This document shows, in pieces, positions 1 through 49,305 of a stretch of DNA of 49,305 nt. Position numbers and translations under genes: made by a program. A model generated the notes under the pieces. The model made no database searches. It worked only from the letters and a program-made list of their open reading frames with translations, and was not told the DNA's origin. The DNA is from Candidatus Endomicrobiellum calonymphae (GTDB lineage: Bacteria; Elusimicrobiota; Endomicrobiia; Endomicrobiales; Endomicrobiaceae): positions 65,785 to 115,089 of the forward strand of contig JAISYK010000012.1 of the NCBI GenBank assembly GCA_031269945.1, given 5' to 3'. Positions within the stretch are counted from its first letter, which is position 1. The number at the start of each line of letters is the position of its first letter.

Positions 1-740
1 TATGATGTGGCGATTTCGTTGAAAAATAAAAAAAAATCTCTTATTTGGCTGACGGATGTTCAGATTGTAAACTTGTGGAGCCCATGAAATTCAGATAAAA
101 ATGGATCTTAGAAAGTTGGGAAATTTATGTGTAAATTTTGCTGCTGTAGGTAAGAGAGATAGGAGCTGTGGATTGATTATGTATGTGATTAACGGTGTTT
201 TAGCTGCAAAATACAAAAAGAATTATCTTGAGTATGGATATTAAAGTTGTAAATTTAAAGATGATCGAAAAAATGTGTTTAAGTACGTAAGTATGTGGGC
301 AACATATTGACAATAAGCTTATAAAACTCGAAAGCGTTGTATTCGCTGAAAAGACTAAGGTACAGTAGAAAGAATAAATCTCGTTGTGCGTGGCATGCGT
401 ATTGAAGGTGGCGTTGCTCCTAATGTCGCTATTGTAGGAAAAATTCAGAAAAAAGTATCGAGTATTTTGAATGAAGAAAAAGTTAATACAAAAAATTTGA
501 AAAATGGGAATATGATATTTATTGTTCTTGATAGCTTGTATAAATCAATCATTAACTCCTTTAACAATTATGACATCACTTCCATTTGTGGTTTATTGGG
601 AGAAGAGGTAATTGCGTTGTTATTTTTTAACAGCCCATTGATGTGTTTACCGATGATGGATAGGTAATGTATATGATGATGTTGCTAAAATTTGTTGCTA
701 AGAACTTAATATTTTTAGTGAATTTGTATACAGCAATAAA
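1..740. other. Degenerate region, mostly unassigned
   Basis: No intact gene is visible. On the plus strand several protein-like stretches are broken by stops and frame changes, for example around 101-300 and the open stretch 386-667 (93 codons). The latter has no convincing ribosome-binding site. It might be the N-terminal part of the GspF/PilC-like remnant that follows, because a short glycine-containing start, a lysine/leucine-rich segment and a hydrophobic stretch come in the expected order, but this is weak. I could not identify the first 350 bases. Confidence 0.5.
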
Positions 741-1007
741 TTGAAACGAACTAAGTATAGACAGGTCTGTAATATAGGAGTGATAGACTCTTTTGTTCTA
801 TATTTTGTGAAGTCAGCTGTTCTTACTTGTTGTGGCGGTATGCTTTTTGCAGCTTTAAGATTTAGTGAAGAAATAAAAAAATCAAGGGAGGCATTATTGT
901 ATATAGTACTACTCTGTGTGATTGTTATTATGGTCGGTATAGTGAGTTCTGCAATCATAATTTTGTTTGTTGTTCCAGAAATATTCTCTCGTAGAATGTA
1001 TGAATAA
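741..1007 (+). pseudogene. GspF/PilC-like secretion or pilus platform protein remnant
   Basis: The 88-codon open stretch encodes a segment with two hydrophobic regions, roughly residues 18-40 and 52-80. The pattern FVKSA...GGMLFAALRF, then EEIKKSREALLY, then a long hydrophobic helix ending in FVVPEIF resembles the cytoplasmic domain plus transmembrane helix of GspF/PilC. That family reads aGE..G.L...L, then a charged helix with ALxYP, then a helix ending FVVPxF. GspF proteins are about 400 residues, so this could only be a fragment; the expected proline after ALLY is missing. The flanking sequence is full of stops. It could instead be an unrelated two-helix membrane protein. Confidence 0.4.
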
Positions 1008-1284
1008 ACTTAGATATTCCATTCTCAAGTTGATGGGTAGGTCTGATAAAAAATGATTAGTTATTTGGATGAGCAATTAAATGGAAAAGATTTGCAATAG
1101 AATTCTACGTTTTGTTTAAAAGTAGCTTTATTCTGTTTGTGGATTAAAATAAAAATCAAAATTGTGTTTGATGATAAGAAGAACAATAAAAATTTAAATA
1201 ATTGGACAGAGAATGAAATATTTTGTAGAATTCACGGGTTGGCATAATATAAAAAATCAATAAAATCAAGGGGGTGATAATATT

Positions 1285-1542
1285 ATGTTTACTAAGAAAG
1301 CGATTATCGAAAAGTTTAAAACGCATTTATCTGATACTGGTTCTTTCGAAGTTCAGATCGCTATTCTTACGGGAAAGATTAAATATCTTTCAACTCATTT
1401 TCAAAAATTTCCGCGAGATTCTGCATCTAGAGCAGGATTTCTTAAAATGATAGGTCGTAGAAAAACATTGTTAAATTATATCAAGAAACATAGTGAAGAT
1501 AATTATTCTTCATTAATTAAAAAATTGGATATCAGAAAATAA
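1285..1542 (+). CDS. rpsO: 30S ribosomal protein S15
   Basis: This encodes S15, a primary 16S rRNA-binding protein of the small-subunit platform. The 85 residues are close to the usual 88-89. The family pattern is clear: an N-terminal helix ending in DTGSFEVQIAILTGKI, the LSTHFQKFPRDSASRAGFLKMI core and the RRKTLLNYIKK helix. A strong GGGGGTGAT ribosome-binding site lies just upstream of the ATG. It precedes pnp, an order conserved widely in bacteria, where S15 and polynucleotide phosphorylase are often co-transcribed. Confidence 0.97.
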   Translation: MFTKKAIIEKFKTHLSDTGSFEVQIAILTGKIKYLSTHFQKFPRDSASRAGFLKMIGRRKTLLNYIKKHSEDNYSSLIKKLDIRK

Positions 1543-1613
1543 AAAAAATATTTGGTAGATTTGCAAGAAGTTATTTTAGTTTTAATTGTTTTTTGTTTGA
1601 TATGAATTGAAAA

Positions 1614-3695
1614 ATGAGGTTAAAAGTGGGATATTTTAGTAGAGAATTGGAAGTTGATAAAGAAAAATTTATTGTTGAATCTGGTAAACTTGCAAAGCAG
1701 GCAAATGGTTCTTGTACTGTAAGGGTTGGTGGTACGGTTGTTTTAGCTACGGCAGTTGCTTCAAAAGAACCTAATCCTGGTGCAGATTTTGTGCCTTTAA
1801 CGGTAGATTATAGAGAGAGAAATTACGCTGCCGGAAAAATTCCTGGTGGTTTTTTTAAGAGAGAGGCTAGGCCTAGAGACGGAGAAATATTAACAAGTAG
1901 ACTTATAGATAGAAGTATTAGACCTCTTTTCCCGAAGTATTGGAAAAATGATACGCAAATTTCTGTAATAGTTCTTTCACACGATGGGGAAAATGATTCC
2001 GATGTCGTAGCTATTTTTGGAGCTTCGGTTGCTCTGTATATCTCGGATTTGCCTTTCAAAGTACCAGTGGCGTCTATAAGAATAGGTAAAATAAAGGGAC
2101 AACTTATTATAAATCCGTTGATTACAGATCAAAAATATAGCGAGTTGGACTTGGTTGTTAGCGGAACAGAAGAAGTTTTAACAATGGTTGAAGCAAGTGC
2201 GAATGAACTTTCAGAAAAGGAAATGCTTGAGGCTTTAAGTTTTGCCAGGGGTACAGTAAAAAAAATGTGTTTATTTCAAAAAACGCTTTCTACAAAAGCG
2301 AAAATTGAGGTTTCATATCCTAATTATAACCTATTATTGAAAGCCGATATTGAAGCTGAGGCTGTTCCAAAAGCTGAAATAAGCGTTGCAATTAAAGAAA
2401 AATTTGAAAGAGAATTTTTTTGGAATTCGTTTAAAAAAGATTTATCGGTAAAACTTATGAAGAAGTACCCTGGTGAGTTAATATCGACAGTAAATGAAAT
2501 ATTAGAAGATATTTTTTATAAAAAGGCTAGAGAGCTTATTTTGTATAAAGGAGTTCGTTCTGATGGGCGAGGCTTCGAAGAAATAAGATTTATAATTTGT
2601 GAGACAGATGTACTTCCAAGGGTTCATGGTTCAAGTTTGTTCACAAGAGGACAGACTCAGGCTTTAGTGACAGTAACACTTGGAACTCCAACTGATATGC
2701 AAATTGTGGATGAACTTGCTGGGGAGTATAAAGAACGTTTTATATTCCATTATAATTTTCCTGGTTTCGCAACGGGCGAGCTTAAGGGCGAGAGAGCTGC
2801 GAGTAGAAGGGAGATTGGACATGGGAATCTGGCCAAAAGAGCTCTAAGGCCTATTTTGCCAAATGAAAATGACTTTGGGTATACTATAAGAGTAGTATCG
2901 GATATATTAGAATCGAACGGTTCATCATCGATGGCTTCTGTTTGCGGCGGTTCGCTTGCGTTATTTAACGCTGGTATACCTGTAAAGTCTAGTTGTGCTG
3001 GCGTTGCTATGGGGCTTATTAAAGAAGGTGAAAATTATGCTGTTTTAACAGACATTATGGGAATGGAAGATCATTTCGGGGATATGGATTTTAAAGTTGC
3101 GGGGACAAGGGACGGTATTACCGCACTACAAATGGACATAAAAATTCCCGGAATTACTACTGAGATTATGGCTCGTGCTCTTGAACAAGCAAAGCGTGCC
3201 AGATTGTTTATACTAGATAAAATGGATAATGCAATTTCAGTTCCTAAAAATAATATTTCAAATTATGCTCCACGGATGGTAATTTTGTCGATACCTCAAG
3301 ATAAAATCGGCGATCTTATAGGGCCAGGTGGTAAAAATATAAGAAAAATTCAAGAAGACAATAATGTTAAGGTAGATATTGAAGAAACTGGCAAAGTGGT
3401 TATTACTGGGTTAGAATCTGCTGGAGTTGATTCCGCGAAGGAATATGTTGAATCTTTGACCATTGAAGCTAAAGTTGGGAAGGTTTATAAAGGTAGAATT
3501 GTTAGAGTTATGCCATTTGGTGCTTTTGCTGAAATTTTACCTGGGAAAGAAGGACTAATACATATTTCCCAGTTGTCAGAACGTCACGTGAAGAAAGTTG
3601 AAGACGTTATAAAAGAGGGAGATGAAGTTAAAGTTAAAGTGATTGAAATTGATAGTCAGGGAAGAATAAATTTGAGTTTGAAGGCAGTAAATTAA
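1614..3695 (+). CDS. pnp: Polyribonucleotide nucleotidyltransferase (PNPase)
   Basis: This is the phosphorolytic 3'-to-5' exoribonuclease of RNA turnover. The 693 residues match the family length of about 700. Domain order is two RNase PH-like domains (about 1-225 and 315-545) around a helical linker, then KH (about 553-612, GxxG loop as IGPGGK) and S1 (about 620-690). The catalytic acidic residues appear as D500 and D508 in GTRDGITALQMDIK. The ribosome-binding site before the ATG is weak, so coupling to rpsO 71 bases upstream is plausible. Nothing looks broken. Confidence 0.97.
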   Translation: MRLKVGYFSRELEVDKEKFIVESGKLAKQANGSCTVRVGGTVVLATAVASKEPNPGADFVPLTVDYRERNYAAGKIPGGFFKREARPRDGEILTSRLIDRSIRPLFPKYWKNDTQISVIVLSHDGENDSDVVAIFGASVALYISDLPFKVPVASIRIGKIKGQLIINPLITDQKYSELDLVVSGTEEVLTMVEASANELSEKEMLEALSFARGTVKKMCLFQKTLSTKAKIEVSYPNYNLLLKADIEAEAVPKAEISVAIKEKFEREFFWNSFKKDLSVKLMKKYPGELISTVNEILEDIFYKKARELILYKGVRSDGRGFEEIRFIICETDVLPRVHGSSLFTRGQTQALVTVTLGTPTDMQIVDELAGEYKERFIFHYNFPGFATGELKGERAASRREIGHGNLAKRALRPILPNENDFGYTIRVVSDILESNGSSSMASVCGGSLALFNAGIPVKSSCAGVAMGLIKEGENYAVLTDIMGMEDHFGDMDFKVAGTRDGITALQMDIKIPGITTEIMARALEQAKRARLFILDKMDNAISVPKNNISNYAPRMVILSIPQDKIGDLIGPGGKNIRKIQEDNNVKVDIEETGKVVITGLESAGVDSAKEYVESLTIEAKVGKVYKGRIVRVMPFGAFAEILPGKEGLIHISQLSERHVKKVEDVIKEGDEVKVKVIEIDSQGRINLSLKAVN

Positions 3696-3901
3696 ATATT
3701 GTAGACAAAAAAAAGTTTCGCTGTTTTTTTTTAAAGATTTATAAAGTCGATTACGTTTGTTTAATAATTCAGTAGAGAATTTATTGTTAGAATTGGTTTG
3801 GTGTGGTTGGTTGCTATTTGTTGAAAATCGATATTGAAAGGTTGATGTAATGATCGTTAGTTTTGTTTTTACCTAATCTTGTACTTATAGAAAAGGTTAT
3901 T

Positions 3902-4381
3902 ATGAATGGTAATGTTGTTATAGATAAAATAAGGTTTCTTTATGAGATAATGAAAGATGAGAAGATTCAAGAGCTTGAGGTGAAATTGAGAAATCGGAAA
4001 ATTTACATAAAGCGCAAAGGTCGTAATGACCAGTATGATGTAGACGATGATTGTGCATTAGTTCAGAAGAATATAAAAGAACAGAAATCATTAAGTTCTG
4101 ATAAACATAAAAAAGAATCTGCGGTGGTTTCTGTAACTTTAAATAAATTGATAAAGTCCCCGATAATGGGGGTATTTTATAGATCTCCGTCTCCGTCATC
4201 TGTGGCGTTTGTTAATGAAGGAGATATCGTTGAAATTGGCAGAACTATATGTATAATTGAAGCGATGAAAGTTATGAATGAAATAAAAACCACTTTTAAA
4301 ACTAAAATATTGAAAATATTAGTGGAAAATGGAAAATTAGTAAATTTAAATCAAGACATATTTGAGGTAGAAAAAGTTTAA
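3902..4381 (+). CDS. accB: Biotin carboxyl carrier protein of acetyl-CoA carboxylase
   Basis: AccB carries biotin between the carboxylase and carboxyltransferase halves of acetyl-CoA carboxylase, the first step of fatty acid synthesis. From the ATG at 3902 it is 159 residues (E. coli AccB has 156). The C-terminal half is a biotinyl domain starting at IKSPIMGVFYRSPSP; the biotin site is K123 in EAMKVMNEI, with V replacing the usual second M. The middle is a polar linker. I preferred ATG 3902 over the in-frame TTG at 3863 because AAAGG lies about eight bases before it. The usual partner accC does not follow. Confidence 0.9.
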   Translation: MNGNVVIDKIRFLYEIMKDEKIQELEVKLRNRKIYIKRKGRNDQYDVDDDCALVQKNIKEQKSLSSDKHKKESAVVSVTLNKLIKSPIMGVFYRSPSPSSVAFVNEGDIVEIGRTICIIEAMKVMNEIKTTFKTKILKILVENGKLVNLNQDIFEVEKV

Positions 4382-4536
4382 AAACGTATTAAGCCTTTTG
4401 TTTAAAAACAAATCTAACAGGTCTATAATATGCTTTATCTTGGATTGTATCTTTAAAGATGAGGCGGTGGTCAATTGGTTCCCGAGTTATAAAATCTTTT
4501 TGAAATGAACTTCTCGAAGATAAGGTCATTTTTGTA

Positions 4537-6732
4537 TTGAAAAATAAAAAAATTAAAAACAGAAAGCAAGATCAAGACGTTTCAAAAAAAAACAGAGAGA
4601 TAGTAGCTTTGTTTTTTGCGTTAGCATTTTTTTTTAGTGCTTGTGTTTTCATTTTTCCGACTAAATCTGGTATATTGGGGCGAATTTTTTCTAGTGCTAT
4701 GTTAAATATACTTGGAACGGCATCGTACCTTGTGTCTTTGTTGTTTTTGCGGTATTTTATAATGCACGTAGAACAATCTTCTGTTAAGTATAAAAAAAAA
4801 GATCATTTTATATGGTCTGTTGTTTTTATTGTTTCTGCTGCGGTATTGTTTGAAGCGATACATTTTGTGTTTATGATAAGGGTTTCCGGGGGATGGATTG
4901 GAGATAGGTCATATGCATTTTTTAAAGAACTTTTTGGCTCATGGTTTTGTTTAGGTGCAGTTGCGATTATGTTTTTTTTCTCTGCTGTAAGAATTTCGAA
5001 ACACTCATTGATTTCTTATATGTGTAATTTTCTGAGAAAACTAATAGCCAGCTTTGTAAAATTAAGAAAAAATAGGGTTCAAAATGTGGAACAAAAAAAT
5101 GAAACAAGATTTGTATTGAGACAAGAGTTTAGTTCTAAAATGCCTAGATCTGTATTTATAACACCAAATATCATAAGTAAGCATGAGAAAGAAGAGGATG
5201 AGAAATCGTGCAATTTCGTCCGAATGATTCCCAATCGTGAAAAAGCTAGTAAAGAAGTTTTAAATTATAGACTCCCTTCTATTGATTTTCTTAGCATTGA
5301 CTCTACTACAAATTTTGATGTGAATAAAAATGACTTTTTTAAAACAGCAAAACTTTTAAGAAAAACTCTTGCAGATTTTGGTATTAATGCAGAAGTTAAG
5401 GATATTATTCCAGGCCCAGTTGTCACACGCTATGACTTAGTTTTAGCTCCTGGAATAAGAATACAAGCTTTATCTAACATTATCGACAATATTTCTCTCG
5501 TTATGCGTTCTGCGTCAATAAGAATTATTCCTGTTCCTGAAAAAGCAGCTGTAGGGATAGAAGTACCCAATCTTTCAAGTGCCAGAGTTGGCTTAAGAGA
5601 AATTTTAGGAAGTAATGCTTTTAAAAATTCAAAATCTTTAGTTACTTTGGCTTTGGGCAAAACAACTGATGGGGTAGGTTATGTGGCCGATTTAGCTTCA
5701 ATGCCACATCTTTTAATTGCAGGTGCTACTGGCTCAGGTAAAAGTGTTGGGATTCACTCTATAATACTTTCTATTTTATATAAAGCACGTCCCGATGAAG
5801 TAAAATTTATGTTAATCGATCCTAAACGAGTTGAAATGCTTATTTATAAGGATCTCCCTCACATATATAATCCATGTACTTATGCGGTTAATGCAGATGT
5901 TATAACTAGTCCTAAAGAAGCTGCAAAAGCTCTAAAAAATCTTGTTGTGCTTATGGAAGAAAGGTATACAAAGTTTGCAAAAGATATGGTAAGAAATATT
6001 GAAGAGTATAACAGTAAGATGGTGAGTATTGGTGATAAAAAAGAATTTTATATCATTGTTATAATAGATGAGTTTGCGGATTTAATGCTTATGGCACAAA
6101 AAGAAGTAGAGGATTCAGTACAGCGTTTAGCTCAAATGGCGAGAGCTGTGGGCATACATTTAGTTCTTGCGACTCAAAGACCGTCAGTTAATGTTATAAC
6201 TGGCATTATTAAGGCCAATTTCCCAGCGAGATTATCATTTCAGACAACATCTAAAATAGATTCAAGAGTTATTTTAGATATGCTCGGGGCCGAGTGTTTA
6301 ATTGGTAAAGGGGATATGTTATTTTTGCCGCCTGGAGAAGCAAAACCTATTCGTCTACAAGGGGCTTATGTTTCGTTAAGAGAAGCTGAAAGAATTGTCT
6401 CTTTTATAAATGATCAAAAATTTCCAAGAATTTACAAACCTATAGTCATTAAGTTTAGAGATAAGAATAGTTTCGATGAGAATGAAAGAGGAGATAAAGG
6501 TGAGAAGGACTTAATTTCAGCCCTTAAACTTGTAAATGAGCGTGGACGTGTATCTCAGGACTTACTTAAAGCGAATTTTGGAAGTTCTGCAAGAGCTACA
6601 AATATATTGAGTATTCTTGAAATAAAAGGTTTTATAACAAAGCCAGATGGTACCAATAAATGGCAGATAAATTATGATAGAATAAGAAACTATTTTAAAA
6701 GTAAAGTAATAGATAAGACGGGGAAGGGTTAA
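4537..6732 (+). CDS. ftsK: DNA translocase FtsK/SpoIIIE
   Basis: FtsK is a septal ATP-driven DNA pump that clears chromosome ends from the division site and activates XerC/XerD at dif. The 731 residues include about four N-terminal membrane helices (23-42, 56-72, 91-113, 133-150), a short linker, then the motor. Walker A is GATGSGKS near residue 396 and Walker B is IIVIIDEFADL near 505. A winged-helix gamma domain occupies about 660-725. The start is TTG with AAGG about ten bases upstream. It is short like SpoIIIE, lacking the long E. coli linker. xerD lies 2.5 kb downstream. Confidence 0.95.
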   Translation: MKNKKIKNRKQDQDVSKKNREIVALFFALAFFFSACVFIFPTKSGILGRIFSSAMLNILGTASYLVSLLFLRYFIMHVEQSSVKYKKKDHFIWSVVFIVSAAVLFEAIHFVFMIRVSGGWIGDRSYAFFKELFGSWFCLGAVAIMFFFSAVRISKHSLISYMCNFLRKLIASFVKLRKNRVQNVEQKNETRFVLRQEFSSKMPRSVFITPNIISKHEKEEDEKSCNFVRMIPNREKASKEVLNYRLPSIDFLSIDSTTNFDVNKNDFFKTAKLLRKTLADFGINAEVKDIIPGPVVTRYDLVLAPGIRIQALSNIIDNISLVMRSASIRIIPVPEKAAVGIEVPNLSSARVGLREILGSNAFKNSKSLVTLALGKTTDGVGYVADLASMPHLLIAGATGSGKSVGIHSIILSILYKARPDEVKFMLIDPKRVEMLIYKDLPHIYNPCTYAVNADVITSPKEAAKALKNLVVLMEERYTKFAKDMVRNIEEYNSKMVSIGDKKEFYIIVIIDEFADLMLMAQKEVEDSVQRLAQMARAVGIHLVLATQRPSVNVITGIIKANFPARLSFQTTSKIDSRVILDMLGAECLIGKGDMLFLPPGEAKPIRLQGAYVSLREAERIVSFINDQKFPRIYKPIVIKFRDKNSFDENERGDKGEKDLISALKLVNERGRVSQDLLKANFGSSARATNILSILEIKGFITKPDGTNKWQINYDRIRNYFKSKVIDKTGKG

Positions 6733-7421
6733 ATGAATTATAAATGTAAAAGGGATTCGTTATTGTAAAATTGTGTATTTATTTGTTAAATCGATTGTAG
6801 TTGTTTTGTTAATTATTCTGCTTACTTTTTTTTAAATTACTTATGGCTTAGCTCAAAGGTGTATTGGGAATAAGATTGATGTATTTCTTGATAAAGTATG
6901 AGGGATTTGTAAAAGAATAAATGTTATTAGTACTGATTACGTTCAAAGTGTTTTTAAAATTTACAAGAGGAGAGCGAAAAATTTATGAAAAACTATTTTT
7001 TAAAAAAAATGTGGAATTTACATAAATCAAAAAACTCTTTAGGAGCGGCAAATATACTTTGATGGTAAGAATGTAGCCATTTATATTCCCAAAAATAGGC
7101 AAATTATAATTGATAGCTGTGGAGTTACATAGTGCTATTAATGAGAATTTTACTTCTGTAGATTTTTTTTAGCTTTATAGGTGTTTGTGTGGATTTAAGA
7201 AGAATTAAGAAACAAATGTGATAGATTTTATAGATGAAAATGAAGAATATGTTCTGATCAAAGTTAATATTTTATTTGATGAAAATTATAATATGAAGAT
7301 ATATATTTAAAAATTAAATATGTACCGTGAGGAAATTATTTTAAGATTTGATGAATTCGTTATGAAAGTTGTATTTAAAAACTATAAGAGTAACGATGTT
7401 GAAGTGATAAAGCTTAATTAA
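6733..7421 (+). pseudogene. lolA: Broken LolA-like outer-membrane lipoprotein carrier
   Basis: Reading from about 6737 gives a signal-peptide-like start (KIVYLFVKSIVVVLLIILL, then ITYGLAQ). Further along the same frame are DVFLDKV, then STDYVQSVFKIYK and YFDGKNVAIYIPKNRQIII. The last matches the LolA pattern in which a predicted strand reads DGK.v.iY.p...Qv. At least eight in-frame stops interrupt it. The C-terminal part continues in another frame (VNILFDENYNMKIYI, then EEIILRFDEF and VEVIKLN) and ends at TAA 7419-7421. The gene is therefore close to full length but dead. Its place between ftsK and pgsA fits an old gene order rather than an insertion. Confidence 0.6.
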
Positions 7422-7517
7422 AATATATGTAGAAAAATGTTTTTAAAAAATAGGAAACTATATAAAAATTAAGGGCGGGGGTTGCAATTTAGAGTTTATG
7501 GTAAGTGGAGAAAATAA

Positions 7518-8132
7518 ATGAATTTAGCAAATAAGCTTACTATAGCAAGAATGTGTATGGTTCCGTTTTTTATTTTTTTTATGGAATTGGGTGGAATTTA
7601 TAACAGTATATTAGCACTGTTTATTTTTTGTGCCGCGTCAATTACAGATTTGTTTGACGGACGGATAGCAAGAAAAAATAAGACAGTGACGCTCTTAGGG
7701 ATATTTTTGGATCCTATTGCTGACAAACTGTTGATATCAGCTGCTTTTATTTACTTTATTAAAATTCCAACACTTGGAATTGCAACGTGGATGGTTATAA
7801 TAATAGTTGCTAGGGAATTCGTAATGACAGGGTTACGTTCTGTTGCTGCTTCTAAAAGTGTAATGATCTCAGCAGATAAAACTGGAAAATTTAAGACTAC
7901 ATCACAGGTAGTGGCGATTATAATTATAATGATGATAATAATTTTAATAGTTAACAAAGCATTTTTTGAATTTTTTGGTATAACACGAGATCTCCTAAAT
8001 AGTTTTTGTCCTGCAATGCTCGTTGTAATGGAAAAAGTACCATTTTGGGTGACTCTTGTTATTGTTGTGCTTACAGTTTATTCAGGAGTAAAGTATGTGT
8101 GGAAATACAGAAAATTGTTTATTGAGAACTAA
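7518..8132 (+). CDS. pgsA: CDP-diacylglycerol-glycerol-3-phosphate phosphatidyltransferase
   Basis: PgsA condenses CDP-diacylglycerol with glycerol-3-phosphate to phosphatidylglycerophosphate at the inner membrane. The 204 residues hold about five to six membrane helices. The CDP-alcohol phosphotransferase signature D-x2-D-G-x2-A-R-x8-G-x3-D-x3-D is exact, from TDLFDGRIARK to GIFLDPIADK. A GGAG site precedes the ATG. The next gene, pgpA, performs the following step, so the pair forms a phosphatidylglycerol module. The stop codon is immediately followed, in the same frame, by the conserved N-terminal sequence of PgpA. Confidence 0.95.
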   Translation: MNLANKLTIARMCMVPFFIFFMELGGIYNSILALFIFCAASITDLFDGRIARKNKTVTLLGIFLDPIADKLLISAAFIYFIKIPTLGIATWMVIIIVAREFVMTGLRSVAASKSVMISADKTGKFKTTSQVVAIIIIMMIIILIVNKAFFEFFGITRDLLNSFCPAMLVVMEKVPFWVTLVIVVLTVYSGVKYVWKYRKLFIEN

Positions 8133-8183
8133 AAAATTAATAGAATAGCGATATTTTTTTCTTCTGTTTTTGGTGTAGGCTAC

Positions 8184-8585
8184 TTGAAGTATGTTCCAGG
8201 AACGTATGGAAGTTTGGTTGGGTTTTTGGTTTGGATACTATTTGTTCCGAATGGATATATATTTCAAGTTTTTTTGCTTGTCTCGATATTTGTCATTTCA
8301 GTTTTGTTTTCTTGTATTGCTGAAACTATTTATAATAAGAAGGATGATCAAAGAATAGTTATAGATGAAGTTGCTGGGTCATGGTTTTCAATTGCGTTTC
8401 TACCAAAAACTTTAATAGTTTTATCCCTTGGCATTTTATTATTTAGAGCATTTGATATAAAAAAACCACTATTCATAAAAAAATTGCAAAACTTAAAAGG
8501 TGGATTCGGAATTACTTTAGATGATATTGCAGCGGGAATATTTGTTAATATTATATTGCGGGTTATTACGGTGGTAATAAAATGA
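8184..8585 (+). CDS. pgpA: Phosphatidylglycerophosphatase A
   Basis: PgpA dephosphorylates phosphatidylglycerophosphate to phosphatidylglycerol. Family motifs are PGTYGSL, IVIDEVAG, FRAFDIKKP and GGFGITLDDIAAG, with membrane helices between. The first ordinary start codon is TTG 8184. However, the in-frame codons just upstream (8133-8183) spell a sequence ending FGVGY, which matches the conserved FGxG that precedes PGT in this family. Translation therefore probably begins earlier, at a non-standard codon such as ATT 8136. No ATG, GTG or TTG lies between the pgsA stop and 8184 in this frame. The stop overlaps the next start in an ATGA. Confidence 0.88.
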   Translation: MKYVPGTYGSLVGFLVWILFVPNGYIFQVFLLVSIFVISVLFSCIAETIYNKKDDQRIVIDEVAGSWFSIAFLPKTLIVLSLGILLFRAFDIKKPLFIKKLQNLKGGFGITLDDIAAGIFVNIILRVITVVIK

Positions 8586-9202
8586 TAAAAATAAAAAAAA
8601 TTGTATCTGGTGTTTTATCCGAAAATTGTTATGTAGTTTATGATTCTAAAAGTTTGCGAGCAGTACTCATAGATCCAGGGGAGGATGGGGAAAAAGTAAT
8701 TTTTGAGTTGACTAAAGATAAGTTGAAACCTGAGATGGTCGTAAATACGCATGGCCATTACGATCACGTGTTGTCTGATGATCGAATACGTTCGGAATTT
8801 AAAATTCCTTTGGCTATACATAAGTATGAGATAGGGACACTCATCAATTCCTTTGAAAGTATTTCTAAATCATTTGATTTTCCAGGTATTGTTAAAATGC
8901 CTGAAATAATTCTTGAGGATAATCAAGAAGTGAAGTTAACTTTTACAACTTTTAAGGTTATACATACGCCTGGGCATACAGAAGGGAGTATCTGTTTATT
9001 ATTTGCTGATTTTCTAATTACTGGAGATACTCTTTTTGCAGGAACGATAGGCAGAACAGATTTAGTTGGTGGAAGTTATGAAGGAATTTTAGATTCTCTT
9101 TCTAAGATAAAAAGATTAAGTACGTCTCTTGTTGTTTATCCTGGGCATGGAAGTAAAACTATATTGGCGAATGAATTAAGGAATAATCCATATTTAAAAT
9201 AA
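8582..9202 (+). CDS. Metallo-beta-lactamase-fold hydrolase (glyoxalase II-like)
   Basis: This 206-residue protein has the binuclear-metal site of the metallo-beta-lactamase superfamily: H57, H59, D61 and H62 in THGHYDH, H132 in HTPGHTEGS, D149 in TGDTLF and H189 in YPGHG. It resembles the short YcbL/GloB-like hydrolases that act on thioesters. It lacks the C-terminal helical domain of classical glyoxalase II (about 250 residues), so the substrate is uncertain. The ATG overlaps the pgpA stop (ATGA), implying translational coupling. Confidence 0.88.
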   Translation: MIKIKKIVSGVLSENCYVVYDSKSLRAVLIDPGEDGEKVIFELTKDKLKPEMVVNTHGHYDHVLSDDRIRSEFKIPLAIHKYEIGTLINSFESISKSFDFPGIVKMPEIILEDNQEVKLTFTTFKVIHTPGHTEGSICLLFADFLITGDTLFAGTIGRTDLVGGSYEGILDSLSKIKRLSTSLVVYPGHGSKTILANELRNNPYLK

Positions 9203-9223
9203 CAGTTTAGAACTTGAGGAAAA

Positions 9224-10108
9224 ATGTTGAATTATGAGAAAGCAGTCAGTGGTTTTATTTCTTATATAGTTGCCGAGAAAGGATTATCAAAAAATACGGT
9301 TTTGGCTTATAAGGCTGATGTTTTAAAATTTATTAAGTTTGCTAAGAAAGAGCAAAAATTTCTTGAAGATTTTGAGCATCATGATATAACTGATTTTTTA
9401 TGGAAGTTAAAAATTGAAGGCTTAAATCCGAGATCAATTTGTAGACTTATTGAGTCGTTGAAGCAATTTTATAAGTTTTTAAGCTTAGAAAATTTAATAA
9501 AAAGTAATCCTACCTTATATTTAGCATCTCCAAAAGTGATCGAAAGTTTGCCATGTATACTTACTTCTGATGAAGTTACTTTTCTCTTAAATTCTATAAA
9601 TTTTAATGACGAAATGCATATAAGGAATAAGGCAATGCTTGAACTTATGTATGCTACTGGATTGAGAGTTTCAGAGCTTGTAAATCTAAAATTTTCTGAT
9701 ATGAATTTAGAGAATTGTTTTTTAAGAATTTTAGGCAAAGGGTCTAAAGAAAGACTTATTCCTTTTGGACAAAAAGCTAAGGAGTTTATTAATATTTATT
9801 TAAGAAAACGGAAACCTGCTTTAACCACGGGAGATAATATATTTATTTCCAGATTAGGTAAAAAGATCTCGCGAGTAGAGTTTTGGAGACAGCTTAAAAG
9901 TATTGCTAAAAATATAGGCATTGATAAAAATATCACGCCGCATACTTTAAGACATTCTTTTGCAAGTCATTTACTTGCAATGGGTGCTGAGATACGCTTT
10001 GTTCAAGAAATGTTAGGGCATTCCTCAATTACGACGACACAGATTTATACACATCTTGAGAGAGGGAGAATATTAGAGCAGTACAGAAAATTTCACCCAA
10101 GATGGTAG
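9224..10108 (+). CDS. xerD: Tyrosine site-specific recombinase XerD
   Basis: This is a 294-residue integrase-family recombinase with an N-terminal SAM-like DNA-binding domain (about 1-95) and a C-terminal catalytic domain. The active-site set is complete: R148 in ATGLRVSEL, K172, H240 and R243 in HTLRHSFASHL, H266 in LGHSS and nucleophile Y275 in TQIYTHL. Length and domain layout fit XerC/XerD, which resolve chromosome dimers at dif with FtsK. XerD rather than XerC is my judgement; only one is in the window. GAGG precedes the ATG by about six bases. Confidence 0.9.
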   Translation: MLNYEKAVSGFISYIVAEKGLSKNTVLAYKADVLKFIKFAKKEQKFLEDFEHHDITDFLWKLKIEGLNPRSICRLIESLKQFYKFLSLENLIKSNPTLYLASPKVIESLPCILTSDEVTFLLNSINFNDEMHIRNKAMLELMYATGLRVSELVNLKFSDMNLENCFLRILGKGSKERLIPFGQKAKEFINIYLRKRKPALTTGDNIFISRLGKKISRVEFWRQLKSIAKNIGIDKNITPHTLRHSFASHLLAMGAEIRFVQEMLGHSSITTTQIYTHLERGRILEQYRKFHPRW

Positions 10109-10127
10109 TAAATAAAAATTTTTATAA

Positions 10128-10174
10128 TAAGTATAATTTTGTATTTTTATTTTTTTATTTGCGATTTATACTTA
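10128..10174. terminator. Possible two-way terminator between convergent genes
   Basis: A perfect nine-base inverted repeat, TAAGTATAA at 10128-10136 and TTATACTTA at 10166-10174, encloses a T-rich loop between the ends of xerD and larE. A second palindrome, ATAAAAATTTTTAT, lies just before it near 10112. Position suits a bidirectional terminator, but the stem is AT-only and weak. Confidence 0.3.
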
Positions 10175-10180
10175 GAATTT

Positions 10181-11020
10181 TTAATACTTTGAATTTTGTG
10201 AAATAGATTTTGGAAGTATTTCATTCATGCTTCCAGTACGGTATCCTAAAATATCTACTGTAGTGTAGATAAATCCTATTTTTTTGAATTGTTTATGCAC
10301 TTTTTTACGTTGATTGCGTTTCATGAGAATGTTAAATCCATTTTCATCAGTTTCAATTCGTGCAAGATTCCCATGATAGCGCACTCTTACTTGTCTGAGT
10401 CCCATATTTAAAAGTAGTTGCTCCGCAATTTCTATCATTGATAGGCGGTGCAAAGTGATGTGTTCTCCATAGGGGAAACGCGATGATAAACAAGCAAAAG
10501 ATTGTTTGTTCCACGTTGAGAGTCCGAGTTTTTTCGAAAGTATGCGAATTTCATTTTTTGTAAGCTTTGCATAACGCAGCGGACTTTTTACGTTGTAATC
10601 ATGCACTGCTTTTAGGCCAGGGCGATAATCATTATTATCATCCATATTCGAGGCTTCAACCATGTGTCTTATATCTTTCTCTTTAGCTATATTCCAAATT
10701 TTCGAAAACAATTCTTTTTTACATAGATAACAACGGTCAGTAGTGTTATCAGAAAATCCTTTGATACTCAATTCTTCTGAGTCACAGATAATATGTTGAA
10801 TGTCTTGTTTTTTACAAAATACTGTTGCTTCGTTTAGTTCTCGTTGCGGAAAAGAATATGATTTTGCCGTTACAGCGACGACTTTATCACCACCTAAAAC
10901 GTTATGAGCTACTTTTAATAAAAAAGTTGAATCTACACCTCCTGAAAATGCAACAATTACATTGCTTAAATTATGTATATACTGTTTAAGTATCTCATAT
11001 TTTTGTATTAATTTATTCAT
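10181..11020 (-). CDS. larE: Sacrificial sulfur transferase LarE (nickel-pincer cofactor)
   Basis: LarE converts the two carboxylates of pyridinium-3,5-biscarboxylate mononucleotide to thiocarboxylates, giving up its own cysteine sulfur. The 279 residues begin with an ATP-pyrophosphatase loop (AFSGGVDST, 24-32), followed by the family segment [10 protein letters not shown] and [14 protein letters not shown]. The sacrificial cysteine is C177 in [10 protein letters not shown], equivalent to C176 of the Lactobacillus protein. Its ATG overlaps the larC stop by four bases, so it is the last gene of the operon. No frame damage is seen. Confidence 0.93.
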
Positions 11021-12243
11021 ATTTTTTTCTTTGTTAGATTTATAGTATTGTTAACATCGCTAAAAGATACATTATTTAGGCGTGCGGCTTTTATAATATC
11101 GTCATACTCAGGCTTAACTTTTTTTACATTATATCCTTCCCCAGTTTTTAGTCTTATATTACCATATGGCGTTTTTTGCATTAACATTTTGCGTTTTAAT
11201 ACGTAGCGATCACAAATATTTTTTCGCACACCGAAAGTAGTTGTGTGACGTAATATTAATTCTATGAAAAAATCGGCCTTGTATTCGTTGCATATACAAG
11301 TTAATAAAATTGCAGGACGACTTTTTTTTGTTTGAATAGGTGTAGTAAAAACATCAAATGCACCTTTTTTAAACAATAAATTTATAGCAAATCCCATAGC
11401 TTCGCCTGTCATGTCATCTAGGTTGCATTCTAATTTGACTACACTGTCATTTTTGTTTTTACTTTTAGTTTCAGTTTCCCCTAAAAATGCACGTACGCAG
11501 TTTGCAGTTTCAAAATTTTTAGCTCCCATTCCATAACCTATTTTTTTTACACGCATTTCTGGCATTTGTTTAAAATTTTCTACAAAATACTTTATTATAG
11601 CAGCTCCAGTGGGTGTGCATAATTCATCATGCACATTACTGTTATAAATTGGGATATCTTGTAAAATGCAAGCTGTAGCTGGAGCTGGTACTGGCAATAT
11701 GCCGTGTTGACAACTGACAAATCCACCGCCTACATTAATTGGTGAAGCTATTATTTTTTCAGGTTTAATATACTCTATTAGCATGCATACCCCTATGATA
11801 TCTACTAACGCGTCAATACTGCCTATTTCATGAAAATGTATATACTTAACAGGACATCTATGTACAGTAGCTTCAGCTTCGGCAATCAAACGATATATAT
11901 CAAGGGAATTATTTTTAATTTTTTGATTAATCTGTAATTGCATGATTATGTTTTCAATTTTTTTAATATCCGTGAGATCATTTTTATTAAAGTCGTAGTA
12001 ATTCTCTTTGTATTGTGTGCTGACTGAAATGACGTCTGCTTGTTCCCCATTGATATTTATTAATACGCGTGTTCCTACAATTCCGCATCTTCTAACAAAT
12101 TTTGTATTTACTCTTAGGTTTGAAAATCCGAGTGTATTTATTTGTTTTAAAAAATATACTTTATCTTTAATTAGTTCTAGCAAAGCTCCCATTAGCATAT
12201 CTCCAGCGGCACCCATAGAGCATTCTAAATAGAGCGTTTTCAT
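11017..12243 (-). CDS. larC: Nickel insertion enzyme LarC (nickel-pincer cofactor)
   Basis: LarC inserts nickel, using CTP, into the bis-thiocarboxylate intermediate to finish the nickel-pincer nucleotide. The 408 residues show the family's start ([20 protein letters not shown]), the histidine-rich [16 protein letters not shown] near residue 140 and the later [16 protein letters not shown]. It is one continuous frame, unlike the Lactobacillus larC1/larC2 pair that needs a frameshift. It overlaps both neighbours by ATGA (larB upstream, larE downstream). Confidence 0.94.
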
Positions 12244-13022
12244 TTGACACTCTCCATCTTATTGATGCGGTTTGCAATATAACCTGCACCGAACCCATTA
12301 TCAATATTAACAACTGAAATGCCATTTGTGCATGAATTGAGCATAGTAAGCAAAGCACAAAGACCATTAAAATTAGCTCCGTATCCTACACTTGTTGGTA
12401 CCGCAATAACAGGACAACTTACAAGTCCGCCGATTATACTGGGCAGAGCTCCTTCCATACCTGCAACTACTATAATAACACGGGATTTTGCAAAAATATT
12501 GTACTGTAATAAAAGACGATGTAGTCCTGCAACACCGACGTCATATAAACGAGTAACGTGACTCCCTAAAACCTCGCTTGTAATAGCTGCTTCTTCGCAT
12601 ACAGGTATATCACTTGTCCCCCCTGACGCGATTACAACTGAGCCTTTTAGTTTTATTTTATTGTTACGTTTTACAATAGCAAGTTTAGCAATAGAATGGT
12701 ATTCTAAATCTATTTTTTTTTGGGTTAATAAGTTGACTGTAGATCGACGAATCCGCGTAACTATAATGTTACTTAACCCTTTATTCAACATACTTAAAGT
12801 AATGTCTTGAATTTGTTTAGATGTTTTATTTTGTCCATAAATTACTTCCCCAAAACCTTGGCGCAGTCCTCTATGATAATCAACATTAGTATGTCCTAAA
12901 TTTTCAAATGGCATAGTTTGTAAATTCAATAAAGCGTCGTCCGGGGACATTGATCCATCTTTTACTTGTTTTAGTAACTTTAATATTCGTTCTTTTTCAT
13001 TTACTTTATTTATTTTATCCAT
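12240..13022 (-). CDS. larB: Pyridinium-3,5-biscarboxylate mononucleotide synthase LarB
   Basis: LarB carboxylates nicotinic acid adenine dinucleotide and hydrolyses it, the first step of nickel-pincer cofactor synthesis. The 260 residues carry an N-terminal segment ([20 protein letters not shown]) and the PurE-like C-terminal half with [36 protein letters not shown] and [12 protein letters not shown]. The gene follows the transporter gene nikN with no gap and is translationally coupled to larC, so synthesis and nickel uptake look co-regulated. Confidence 0.94.
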
Positions 13023-13274
13023 TTATTTAATTGTTTTGTATAAAATATAAAGCAAAACTAACCCTATCATGCCAGAGCAAAAGAAAGATAAAAACCGGTT
13101 GTTAATAAAAGGTAAATTATAATCGTTGAATACTAAGACTATTTTTTTAGCTTGTTTTTCAAAACCCTGCTTTACTGAGAATGCTTCTAAAGTATCTGGA
13201 TATTTTGATGAAAATAAACTCGCAAAAAGTACAACAAGCATAGGGAACAATGCGATGATAATTTTTTTGTTCAT
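13023..13274 (-). CDS. Nickel ECF transporter small component, NikN/LarN-like
   Basis: This 83-residue protein has an N-terminal membrane helix (about 5-22), an extracytoplasmic loop and a second helix (about 63-80). The loop contains SSKYPDTLEAFSVKQGFE, a variant of the PDGLE motif of the CbiN/NikN-type subunits that accompany NikM/CbiM. The usual PDGLE reads PDTLE here. It sits between nikM and larB on the same strand, its stop directly abutting larB. Its small size makes the call depend partly on context. Confidence 0.75.
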   Translation of the reverse strand: MNKKIIIALFPMLVVLFASLFSSKYPDTLEAFSVKQGFEKQAKKIVLVFNDYNLPFINNRFLSFFCSGMIGLVLLYILYKTIK

Positions 13275-13299
13275 TTCTGTTTTTTGACGCTTTTATAAT

Positions 13300-13323
13300 T
13301 AACACTTGCAAAAGTAAGTGTTA
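13300..13323. other. Hairpin between nikM and nikN
   Basis: TAACACTT at 13300-13307 and AAGTGTTA at 13316-13323 form a perfect eight-base-pair stem with an eight-base loop in the 68-base gap between nikM and nikN. On the transcribed (minus) strand no T-run follows, so it is not a typical terminator. It could affect mRNA stability or set the ratio of the two proteins. Confidence 0.4.
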
Positions 13324-13342
13324 TTTCAAATTTTTTATAGAT

Positions 13343-14011
13343 TTATTTACAGACAAATTTTAATAACCATAGCAATGCTAGAGTTATAATAGCTTCTAAT
13401 AATGCAATAATTAGATGTAAATACATCATATCCTTAAATGATGTCGAGAAATTCACAACTCCGGAGATATTAAGTTCAACTAAGCAAAAAAAAGCAGCAC
13501 TTAAAACTGAAAATAAACAAGCTATAAATACGGCAAGATGATGACTTTTGTTCGCTACTGCTTTATAAACATAGTATGAAATAAAAGACCCGATAAATGC
13601 CATGTTAAAAATATTTGCACCTAGTGCCAATATTCCACCATCTGCAAAAAATATAGATTGAACAATAAGAACAGAGGATATTACTAAAAATCCTGCAAAT
13701 GGACCTACGATAATGGATGTAAACACCCCACCTATTAAATGTGCTGAAATTTTTGATTGTACAGGAATGTTAAACATCTGAGAGGAAAATATCCACATTG
13801 CAATAATTGTTAACTTTTGAAAATATTCACTTTTCTCATTAAAAAAATCAAATGTACAAACTCCGATATTTTTGTTATTTTCTGAGACCATAGGTAAATC
13901 CGTAGTTGCGATTTTATAAACTCTTTTTAAACAATAAGTAAACATAATTGATGTTCCAGCAAGCAATCCTGCTGACAGGTTGTTACTTAAAAACCCATTA
14001 GGAATATGCAT
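13343..14011 (-). CDS. Nickel ECF transporter substrate-binding membrane protein NikM/LarM
   Basis: This is a CbiM/NikM-family S-component, 222 residues with about six to seven membrane helices. It starts MHIPNGFL, where the amino terminus and H2 chelate the metal in this family. Further on are SAHLIGG (H91) and the conserved segment VGPFAGFLVISSVLIVQSIFF followed by DGGILALGANIFNM. Nickel rather than cobalt is inferred from the linked lar genes. A strong AGGAGGT site precedes the ATG, and this is the first gene of the operon. The energising ATPase and T-component are not in the window. Confidence 0.88.
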   Translation of the reverse strand: MHIPNGFLSNNLSAGLLAGTSIMFTYCLKRVYKIATTDLPMVSENNKNIGVCTFDFFNEKSEYFQKLTIIAMWIFSSQMFNIPVQSKISAHLIGGVFTSIIVGPFAGFLVISSVLIVQSIFFADGGILALGANIFNMAFIGSFISYYVYKAVANKSHHLAVFIACLFSVLSAAFFCLVELNISGVVNFSTSFKDMMYLHLIIALLEAIITLALLWLLKFVCK

Positions 14012-14137
14012 AATATGTCTACCTCCTCATGGAAAATTAATTAATTAGAATATTATCTCGTACTAACAAACCAGCTTATTCTACAAAAATTAATAAAAAG
14101 TTTAAAATAGCGCGGATTTTATTATAAAAATATTTTA

Positions 14138-15217
14138 TTATTTTCTCGTTTTAATAAGGATATAAACGCCTATTATAGTGAATATAAAAATTGGTAGCCA
14201 AGCAGCTATAAAAGGATGTAATATAAGATTTTCACCGAGTGATATTGTTATCGCTTGCGTGCCCCAGTAGATAAATGCAGCAATTAAGGCAAGCGTAAAA
14301 CCTAATACTTTATTTAATTTTCTACCTGGACCTATTACAAAGGGAATTCCAATTATCATCACTACAATGTGGGAAAAAACAGATGCATATCTCATATTTA
14401 AAGCTATTCTTTCTCTAATTGTTGTCTGCCCAGAAATTCTTAAATTTTTTATATATTTTTTTAACGTTAAAGTGTCCATGGAATTATGAGAAATTGTCTG
14501 TATTATCGTGTCTGTTGGTTTTATATGTACATCTAATTTGTGATTTTTGAAGTAAATTTCACTCCAAGTGTCGTTATTAAACTTTCTTATGACACCGTTT
14601 TTGAGTAGCCATATACTATTTTCCCATATAGCTTCTTTAGACAAAATAAGATATTCCATACTAGAATCGTTATTATATTTTTCTATCACGATACCTCTCA
14701 TTATCTTTTTATCAGTATTTAGGTATTCTACTGTAAATCTCGTACCGTTAGGCATAAAAAATATTAAATTAGAAAATTCAGTTGCTTTTTGTATTTTTTC
14801 TTTTTGTATTTTTTCTTTTTGTATTTTTCTATTGCATTCATATGTTTTAGGAATAATAAATTCTCTTGCACCAAGCTCTGCCGTTCCTATGATTAAGCCT
14901 GCTATAAGAAATAATAATATAATTTTCCAAATATTTATTCCTGCAGCTTTTATTGCTGTTATCTCGTTTTTTTTCGATATGTCCCCTAAAGAAAATAATA
15001 AAGCTATAAGAGTAATTATGGGAAGAGCTTGTGTGAACCAGCATGGTACATTTAGCCCCAAATGTAGCAGCATTAAGTGAAAGGGAGTTTTATATTTCAT
15101 ATAAAATTCTTTTTGCCTAAATAGTTCTGATGCTATTCCTATAGGTATAAATGCTAATGATATAAATATAAAAACTTTTGAAAAGTTTTTGATAATGTAT
15201 CTATAAAGAATTTTCAT
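14138..15217 (-). CDS. lptG: LPS export permease LptG/LptF family, second gene
   Basis: This YjgP/YjgQ-family permease works with LptB and LptF to extract lipopolysaccharide from the inner membrane. The 359 residues have three N-terminal helices, a periplasmic jelly-roll region (about 145-265) and three C-terminal helices. Family features include the NEITAIKAAGI loop after helix 2-3 (near residue 85). A short repeat (IQKEK) lies near residues 132-145. It follows lptF by four bases. Which paralogue is F and which is G is assigned only by gene order. Confidence 0.88.
   Translation of the reverse strand: MKILYRYIIKNFSKVFIFISLAFIPIGIASELFRQKEFYMKYKTPFHLMLLHLGLNVPCWFTQALPIITLIALLFSLGDISKKNEITAIKAAGINIWKIILLFLIAGLIIGTAELGAREFIIPKTYECNRKIQKEKIQKEKIQKATEFSNLIFFMPNGTRFTVEYLNTDKKIMRGIVIEKYNNDSSMEYLILSKEAIWENSIWLLKNGVIRKFNNDTWSEIYFKNHKLDVHIKPTDTIIQTISHNSMDTLTLKKYIKNLRISGQTTIRERIALNMRYASVFSHIVVMIIGIPFVIGPGRKLNKVLGFTLALIAAFIYWGTQAITISLGENLILHPFIAAWLPIFIFTIIGVYILIKTRK
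14786..14830. repeat. 15-base tandem repeat inside lptG
   Basis: The unit TTTTTGTATTTTTTC occurs at 14786-14800 and 14801-14815, with a near-copy at 14816-14830. On the coding (minus) strand it encodes IQKEK repeated in frame, so the protein gains five residues per unit without a frameshift. Confidence 0.85.
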
Positions 15218-15221
15218 TTTT

Positions 15222-16316
15222 TTACTTTTTTTTCATTTTTGCGAATAAATAAATTCCCAGTATTGTGACAATGATATTTGGGACACACATTACGAGACCA
15301 GTTGGCATGTATCTTTCTTTGCCTAAATCTATTACAAGTATAGTTAGTAGATAATAGATTAAAATTATACCTAGACTTATTCCGAAACCTGTACCTTTTC
15401 CACTTTTCCCTGTCATTAATCCTATGGGTAATGCGATAAGAGTAAATGCAATTGAGGCAAATGCAAAAATCCATCTAATCCATAATTCGATTTCGTATTC
15501 GTTGTATGGGATATCTAAATTTTTACAAACTCTTATAGTTCTAGAGATTTCCGGAGAAGACATTCCAAGTATAAGCAAATCATCATCTTTAATTTCATTG
15601 TATAGCGTTATAAAGAAACTATAAGTTTTGAAAGCAATGTGCGTCATAGTGTCCATATCTGATGGATGTACACGTAATAAATAGCCGTTGTATAGAGTAA
15701 TTTGAATGACATTGGGATAGGATTTTATTATGGCTGACGATGCATACGCGCGATAATTTTTCGTAGAAGTTTTGTTATCAAATTTATATATGCTAACTCC
15801 TGAAAGAGTATTATTTTTATGATTTATTTTATTTGCATACAATCTGTAGCTTCCTATTTCGTTTATTGTTTTTTCTGTCAATTTAAAAAGAGGCCTTTTT
15901 ATGATAATTTCTTTATAGAAGTTTCTAAAGTTTAAAGTTGCTGCTGGTGCCATAAAATGATTGCAAAATAAGAGGAAGAGAAATATTATACAAACTAAGA
16001 TTATTGTTGGGAATGTTAATGTTTTATAGTTTATACCAGAAGACTTCATCGCTGTTATTTCATTGTCTTCAGATAATCTTCCATAAGATGTTAATATACC
16101 TAGAAGTATAGCCATTGGGATAGTCGACATTAAAATTTTCGGAATAATAAGAGCAAGCAATTTGAGAATTAGAAAAGGAGGAACGCTTCTTGAAAGAAAA
16201 AGACTTATAAAATCAAATAAATTATTTAAAAGAAAAAAGATAGAAAAAACGGCAAGACCGAAAAAGAAATAATTCAAAAATTCTTTGATGATGTATGTAT
16301 GTAGTTTTTTTAGCAT
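15222..16316 (-). CDS. lptF: LPS export permease LptF/LptG family, first gene
   Basis: This is the partner LptF/LptG-type permease, 365 residues from the chosen start MLKKLHTYIIKEFLNYFFFG. The open frame extends 18 codons further upstream, to 16370. I preferred the internal ATG because the family begins with a short amphipathic stretch (xxRYIxKE) straight before the first helix. Three N-terminal helices, the EDNEITAMKSSGI loop, a periplasmic domain and three C-terminal helices are visible. No strong ribosome-binding site was seen. The pair is the upstream end of a long minus-strand block. Confidence 0.88.
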   Translation of the reverse strand: MLKKLHTYIIKEFLNYFFFGLAVFSIFFLLNNLFDFISLFLSRSVPPFLILKLLALIIPKILMSTIPMAILLGILTSYGRLSEDNEITAMKSSGINYKTLTFPTIILVCIIFLFLLFCNHFMAPAATLNFRNFYKEIIIKRPLFKLTEKTINEIGSYRLYANKINHKNNTLSGVSIYKFDNKTSTKNYRAYASSAIIKSYPNVIQITLYNGYLLRVHPSDMDTMTHIAFKTYSFFITLYNEIKDDDLLILGMSSPEISRTIRVCKNLDIPYNEYEIELWIRWIFAFASIAFTLIALPIGLMTGKSGKGTGFGISLGIILIYYLLTILVIDLGKERYMPTGLVMCVPNIIVTILGIYLFAKMKKK

Positions 16317-16915
16317 TTTATTGTTGAGTACTTTACCCGGGTAATAATTGTAGCAAAAACCCATCCACAATATTATATAATAAATATCTCAGTGGCGAGA
16401 AAAAGTCCCTTGGTATAACATTAAAATTTCTTTGTAGTATTTGATTATATGTGTTTTGTATGGGTGTATTTTATTAGTCTATGTGAGAGAATAGAGAGCT
16501 AAAAACACCGTTTTTGGTGCGTGCCAATTGTCATAATCACTTATAATAACTCTAATGAATATGTGTTGACTATAAAAACTTAAATAAAATATGGGAAGAA
16601 TAAGAATGAATACGAGGAGTATATAGAAAATGCCTTGGTGTATTGGGCCTTTGTGTTGAAGAGCAACTATCGCATTAAAATTAAGGATAAAAAATTTATA
16701 TGTGTTTTTATTTCTAGATCATTTCTTATTTAAACTATTTAGATTATATAATTACAATGTGGTTTATAAGTAAAAAAAATGACAGAAAAATAAAGTACTG
16801 GTGTTTCTTTCACTTGCCAAATAGAAAAAATATAGCTATTTTAGATTTTGTGAATCTTCTGCATGTTAGATGAACTTAGCATCATAAGTGATAAGCAGTC
16901 TCTATTAGAATTTTC

Positions 16916-17179
16916 TTATAAATATTCAATGATTTTAATTAATCTTTCTCTGTTGTCTTCTAATATTTCTATTTTTCGCTGTCTTTCCTTTTTAGCTATA
17001 AAAATATTAGTAATTTTGTCATATTTCCCTTTCTTAATATCTTCTACAAATTTAAATCCTAACGTTTTTGTTCTGTTAAATGCTGTAAATACTAATAATT
17101 TTAAATGGAAGTTAAGGACTATTACAATGATTAATGTTGAGAATGAGAAAACAGTATAAATATTTTGTTTCCTAGTATC
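16916..17179 (-). pseudogene. Minus-strand coding remnant, unknown
   Basis: Reading the minus strand from 17179 gives 87 codons without a stop, but with no ATG, GTG or TTG at the front. The protein has a hydrophobic N-terminal segment (FSTLIIVIVLNFHLKLLVF) followed by a lysine- and glutamate-rich part (DIKKGKYDK, then KERQRKIEILEDNRERLIK) that could be a helix or coiled coil. Its composition resembles real genes here better than the plus-strand open stretch 16863-17159 that overlaps it. I do not recognise the family. Confidence 0.3.
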
Positions 17180-17391
17180 TTAGAATTTCTTTTGTTTTTT
17201 AGATTAAAAACATATAAAACAATGTACAATAATTTGTTAATGGTTGTGAAAGTAGTAAAACATTTTTATTAGTTGTTTGTTGTTGTAAAAATTCTGTCTC
17301 TTGTTTCATTGCTTTATTATAGATTTCACTATTTATCTCCGTATTCCATTCACTTGTATTATTGTGTATAATGAACAGTCACCCCCGAGCC

Positions 17392-17639
17392 TTACCTATT
17401 TAAGATGAAGTAAAGCGTAGGGTTGGAATTTTTAAAAGTTCTGTTAAGACTAGAAGGTGTAACGATTACTTTTGTGGTGAGTTTAGTCTCTTCTGCCCCT
17501 ATGAAATCTCTAGCTTTTTGTCTTGTTTTTTTTTGAAAGGATCTCTATTAATTGGAAGACGGCTTCCAAATTCCCAAGTAATGAATGGAGTGGTAAAATG
17601 TTATGTTCCTCTATGAATATGCGTAAAAAGTTGTAGCAT
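17392..17639 (-). pseudogene. Minus-strand frameshifted remnant, unknown
   Basis: Beginning at an ATG (17639) the protein reads MLQLFTHIHRG. It then continues best in a second frame as EEHNILPLHSLLGNLEAVFQ, and finally in a third frame as ARDFIGAEETKLTTKVIVTP, then SSLNRTFKNSNPTLYFILNR before a stop at 17392-17394. The near-continuous protein-like text across three frames suggests a gene killed by small indels. I could not identify the family. Confidence 0.3.
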
Positions 17640-17925
17640 GAAAAATGTAAAGTAAATGATTTTAATGAGTTTGGTTTGTATGTAATTTATTTTATAAGCC
17701 GTGTGCGTTGTTTTGTTTGCATTTGAAAGAGGTGTGGGAGATACGGAATTTAATGTTTCAATATTTCAATGATTAAAGCAAAAGAACTTTTTTTTTGGGG
17801 GGGGGAATTTACGGAATCTATTCTGAAAAGAAGTGCTGCTTATGCTCTCTTGGTTAGTGCTTGGTAGGTTTGTAGGTGGATGGTTTATATTTTTTATGCG
17901 TTATACGTTTTGGTTTGGATATTGT

Positions 17926-18130
17926 TTATTTGGATAGAAAAACTTGAGTTGTGAAAATTATAAAATCATTAAAATCTTTCAGAGTAACATTTTCAGTAAA
18001 AAACGCGGTTTCAGTTCTTAAAATTATCTCAATTGTAAATAACATGAGGGTGTCGTTGCCTGCAGAAAATTAAACAATTTCTAAATGGGTTGATTTTTCG
18101 TTAGTTTGAATTCTTAAAACGACATCGCCA
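17926..18130 (-). pseudogene. Minus-strand protein-like remnant, unknown
   Basis: The minus strand reads GDVVLRIQTNEKSTHLEIV, one stop, then a segment containing AGNDTLMLFTIEIILRTETA and NVTLKDFNDFIIF, ending at a stop at 17926-17928. A plus-strand reading is also fairly open, so even the strand is uncertain. It may be part of the same dead gene as the remnant at 17392-17639 or a separate one. No family recognised. Confidence 0.2.
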
Positions 18131-18214
18131 CAGAGACGTTGTTTTTTTTTCTCTTCTATTAACGTACAAATGTTTATGATATATAAAAAAAAGGATGGAG
18201 GTAATGCTAACATA

Positions 18215-19687
18215 ATGATAAAAAAAGAGCAAAAGCATCAAGCAACTCCCATGGATTATATAATTCAAAATAGAAAGCAAAAAGTGAAAGATTTTATAAA
18301 TTCTGGAATAAGTCCTTATCCTGCAAGGTATGTGTTAGATAAAAATAATTCTGATATACAAAAAGATTTTGTTTTTCTTGAAAGAGGACAGATGTCTGAT
18401 GTAAAAGTTAAAGTTGTTGGTAGAATTATGACATATAGGAATATGGGCAAAGTAGCTTTTTTTGATATAAGGGATGGGTATGCAAAAATTCAGGTATATG
18501 TCCGACAAGACAGAATAGGGATGTATCAATATGGGCTTTTCAAAAATATGATTGATGTGTCCGATATTGTAGCAGTGGAGGGGACGCCTTTCAAAACTAG
18601 AACAAATGAGTTTAGCATAATGGCCGAGAAGTGGACTATGCTTACAAAAGCACTTAGGCCTTTACCTGAGAAGTGGCATGGGCTTAAAGATGTTGAAACA
18701 AGATATAGACAAAGATATTTAGATTTAATTATGAACAATGAGGTAAAGGACATTTTTGTAAAAAGAAGTTTGATTATATCTTCTATAAGGCATAAACTTG
18801 AAGAGCTTGGCTTTATAGAAGTAGAAACTCCCATTTTACAATCTCTTGCTGGTGGGGCAAATGCAAAGCCGTTTACGACACATCATAATACTTTAAATAT
18901 GAGTTTATTTTTAAGGGTTGCACCAGAGCTTTTTTTAAAACGTCTCGTAATTGGAGGTATGGATAAAGTTTTTGAAATAGGTAAAAATTTTAGAAATGAA
19001 GGGATAGATAAAAATCATAATCCTGAATTTACTATGATTGAACTTTACAAAGCATATTCTGACTACAATGATATGATGGATGTTGCTGAAACTTTAATTA
19101 AAACAGCTGCTGAAAAAATAGGCTCCACTGTTAATTTAGAATTTAGAAGAGCAAAAATGTTTGAGCTAATAAAGGAATATGCAGGACTTGATTTATTGCC
19201 ACATATTGAAGATGCAAAAATGTTTGAGCTAGTAAAGCATTTAAATCTTGATTTACCTAAAGATGCAAGCAATAAAAAAATTTTAGATCAGATTTTTGAA
19301 GAGAAAGTTCTTCCAAATTTGAAAAATCCTACTTTTGTCATAGATTATCCGGCAATTTATTCACCTCTTTCAAAAGTTAAATTTAATCAACCTGAAATAG
19401 CGGAAAGATTTGAACTTTATATGAATGGAATGGAGGTTGGGAATGCTTATTCAGAACTTAATGACCCTGAACTACAAAAAAAAAAATTCGTTCAACAAAT
19501 GGAAATGAAAAACAAAGAATGCGATGAAGATGTCATGCCTTACGATGAAGATTTTATTTTTGCACTTGAGCAAGGTCTTCCTCCAACTGGTGGTTTGGGT
19601 ATAGGTATAGATAGGCTTGTTATGATTTTGACAATGGTTAAGTCGATTAGAGAGGTAATAACGTTCCCTACAATGAGGTATTGGTGA
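18215..19687 (+). CDS. lysS: Lysyl-tRNA synthetase, class II
   Basis: LysRS charges tRNA-Lys. From ATG 18215 it has 490 residues (E. coli 505), with an N-terminal OB-fold anticodon-binding domain and a class II core. Visible motifs are motif 1 around FIEVETPILQ, motif 2 FEIGKNFRNEGIDKNHNPEF and motif 3 GLGIGIDRLVM. I chose 18215, not the first in-frame ATG at 18170, because GGAGG (18197-18201) lies between them; the spacing is long, so the ATG at 18251 remains possible. An internal repeat of about 24 bases occurs at 19151 and 19214. The C-terminus is complete. Confidence 0.95.
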   Translation: MIKKEQKHQATPMDYIIQNRKQKVKDFINSGISPYPARYVLDKNNSDIQKDFVFLERGQMSDVKVKVVGRIMTYRNMGKVAFFDIRDGYAKIQVYVRQDRIGMYQYGLFKNMIDVSDIVAVEGTPFKTRTNEFSIMAEKWTMLTKALRPLPEKWHGLKDVETRYRQRYLDLIMNNEVKDIFVKRSLIISSIRHKLEELGFIEVETPILQSLAGGANAKPFTTHHNTLNMSLFLRVAPELFLKRLVIGGMDKVFEIGKNFRNEGIDKNHNPEFTMIELYKAYSDYNDMMDVAETLIKTAAEKIGSTVNLEFRRAKMFELIKEYAGLDLLPHIEDAKMFELVKHLNLDLPKDASNKKILDQIFEEKVLPNLKNPTFVIDYPAIYSPLSKVKFNQPEIAERFELYMNGMEVGNAYSELNDPELQKKKFVQQMEMKNKECDEDVMPYDEDFIFALEQGLPPTGGLGIGIDRLVMILTMVKSIREVITFPTMRYW

Positions 19688-19698
19688 ATTTTTAATTT

Positions 19699-20928
19699 AT
19701 GAGCATGTTGTCTGTGGAATTTTTTGTTGCAGTTAGATATTTGAAGACAAGAAGAAAGAATTTTTTTTCTGTACTTACAACTTTTATTGCGTTGGGAGGT
19801 ACTGCGTTGGGAGTAGCAGTACTTATTGTGACATTGGCGATTATGAGTGGGTTCCAAAGCAATATAAGAAGGAAAATTTTAAGTATACAACCTCATATAA
19901 TGATTACAAGGATTAATGGCAAATCATTTAAAGATTACGTTAAAATAAAAAATAAAATCAATGTTAATAAGAATGTTTTAAGCGTATCTCCATTTATATT
20001 TAGGCAGGGTATTGCCATGGGTTTAAATTCTAAATCTGCAACCGGTATATTAATTAAAGCTATAAATTATGAGAGCGAAAATAGGATTTTAAACCTTTCG
20101 AATCAGGTAACTGTTTCAGATATGAATTTTAATTGGAAAAAAATAGGTAAAAATTCAATAATTCTCGGGAAAGAACTTGCTGAAAATATTTCTGTAAACG
20201 CAGGCGATAAAGTTATTCTGATGTTCCCAGATGCTTTTTTTAATATCCCTAAAATGTATGAATTTGTAGTTTCAGCTATTGTGCAATCTGGGATGTATGA
20301 TTTTGATTCCACTATGGGGTTTATTGATTTAGAGGAAGGACAAAAACTTTTTTTTATGCAAAATGAAATAACAGGTTTAGATGTCTATATAAGTAATTTT
20401 TACGATGCTTTAATAGTATCTCAACAGTTACGAGCGAGTTTGTCTTATCCATATATAACAAAAACATGGGCTGAGATGAATAAAAATCTTTTTTTGGCCC
20501 TTAAACTTGAGAAAATAATGATGTTTTTAGTTTTGCTACTTATAATACTTGTCGCTGCGTTTAATATAATTTCGAATCTTTTACTTTTAAGTGTTCAGAA
20601 ATCAAAAGATATAGGGATAATGTCTGCGATAGGTTTTTCAAGATTTTCAATTTCAAAGATCTTTTTTTGCGAGGGAGTTATTATCGGTTTTATCGGTATT
20701 TTTGTAGGTATTATGTCAGGCCTCGTAATAAGTTTTATATTGAAGTGGTTTAATATATTTAAATTACCAAAGGGTGTTTATTATATTGATAAATTGCCTG
20801 TAACCATAGTGCCAATGGATATAATTATGGTTGCAACAGTTGCGTTTATAATTACAATAACAGCTGGAATTTATCCAGCTTACCAAGTTTCAAAATTAGA
20901 CCCGCTTGAAGCGATAAGATATGGATGA
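19699..20928 (+). CDS. lolC: Lipoprotein-releasing ABC transporter permease LolC/LolE
   Basis: LolC/E with LolD extracts outer-membrane-bound lipoproteins from the inner membrane and hands them to LolA. The 409 residues have one N-terminal helix (about 22-50, after ARYLKTRR-like AVRYLKTRRKNF), a large periplasmic region, and three C-terminal helices, ending with the family tail DPLEAIRYG. Only one permease gene is present, so it probably forms a homodimer as in LolF-type systems. It starts 11 bases after lysS. The lolA copy at 6733 is dead, although this transporter is intact. Confidence 0.9.
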   Translation: MSMLSVEFFVAVRYLKTRRKNFFSVLTTFIALGGTALGVAVLIVTLAIMSGFQSNIRRKILSIQPHIMITRINGKSFKDYVKIKNKINVNKNVLSVSPFIFRQGIAMGLNSKSATGILIKAINYESENRILNLSNQVTVSDMNFNWKKIGKNSIILGKELAENISVNAGDKVILMFPDAFFNIPKMYEFVVSAIVQSGMYDFDSTMGFIDLEEGQKLFFMQNEITGLDVYISNFYDALIVSQQLRASLSYPYITKTWAEMNKNLFLALKLEKIMMFLVLLLIILVAAFNIISNLLLLSVQKSKDIGIMSAIGFSRFSISKIFFCEGVIIGFIGIFVGIMSGLVISFILKWFNIFKLPKGVYYIDKLPVTIVPMDIIMVATVAFIITITAGIYPAYQVSKLDPLEAIRYG

Positions 20929-20974
20929 ATTAAATAGTAAAATTTTATAAATTTAAATAAAATTCTGCTTATAA

Positions 20975-21649
20975 ATGAACATAAAATCAGAAAACTTGAA
21001 TAAGATTTATGTAAAAAAAGGATTGCCTGATATGTTGATACTAAACGATATTAACATTGAAATAGTGTCAGGGCAGAAGGTAGCTTTGACGGGGCCATCT
21101 GGAGCTGGTAAGAGCACTTTAATACATATTTTAGGACTTATGGATAGGCCCACATCTGGGAGAGTTTATATAGATGGAATCGATTGCTTTAATAACGACG
21201 ATATGTATTTATGTGCTGTAAGAAAGAATAACATAGGTTTTATTTTTCAATTTCATTATCTCATGTTAGATTTTAGTGTTTTAGAGAATGTTTTACTTCC
21301 AGTGTGGAGTAAAAGGCTTGAAAAACTTAAATATGCTAGAAGTATTTTAAAAAAACTTGAAATTTTGGATAGGCAAAACCATTTCCCTAATGAATTGTCT
21401 GGTGGGGAACAACAGAGAGTGGCTTTGGCAAGAGCTGTAATAAATAATCCGCATATAATTTTTGCTGACGAACCTACTGGGAATTTAGATAGAGTGGCAG
21501 GACTTGAAATTGAGAAGTTATTGTTTGAAATTTCTTCAGAATTGGGTTCAACACTTATGCTTGTTACTCATAACGAAGAGCTTGCTTCTAGGGCTGATAA
21601 AATAATAAAAATAGTGAATGGGAAGATATATACAGATACAGATGATTGA
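20975..21649 (+). CDS. lolD: Lipoprotein-releasing ABC transporter ATPase LolD
   Basis: This is the ATP-binding subunit that powers LolC/E. The 224 residues contain Walker A GPSGAGKST (40-48), the Q-loop FQFHYLML, signature LSGGEQQR (141-148), Walker B IIFADEPTGNLD with catalytic E166, and the switch histidine in LVTHNEE. It follows lolC by 46 bases with weak ribosome-binding signals, and the two probably share a transcript with lysS. Confidence 0.93.
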   Translation: MNIKSENLNKIYVKKGLPDMLILNDINIEIVSGQKVALTGPSGAGKSTLIHILGLMDRPTSGRVYIDGIDCFNNDDMYLCAVRKNNIGFIFQFHYLMLDFSVLENVLLPVWSKRLEKLKYARSILKKLEILDRQNHFPNELSGGEQQRVALARAVINNPHIIFADEPTGNLDRVAGLEIEKLLFEISSELGSTLMLVTHNEELASRADKIIKIVNGKIYTDTDD

Positions 21650-21675
21650 AATTTATCAATTAGAAGGGAAATGGG

Positions 21676-22551
21676 ATGAAAATTTATCTTGATGGGGAAC
21701 TTGTTGAAAAAGAGGATGCAAAAATTTCTGTTTTTGATCATGGATTGCTTTATGGAGATGGTGTTTTTGAAGGTGTAAGAGCGTATAATGGTAGGATTTT
21801 TAGATTAAAAGAACATTTAGACAGACTTTGGGCTTCTGCAAAAACTATTAATCTTAAGATTCCTATTCAACAAAAAGATATGGAGAAAGCAGTAATAAAA
21901 ACTCTTTTGGCAAACGAACTTTTTGATGCATATATAAGGCTTGTGGTCACGAGGGGTTGCGGGGATTTGGGTCTTGATCCTAGAAAGTGTACTAAACCAC
22001 CGTCATTGATAATTATTACCGATACTATTTCTCTGTATTCAGAAGAGTTCTATGAAAAAGGAATGGAAGTTATAATAGTTTCCACAAGAAGAATGTCACA
22101 AGATTCTTTAAGTCCCAATATCAAATCGCTTAATTATTTAAATAATATACTCGCAAAGATTGAAGCGACAAGAGGTGGCGTAATGGAAGCTGTAATGTTA
22201 AATTCTGAGGGATATGTAGCTGAGTGTTCTGGTGATAATATTTTTATAGTTAAAAATGGAATTCTTTATACGCCTCCAGGGTCAGAAGGAGCTTTACTAG
22301 GAATAACAAGAGATGCAGTTATAGAATTAGCAAAAAATAAGTTGAAAATTCTAGTTAGAGAAGAACGTATAAGCACATATAACGTTTATACTGCTGATGA
22401 ATGTTTTTTAACTGGGACTGCAGCTGAAATGGTACCTGTAACATCTGTAGATTCAAGAGAAATTTTTGATGGTAAACCTGGGAAAGTGACAATAAATCTC
22501 ATGAGAGAATTTAAAAATCTTACAAGATCAACTGGGATACCAATTAAATAG
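21676..22551 (+). CDS. ilvE: Branched-chain amino acid aminotransferase
   Basis: This is a fold-type IV PLP aminotransferase that performs the last step of valine, leucine and isoleucine synthesis. The 291 residues contain the N-terminal pattern VFDHGLLYGDGVFEGVRAY, the PLP lysine K150 in IKSLNYLNNIL and the cofactor-binding AECSGDNIF. These favour IlvE over 4-amino-4-deoxychorismate lyase; D-amino-acid aminotransferase is a less likely alternative. AGAAGGG precedes the ATG. It lies 26 bases after lolD, but the function is unrelated. Confidence 0.88.
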   Translation: MKIYLDGELVEKEDAKISVFDHGLLYGDGVFEGVRAYNGRIFRLKEHLDRLWASAKTINLKIPIQQKDMEKAVIKTLLANELFDAYIRLVVTRGCGDLGLDPRKCTKPPSLIIITDTISLYSEEFYEKGMEVIIVSTRRMSQDSLSPNIKSLNYLNNILAKIEATRGGVMEAVMLNSEGYVAECSGDNIFIVKNGILYTPPGSEGALLGITRDAVIELAKNKLKILVREERISTYNVYTADECFLTGTAAEMVPVTSVDSREIFDGKPGKVTINLMREFKNLTRSTGIPIK

Positions 22552-22566
22552 TGAATTTCCAATTAC

Positions 22567-22600
22567 TTTTTATAAATTGACAATACATTTTTATAAATTG
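22567..22600. repeat. Direct repeat spaced by 21 bases upstream of tamB
   Basis: TTTTTATAAATTG occurs at 22567-22579 and again at 22588-22600, a spacing of exactly two helical turns. TTGACA (22577-22582) overlaps the end of the first copy, but no good -10 box follows at 16-18 bases. The pair is about 170 bases before the tamB start and could be an operator or chance in AT-rich DNA. Confidence 0.35.
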
Positions 22601-22767
22601 TTGCTAAGTATTAGGCTGCTTAAATGTATTTTGTTTAGCTGTCATACGTGTTATTTTTAGTGTCTTATGATAAGTTGATTTTTTTTAATAGTAACGAGAA
22701 TGTTGTGTGCAATAATGCAAATTTTAAATTAATTATATAAAGAGATAATGGTGAATATATAGAAAGT

Positions 22768-25700
22768 ATGCGAGAATATTTGAAACATATGGCGTATACG
22801 CTTATTATTTCTTTAGTTGGATTGCTTTTTCTGTGCTTTGCAAAAATATTTATATTGCCTCCTTTTATACAAGGGTATGTTCGTGCTCAAACTGGATGTA
22901 ATTGTGCTTTTGATAATTTCTGTATTTCACCATTTAATTTAATAATTGAAAACGTGACGATAGATGATGATGTAGTTTCGATGCAGAAAGTGAGGTTTGA
23001 ACTAGATCCTGTCAAGTATTTAGCTCATATTGTTTGTCCGGTAATTTTCGTAAATCATGTAGACATATCAAAACTGAAAATTTCTGTGAATAAAAATCAC
23101 AAAAATAGGAATTTTTTTTATTATTTAAAAGATGGTACTATAAAATTTCCAAAATCCGAGATTTCAATGTTTGTAGATGAAATTTTAATAAAAAGGGATA
23201 TTAATTTTTTAAAAATTTTAAATACAAATATATTGGTTAAACCGGACCACATTAGTTTAGATTTTATTGCATTTATTTTCGATATTCCAATTAACTTTAG
23301 TTCACATATCAGACAAGTAACAAGTGGCGTTTTGAATATTTCATCAATTATTACTCTGAAAGACAAAGTAAATATGATTGTAAATTTAGACGGAAAGATT
23401 AATTTATCATCTTTAAGCGTGAATCAAAGCATTGTAATTGAAAAATTTGAGTTTTGTTCTAAATTGAAGAATAGAACTAGAGTTCCTTCCGAGGTTGATG
23501 TTTCAAAAATTAATAAAAATATATGTAGGAATAATTTAAGCTTTGGAGAATTAAATATTAAGGAAGTTTTTAATTCAAATATAATGAAAATAAATCTTGG
23601 TGTTTTAAGCTTCAATTTAGATGATTTTAGTTTATTAGGAACAAATGATAATAGTAAAGTTTGTAATTTGAAATATGTGTATGCTCCTGAAAAAAAAATA
23701 GAGATAACTTATTGTAAAAACGGAAATTATAAGTTGAAACTTATATTTAAAAACAGAGTCGTAGGAATGATCATAGGTAATATAAAAACAGGTAAAATTG
23801 TAGCGAATTTAATGAATATTAATATTGAGGATATTCCTATAATTCCTTTTTTGTTTAGAGATATAAAAGGGATTATTAGTATTTTTGGACTAATAAATAT
23901 AACTTCTGGACGCATTGATTTTAAATTTGAAAAACTTAGTTTGTCAAATGTAAATTTAAGAAATATATATGGGAACGTAACTCGAAATAATAACGTGTTC
24001 TTCTTTGATTTTTTCAAGGATGATAATTCTAGCATTCTAAAGGCTGTTGTCGATAATAATAAAATGGCAATGGCAAATTTTAATTTCAATGATATAAACA
24101 TCTCTGAGATATTTTGTGTTTATAGACGTCTAGCACATAAAGTTAATGGCAAGATAAGTGGAAATATTAATTATAAAAAAAATACTCTTACTAAGTTTAA
24201 TATCAAAGCTTTTGACATGACATTATATGGTAATAAGCTTAAAGAAATTGAAGTTAGCGGCGATATGGATTTTAGCAAGATAAATATAAATCGTTTTATA
24301 TTAAGAGACGCTTCCGGTAAATTATCAATTGATGCAACTGGAATGGTTTTATTTAGAAAAGCATTAAATATCTCATCTGTTTATGTCAATATGAAAAATA
24401 TATACATAGGCGGCGTGACAACAACTGGATGTTTAAGATTTCAAAATAGTTTAAATAGCAACAAAAAAATCAAAGGTATTATTAGAGGCAATAATATAAA
24501 GATATTGGGGGTGCCATTTAGAAGTATTGTAGCAAATGCGGCGATTTCATCTGGTAAGTTTGAAATTTTTAATTTAAGATCTGATAATGGGTTAAAAGGT
24601 GATCTTTGGATAAATTTTAAAAAAAATAAACTTTCAGGAAATATTTACTTTAAGAATACGAATATTCAAGGTGTTTATCCTGGCATATATGGTTTATTAA
24701 GTTCTGTTGTAAAGTTTTCTGGGAAATTAAACAATCCATGTGTCAACATTAGAACTTCTTTAATAAAAGGTAAATATTTATCTAATCACTTTTTTTTGTC
24801 ATCGAAATTGGCATATAAGAATGGTATTGTTACGTTTTATGCTATGTTGTTTTCAAATAAAACGAAAATTACGATAAAAAGGAATTATCTGAGAAATGAT
24901 ACTTTTTCATTAACTGTTAATAATTTAACTGAAAAAATAATAAATATGTTTTCAGATTTTAAAGTTCCAATAAATGGATATTTTTCAGGAGATGGAATTT
25001 TTACAGTGGTGAATGGGAGATACAACTGTAAAATGGCTTTAAAAGCTAAAGATGTTTATATTGAAGGGTTGAGATTAAATGACATTAAATTTGATATTGA
25101 AATAGGTTGCGATGCTGTAAGGGTAAGCAATGTTTCTGCTAAAATTCTTGATAGTGAAATAAAAGTTGATAAAGGATTTTTTAATATTGAAAGTGGGAGA
25201 TATGGATTTAATTTATCTTTACTTAATATACATGTTGGTCCTATTGATTTATTTGGAAATCTAAAATTGTTTGGCAAAATAAAAAGAGATAATAAAGGTT
25301 CCGTATACCATAGTGGTATGGTTGATTTAAGTAGCCTATGGATAAACGGTTGTCACTTATTTTGTTCTCATTTTGGTTATACTATTAATGGCAAAGTTTT
25401 AGAATTCTCTAATAAAGCGGATAATTCTGATTTATACAATTGTTCAGGTCTTGTTATTTTGAATGAATCTATGCCTGTTAAAAAATTTAATATTTTAAAA
25501 GGTAAAACTTCCTTTGATTTGAATGTAAATAGCCTAGGAGATTATATTGATTTAAAAGCGAAATGTTCAAAAATAGATTGGAATTTTATAACTAATATTT
25601 TAAATTTACCAATCTCTATAGAAGGAAGTGCAGATGTAAATATAAGTTTATTGGGTAACATTAGTAATCCTAAAGGAGATATAACAATAGCGTCAACTGA

Positions 25701-27267
25701 AGGTGCTATAATGAAAGTTCCGTATGATAATTTTAATGCTGAGATAAGTTTTTTGAATAATATTGTCATTTTGAAAAAAGTTGTTATAGGCAAACTAAAT
25801 GAAGTGAGTGTATATGTTAGAGGTAGTTTGCCATTTTGGTTTAATAAAACCTTAATTAACAAAGCTAAAAAAAAATCTATAGATATTTTTTATGACATAG
25901 AGGATAATAAGTTAAGTATTTTGAAGTATTTGTCCAAAGGATTTATTAAATCTAATTCTGGAAAAATGCTTTTAAAAGGATCTCTTACTGGAACTTACAA
26001 AAAGTTAAATAATAATGCCAAGCTTTCAATAGTTAGAGGCTCTTTTGAATTAAAAAACTATATTAATAAAGTAAGGGATATGTGCGTTGAAATGTCAATT
26101 GATGAGAATTTAATTAAAATTAATAAGTTTAATTTTAGGGCTGGGCAAGGAATATTATATATTGATGGACAAATTGGAGTTAATAATTTTAGTATCAAGG
26201 ATTTTGATATAAGATTTTTTACTGATAATAAGGGGATCCATTTAAGTGTTACGCAGTTGCCTATAAATAGTAGTAAAATAAGTTCCAAATATCTATTGCA
26301 GGATTATTCTGTTGGAGATCCGTGTTTTGATATTAAAATGCAAGGTACCACTGAAAAATCTAAAATTTGTGGCTATGTTTTGCTTAAAAATACACGTTTT
26401 ACTTTTCCTGGGAATATTAGTTGTAAGAATAAAAACTTTATTTTCTTGAAGAATACAGAATTTGATTTAGAGTTAAAGGCTTCCGAGAATACAAAGTTTG
26501 AAAATTCTTTTATTTCTGCATTGATAAGAGGATCTGTATTCGTAAAGGGGTTTTATAAAAATATAAAAGTAAAAGGAATAATTGAGAGTTCAAATGGTAT
26601 AGTAGATTATTTAGGTTATGGATTTAGTATATTGAATGCTAAAATGGAAATAATTGACGGTGGTCAGATTTATGTTACTGCTGATTGTAAAACAACTGGA
26701 AATTCAAAAATGGGCAATGAATCAAAAAACATGAAACTGACTATTCCAAGGTGTAATTTGTCAGACTTGAGATTTTATTTAAATTATGATGATCTGAAAA
26801 AAAAAATTGGAAAAACTATAAAAACTGAACAATATACAAAATCAAATTTGTTAGACTTTAAACCATTTTTAGATTTTAGAGTTAAGCGACAGGCTTTGCG
26901 TATAATCGACCAAAATGTTGTAACACCCTTTGCAAGAACTGTTTTACGTAAAGCAGGACTTGTTGATAATTTAAAAGTTTCTTATGCTCAAGTTGACAGT
27001 ATTACTTCCATCATGGATGATTTTATCTTTGCAAAGTTATTTTTTGGTGCAAAATATTCGATGGAAAAGAATATTACGGATAGAATTCTTATTGGATATT
27101 CAATCATTTTTGACGAATTTGGGAAGAAACTTGATTTGCATCATGATATAGAGATAAAATATAAAATTGTCGGTAACTTATTCGTTAGTTACAGGCTTGA
27201 TATCGGTAAATGGTCCAATCCACAATCTGACGTGAGATTAGCGCTTCAATGTAAAATGTGTTTTTAG
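22768..27267 (+). CDS. tamB: TamB-like translocation and assembly module protein
   Basis: This is a 1499-residue protein of the AsmA/TamB (DUF490) bridge family. These proteins span the periplasm and are implicated in outer-membrane protein assembly and phospholipid transport. It has one N-terminal anchor helix (about 10-30) and no other clear membrane helix. The middle is a very long, repetitive beta-strand region rich in asparagine, lysine and isoleucine (about 60-1300). The C-terminal TamB domain (about 1300-1499) includes the segments VTPFARTVLRKAGLVDNLKV and DRILIGYSIIFDEFGKKLDL. No break was seen over 4.5 kb. The ribosome-binding site is weak (AGAAAG). No BamA/TamA partner is in the window. 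Confidence 0.88.
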   Translation: MREYLKHMAYTLIISLVGLLFLCFAKIFILPPFIQGYVRAQTGCNCAFDNFCISPFNLIIENVTIDDDVVSMQKVRFELDPVKYLAHIVCPVIFVNHVDISKLKISVNKNHKNRNFFYYLKDGTIKFPKSEISMFVDEILIKRDINFLKILNTNILVKPDHISLDFIAFIFDIPINFSSHIRQVTSGVLNISSIITLKDKVNMIVNLDGKINLSSLSVNQSIVIEKFEFCSKLKNRTRVPSEVDVSKINKNICRNNLSFGELNIKEVFNSNIMKINLGVLSFNLDDFSLLGTNDNSKVCNLKYVYAPEKKIEITYCKNGNYKLKLIFKNRVVGMIIGNIKTGKIVANLMNINIEDIPIIPFLFRDIKGIISIFGLINITSGRIDFKFEKLSLSNVNLRNIYGNVTRNNNVFFFDFFKDDNSSILKAVVDNNKMAMANFNFNDINISEIFCVYRRLAHKVNGKISGNINYKKNTLTKFNIKAFDMTLYGNKLKEIEVSGDMDFSKININRFILRDASGKLSIDATGMVLFRKALNISSVYVNMKNIYIGGVTTTGCLRFQNSLNSNKKIKGIIRGNNIKILGVPFRSIVANAAISSGKFEIFNLRSDNGLKGDLWINFKKNKLSGNIYFKNTNIQGVYPGIYGLLSSVVKFSGKLNNPCVNIRTSLIKGKYLSNHFFLSSKLAYKNGIVTFYAMLFSNKTKITIKRNYLRNDTFSLTVNNLTEKIINMFSDFKVPINGYFSGDGIFTVVNGRYNCKMALKAKDVYIEGLRLNDIKFDIEIGCDAVRVSNVSAKILDSEIKVDKGFFNIESGRYGFNLSLLNIHVGPIDLFGNLKLFGKIKRDNKGSVYHSGMVDLSSLWINGCHLFCSHFGYTINGKVLEFSNKADNSDLYNCSGLVILNESMPVKKFNILKGKTSFDLNVNSLGDYIDLKAKCSKIDWNFITNILNLPISIEGSADVNISLLGNISNPKGDITIASTEGAIMKVPYDNFNAEISFLNNIVILKKVVIGKLNEVSVYVRGSLPFWFNKTLINKAKKKSIDIFYDIEDNKLSILKYLSKGFIKSNSGKMLLKGSLTGTYKKLNNNAKLSIVRGSFELKNYINKVRDMCVEMSIDENLIKINKFNFRAGQGILYIDGQIGVNNFSIKDFDIRFFTDNKGIHLSVTQLPINSSKISSKYLLQDYSVGDPCFDIKMQGTTEKSKICGYVLLKNTRFTFPGNISCKNKNFIFLKNTEFDLELKASENTKFENSFISALIRGSVFVKGFYKNIKVKGIIESSNGIVDYLGYGFSILNAKMEIIDGGQIYVTADCKTTGNSKMGNESKNMKLTIPRCNLSDLRFYLNYDDLKKKIGKTIKTEQYTKSNLLDFKPFLDFRVKRQALRIIDQNVVTPFARTVLRKAGLVDNLKVSYAQVDSITSIMDDFIFAKLFFGAKYSMEKNITDRILIGYSIIFDEFGKKLDLHHDIEIKYKIVGNLFVSYRLDIGKWSNPQSDVRLALQCKMCF

Positions 27268-27495
27268 TCAATTTATTAAAAAATCAAGATAGAGGCATAG
27301 ATGAGATGATTTTTTAAAATTTTATTGTTAAATTGTTGATCTATATCGTAGGCTTTGTTGTTTTACAGTTTTTTACGTTTGTTGGGGAATGATTGATTTA
27401 TTCGATTTAAAATTTTTGGATTGTAATTGCAAATCGTGAATGAGAATGTGTAGATATGAGGGATTGTTGAAAAAAATAGAAACCGAGGTTTAGTA

Positions 27496-28836
27496 ATGCA
27501 AGATTTTGAACAGTTTATAGGGTCTTTTTCTTTTGATAGTAGGCTTGCGGAAGTTGATATTAATAGTTCGGTAGCCCATACAAAAATGCTTGTAAAGGCT
27601 AAAATTATAGATATTTCAGATGGTGAAAAAATTATTTCTGGGTTAACGAATATTTTAAAGGATATTAAAGGCAATTGGGAACTTCCAAAAGAGGAAGATG
27701 TACATTATGCTATTGAAAAAGAGCTTATAAAAAGAATTGGTTCTGTTGGTGGCAAGATGCATACTGCAAGAAGCAGAAATGATCAGGTAGCTACGGATTT
27801 AAGAATTTATTTGAAGCAAGAAATTAAAATTATTGTAAATCTTATAAGTGATTTTCAAAAAGTGCTTGTTGTAAAAGCTGATGAAAACATTGATGTTATA
27901 ATGCCTGGATTTACTCACTTGCAACCAGCTCAACCAGTCTCTGCGGCTCATCACCTTCTTGCTTATGCGTGGATGGTGCAGAGGGATAAAGAGCGACTTA
28001 ACGATTGTTATAGGAGAACGGATATTTTACCTTTAGGAAGTGCTGCTTTGGCAGGTACATCTTTTAATATTGATAGGCAATATACAGCACAACTTCTTGG
28101 TTTTAAGAGTATAAGTGAGAATTCTCTGGATGCTGTGAGTGATAGAGATTTTGCTGTAGAGTTTGTTTTCTGTATGTCTTTGACGGTATTACATTTAACT
28201 AGATTTTGTGAAGAAATAATTTTATGGATGAATCCAGAATTTGGTTATATAACAATAGATGATAAGTTTACCTCAGGTTCATCTATAATGCCACAAAAAA
28301 GAAATCCTGATTCTGCTGAAGTTATAAGAGGAAAATCTGGGAGAATTATTGGAGATTTAATTGCCCTTTTTACAATAATAAAATCTTTACCGCTCGCTTA
28401 TAATAGAGATTTACAGGAAGATAAACCGCCTGTTTTTGATTCTTTGGATAATTTAAAGCTATGCCTTGAGGTTATGAAAGAAATGGTAAAGAGTTTGGAA
28501 TTCGTTGAGAAAAGAGTTTTAAAAAGCACGGAAAAGGGTTTTATTGCAGCTACTGAAATAGCAGATTATCTGGCAAGAAATAATGTGCCATTTAGGTTGG
28601 CTCATTGTATAGTTAGAGATATTGTTTTGTATTGTAAAAAAAAATCGAAGACTTTAAATGAGCTTTCTCTTGAGGAATATAATAAATTTTCAAAAATATT
28701 TAAGAAAGATATATTTGAATATTTAGATGCTAAGAGTGTTGCAAATATAAAAACTTCTTATGGTGGAACTTCAAGAAGATCTGTCTTGCATCAAATAAAA
28801 AATATTAAAAATAAGTTGGAGTTAGAAACAAAATAG
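27496..28836 (+). CDS. argH: Argininosuccinate lyase, N-terminally shortened
   Basis: ArgH splits argininosuccinate into arginine and fumarate. The 446 residues retain HTARSRNDQVATD, GFTHLQPAQPVS (catalytic H141) and the catalytic-serine loop SGSSIMPQKRNP (260-271). The protein begins at about the point where family members read FxxSxxFDxRL and lacks the preceding conserved LWGGRFS. Just upstream, in another frame, the DNA reads K-stop-K-P-R-F-S, which looks like that segment decayed. GAGG (27485-27488), inside this remnant, now serves as a ribosome-binding site. The enzyme may be active, weakened or dying. Confidence 0.9.
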   Translation: MQDFEQFIGSFSFDSRLAEVDINSSVAHTKMLVKAKIIDISDGEKIISGLTNILKDIKGNWELPKEEDVHYAIEKELIKRIGSVGGKMHTARSRNDQVATDLRIYLKQEIKIIVNLISDFQKVLVVKADENIDVIMPGFTHLQPAQPVSAAHHLLAYAWMVQRDKERLNDCYRRTDILPLGSAALAGTSFNIDRQYTAQLLGFKSISENSLDAVSDRDFAVEFVFCMSLTVLHLTRFCEEIILWMNPEFGYITIDDKFTSGSSIMPQKRNPDSAEVIRGKSGRIIGDLIALFTIIKSLPLAYNRDLQEDKPPVFDSLDNLKLCLEVMKEMVKSLEFVEKRVLKSTEKGFIAATEIADYLARNNVPFRLAHCIVRDIVLYCKKKSKTLNELSLEEYNKFSKIFKKDIFEYLDAKSVANIKTSYGGTSRRSVLHQIKNIKNKLELETK

Positions 28837-29213
28837 GTATAAGAGTATAACATAAATCAATAAATTATTTGTGAAAATTTATTAGTTTTGGCTTTACTTT
28901 TTTTGTTTAAGTTTTAACTTGTTAGAAAGAATATAAGTTTTAATTGGTTATTAGGTATTTGCTCAATTTTTTTTAATAAGTTTTGAAATTTTCGCGTATT
29001 TTTATATTGACGAATGTTTTGAAAAATACATAGTGAGGAAGTATAGTTTTGTATATGTGCTTATTTTCTTGTATTTATCTAGTAACTAATAGCTTAAATT
29101 TCTAACTTAATGATTTAATGAAGTGATGGATACTGCTTTGTTAAAGTAGCGGTTATGGGTGTTTGCTGGAAAGTGTGCGGAATTTAAAAATTAAGGTAGG
29201 AGAATGTTAGATA
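28837..29213. other. Intergenic stretch, no gene seen
   Basis: These 377 bases between argH and lysA are very AT-rich and have stops in all frames. A TTGACG box lies at 29007, but I found no good -10 partner at the usual distance. I see no RNA gene or coding remnant. A five-codon open frame (29204-29221) overlaps the lysA start. Confidence 0.5.
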
Positions 29214-30452
29214 ATGCTTAATTTTAAAAATGAGGATTTGTGTATAGAACAAGTGAAGTTGTCTGATATTGCTGCAGAATATGGCACTAGTACATATGTT
29301 TATTCAAAGAATCAGTTTATAAATAATTTTGAAAATTATAAAAAAGTGCTAGATGCTAAAGGTAAAGGTATTATATGTTTTGCGTGTAAGGCAAACTCAA
29401 ACGGAACAATTTTGAAACTTCTTGCTGGCATTGGATGCGGAGCAGATACAACTTCTGGAGGAGAAATATACAGATGCTTAAAGGCAAATTTTAATCCTTC
29501 AAAAATAGTTTATGCTGGTGTTGGTAAGACTTCAGAAGAAATAGAATATGCTTTAAAGAATAAAATTCTTATGTTTAATGTTGAATCTTTAGAAGAACTT
29601 GACGTAATAGATAACATAGCAGGTAAAGTTAAAGTTAAAGCAAAAATTGCATTTAGAATAAATCCATGCGTTGATCCTGATACGCATTCTTATATAGCTA
29701 CCGGGAAAAAGGGAACAAAATTTGGTATACCTTATGAAGATGCAGTGAGAGCATATTTAATTGCTAAAAAAAAGAAAAATGTGAAAATTTTAGGTATACA
29801 TTCTCACATTGGTTCTCAGATTTTGGATATTAAGCCATTTAAAATTGCAGCAAGAAAGATAAAAAATATCGTTAATGATTTAGAAAAAAATGGCATAAGA
29901 CTTGAGTATATAAATTGTGGTGGGGGATTGGGTATTGAATATACTATGTATCAGAAAGCACCGTCTCCTGGACGGTTGATATCAGAGTTGCTTTTAGTAT
30001 TTGATAAAGATAAAAAATTTATTTTTGAGCCAGGTCGTTCTATAATTGCTAATGCGGGGTACCTTCTTGTAAAAGTTATATATAGGAAATTTTCGTGTGG
30101 GAAAAACTTTCTTATTACAGATGCTGGAATGAATGATTTGATGAGGCCTGCTTTGTACGAAGCTTATCATGAAATTATCCCTATAAGGAAGATAATAGGT
30201 GCTCAAAAAGTTAAAACTGATGTTGTAGGACCTATATGTGAAAGTGGTGATTTTATAGGTAAAGATAGAATGCTTCCTGTTTTGGCTCTGGGAGAGTATG
30301 CTCTTGTGACTTGTGTTGGAGCTTATGGTGCAGCGATGTCTTCAGAATATAATTCAAGACCTTTACTTGCTGAAGTGTTAGTTGATGGTAGTAAAACTAC
30401 TTTGATAAGAAGAAGAGCAAAATGGGAAGATTTGCTGTTAAATGAAAAATAG
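29214..30452 (+). CDS. lysA: Diaminopimelate decarboxylase
   Basis: LysA decarboxylates meso-diaminopimelate to lysine. The 412 residues form a PLP-binding TIM barrel plus a C-terminal beta domain. Key residues are K59 (CFACKANSNG), HSHIGS (196-201), GGGLG (236-240), EPGR (272-275) and C342 in CESGD. The ATG at 29214 has GGAG about 11 bases upstream. An overlapping mini-frame (start 29204, MLDNA) has a poorer spacing and is probably not meaningful. It heads the lysA-dapF-dapA-dapB-dapL group. Confidence 0.96.
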   Translation: MLNFKNEDLCIEQVKLSDIAAEYGTSTYVYSKNQFINNFENYKKVLDAKGKGIICFACKANSNGTILKLLAGIGCGADTTSGGEIYRCLKANFNPSKIVYAGVGKTSEEIEYALKNKILMFNVESLEELDVIDNIAGKVKVKAKIAFRINPCVDPDTHSYIATGKKGTKFGIPYEDAVRAYLIAKKKKNVKILGIHSHIGSQILDIKPFKIAARKIKNIVNDLEKNGIRLEYINCGGGLGIEYTMYQKAPSPGRLISELLLVFDKDKKFIFEPGRSIIANAGYLLVKVIYRKFSCGKNFLITDAGMNDLMRPALYEAYHEIIPIRKIIGAQKVKTDVVGPICESGDFIGKDRMLPVLALGEYALVTCVGAYGAAMSSEYNSRPLLAEVLVDGSKTTLIRRRAKWEDLLLNEK

Positions 30453-30454
30453 AA

Positions 30455-31273
30455 ATGGATATTAATTTTTCAAAATTTACTGCCGCTGGGAATGATTTTA
30501 TTTTGATAGACAACAGGGAGAATATAGTTAGAAGTGAAGATTATCAAGTTCTCGCAAAAAAACTCTGCGATAGAAAGTATTCAATAGGTGCTGATGGGTT
30601 AATTTTACTTGAGAAAAGCACATTGAAAGATTTTAAAATGAAATATTTAAACTCTGATGGTTCCTATGCTTCTATGTGTGGAAATGGAGGGCGATCTATC
30701 GCGAGATTTGCATATGATCTAGGCATAGTAAGTTTGAAAATGGATTTTGAAACTGATGTTGGAATTATAAATGCTGAAATTTTAACAAAGGATAAAAATA
30801 GGGTAAAACTTGATTTATATGCTCCTAAAGGTTTAGTTAAAGATATAAGAGTTGTAATTGAGGAGAGAGAATTTAATATTGATTCCATAAATACTGGCGT
30901 TCCACATGCGGTCATATTTATTGATGATATAACAAATATTGATGTTGTTAAATACGGTAGAATTGTTAGGTATCATAAAAAGTTTGCTCCTGATGGAACA
31001 AATGTTAACTTCGTTAAAATTATAGACGATAATACTCTTATTGTACGTACTTACGAAAGAGGTGTTGAAGATGAGACTTTAGCCTGTGGGACAGGGGTAA
31101 CTGCCGCTGGGATTATTTCTGTTATTAGAAATTTTGTTAAATCCCCTGTTAATATAATTTCAAAAGGAGGAGATAGCTTATCGGTTTCTTTGAAGAATTT
31201 TAATGATGAAGTTAGTAATGTTGTGCTTGAAGGCCCCGCTTACGTATCTTTTAAAGGTATAGTTGAAATATAA
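30455..31273 (+). CDS. dapF: Diaminopimelate epimerase
   Basis: DapF interconverts LL- and meso-diaminopimelate without a cofactor, using two cysteines. Both are present: C75 in SMCGNGGRSIA and C211 in LACGTGVTAAG. The 272 residues match the family and the start KFTAAGNDFILID is typical. It begins two bases after lysA without its own clear ribosome-binding site, suggesting coupling. Confidence 0.96.
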   Translation: MDINFSKFTAAGNDFILIDNRENIVRSEDYQVLAKKLCDRKYSIGADGLILLEKSTLKDFKMKYLNSDGSYASMCGNGGRSIARFAYDLGIVSLKMDFETDVGIINAEILTKDKNRVKLDLYAPKGLVKDIRVVIEEREFNIDSINTGVPHAVIFIDDITNIDVVKYGRIVRYHKKFAPDGTNVNFVKIIDDNTLIVRTYERGVEDETLACGTGVTAAGIISVIRNFVKSPVNIISKGGDSLSVSLKNFNDEVSNVVLEGPAYVSFKGIVEI

Positions 31274-31342
31274 ATTGAAATTGATTAGGTTGTTGGGGAC
31301 TTGATCTTAGTGTAAAAATAAATATAGGTGGGGAAAGTGCTT

Positions 31343-32218
31343 ATGTTCTCTGGAGTGTATACGGCTTTAATTACGCCGTTTAAAAACAATAGAATTGATT
31401 TTGATGCACTTGGAAAGTTAATTGAAAATCAGTGTAAAAATGGAGTAAGTGGTATTGTTCCGTGTGGCACTACGGGGGAATCATCTACTTTGACATGGGA
31501 AGAACACGAAAAAATTATAGAATTTTGTGTTAAGAACGTAAAAGGTAGAGTTAAAGTTCTTGCTGGAACTGGGTCTAATTCTACACATGAAGCAATATAT
31601 TCTACGCAATTTGCAAAAAAAATAGGCTGCGATGGAGCCTTGGTAGTTTCCCCTTATTACAATAAACCCACACAGAAAGGATTGTATATTCATTTTAAAA
31701 GTATAGCTGATGCGGTGGATATTCCAATTGTTCTTTATAATATTGCTGGTAGAACTTCTGTAAATATTGAGCCAATAACAATTGCAAGACTTTTTAAAGA
31801 TTGTAAAAATATTATTGGAGTAAAAGAAGCGTCAGGATCTTTGGAGCAAATGAGTACTATAAAATTTTTAGTGCCAAACATAAATCTTATTTCAGGAGAC
31901 GATGTGCTTACTCTTCCTTTGCTATCTATAGGTGGAGTTGGAGTTATTTCAATTTTATCTAATATTATTCCTGCTGATGTGGTGTTGTTTATTAAAGAGT
32001 TCAAAGAAGGCAATATAAAGAAAGCGGTGAATATTCACTATAACCTCTTACCTCTCATGAAATCTATGTTTATGGAAACAAATCCTATCCCAATAAAAAC
32101 CGCTGCTTCTTTATTGGGAATATGTGAGCCTTCTCTTAGGCTTCCAATGTGTGATATGGAGGAGATTAATAAATTGAAGCTTGAGAAGGCATTAAAAGAT
32201 TATGGAGTTTTAAAATGA
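31343..32218 (+). CDS. dapA: 4-hydroxy-tetrahydrodipicolinate synthase
   Basis: DapA condenses pyruvate with aspartate semialdehyde, the committed step to diaminopimelate. From ATG 31343 it has 291 residues (E. coli 292). The catalytic lysine is K161 in GVKEASG, with Y132 in LYNIAGRT and the CGTTGES loop near 41-47. I chose this ATG over the in-frame GTG at 31328 because GGTGGGG sits at the right distance and the family starts MFxGxxTAL. Its stop overlaps the dapB start. Confidence 0.95.
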   Translation: MFSGVYTALITPFKNNRIDFDALGKLIENQCKNGVSGIVPCGTTGESSTLTWEEHEKIIEFCVKNVKGRVKVLAGTGSNSTHEAIYSTQFAKKIGCDGALVVSPYYNKPTQKGLYIHFKSIADAVDIPIVLYNIAGRTSVNIEPITIARLFKDCKNIIGVKEASGSLEQMSTIKFLVPNINLISGDDVLTLPLLSIGGVGVISILSNIIPADVVLFIKEFKEGNIKKAVNIHYNLLPLMKSMFMETNPIPIKTAASLLGICEPSLRLPMCDMEEINKLKLEKALKDYGVLK

Positions 32219-32994
32219 AAATAGCGATTTGTGGAGCTACTGGAAGAATGGGACAAGCAATAGTTGAATTAGCAAAATTAGATAAAGAAATTCAAATTTC
32301 AGGTGTTTTTGAGTCTGATGAGAATAGTGCAGTTGGCACTGGTGATCCGATTATATGTTCTGAGAAAGATTTGAAAAATTTTTTACCAGAAACAGATTCT
32401 TTGATAGATTTTACAAATCCTAACAGTACTTTAAAAAATTTAGAACTTGTGAGAGAATTTAAAGTATCTTTAGTCATCGGAACAACAGGTTTTAATGAAG
32501 AACAAAAAAATAAAATAATTGAGATCTCTAAAAATATTCCTATTGTTTTTTCGCCTAATATGTCTATTGGTGTGAATATTTTATTTAAGCTTGTTGAAGC
32601 TGTTGTTAAGAAAATTCCGGATTATGATGTGGAAATAGTTGAATTGCATCATAATAAAAAAAAAGATTCTCCGTCTGGAACGGCTGCAAAACTTGCAGAA
32701 ATTGTTGCAACTTCATTAGGAAGAAACATAAATGACGTAGGTGTTTATGGTAGGCATTCTGCGAATAGCATAAGAAAGAAGGGTGAAATAGGATTATTTT
32801 CCATAAGAGCTGGAGATATTGTTGGAGATCATACAGTATATTTTGCTGGTCCTGGAGAAAGATTTGAACTAACTCACAGAGTTCATTCTAGAAGTACTTT
32901 CGCATCAGGAGCTCTGAGAGCTGCAAAATGGGTAGTTAAACAGAACCCTGGATTGTACAATATGATTGACGTGTTAAATATGAAAAATATTTAA
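32215..32994 (+). CDS. dapB: 4-hydroxy-tetrahydrodipicolinate reductase
   Basis: DapB reduces the DapA product using NAD(P)H. The 259 residues show the nucleotide-binding GATGRMGQAI (7-16), IGTTGF and the catalytic segment ELHHNKKKDSPSGTA, with H145 and K149 matching E. coli H159 and K163. ATGA overlap with dapA implies coupling. Confidence 0.96.
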   Translation: MKIAICGATGRMGQAIVELAKLDKEIQISGVFESDENSAVGTGDPIICSEKDLKNFLPETDSLIDFTNPNSTLKNLELVREFKVSLVIGTTGFNEEQKNKIIEISKNIPIVFSPNMSIGVNILFKLVEAVVKKIPDYDVEIVELHHNKKKDSPSGTAAKLAEIVATSLGRNINDVGVYGRHSANSIRKKGEIGLFSIRAGDIVGDHTVYFAGPGERFELTHRVHSRSTFASGALRAAKWVVKQNPGLYNMIDVLNMKNI

Positions 32995-33033
32995 TAAGTG
33001 ATAAAGCAGCATTAGGACATTGGGAGAAAATTA

Positions 33034-34200
33034 ATGAAAATAAACTATAACGAAAAGCTAAAAAAGTTGCCCCCTTATCTTTTTATTGAAATAGATAGAA
33101 AGAAAAAAGAAGCAATTGAAAAAGGTAAAGATATAATATCTTTGGGTGTTGGTGATCCAGATCTGCCCACGCCTAAACATATAATAGAAGCTATTAAAAA
33201 AGCGGTTGTAAAACCTGTGAATCATAAGTACCCGTTCGGAGCAGGCTTGCTTTCTTATAGAGAAGCTATTTGTAAATGGTATAAAAAGAGATTTAACGTT
33301 AATTTAAGTACCGATGAAATTTGTGCTTTAATAGGTTCAAAAGAGGGCATAGGGCATATCCATTTGGGGTTTATAAATCCTGGGGACATAGTTTTAGTTC
33401 CTGAACCAAGTTATCCTGTTTATAACACAGGTACAATTTTTAGTGATGGTATTCCATATTTTATGCCTTTGCTTGAAAAAAATAATTTTTTGCCTGATTT
33501 AGATATAATTCCTGACGATGTTCTTAAGAAAGCAAAATTAATTTTTATAAATTATCCTAACAATCCTACTGCTGCAGTAATGCCAAAGGAGTTTTATCTA
33601 AAACTTGTTGAATTTGCAGAAAAAAATAATATAATTGTCGCTTCTGATGCCGCATATTCAGAAATATATTATGATGAGAATGAAAAGCCGTGTAGTTTTC
33701 TTGAATTTCCTGGTGCGAAAGAGGTTGGAGTAGAGTTTCATTCGCTTTCTAAAACTTATAATATGACTGGGTGGAGGATAGGTTGGGTTTGTGGTAATAA
33801 AGATATAGTTGCAGGTGTCACAAAAGTTAAAGATAATTATGATTCTGGTGTTTTTCAGGCCGTGCAAGAAGCGGCAGTGGCAGCCCTAACTTCATCACAA
33901 GAATGTGTTGAAAACTTCAGAAAAATATATAAAGAACGCAGGAATGTTTTAGTTGAAGGTTTGAGAAAGTTAGGTTGGCAAGTTAATTTGCCAAAAGCTT
34001 CATTTTATGTTTGGGTAAAAATTCCAAAGGGCTATACGTCATCTCAGACTGTTTCTAAAATTTTCGATTTAGCTGCAATAGTTTGTACTCCTGGAAGTGG
34101 TATGGGGAAAAGTGGGGAAGGCTATGTTAGATTTGCACTTACCGTTAGTGTGCCAAGAATTAAAGAGGCTATAAAGCGTATCAGTTTAATTAAATGGTAA
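33034..34200 (+). CDS. dapL: LL-diaminopimelate aminotransferase
   Basis: This fold-type I PLP aminotransferase of 388 residues carries SLGVGDPDLPTP, YPNNPTAA and the PLP lysine K240 in SLSKTYNMTGWRIG. In this position, after dapB and with no dapC/dapD/dapE, it most likely converts tetrahydrodipicolinate directly to LL-diaminopimelate, which DapF then epimerises. Sequence alone fits related aminotransferases too, so the specific call rests partly on context. GGGAGA precedes the ATG by about eight bases. Confidence 0.88.
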   Translation: MKINYNEKLKKLPPYLFIEIDRKKKEAIEKGKDIISLGVGDPDLPTPKHIIEAIKKAVVKPVNHKYPFGAGLLSYREAICKWYKKRFNVNLSTDEICALIGSKEGIGHIHLGFINPGDIVLVPEPSYPVYNTGTIFSDGIPYFMPLLEKNNFLPDLDIIPDDVLKKAKLIFINYPNNPTAAVMPKEFYLKLVEFAEKNNIIVASDAAYSEIYYDENEKPCSFLEFPGAKEVGVEFHSLSKTYNMTGWRIGWVCGNKDIVAGVTKVKDNYDSGVFQAVQEAAVAALTSSQECVENFRKIYKERRNVLVEGLRKLGWQVNLPKASFYVWVKIPKGYTSSQTVSKIFDLAAIVCTPGSGMGKSGEGYVRFALTVSVPRIKEAIKRISLIKW

Positions 34201-34245
34201 TTTTTAGAAATTATGTTTAAAATGTGCGAATATTTAGGTACTTAG

Positions 34246-35613
34246 ATGGACTATAAAAGTAATGTTAAAAAAAAACAAAATGTGCATTTTATAGGTGTTG
34301 GTGGATCGGGTATGTCAGGTATAGCGGAAATTTTAGTAAATTTGGGATATAATGTTTCTGGCTCTGATTTAACAAAATCTGATATTACAGACTATCTCAA
34401 GACAGTAGGTGCGAAAATTTATATTGGTCACAATGAAAAAAATGTAAAGTCTGCTGAGATTGTTGTAACTTCTAGTGCCATAAGTAAAGACAATCCCGAA
34501 GTTATTATGGCTCTAAAAAAGAAAATTCCAGTGATTCCGCGCATAGAGATGCTAGTTGAACTTGCAAAGTCAAAGTGTGCTATAGCAATAGCTGGAACTC
34601 ATGGTAAAACTACGACTACGTCTCTCACTTCTCTTGTTCTTGATGAGGGAGGACTTGATCCGACAATTGTTATTGGAGGTAGACTCAAGAATCTTAAAAC
34701 TAGTGCGAGATTAGGAAAAGGCGGGTATATTGTTGCAGAAGCAGATGAGTCTGACGGTTCTTTCTTGAAGCTTTTGCCAACTATTGCGGTTGTTACTAAT
34801 ATAGATAATGATCATTTAGATTTCTATGATAATATGGAAAATCTTAAAGAAGCTTTTGTAAAATACATTAACTGTGTCCCGTCTTGTGGTGCTGCGATAG
34901 TTTGTTTAGATAATGAGGTAGTTAAAGAAATAATTCCTAAAATCAGAAACAGATACATTACTTATGGGATTAGGGGTAATCCAGATCTTAAGGCCTTAAA
35001 CATAAAATTATTAAAAGGTTGCACAAGTTTTGAAGTTATTTATAAGAATAGAAATATAGGCACTGTTTATGTGAAATGTCCTGGGGAACATAATGTATCT
35101 AATTCTCTAGCAGCTATAGGAGTAGGGTTATGGCTTGATATACCATTTGATTCGGTTGCTGAGGCTATATATAAGTTTGATGGCGTAAGTAGGCGCCTTG
35201 AGTTAAAGGGGGAAAAGAACGGAGTGATGGTTATTGATGATCACGGTCACCATCCAACTGAAGTTGTTGCTGTTTTAAGAGCTATAAAGCATTCCTGGCC
35301 TAAGCGTAGACTTATTGTTTTATTTCAACCACATAGATATACGAGAACGAGTCAGCTTTTTAATGAGTTTGGGTTAAGTTTTTTAGACGCAGATATAATA
35401 GAAGTTCTAGATATTTATTCTGCGGGGGAACAACCTATAAAAGGTGTAACTTCAGATTTAATATTGAAAAGTCTTATAAATAATGGATGCAAAGCTGAGA
35501 AATTTTCAAGTTTAAGGAAAATTTTACAATACCTTTCTGTAGGTGATATGGTGCTGACTTTAGGAGCTGGAGATGTTTGGAAGAAGGGAGAAGAATTATT
35601 AACTATAATTTGA
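34246..35613 (+). CDS. murC: UDP-N-acetylmuramate-L-alanine ligase
   Basis: MurC adds L-alanine to UDP-MurNAc, starting the peptidoglycan stem peptide. The 455 residues contain the nucleotide-binding FIGVGGSGMSGIAEIL near the N-terminus, the ATP loop GTHGKTTT with K121, EADESDGSF and DDHGHHPTEV. It heads the murC-murB-ddl-ftsQ-ftsA-ftsZ cluster and overlaps murB by 37 bases. Confidence 0.97.
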   Translation: MDYKSNVKKKQNVHFIGVGGSGMSGIAEILVNLGYNVSGSDLTKSDITDYLKTVGAKIYIGHNEKNVKSAEIVVTSSAISKDNPEVIMALKKKIPVIPRIEMLVELAKSKCAIAIAGTHGKTTTTSLTSLVLDEGGLDPTIVIGGRLKNLKTSARLGKGGYIVAEADESDGSFLKLLPTIAVVTNIDNDHLDFYDNMENLKEAFVKYINCVPSCGAAIVCLDNEVVKEIIPKIRNRYITYGIRGNPDLKALNIKLLKGCTSFEVIYKNRNIGTVYVKCPGEHNVSNSLAAIGVGLWLDIPFDSVAEAIYKFDGVSRRLELKGEKNGVMVIDDHGHHPTEVVAVLRAIKHSWPKRRLIVLFQPHRYTRTSQLFNEFGLSFLDADIIEVLDIYSAGEQPIKGVTSDLILKSLINNGCKAEKFSSLRKILQYLSVGDMVLTLGAGDVWKKGEELLTII

Positions 35614-36482
35614 TTAGAAGGTTGTCTTCTTTAGGCTGCAAGATTTTAAGAAACGAACTTCTTTTAAAGCATTGTTCTTTTAAAATTGGTGGCCCAGTTG
35701 ATTTTTTTATTGAAATTCCAAATGAATATGCTTTATTAGAATTTTTAGGGATTGTTTCAGATAAATATTATATTTTAGGTAAAGGTACAAATGTTCTCTT
35801 CTCTGACGAAGGATATAAAGGAGCTATGGGTTGTCTTACAGGTGATTTTAGAAAAATCTATGTTTTAAAAGATCAAATTTTGTGTGGAGGAGGAGCATTA
35901 ATTTCAAATCTTTTGAAGATTGTTCTTAAGAATAACCTAACAGGGCTTGAGTATCTTGTAGGGATTCCAGGAACAGTTGGGGGGGCAGTACGTGGGAATG
36001 CTGGGAGCAAAGATGAATGGATAAGTGCGAGCATAAATAGCGTAGAAATCTACAAAAATTTAAAAAAACAATTGATAAGTAAGGAAAAAATCAAATTTAG
36101 ATATAGAGAAAGTGAACTTAGAGATTGTGTTATTACCAAAGTTAGTTTTTCCTTGAAAAAAGCAATGGGAAATGATAGTTCAAAAAAAATTTGTAGAAAC
36201 ATGCAAAAACGTTTAGAAAAGCAACCTTTAAATATGCCTAATGCTGGAAGTGTATTTAAAAACCCAAGCAGTGATTTAAGTGCGGGGGAACTTATTGAAT
36301 ACACTGGTTTAAAAGGAAAACGTATAGGTTGTGCTCAAATTTCAGACCTTCATGGGAATTTTATAGTAAATAGAGGTGGAGCAATTGCGAAAGACGTTCT
36401 ATATCTGATTGACATTGTAAAAAAAAGAGTAAAGAAAAAATTTAACATAAACCTTGAAACGGAAATAAAGATAATAAAATGA
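35577..36482 (+). CDS. murB: UDP-N-acetylenolpyruvoylglucosamine reductase
   Basis: MurB is the FAD-dependent reductase that makes UDP-MurNAc. The 301 residues include SFKIGGPVDFFIE, the FAD-binding LGKGTNVLFSDEG and GIPGTVGGAVRGNAG, the proton-donor serine in NAGSVFKNP and a C-terminal glutamate region (NLETEIKII). The start is TTG 35577 inside murC, with GGAG about five bases upstream; TTG 35610 is possible but has no close ribosome-binding site. It overlaps ddl by ATGA. Confidence 0.94.
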   Translation: MEEGRRIINYNLIRRLSSLGCKILRNELLLKHCSFKIGGPVDFFIEIPNEYALLEFLGIVSDKYYILGKGTNVLFSDEGYKGAMGCLTGDFRKIYVLKDQILCGGGALISNLLKIVLKNNLTGLEYLVGIPGTVGGAVRGNAGSKDEWISASINSVEIYKNLKKQLISKEKIKFRYRESELRDCVITKVSFSLKKAMGNDSSKKICRNMQKRLEKQPLNMPNAGSVFKNPSSDLSAGELIEYTGLKGKRIGCAQISDLHGNFIVNRGGAIAKDVLYLIDIVKKRVKKKFNINLETEIKIIK

Positions 36483-37408
36483 TAGATTCCAAGTTTTTAA
36501 TGAAATTGTGTGGTAGGAAAGTAGGTGTTTTGTATGGTGGTACTTCAACTGAAAGGGAAATTTCAATTGAATCTGGTAAAGCTGTCTTAAGTATACTTAA
36601 TAAGTTAAAGTTGAACGTATGTGGTATCGACGCTAGCAATGATGTTACTGAAGAGATTAAGAAAGAGAAGATAAATATTGCCTATTTGACTTTACATGGT
36701 AATTTTGGTGAAGACGGCACAATTCAAGGTATGCTTGAAGTGTTAGGCATTCCCTATACAGGGTGTGGTGTTTTAGCAAGTTCTATTTTTATGAATAAAG
36801 ATATTTCTAAGAAATTATTTAAGTATATGGGAGTTTTGACACCAGATTGGATAACGTTGAGGAGAATTAGGTATTATGAATCTATTTCAGAGATAAACAG
36901 CTATCCAGTGGTCGTGAAGCCGGTGTCGCAAGGCTCTACAATAGGTGTAAGTATAGTAAAAGAAAGTTCAGAGCTTGCTGACGCCGTAGAAAGAGCGTTT
37001 AATTACGATAAAGATGTTATTATTGAACAATTTATTGAAGGTAAAGAAATAACTGTAGGAATTATAAATGGTAAAGCATTACCTGTTGTTGAGATAGTTC
37101 CAAGAGGGCAATTTTATGATTTTGAATCTAAATATCAAAAGAACGGTTCAAAGCACATAGTTCCTGCTAGAATAGCTAAAAAATCTTACAAAATGGCTCA
37201 AAATTACGCTGAAAAATTATATGAATCTTTAAGATGTAAAGGTATTTGTCGTTTTGATATGATTGTAGATTTTAATGATAAAGTATGGGTTCTTGAGAAT
37301 AATACTGTTCCGGGAATGACAGAGAATTCTTTGATTCCGTATGCAGGCAAAGCTGTTGGTCATAGTTTTGAAGATTTAGTTTTAAAAATTTTAGAGAGTG
37401 CATTATAA
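36479..37408 (+). CDS. ddl: D-alanine-D-alanine ligase
   Basis: Ddl is an ATP-grasp enzyme joining two D-alanines for the stem peptide. The 309 residues show VLYGGTSTEREISIESG near the start, then HGNFGEDGTIQGMLE, KPVSQGSTIGVS, the ATP-grasp EQFIEGKEITVGI and the metal-binding ENNTVPGMTENSL. ATGA overlap with murB indicates coupling. All expected segments are present. Confidence 0.96.
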   Translation: MIDSKFLMKLCGRKVGVLYGGTSTEREISIESGKAVLSILNKLKLNVCGIDASNDVTEEIKKEKINIAYLTLHGNFGEDGTIQGMLEVLGIPYTGCGVLASSIFMNKDISKKLFKYMGVLTPDWITLRRIRYYESISEINSYPVVVKPVSQGSTIGVSIVKESSELADAVERAFNYDKDVIIEQFIEGKEITVGIINGKALPVVEIVPRGQFYDFESKYQKNGSKHIVPARIAKKSYKMAQNYAEKLYESLRCKGICRFDMIVDFNDKVWVLENNTVPGMTENSLIPYAGKAVGHSFEDLVLKILESAL

Positions 37409-37409
37409 A

Positions 37410-38216
37410 ATGGTAAAAAAGAAGCATTACGTTTACAAATATGTCTCAACGGGAAATGGATATGTGCACGCACATGGGAAAGACAAAAAAATTGTTAAAC
37501 TGTTTTTTCGTTTTGTGCTATTCATTATGGGTACGTTCCTAATTTATTTTGGTAGTAAAAAGTTGATAAATTTTGTTTACAATTCAGATAAGATGGTCGT
37601 TAAAGATATAGAAATTATTAGAACAAGAAATGTTACAAAAGCTGAGATAAAAGAACTTCTCCCGTTTAAAATAGGTGATAATCTTTTGAGAGTTAATTTA
37701 TCTGAAGCTGAATATGAAATTAAAAAATTAAAGCCTGAATTGAAGGACATCATAATTAATAGAGGTTGGAAGAAAATAAAAGTTAAACTTTATGAAAAAA
37801 CTCCAGAAGCATTCGTAATGAATTCTGGTAGCTTATTTGGGATAGATTTTGATAATAAATTATTTCCATTACGCGGCTTTATGAATATAATGAAACTTCC
37901 AAAGCTTTTTTATAAATCTAATTTGGAGAGAAAAGAACTTTTGAACTTTATTGAGAGATTTAAGCCTGTGTGTGGTGATTATCTTAGTAAGGTTTCTGAG
38001 ATGAGGTTTGGTAATACTAAAGATTTAATATTTGTTATGCGTAATAATACATTGGTTTTTTGGGGGAAAGAGCGGCCAGAATGTTTAGCTTACAAATTCA
38101 AAAGGTTTCAGAAAGTTTATTTAGATGCAGTATCGAAGCATAAGAAATTGGAGTATATAGATATGACTCTTTACGATCTTGGGAGAGCAGTTGTGAAGCC
38201 TGTTGTATTAGATTGA
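37410..38216 (+). CDS. ftsQ: Cell division protein FtsQ/DivIB
   Basis: FtsQ links early and late divisome proteins in the inner membrane. From ATG 37410 it has 268 residues: a basic cytoplasmic tail, one membrane helix (about 26-48), a POTRA domain beginning VVKDIEIIRTRNVTKAEIKE and a beta domain. I chose ATG 37410 over the GTG at 37398 inside ddl. Sequence conservation in this family is low, so the position between ddl and ftsA supports the call. Confidence 0.9.
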   Translation: MVKKKHYVYKYVSTGNGYVHAHGKDKKIVKLFFRFVLFIMGTFLIYFGSKKLINFVYNSDKMVVKDIEIIRTRNVTKAEIKELLPFKIGDNLLRVNLSEAEYEIKKLKPELKDIIINRGWKKIKVKLYEKTPEAFVMNSGSLFGIDFDNKLFPLRGFMNIMKLPKLFYKSNLERKELLNFIERFKPVCGDYLSKVSEMRFGNTKDLIFVMRNNTLVFWGKERPECLAYKFKRFQKVYLDAVSKHKKLEYIDMTLYDLGRAVVKPVVLD

Positions 38217-38307
38217 AATTTTTGAGAAGATTATGTATATGAAGGATGGTTTTTAAATGTGTTGATTGATATAACACAATAAGTCGTAATTTAAAGGATT
38301 TAAGTAA

Positions 38308-39564
38308 ATGGCAAAGCGGTCACTTGTAGCAGGTCTTGATGTAGGTAGTAATAAGATTTGTTGTGCTGCCGGAATGTATGATGGTGAAGCTAAATTAATC
38401 AAGATTTTTGGTGCGGTATCAGTTCCATGTGATGGTATCAGAGCAGGTGCAGTTATTGATATACAAGAAGCAGCAATATCTATAGGTGAAGTTTTTGAGA
38501 AAATAGAGAAAGCTACGGAGAGTTATATAGAAAATGTAGTTGTAGCTCTGCGAGGTAATTTTATCAAGTCAAAAAGTTCAAGAGGTTTTGCAAATACAAA
38601 TACAAATCATTCCGAGACTGAAATTACTCGAGAGACAGTTCAGAGTGCTTTGGAAAGTGCTAGAAAACAAATAAAAATGGACTCAGATGAGGAGATACTT
38701 CAGATAGCTCCGCGTGAGTATATATTAAATCAGCAAAAAGGCATACAGAACCCAATTGGTATGGATGGTACGTATATTGAAGTAGACGTATATGCTTTTA
38801 TAGCTTCAAGAAGCAATATGGGTAATATAGCTAAAGCTATGATTTCTGTGGGTATAAATTTTAATGATAAAGTTTATGGATATTTAGCTGCAAGTAATAT
38901 CCTAGTTACAAAAGAAGAAAAAGAATTAAGTTGTCTTGTAATTGATTTAGGTGGGCTTACAACAGGGCTTGTGCATTTTGCGGATGGTATAGTTAAGCAC
39001 ATTGATGAAATTTCTGATGGCTCGGATTATATTACAAGAGATATAAGTCATAAGTTGAAGTCGTCTTATTCTATTTCAAAAGAAATTAAAGAAATGTATG
39101 GAGCGGCTTTTGTTCATAAAGATTTTAAAAGCGAAGAGTTTGAATACAAAGGCGCAGATGGAAGAACTACAAAAAAGTATGATAGACTTGAACTTGTAAA
39201 TGGTGTAATTACACCAAGAATTGATAGAATCTTATATGAAATAAAAGAAATTGTGGAAAGAAATGGCTACGGACATGAATTTTTGTCAGGAGGGATCATT
39301 CTTACGGGTGGAGGTAGTAATCTTCCCGGTCTTGTTGAAGCGTTTGAAAAGACGTTTGATTGTTCGGTAAGGACTGGAGTGCCTGATTCTAATAAAATTG
39401 TGTGTCCAAATGAAGTATTGTTAAATCCTTCTTATGCTACTGCTATAGGCTCAGTAGCATATGGTTTTCTAAATCTAAAAGATTATTCTAGAGATGGCAA
39501 GAAGTCATCTAAGAACAATAATATATTTTCAAAAATCTCAAAATGGTTTGAGGAAGTTTTTTAA
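38308..39564 (+). CDS. ftsA: Cell division protein FtsA
   Basis: FtsA is an actin-like ATPase that tethers FtsZ to the membrane. The 418 residues start with the phosphate-binding GLDVGSNKICC. An SHS2 (1C) subdomain follows (about 85-165), then CLVIDLGGLTTGLVHF and GGIILTGGGSNLPGL. The C-terminal membrane-binding amphipathic helix (FSKISKWFEEVF) is intact. AAAGGA precedes the ATG. The stop TAA is immediately followed by the ftsZ ATG. Confidence 0.96.
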   Translation: MAKRSLVAGLDVGSNKICCAAGMYDGEAKLIKIFGAVSVPCDGIRAGAVIDIQEAAISIGEVFEKIEKATESYIENVVVALRGNFIKSKSSRGFANTNTNHSETEITRETVQSALESARKQIKMDSDEEILQIAPREYILNQQKGIQNPIGMDGTYIEVDVYAFIASRSNMGNIAKAMISVGINFNDKVYGYLAASNILVTKEEKELSCLVIDLGGLTTGLVHFADGIVKHIDEISDGSDYITRDISHKLKSSYSISKEIKEMYGAAFVHKDFKSEEFEYKGADGRTTKKYDRLELVNGVITPRIDRILYEIKEIVERNGYGHEFLSGGIILTGGGSNLPGLVEAFEKTFDCSVRTGVPDSNKIVCPNEVLLNPSYATAIGSVAYGFLNLKDYSRDGKKSSKNNNIFSKISKWFEEVF

Positions 39565-40677
39565 ATGAGTGTAAAAATATTGTTACCTGCAAAAGAAACG
39601 GGTAAAGGACAACCTGCGATAATTAAAATTTGGGGGGTAGGCGGTGGGGGGTGCAACGCTGTAAATAGAATGATTGCAGCAAATGTTGTCAATGTTGATT
39701 TTGTGGCTATTAATACTGATGCACAGGCTTTGCTTAGATCATCAGCTCCAGATATAATACAAATAGGCGAGAAGATAACAAAAGGTCTTGGTGTTGGAGG
39801 CAATCCCGAGGCTGGCAGATGTGCTGCAGAAGAGAGTGCAGATGAAATCAAAGAGAGACTTGTTGGAGTTGATATGATTTTTGTCACTGCTGGAATGGGT
39901 GGAGGAACTGGTACGGGTGCAGCTCCTGTGGTTGCAAAACTTGCAAAAGAAGAGGGCATACTTACGGTAGGAGTTGTTACTAAACCTTTTGAACATGAAG
40001 GAAAAATTAGGATGGCACAAGCTGAAGAGGGAATTAAAAATCTAAAAGGATATACAGATGCTTTAATTGTTATTCCAAACGAAAGGGTTTTTAATGTTAT
40101 AAATGAGCGGATAGCTCTTGATGCTTTTTACCATATTATAGATGACGTTTTAAGGCAAAGTATTCAAGCAATTACTGATGTAATAACTGTTACTGGCGAA
40201 ATTAATAGAGATTTTGCTGATGTAAAAAATATTTTGAGTAATTCAGGTACTGCGTTAATAGGCATAGGGGAGGGTACGAGTTCTTACGTTAAAGAGGCTG
40301 TAAAAAAAGCTGTAACAAGTCCGCTACTTGACAATTATGATATATCAAAATCTGAAAAGGCACTTGTTAACATAACAACCAGTTCTAGTGTTGCTGCTTT
40401 AACATTGCAAGAAATATTTAATGACATAAAGAGCTATGGTATTAATGGACATGTGTTTTTTGGGCACACCATAGATAATAGGATTGATGATAAAATTAAA
40501 ATTACTATTATAGCCACTGGTTTTAAAACTGATAGAACTGAAGTTATAATGAAAAAAAAGGAAGAGGGAAACGTACAGTTTAACTTTTTTTCGCGACATA
40601 ACTTGACTGATACTGAAGAAGCAGTAGATCCAGCAAAACCAGCGTATACCTATTGGAAACCAAGATTTCTTAAATAA
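39565..40677 (+). CDS. ftsZ: Cell division protein FtsZ
   Basis: FtsZ is the tubulin-like GTPase that forms the division ring. The 370 residues contain KIWGVGGGGCNAVNRM, the tubulin signature GMGGGTGTGAAP (about 110-121) and the T7 catalytic loop NRDFADVKNIL. The linker after the core is short. The C-terminal tail (YTYWKPRFLK) is only loosely like the usual DIPxFLR peptide that binds FtsA. GAGGAAG in the ftsA end serves as its ribosome-binding site. Confidence 0.97.
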   Translation: MSVKILLPAKETGKGQPAIIKIWGVGGGGCNAVNRMIAANVVNVDFVAINTDAQALLRSSAPDIIQIGEKITKGLGVGGNPEAGRCAAEESADEIKERLVGVDMIFVTAGMGGGTGTGAAPVVAKLAKEEGILTVGVVTKPFEHEGKIRMAQAEEGIKNLKGYTDALIVIPNERVFNVINERIALDAFYHIIDDVLRQSIQAITDVITVTGEINRDFADVKNILSNSGTALIGIGEGTSSYVKEAVKKAVTSPLLDNYDISKSEKALVNITTSSSVAALTLQEIFNDIKSYGINGHVFFGHTIDNRIDDKIKITIIATGFKTDRTEVIMKKKEEGNVQFNFFSRHNLTDTEEAVDPAKPAYTYWKPRFLK

Positions 40678-40708
40678 AAATAGAAAGGGGTTTTATATTA
40701 TTGAGTTA

Positions 40709-41353
40709 GTGCGATTTGTATCGAAGGAAACTTTTTCACATAAGTATTTAACTACTACTAAAATTGTAGGTAATATGAAGGACAAACTCGTAAGGAGTGC
40801 TTTTTTGGACTCTCTAAAATTAGATCCGATTAATTTAGTGGTTGCAACGCAAGTTCATAGTACTAATGTGAGAATTGTTGATGCTTCTAACAAAGGTGCT
40901 GTTGTTGATGATTGCGATGGAATGATCACTACAAATAAAGAGCTAATGCTTGGGATTTATACAGCAGATTGTGTCCCTTTGCTTGTGTCTGCAGAGAATG
41001 AAGAGCTAAAAGCTGCAGTTCATGTTGGTTGGAGGGGTCTTTATGATGGTATAATAGAGAATACCTTCGAATTACTAAAGGATGGATTTTGTGTCAATTT
41101 AGGGAAAGTCAAAGTTTTCATAGGTCCTCATATTCGTTCATGCTGTTACGAAGTGAATCGTGAAGTGAAGGATAAATTTGGCACTAAGCTTAATGATAAG
41201 TTAGATTTGTCAGAGATAATTTGCAGTAAATTAAGTAAGTTTGGAATTACCGATATTTTCGATGTAAAACTTTGTACTTTTCATATGGAGGATTTGTTTT
41301 TTTCATATAGGCGTACTAAATGTGTTGAAAGAATTATGTCCGTAATTATGTAA
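40709..41353 (+). CDS. pgeF: Laccase-domain protein PgeF/YfiH family
   Basis: This family comprises copper/zinc-dependent purine nucleoside-acting enzymes; E. coli YfiH is also called peptidoglycan editing factor. The 214 residues show the metal ligands H50 (ATQVHSTN), C88 (TADCVPLL) and H105 (VHVGWRG). The coordinate uses GTG 40709, but the AAAGGGG site at 40684-40690 is 18 bases away. It would suit an in-frame ATT at 40700 better. Its place behind ftsZ matches the ylmD position in many bacteria. Confidence 0.9.
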   Translation: MRFVSKETFSHKYLTTTKIVGNMKDKLVRSAFLDSLKLDPINLVVATQVHSTNVRIVDASNKGAVVDDCDGMITTNKELMLGIYTADCVPLLVSAENEELKAAVHVGWRGLYDGIIENTFELLKDGFCVNLGKVKVFIGPHIRSCCYEVNREVKDKFGTKLNDKLDLSEIICSKLSKFGITDIFDVKLCTFHMEDLFFSYRRTKCVERIMSVIM

Positions 41354-41512
41354 TTTGTGACAATTTGAATAAAACCTTTTAATTTTGTTACAGCACACCG
41401 CTGATTTTGTTTTGCGATTGAAGATTAAGAAGATGCCAGGTCTATGGGTAGTGTCATTAGATCGAGTGTGGATTATGTGAGTTTAAAGATTTTTTAGGAA
41501 GGGGAAAGATTT

Positions 41513-42589
41513 ATGTCATCGAAGCTGCAACAGGTGAGGCAGTCTATTGATAGATTGGATAGAGAAATAGTGAAGCTTATAGACAAAAGGGCGTCACTTG
41601 CTTTAGATGTTGCCGAGATAAAGAATAGAGCTGGGAACAAAGGTGATGACACTGTCTATTATGTGCCATCACGCGAAAAAGAAGTTATTAAAAATGTTAC
41701 TTCTGCCAATAATATATTAGATGGAGAAGCGTTTAAAAATATATATACAGAAATAATAAGTGCGTGCAGGAATTTAGAAGCTCCTACAAAAATTGCATTT
41801 TTAGGGCCTTGGGCTACATTCACTCATCAAGCTGCAATTTGTAATTTTGGTTCAACTGGATATTTTATTCCGGTTTCAAATCTCAGCGAAGTGATTGCTG
41901 AAGTTGAAAGCAATAGGGCTGATTTTGGGGTCGTACCGATAGAAAATTCTAATGAGGGGTCAGTGAGTGTAACTCTTGATATGCTTGTTGAAACTGAACT
42001 TAAAATATGTGCTGAAGTGAGTTTGAAAATAGAGCAGTGTTTCCTTGTTAAAGATCCTAAGGCTAAAATTGTGAAAGTGTATTCGCATCCGCATGCTTTG
42101 GCTCAAAGTAGAAATTGGATTTTAAGAAATTATTCTGATGTGGAGTTGATATCAGTTTCTTCAACAGCGGAAGCGGCAAAAAAAGTGACCGAGGAAAATT
42201 TTGCAGCGGCTGTGGCACCTGAAGTAGCTGCAAAGGTTTATGACTTATATGTTTTACAAAAAGGTATACAAGAGTCAAGAGAAAATTTTACGAGATTTTT
42301 TGTTGTAGGGAAGGTTTTAGCAAAATTAACTGGCCAAGATAAGACGAGTTTGGTTTTTACAATTAAAGATGAGGTGGGTGCTTTATATAGTGTGTTAGAA
42401 ATTTTCAACAGAAGTAATGTGAATTTAGTGAAAATTGAATCTCGTCCAACCAAAAAAAAAGCATGGGAATATATGTTTTTTGTTGACTTTAAAGGACATA
42501 TTGAGGAACAAAATGTTGTGAGCATGATGAAAAATTTAAGACGCAGTTGTATGTTTGTAAAAAGTTTAGGTAGTTACCCAGAGGCTTAA
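41513..42589 (+). CDS. pheA: Chorismate mutase / prephenate dehydratase
   Basis: This bifunctional enzyme makes phenylpyruvate from chorismate. The 358 residues comprise an AroQ-type chorismate mutase (about 1-90: QQVRQSIDRLDREIVKLI), a prephenate dehydratase (about 95-270, catalytic T260-R261-F262 in ENFTRFFVVG) and an ACT domain (about 282-355). The ESRP motif of the ACT domain, linked to phenylalanine feedback, is present (VKIESRPTKKKAW). A strong AGGAAGGGG site precedes the ATG. It heads the aromatic operon. Confidence 0.96.
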   Translation: MSSKLQQVRQSIDRLDREIVKLIDKRASLALDVAEIKNRAGNKGDDTVYYVPSREKEVIKNVTSANNILDGEAFKNIYTEIISACRNLEAPTKIAFLGPWATFTHQAAICNFGSTGYFIPVSNLSEVIAEVESNRADFGVVPIENSNEGSVSVTLDMLVETELKICAEVSLKIEQCFLVKDPKAKIVKVYSHPHALAQSRNWILRNYSDVELISVSSTAEAAKKVTEENFAAAVAPEVAAKVYDLYVLQKGIQESRENFTRFFVVGKVLAKLTGQDKTSLVFTIKDEVGALYSVLEIFNRSNVNLVKIESRPTKKKAWEYMFFVDFKGHIEEQNVVSMMKNLRRSCMFVKSLGSYPEA

Positions 42590-42648
42590 GTAAAAAATAA
42601 AATTGATAAAATAAGAATTTAAAAATTTAAAAGATATTAGATAAAAAA

Positions 42649-43773
42649 GTGGAAATAACGAGAATAATAAGAAAAGTATGTGAAGGCTTTGAACCCTATG
42701 TTGCAGGTAAATCAATAAATACAATTAAGAGAGAATTGGGCTTGGAATCTGTTATAAAACTTGCTTCAAATGAAAATCCACTTGGTGCTTCTAAAAAGGC
42801 TCTTGAAGCAATAAAATCGAATTTTGAGAATATATTTTTTTATCCTGACTCAAATTCTTGTTGTCTTAAGAAAGCATTGTCAGAATCATACAGCTTACCG
42901 ATCAAAAATATTTTTACAGCTGCAGGTGGAGATGAAATAATAGAACTTGTAGCTAAGTTATTTTTTAATTGTGATGATGAAATAGTAATTTCTAAACATT
43001 CATTCGTAAGGTATGCTATGTCAGTAAAAATGATGGGTTCAAAGGCAATTATAGTTTCTATGAAGAAAGGGCTTACTTATGACTTAGTGGCTTTGTTAAA
43101 GGCGTGTACGCAAAAAACAAAAGCGATCTTTGTAACGAATCCCAATAATCCTACAGGAACGTATAATACTAAACCAGAGTTGTTAGAATTTTTGAGAGAA
43201 TTGCCTTCAAGCGATAAGTTTGGAGTTAAACCGCTTGTTGTGCTTGATGAGGCTTATTTTGAATATGCTCTTTTGGAGAGAGACTATCCAAATGGACTTG
43301 ACTTTTTAGAAGACAATCCCAATTTAATAGTTTTTAGAACATTTTCAAAAATTTATGGACTTGCCGGTTTAAGAGTGGGTTATGGCTTCGCGAATGAAAA
43401 AATAGTGGACTATATTGAAAGAATAAGGCCACCTTTTAATGTCAATTTTTTAGCACAGGTTGCAGCAGCGGCGGCAATATTTGATAAAGAGCAAGTTGAG
43501 AGAAGTCAAAGGCTTATAAAGAAGGAGAAGGAATATTTATATAAAGAATTTAAAAAACTTAAAATAGAGTATGTTAATTCTGCTGCGAATTTTATTCTTT
43601 TTAGTTCACTACCTTTTAAAGGGAAGGAATTATTTAGAAAGCTTCTTGAAAATGGTGTGATAGTAAGGTCAATGGATGAGTATGAGTTGCCTTGTCATGT
43701 GAGAGTTAGCATTGGTACTCATAAAGAAAATGAGTTGTTTGTAGAAAAATTGAAAAAAATTCATAAAATCTAA
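42649..43773 (+). CDS. hisC: HisC-type aminotransferase, probably aromatic
   Basis: This PLP aminotransferase of 374 residues is of the histidinol-phosphate aminotransferase subfamily: KLASNENPLGASKKA, NPNNPTGTY, LDEAYFEY and PLP lysine K234 in FSKIYGLAGLRVGYG. It lies between pheA and aroF, with no his genes near. It therefore likely transaminates phenylpyruvate and 4-hydroxyphenylpyruvate, as HisC-like enzymes do in other bacteria; it could also serve histidine synthesis. The start is GTG 42649 with a weak ribosome-binding site. Confidence 0.85.
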   Translation: MEITRIIRKVCEGFEPYVAGKSINTIKRELGLESVIKLASNENPLGASKKALEAIKSNFENIFFYPDSNSCCLKKALSESYSLPIKNIFTAAGGDEIIELVAKLFFNCDDEIVISKHSFVRYAMSVKMMGSKAIIVSMKKGLTYDLVALLKACTQKTKAIFVTNPNNPTGTYNTKPELLEFLRELPSSDKFGVKPLVVLDEAYFEYALLERDYPNGLDFLEDNPNLIVFRTFSKIYGLAGLRVGYGFANEKIVDYIERIRPPFNVNFLAQVAAAAAIFDKEQVERSQRLIKKEKEYLYKEFKKLKIEYVNSAANFILFSSLPFKGKELFRKLLENGVIVRSMDEYELPCHVRVSIGTHKENELFVEKLKKIHKI

Positions 43774-43837
43774 ATCAGAGTTTGTAAAAAAAGCAATTAT
43801 TTGATTGTATGCAATTGTGTACGAAGAGAGATTAATT

Positions 43838-44860
43838 ATGATAGTGACGTTGAAAAAAGGGATAAAAAAAAAAGAGATTGCGGTACTATCGGAGAAAATA
43901 AAAGCTTTAGGGTGTAGGCCTTATGTTGTAAAAGGCAAGGATGTTACCATTATAGGAGTGATAGGCGAATATGCGAAGAAACATAAGGAAGTTTTTGAAA
44001 CTATGGATATGGTAGAGCATATAAGCGAGATACAAAAACCTTATAAGCTTGCTTCAAGAGAGTTCAAAAAAGAAAATACTGTAATTAAAATAAATAAAAA
44101 TGTTGAAATTGGTGGTAAGAGAATACATGTCATTGCTGGTCCGTGTGCTATTGAAAGTGAAGATTTAATGATTCGTACTGCTAAAATGGTTAAAGATGCA
44201 GGAGCAACAGTAATTCGTGGCGGTGCGTTTAAACCAAGAAGTTCGCCTTATGCTTTTCAGGGTCTTGGAGAAAAAGGTTTAAAGTATATTAAGGAATCAG
44301 GTAAGAAGCTCTGCATGCCTACAGTTAGTGAAGCTATGACTATTGAACAGGTTAATTTATTGTCAAAATATTGCGATATAATACAAATTGGCGCGAGAAA
44401 TATACAAAACTACGATCTCTTAAAAGCAGCTGGGGAACAAAAGAAGCCAGTGCTTTTGAAAAGAGGTCTGGCTACAACAGTAAAGGAGCTTTTACTTTCT
44501 GCTGAGTATATCCTTTCACGTGGTAATTCTAATGTTATGCTTTGTGAAAGAGGAATAAGAACTTTTGAAGATTCTACAAGATTTACAATGGACTTAAACG
44601 CAATTCCCGTCCTTAAGAAGCTTACTCACTTGCCTCTAATTTTGGATCCGTCTCATGGAATAGGTATAAGAGAGCATATTGGTGCGATGGCTAAAGCATG
44701 TGTTGCTGTTGGTGCTGATGGACTTATTATAGAAGTCCACCCTCGTCCAGAGGAGGCACTTTCAGATGGTCCTCAAAGTCTATTCCCCAGCCAGTTTAAA
44801 ATTTTAATGGAAGAGCTTAACTTGATTGCTAAAGCTGTTGATAGGGAGCTTTTGGCTTAA
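43838..44860 (+). CDS. aroF: DAHP synthase, type I beta with N-terminal regulatory domain
   Basis: This enzyme joins phosphoenolpyruvate and erythrose-4-phosphate, starting the shikimate pathway. From ATG 43838 it has 340 residues, matching the Thermotoga type (338). A ferredoxin-like N-terminal domain (about 1-70) precedes the barrel. Metal ligand C103 is in AGPCAIES, and [26 protein letters not shown] and [13 protein letters not shown] are present. The N-terminal domain in this type mediates feedback inhibition by tyrosine/phenylalanine. ATG 43838 was preferred over TTG 43805. It overlaps tyrA by one base. Confidence 0.95.
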
Positions 44861-45696
44861 TGTTAAATTTATGTATTGTAGGGTTAGGGCAGATGGGAGG
44901 GTCTTTAAGTTTAGCGTTAAAAAAGAGTAGTGCCCCTTATCGCATAACTGGTATAGTAAAAAAAGATTTTGTGAATACAGCTCTCAGACTTAAAATAGTA
45001 GATGAAGTTTATCCAACTTTAGAGTCTGCTAGAGGTGCTGATATTGTTGTAATATGTACTCCAGTTGATACAATATTGCCTTTATATAGAAGGCTATGTA
45101 ACATAGTTAATAAGAGTGCTATAGTTACCGATGTTGGGAGTGTGAAATATTTAATTGAAAGGAGGATCAAAGGTTTTTCTGTAAAGAGGAATGCCATACC
45201 TTTCATAGGAGTTCATCCTATGGTAGGTAGAGAAAAAAGCGGAATATTTTCAGCTGATGCAAGCATGTTTAGGAATGCAAATGTTATTATGGTAGGCTCA
45301 TCAAAAAAGTTGACAAAGAAAGAAATGCTTGTAGCTCAAATGTGGAAATACGCTGGAGCAAAAGTGATTAAAATGCCCGCTCGCAAGCATGACGAGCTTG
45401 TTGCCTTTACGAGTCACTTACCACATGTTATAGCTTTTTTACTAAAAAAAATATACAAAAGGACGAAGAGAAAAAATTCGAGAGTTGATGTGTTGGTAGC
45501 TGATTCTTTTAAAAGTGCAACAAGAGTGGCAGTTTCAAATCCAGATGTGTGGGTACCGATTTTTGAATTAAATAGCAAGAATGTTGAAAAGTATTTAATT
45601 GAATTTATAAAAGAACTTAGCGATTTTAAACAAATCTTAAAGAATAAGCAAAAAATTAAAAAAGAAATATTAAACATACAAAAAAAATGGAAATAA
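44860..45696 (+). CDS. tyrA: Prephenate dehydrogenase
   Basis: TyrA oxidatively decarboxylates prephenate to 4-hydroxyphenylpyruvate for tyrosine. The 278 residues show the NAD-binding VGLGQMGGSLSLAL, CTPVDTI, the catalytic region GVHPMVGREKSG and FTSHLPHVIAFLL. There is no ACT domain. It overlaps aroF (TAATG) upstream and aroA downstream. Confidence 0.95.
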   Translation: MLNLCIVGLGQMGGSLSLALKKSSAPYRITGIVKKDFVNTALRLKIVDEVYPTLESARGADIVVICTPVDTILPLYRRLCNIVNKSAIVTDVGSVKYLIERRIKGFSVKRNAIPFIGVHPMVGREKSGIFSADASMFRNANVIMVGSSKKLTKKEMLVAQMWKYAGAKVIKMPARKHDELVAFTSHLPHVIAFLLKKIYKRTKRKNSRVDVLVADSFKSATRVAVSNPDVWVPIFELNSKNVEKYLIEFIKELSDFKQILKNKQKIKKEILNIQKKWK

Positions 45697-46982
45697 AACT
45701 TAGGCAAGTTAATTCAGTTTCAGGTATAATTGAGGTTCCTGGAGATAAGTCTATAACGCACAGAAGTATTATGTTTTCCTCTCTTAGTGAAGGCAGTTCT
45801 GTTATCAGAAACTATTTGTTATCGAATGATTGTGATAGAACAATTACAGCGTTTCGCAAGGTGGGTGCAAGAATTAGGAGTGATAAGAATAATCTTTATA
45901 TAAAGGGTGTTGGGTTAAAGCTTATTAATCCGACTGGCGAAAATTATAATATTTATGCAGGGAATTCTGGTACAACAGCAAGACTTTTTTCAGGGATTTT
46001 TTCTGGGCAAAATTTTGAAACGATTATTACAGGTGACTATAGTCTTTCGATAAGACCTATGCAAAGAGTTATAGATCCTTTGCTAGAAATGGGTGCTGAT
46101 ATTAAGTCAAATGGAGGACTGCTCCCTTTAGTAATAAACGGTAGAGAGTCGCTAAAAGCAATAAATTACAAAAGTGAAAAATCTACAGCACAGGTAAAGT
46201 CTGCGGTTTTGTTGGCCGGTTTATATGCCGATGGTCCTACAACGTACAGCGAACCCGTGAAATCTAGAGATCATAGTGAAAGAATGTTGAAAATTTTTGG
46301 CGTTAACATTGATATTAAAGGTAATTCTGTTACGATTTATCCTACGGATAAACTTATAGCACAAGATTTAACAATACCGGGAGATATTTCTTCAGCAGCT
46401 TTTTTTATCGCAGCAGCTCTAATCGTGCCTAATTCTAATTTAACTATAAAAAACGTAGGAATAAACCCAACAAGAAATGCTTTAATTGAAGTGTTAAAAC
46501 AAATGGGAGCTAATATCACTTTAATCAATACTAGAGAAGTTTCACATGAACCGGTGTGCGATATAATTATAAAATATTCAAGGCTTAAAGCTGTAAATAT
46601 AGATGCTTCAATTATTCCACGAATGATTGACGAGATTCCTATTTTTACTCTTATTTCAACTCAAGCAGAAGGTGTTACAAAGATTTCTGGAGCTGAAGAG
46701 CTTAAAATAAAAGAGACTGATAGAATAGGAGTTGTAGTTAGTCAGTTTAAAAAGCTAGGCGTACAAATTGAAGCACTTGAAGATGGATTTCTAATAGACG
46801 GACGTAATGAATTTGCCCTGACGGGTGGTGCTATTGTTGATAGTTTCAAAGATCATAGAATGGCGATGACTTTGGCTGTGGCTTCATTAATTGCAAAAGG
46901 CGAAACTGTAATTAAAAATTCAGATTGTGTTAATATATCTTTTCCTGGTTTTTATAGGATGTTAAATAGTATATGCGATTAA
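45687..46982 (+). CDS. aroA: 3-phosphoshikimate 1-carboxyvinyltransferase (EPSP synthase)
   Basis: AroA makes EPSP from shikimate-3-phosphate and phosphoenolpyruvate. The 431 residues include PGDKSITHRSIMFS, GNSGTTARLFSG, RDHSERML, IDEIPIFTLIS and FKDHRMAMTLAVA, the complete set of active-site segments. It overlaps the ends of both neighbours (tyrA, plsC), marking a continuous transcript that runs from amino-acid to lipid genes. Confidence 0.97.
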   Translation: MEIKLRQVNSVSGIIEVPGDKSITHRSIMFSSLSEGSSVIRNYLLSNDCDRTITAFRKVGARIRSDKNNLYIKGVGLKLINPTGENYNIYAGNSGTTARLFSGIFSGQNFETIITGDYSLSIRPMQRVIDPLLEMGADIKSNGGLLPLVINGRESLKAINYKSEKSTAQVKSAVLLAGLYADGPTTYSEPVKSRDHSERMLKIFGVNIDIKGNSVTIYPTDKLIAQDLTIPGDISSAAFFIAAALIVPNSNLTIKNVGINPTRNALIEVLKQMGANITLINTREVSHEPVCDIIIKYSRLKAVNIDASIIPRMIDEIPIFTLISTQAEGVTKISGAEELKIKETDRIGVVVSQFKKLGVQIEALEDGFLIDGRNEFALTGGAIVDSFKDHRMAMTLAVASLIAKGETVIKNSDCVNISFPGFYRMLNSICD

Positions 46983-47566
46983 AAGAAAAATATTCAATTT
47001 TATTTTTACTGGGTAGGCAAATATTTAGATTGGTATTTGGTTTATTCTATAGATGGCGTGTTGAAGGATTGGAAAATGTGCCATACCTAGGGGGAGCGAT
47101 AATCGTTTCTAATCATATAAGTCTTTTTGATCCTCCATTAATAGGCTCTGCTATAAGACGTCCTCTCTATTTTATGGCTAAAAAGGAGTTATTTGATATT
47201 CCTGTTTTAAAGTGGATGATTAAGCAAACGCATGCTTTCCCTATTAAAAGAGATGGTCAAGATATGGCAGCGATGAGAAAGGCGTTTTTTCTTTTAAGAG
47301 AGGGGCATTTGCTTTTGATATTTCCAGAAGGAGCTCGTTTAAAAGGTGGCGATGGAATAGGGAAAGCGAGAGCTGGTGCTGGGATGCTAGCTTGCAGTGC
47401 TCAGTTGCCGTTAATTCCAGTAAAATTAAAAAACACAAATGCAATGTTAAAATTTAGGCGGATAGAGATAAAATTCGGCAAACCAGTATATCCTCCAAAA
47501 AAGTTTACAAAGGATGATTATATCAATTTGTCACAGAAAGTTTTGAATGTAATAGCTGCAATGTAA
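46973..47566 (+). CDS. plsC: 1-acyl-glycerol-3-phosphate acyltransferase
   Basis: PlsC adds the second acyl chain to lysophosphatidate. The 197 residues have the HX4D motif NHISLFD (H48, D53), KKELF in block II and FPEGAR (117-122). One N-terminal hydrophobic helix is present. It overlaps aroA by ten bases. In many genomes cytidylate kinase (cmk) lies between aroA and plsC; it is absent here. Confidence 0.93.
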   Translation: MRLKEKYSILFLLGRQIFRLVFGLFYRWRVEGLENVPYLGGAIIVSNHISLFDPPLIGSAIRRPLYFMAKKELFDIPVLKWMIKQTHAFPIKRDGQDMAAMRKAFFLLREGHLLLIFPEGARLKGGDGIGKARAGAGMLACSAQLPLIPVKLKNTNAMLKFRRIEIKFGKPVYPPKKFTKDDYINLSQKVLNVIAAM

Positions 47567-47622
47567 CGAAACATATGAGACGTTTTTAATAAAAATTAAC
47601 TTTGTTATATCAATAACTTGAG

Positions 47623-48492
47623 ATGAATGGTTCAAGACAGAGATTAAAAATTAGAATAGCGAATAGTTCAGGCTTTTGTTTTGGTGTGAAGAGAGCCGTA
47701 AATTTAGCAGAGGAAGCTGTTGAGAAAGGGCGAAAGGTATACGCTTTGGGCCCTATTATACATAATCCGCAAGAGGTTGAAAGACTTAAAAAAAAAAGAA
47801 TAAAAATTTTAGCAGATATTAACAAAATTGAGAGTGGTTTTATAGTTTTGCGTACTCATGGCATACCCCTTAATATTCACAAAAAACTTATAAAAAATAA
47901 GAATATTAGCATTATAGATGCCACCTGCCCTTTCGTGAAAAGAGCACAAATAATAATTAAACAGCTAAGTACAGGTATAAATTTCAAAAATAAAATAGTG
48001 ATAATAGTTGGTGAAAAGATTCATCCTGAAGTTGTTGCTCTTATGTCATATGGTAAGAGTGGTAAATGTGTTGTTGTTGAAAATGAAATGGAAGCACGGA
48101 ATTTTAAAGGTCACGGAGATTTAAATATTGTAAGTCAAACTACGCAAGCCCCTGAAAATTTTGAAAATATTGTAGAAATTTTAAAAAAACAACACAAAGT
48201 AAAAGTTCATAATACAATATGCAAAGCGACTTTCGATAGGCAAAGGTCTGCGGAGAAACTTGCAAAAAGTGTTGATTTAATGATAGTTATAGGCGGGAAA
48301 AATTCAGGTAATACTACAAGACTTGCTCAAATTTGTTCTACTAATACAAATACTTATCATATTGAGACGGTCAATGGTATAAAAGAAAAGTGGTTAAAAA
48401 ATATTGGCAGTGTCGGGTTAACTGCAGGAGCATCTACTCCTGATTGGATAATAAAAGAGGTTGAAAAAAAAATAAAAGAAATTAGTGTGTGA
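47623..48492 (+). CDS. ispH: 4-hydroxy-3-methylbut-2-enyl diphosphate reductase (IspH/LytB)
   Basis: IspH is the last enzyme of the MEP isoprenoid pathway, with an iron-sulfur cluster held by three cysteines. They are C19 (SGFCFGVKRAV), C102 (DATCPFVKRAQ) and C199 (NTICKATFDRQ); the substrate-binding histidines in HNPQEVERL, RTHGIP and HPEVVAL are also present. The 289 residues are full length. It is directly followed by the decayed rpsA, recalling the ispH-rpsA linkage or fusion seen in other bacteria. Confidence 0.96.
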   Translation: MNGSRQRLKIRIANSSGFCFGVKRAVNLAEEAVEKGRKVYALGPIIHNPQEVERLKKKRIKILADINKIESGFIVLRTHGIPLNIHKKLIKNKNISIIDATCPFVKRAQIIIKQLSTGINFKNKIVIIVGEKIHPEVVALMSYGKSGKCVVVENEMEARNFKGHGDLNIVSQTTQAPENFENIVEILKKQHKVKVHNTICKATFDRQRSAEKLAKSVDLMIVIGGKNSGNTTRLAQICSTNTNTYHIETVNGIKEKWLKNIGSVGLTAGASTPDWIIKEVEKKIKEISV

Positions 48493-49305
48493 AATGCTAC
48501 CCTTAATTTGCTTGCGATATTCGTTATTTAAGACATGCTTCTTTTATGTTTATAGTGGGCAACAAAAACTTAAATAACAACGCATTGGTAGACTTTTAGG
48601 ATAGTGAAAATCTGAGTAATTGTTTTATGGTAGATTTAGGAATTGAATAGTAAGAAATAGTTCTTAAAAAGAAGTTTGGAGAAGTCGGAATGTTGTAGTA
48701 TAGATTAAAGATTGGTGCGAAGGGCAAAGGAAGAATTTTTGGTACTAATAATGATCCGGTCTATTGTTTTTTACCTTGAAATTCTAGAAAAGTCTAAGTG
48801 AGGTGCAGTTTATAAAGTTTTCAAGAAGTGAGATATGTTTATGGCAAAATAATAGAAAATGTAAAACACGGATTTATATCTGATATTTAATGTAAAGTCA
48901 TTTTTACACATTTCTCAGTTTGCTGTGGATTTTGTAAAAAAGTTGAAGAGTTTGTTGATGGTCCGTGTAAGTTTGTAATAACAGAGTTTAATGAGAAAAA
49001 CATATAGTTGTTTCTCTTGTAAAAAAAAATTATTGAGGCAGATAAAGAGTATTACATGGGCATAATCTGGTTTAGAACATATTGATGAAGGGCAAATAAT
49101 CGATGGGATAGTGTTTAAGGGTGCTAGTTTTTGGTGTTTTGTTGATCTTAGAAAAATTGGTGAGTTTTTTTTTGCATATAGCTTGATATAAAAAATTTAA
49201 TAAGCGGTAATGTGTAGATGTTAATGTTACCTAGTTGCATGTGATGTGTGTGTATAGGGGCTTTGTTAAAAGTATTGGTGTTGTAGGGGGTGCAGAAAGA
49301 GGATG
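48493..49305 (+). pseudogene. rpsA: Broken ribosomal protein S1 gene, continuing off the window
   Basis: S1-domain text survives in pieces. One frame reads VYGKIIENVKHGFISDI, then VEEFVDGPCKFVITEFNEKN and KKIIEADKEYY (about 48830-49060). After a frame change it reads LEHIDEGQIIDGIVFKGASF followed by WCFVDLRKIGEFFF (about 49070-49180). These match, in order, the S1 pattern: VkGkv.e.vkGGl.vDi, then vG..l.fkviefn.k, a linker helix, then L..i.eGqiv.GiVk...dfGaFVDL. Many in-frame stops and at least one frameshift make it dead. An earlier fragment (FMVDLGIE, near 48625) fits another S1 repeat. The right end is cut by the window. Confidence 0.7.

Follow-up and report, generated by a model that had tools for sequence, protein, structure and literature searches.

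Can an outer-membrane-bearing bacterium make its proteins without ribosomal protein bS1? In Gram-negative model bacteria, this protein is regarded as essential for initiating translation. The question is raised by the DNA behind ispH in a genome (G000) of Candidatus Endomicrobiellum, a genus of Elusimicrobiota whose members are endosymbionts of termite-gut flagellates. The window analyzed here is the whole stretch of 49,305 bases that forms the end of contig C12 (G000:C12:65785-115089). The initial annotation of this stretch described the S1 gene (rpsA) as dead directly behind ispH.

The gene is indeed dead. A remnant of rpsA was identified on the forward strand at 48552..49149 by frame-tolerant alignment with a shuffle control and by tblastn, and it corresponds to S1 residues 1-224 (domains 1 and 2 and the start of domain 3). 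Intact S1 proteins from G015 and G001, the nearest relatives that still carry rpsA, served as alignment references. The remnant is colinear with these proteins and identical to them at 99 of 186 residues (53%). The alignment score is 340, whereas 12 dinucleotide-shuffled sequences scored 26-38 and a single simply shuffled one scored 43, and tblastn E-values against intact S1 range from 1e-22 to 3e-23. The damage consists of 8 in-frame stops, 5 frameshifts and a deletion of 87 bases (29 codons), which leave no uninterrupted frame spanning four or more S1 domains. Translation from 48493 onward encounters stops throughout all three forward frames. The annotated picture of ordered fragments separated by stops and a frameshift is therefore accurate as to order and stops, but there are about five frameshifts rather than one, plus the deletion. 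The last 156 bases of the window (49150..49305, forward strand) are where the continuation of domain 3 is expected, and no S1 similarity was detected there by the frame-tolerant alignment. Contig C12 ends at 115089, which is window position 49305, thus the 3' half of rpsA is out of view; we sought it at the other contig ends of G000 and found none.

The genes upstream are intact and arranged as in relatives. On the forward strand these are aroA (45687..46982), a plsC-like acyltransferase gene (46973..47566) and ispH (47623..48492, encoding 289 aa), the conserved upstream neighbor of rpsA in the genus. Descent from bS1 is indicated by similarity that is colinear from domain 1 onward (340 versus at most 43 in shuffles) and by the conserved position behind ispH, given the order plsC-ispH-rpsA in intact relatives. 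The stretch is an rpsA pseudogene that has stayed at the ancestral location behind aroA-plsC-ispH; it derives from a gene for six-domain bS1 and cannot encode S1.

In intact relatives, a gene for a putative glycosyl hydrolase (DUF4015) is positioned tail-to-tail with rpsA. Only a 42-residue fragment of this gene is left in G000, at the end of contig C7 (L277) and in an orientation unfit for a simple join; the gene is broken in G057 too. A second decayed gene occurs elsewhere in the window (6824-7418, forward strand), behind ftsK (4537-6732). This is the remnant of a LolA-type outer-membrane lipoprotein carrier gene (PF03548) with 4-6 stops, and the gene is intact in G001 and G015. Also present, between two transcription directions, is a 1.8 kb region without a conserved gene (16371-18169), for which no match was found among the neighboring genes of relatives.

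It is extremely improbable that rpsA works here and owes its stops to errors of sequencing or assembly close to the contig end. The final 813 bases of this draft contig do contain the feature, but such errors are ruled out because the remnant has diverged to 53% protein identity (G015 and G001, whose S1 is intact, share about 80%), because the stops and frameshifts are spread across 600 bases while ispH just upstream is clean, and because broken copies occur at the same site in independent assemblies, one a complete genome.

We surveyed 42 genomes of the genus with S1 from G015 (Ca. Endomicrobiellum mastotermitis Md513_bin31) as the query; other named relatives are G041 (Ca. E. agilis TA26), G019 (Po218_bin4) and G012 (Kf353_bin3). 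Intact rpsA, encoding about 550-590 aa, was identified in about 20 of the 42 genomes (two of these end at contig ends), and it is located directly behind ispH wherever the neighborhood was read. The proteins of G015 and G001 have six PF00575 domains and match 30S ribosomal protein S1 models. Long S1 open reading frames are retained in the sampled genomes of this order and class that lie outside the genus.

Within the genus, every stage of decay is found at this one locus, from lightly broken to cleanly deleted. In G019, residues 1-561 are present in pieces at 61% identity, with 7 frameshifts and 1 stop. The G057 locus has 3 frameshifts, 1 stop and a deletion of 179 residues; 13 stops and 6 frameshifts were counted in G012. 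In G045 and G011, nothing beyond a trace of the start of rpsA is left. No trace above shuffles was found at the locus in the draft genomes G007, G016, G047 and G002, and G008 (score 49 versus 35) is likewise read as having none. In G053 the locus is closed, and ispH is followed by the next gene after only 47 bases. The rpsA of G054 has 1 stop and 1 frameshift and is split between contigs; it is probably broken, and we left it out of the loss count. Both ispH and rpsA are absent from G020 (95% complete), and loss or absence may extend to the entire aroA-plsC-ispH-rpsA region. This genome is weaker evidence of loss because ispH is absent too.

One of the genomes with a broken copy is complete. 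G057 is the four-replicon genome of Ca. Endomicrobium trichonymphae, with a chromosome of 1,114,532 bases and plasmid contigs of 5518, 5752 and 5038 bases. Along its full length, the contig of 5752 bases matches plasmid pRSTT2 of Ca. Endomicrobium trichonymphae Rs-D17 (NZ_AP017461.1) at 100% identity. The only matches to PF00575 in G057 are polynucleotide phosphorylase (PNPase), a 438-aa open reading frame of NusA size and the rpsA debris. The absence of bS1 thus extends across a complete chromosome and three plasmids and is not confined to drafts. Given that this genome is complete and encodes no other S1, the loss of bS1 in the genus is not due to incomplete assemblies.

The assembly of G000 itself comprises 808 kb in 13 contigs and is 83% complete. 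A Pfam search for S1 domains in this genome identified intact ones only in PNPase (3468..3683 of the window, forward strand, within the gene at 1614-3695) and in NusA (contig C4). When the whole of G000 was searched with an intact S1 protein, the pseudogene was the best-ranked match (2.9e-23) and PNPase came next. The premise of the initial annotation that this could be the only copy is borne out within the assembly: no second rpsA or rpsA-like S1 protein was found in these contigs, which cover 83% of the genome and one of which ends inside the gene. The old copy could be dead while another working rpsA, whether native or gained by horizontal transfer, resides in the unassembled 17%. This would be compatible with the completeness value, with the common acquisition of genes by horizontal transfer in the genus (PMC11257099) and with the two rpsA loci of G009. 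However, G009 is the only congener with a second rpsA, and its ispH is also doubled, as expected for merged strains (this metagenome-assembled genome, with two ispH and two rpsA loci, probably combines two strains or species). There is no second copy in the complete genome G057, and the close relative G045 is also without rpsA. Because the searches of G000 and the complete G057 genome yielded none, a hidden second copy in the missing 17% of G000 is unlikely.

A maximum-likelihood tree was constructed from PNPase, IspH and PlsC (37 taxa, 1168 columns). Genomes without rpsA are located beside intact ones at several well supported places in this tree. G057 is sister to intact G049 (support 100/99) and G002 is sister to intact G056 (99/96), G011 and G016 are placed with intact G043 (100/100), and G000 and G045 group with intact G001 and G015 (100/100). 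Parsimony gives 7 changes, or 6 without G020. A single ancestral loss, with the 12 certain losses constrained to one clade, was rejected (p-AU 1.5e-43); G000 and G045 may share one loss (p-AU 0.39). Thus, rpsA was lost at least six times independently within the genus. We infer that repeated loss is far likelier than repeated regain, because all intact copies with a neighborhood that was read occupy the same locus. As only debris of rpsA is left here, and at least six branches of the genus lost the gene independently, these bacteria appear to make protein without S1.

The other components of initiation that we considered are largely retained. The 16S rRNA tail that carries the anti-Shine-Dalgarno (anti-SD) sequence is intact in G057 (GGATCACCTCCTTT); neither 16S rRNA nor a match to this tail was found in the G000 assembly, and the anti-SD was seen in G057 instead. 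Ribosomal protein bS21 is encoded in 39 of the 42 genomes, including G000 and all other genomes with certain losses except G002, which is 78% complete. The mutual exclusion of bS21 and S1 that has been claimed for Mollicutes does not apply, as bS21 occurs here both with and without S1. The S1 docking platform, uS2, is kept in G000 and in most other genomes. Relaxation of uS2 was rejected: the protein is intact in G000 and in the other aligned rpsA-less genomes, where its changes are scattered, mostly conservative and without a shared signature.

SD-like motifs of at least 4 bases precede about 30-60% of starts in every sampled genome, compared to about 3-30% of background windows, and for roughly half of all starts the SD is weak or missing. 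Start codons were placed on the basis of conservation, which leaves some noise. Motif strength is similar in genomes with and without rpsA. We compared SD strength in three ways, using homolog-anchored starts, longest-ORF starts and ortholog pairs, and no robust compensation after rpsA loss was found in the three comparisons. Among ortholog pairs, G000 shows a weak upward trend relative to G001 and G015 (p about 0.12). In G045 the motifs are stronger (p 0.01-0.04), but the background shifts in parallel. No increase was found in G057 relative to G049, the best-matched pair (126 ortholog pairs). Overlapping genes were rejected as an adaptation to S1 loss. In the syntenic block, G001 has 7 overlapping pairs versus 7 in G000, and G015 has 6 versus 8; the suggestion that the many overlapping genes fit the loss of S1 is unsupported because relatives that keep rpsA intact have overlaps at about the same frequency. 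The related proposal that initiation must rely on SD signals, leaderless starts or coupling is likely with respect to SD reliance, and is not supported as a rewiring, given that no robust change in SD strength was identified. The reliance on SD pairing is likely an inherited state rather than a demonstrated compensation, and S1 had probably been dispensable before it was lost, with no compensation involved.

Alternatively, S1 may have been replaced by the S1 domain of PNPase or NusA, by another OB-fold protein or by a host protein, or initiation may have been rewired towards leaderless starts or stronger SD motifs. The S1 domains of PNPase and NusA are intact, which would suit such a replacement, but both proteins are also present where rpsA is intact. 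The trend to stronger SD in G000 and G045 relative to G001 and G015 is in the direction expected of rewiring, but it is small, follows the background shift, so that a change in composition can account for it, and is absent from the comparison of G057 with G049, and overlap counts are about unchanged. We regard replacement or rewiring as unlikely.

We favor relaxed selection over replacement as the explanation. In genomes that are reduced and protected by a host, as these are, bS1 may have become dispensable because initiation would already have run on SD pairing, with the anti-SD tail and bS21 retained, together with short intercistronic spacing. Purifying selection on rpsA would then have relaxed, and drift would have removed this long gene repeatedly. 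A special replacement factor need not be assumed. We consider it likely that bS1 has been repeatedly and completely dispensable in an outer-membrane-bearing genus, given at least six losses, one of them in a complete genome, and start signals without detectable rewiring. The explanation as a whole, in which an rpsA pseudogene at the ancestral site is one of at least six losses in the genus of a dispensable bS1 with no special replacement factor, is very probably correct.

The closest precedent is the loss of rpsA in Mollicutes, a genome-reducing lineage in which bS1 was lost independently seven times while most of the ribosome was kept, and in which bS21 was reported to be necessary when S1 is absent (PMC4014445, PLoS Genet 2014). 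As in Mollicutes, there were several independent losses in a reducing lineage (at least six here, with a single origin rejected), and bS21 is kept where bS1 is lost (here in all certain losses except G002). Unlike Mollicutes, the bacteria studied here are Elusimicrobiota that live as endosymbionts of protists, rpsA pseudogenes at intermediate stages are still found in their original place, and sister species with and without S1 coexist. In lineages in which the role of S1 is altered, initiation is likewise possible without a full working S1. Those lineages are whole phyla or classes, whereas here a six-domain S1 decays in parallel among sister species.

A genome survey of Endomicrobiellum described progressive gene loss in several subgroups (PMC11257099, mBio 2024). 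The genus and the process of gene loss are the same as those considered here, where the lost gene encodes a core ribosomal protein. The survey reports metabolic losses and, for those informational functions that it names, no notable difference; ribosomal proteins, rpsA, translation and pseudogenes go unmentioned in its main text (PMC11257099). We found no earlier report of rpsA loss in the genus in the accessible literature, although the gene may previously have been listed among the pseudogenes of E. trichonymphae. The losses described here also suggest that surveys of a well-studied symbiont group have overlooked that a core ribosomal protein was lost.

Related species in which S1 is intact, freshly broken or gone offer a comparison of which mRNAs need S1, and of whether its absence can be met by bS21, the anti-SD and short intercistronic gaps alone. 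If the explanation given here is true, Endomicrobiellum would be a natural experiment on the purpose of S1.
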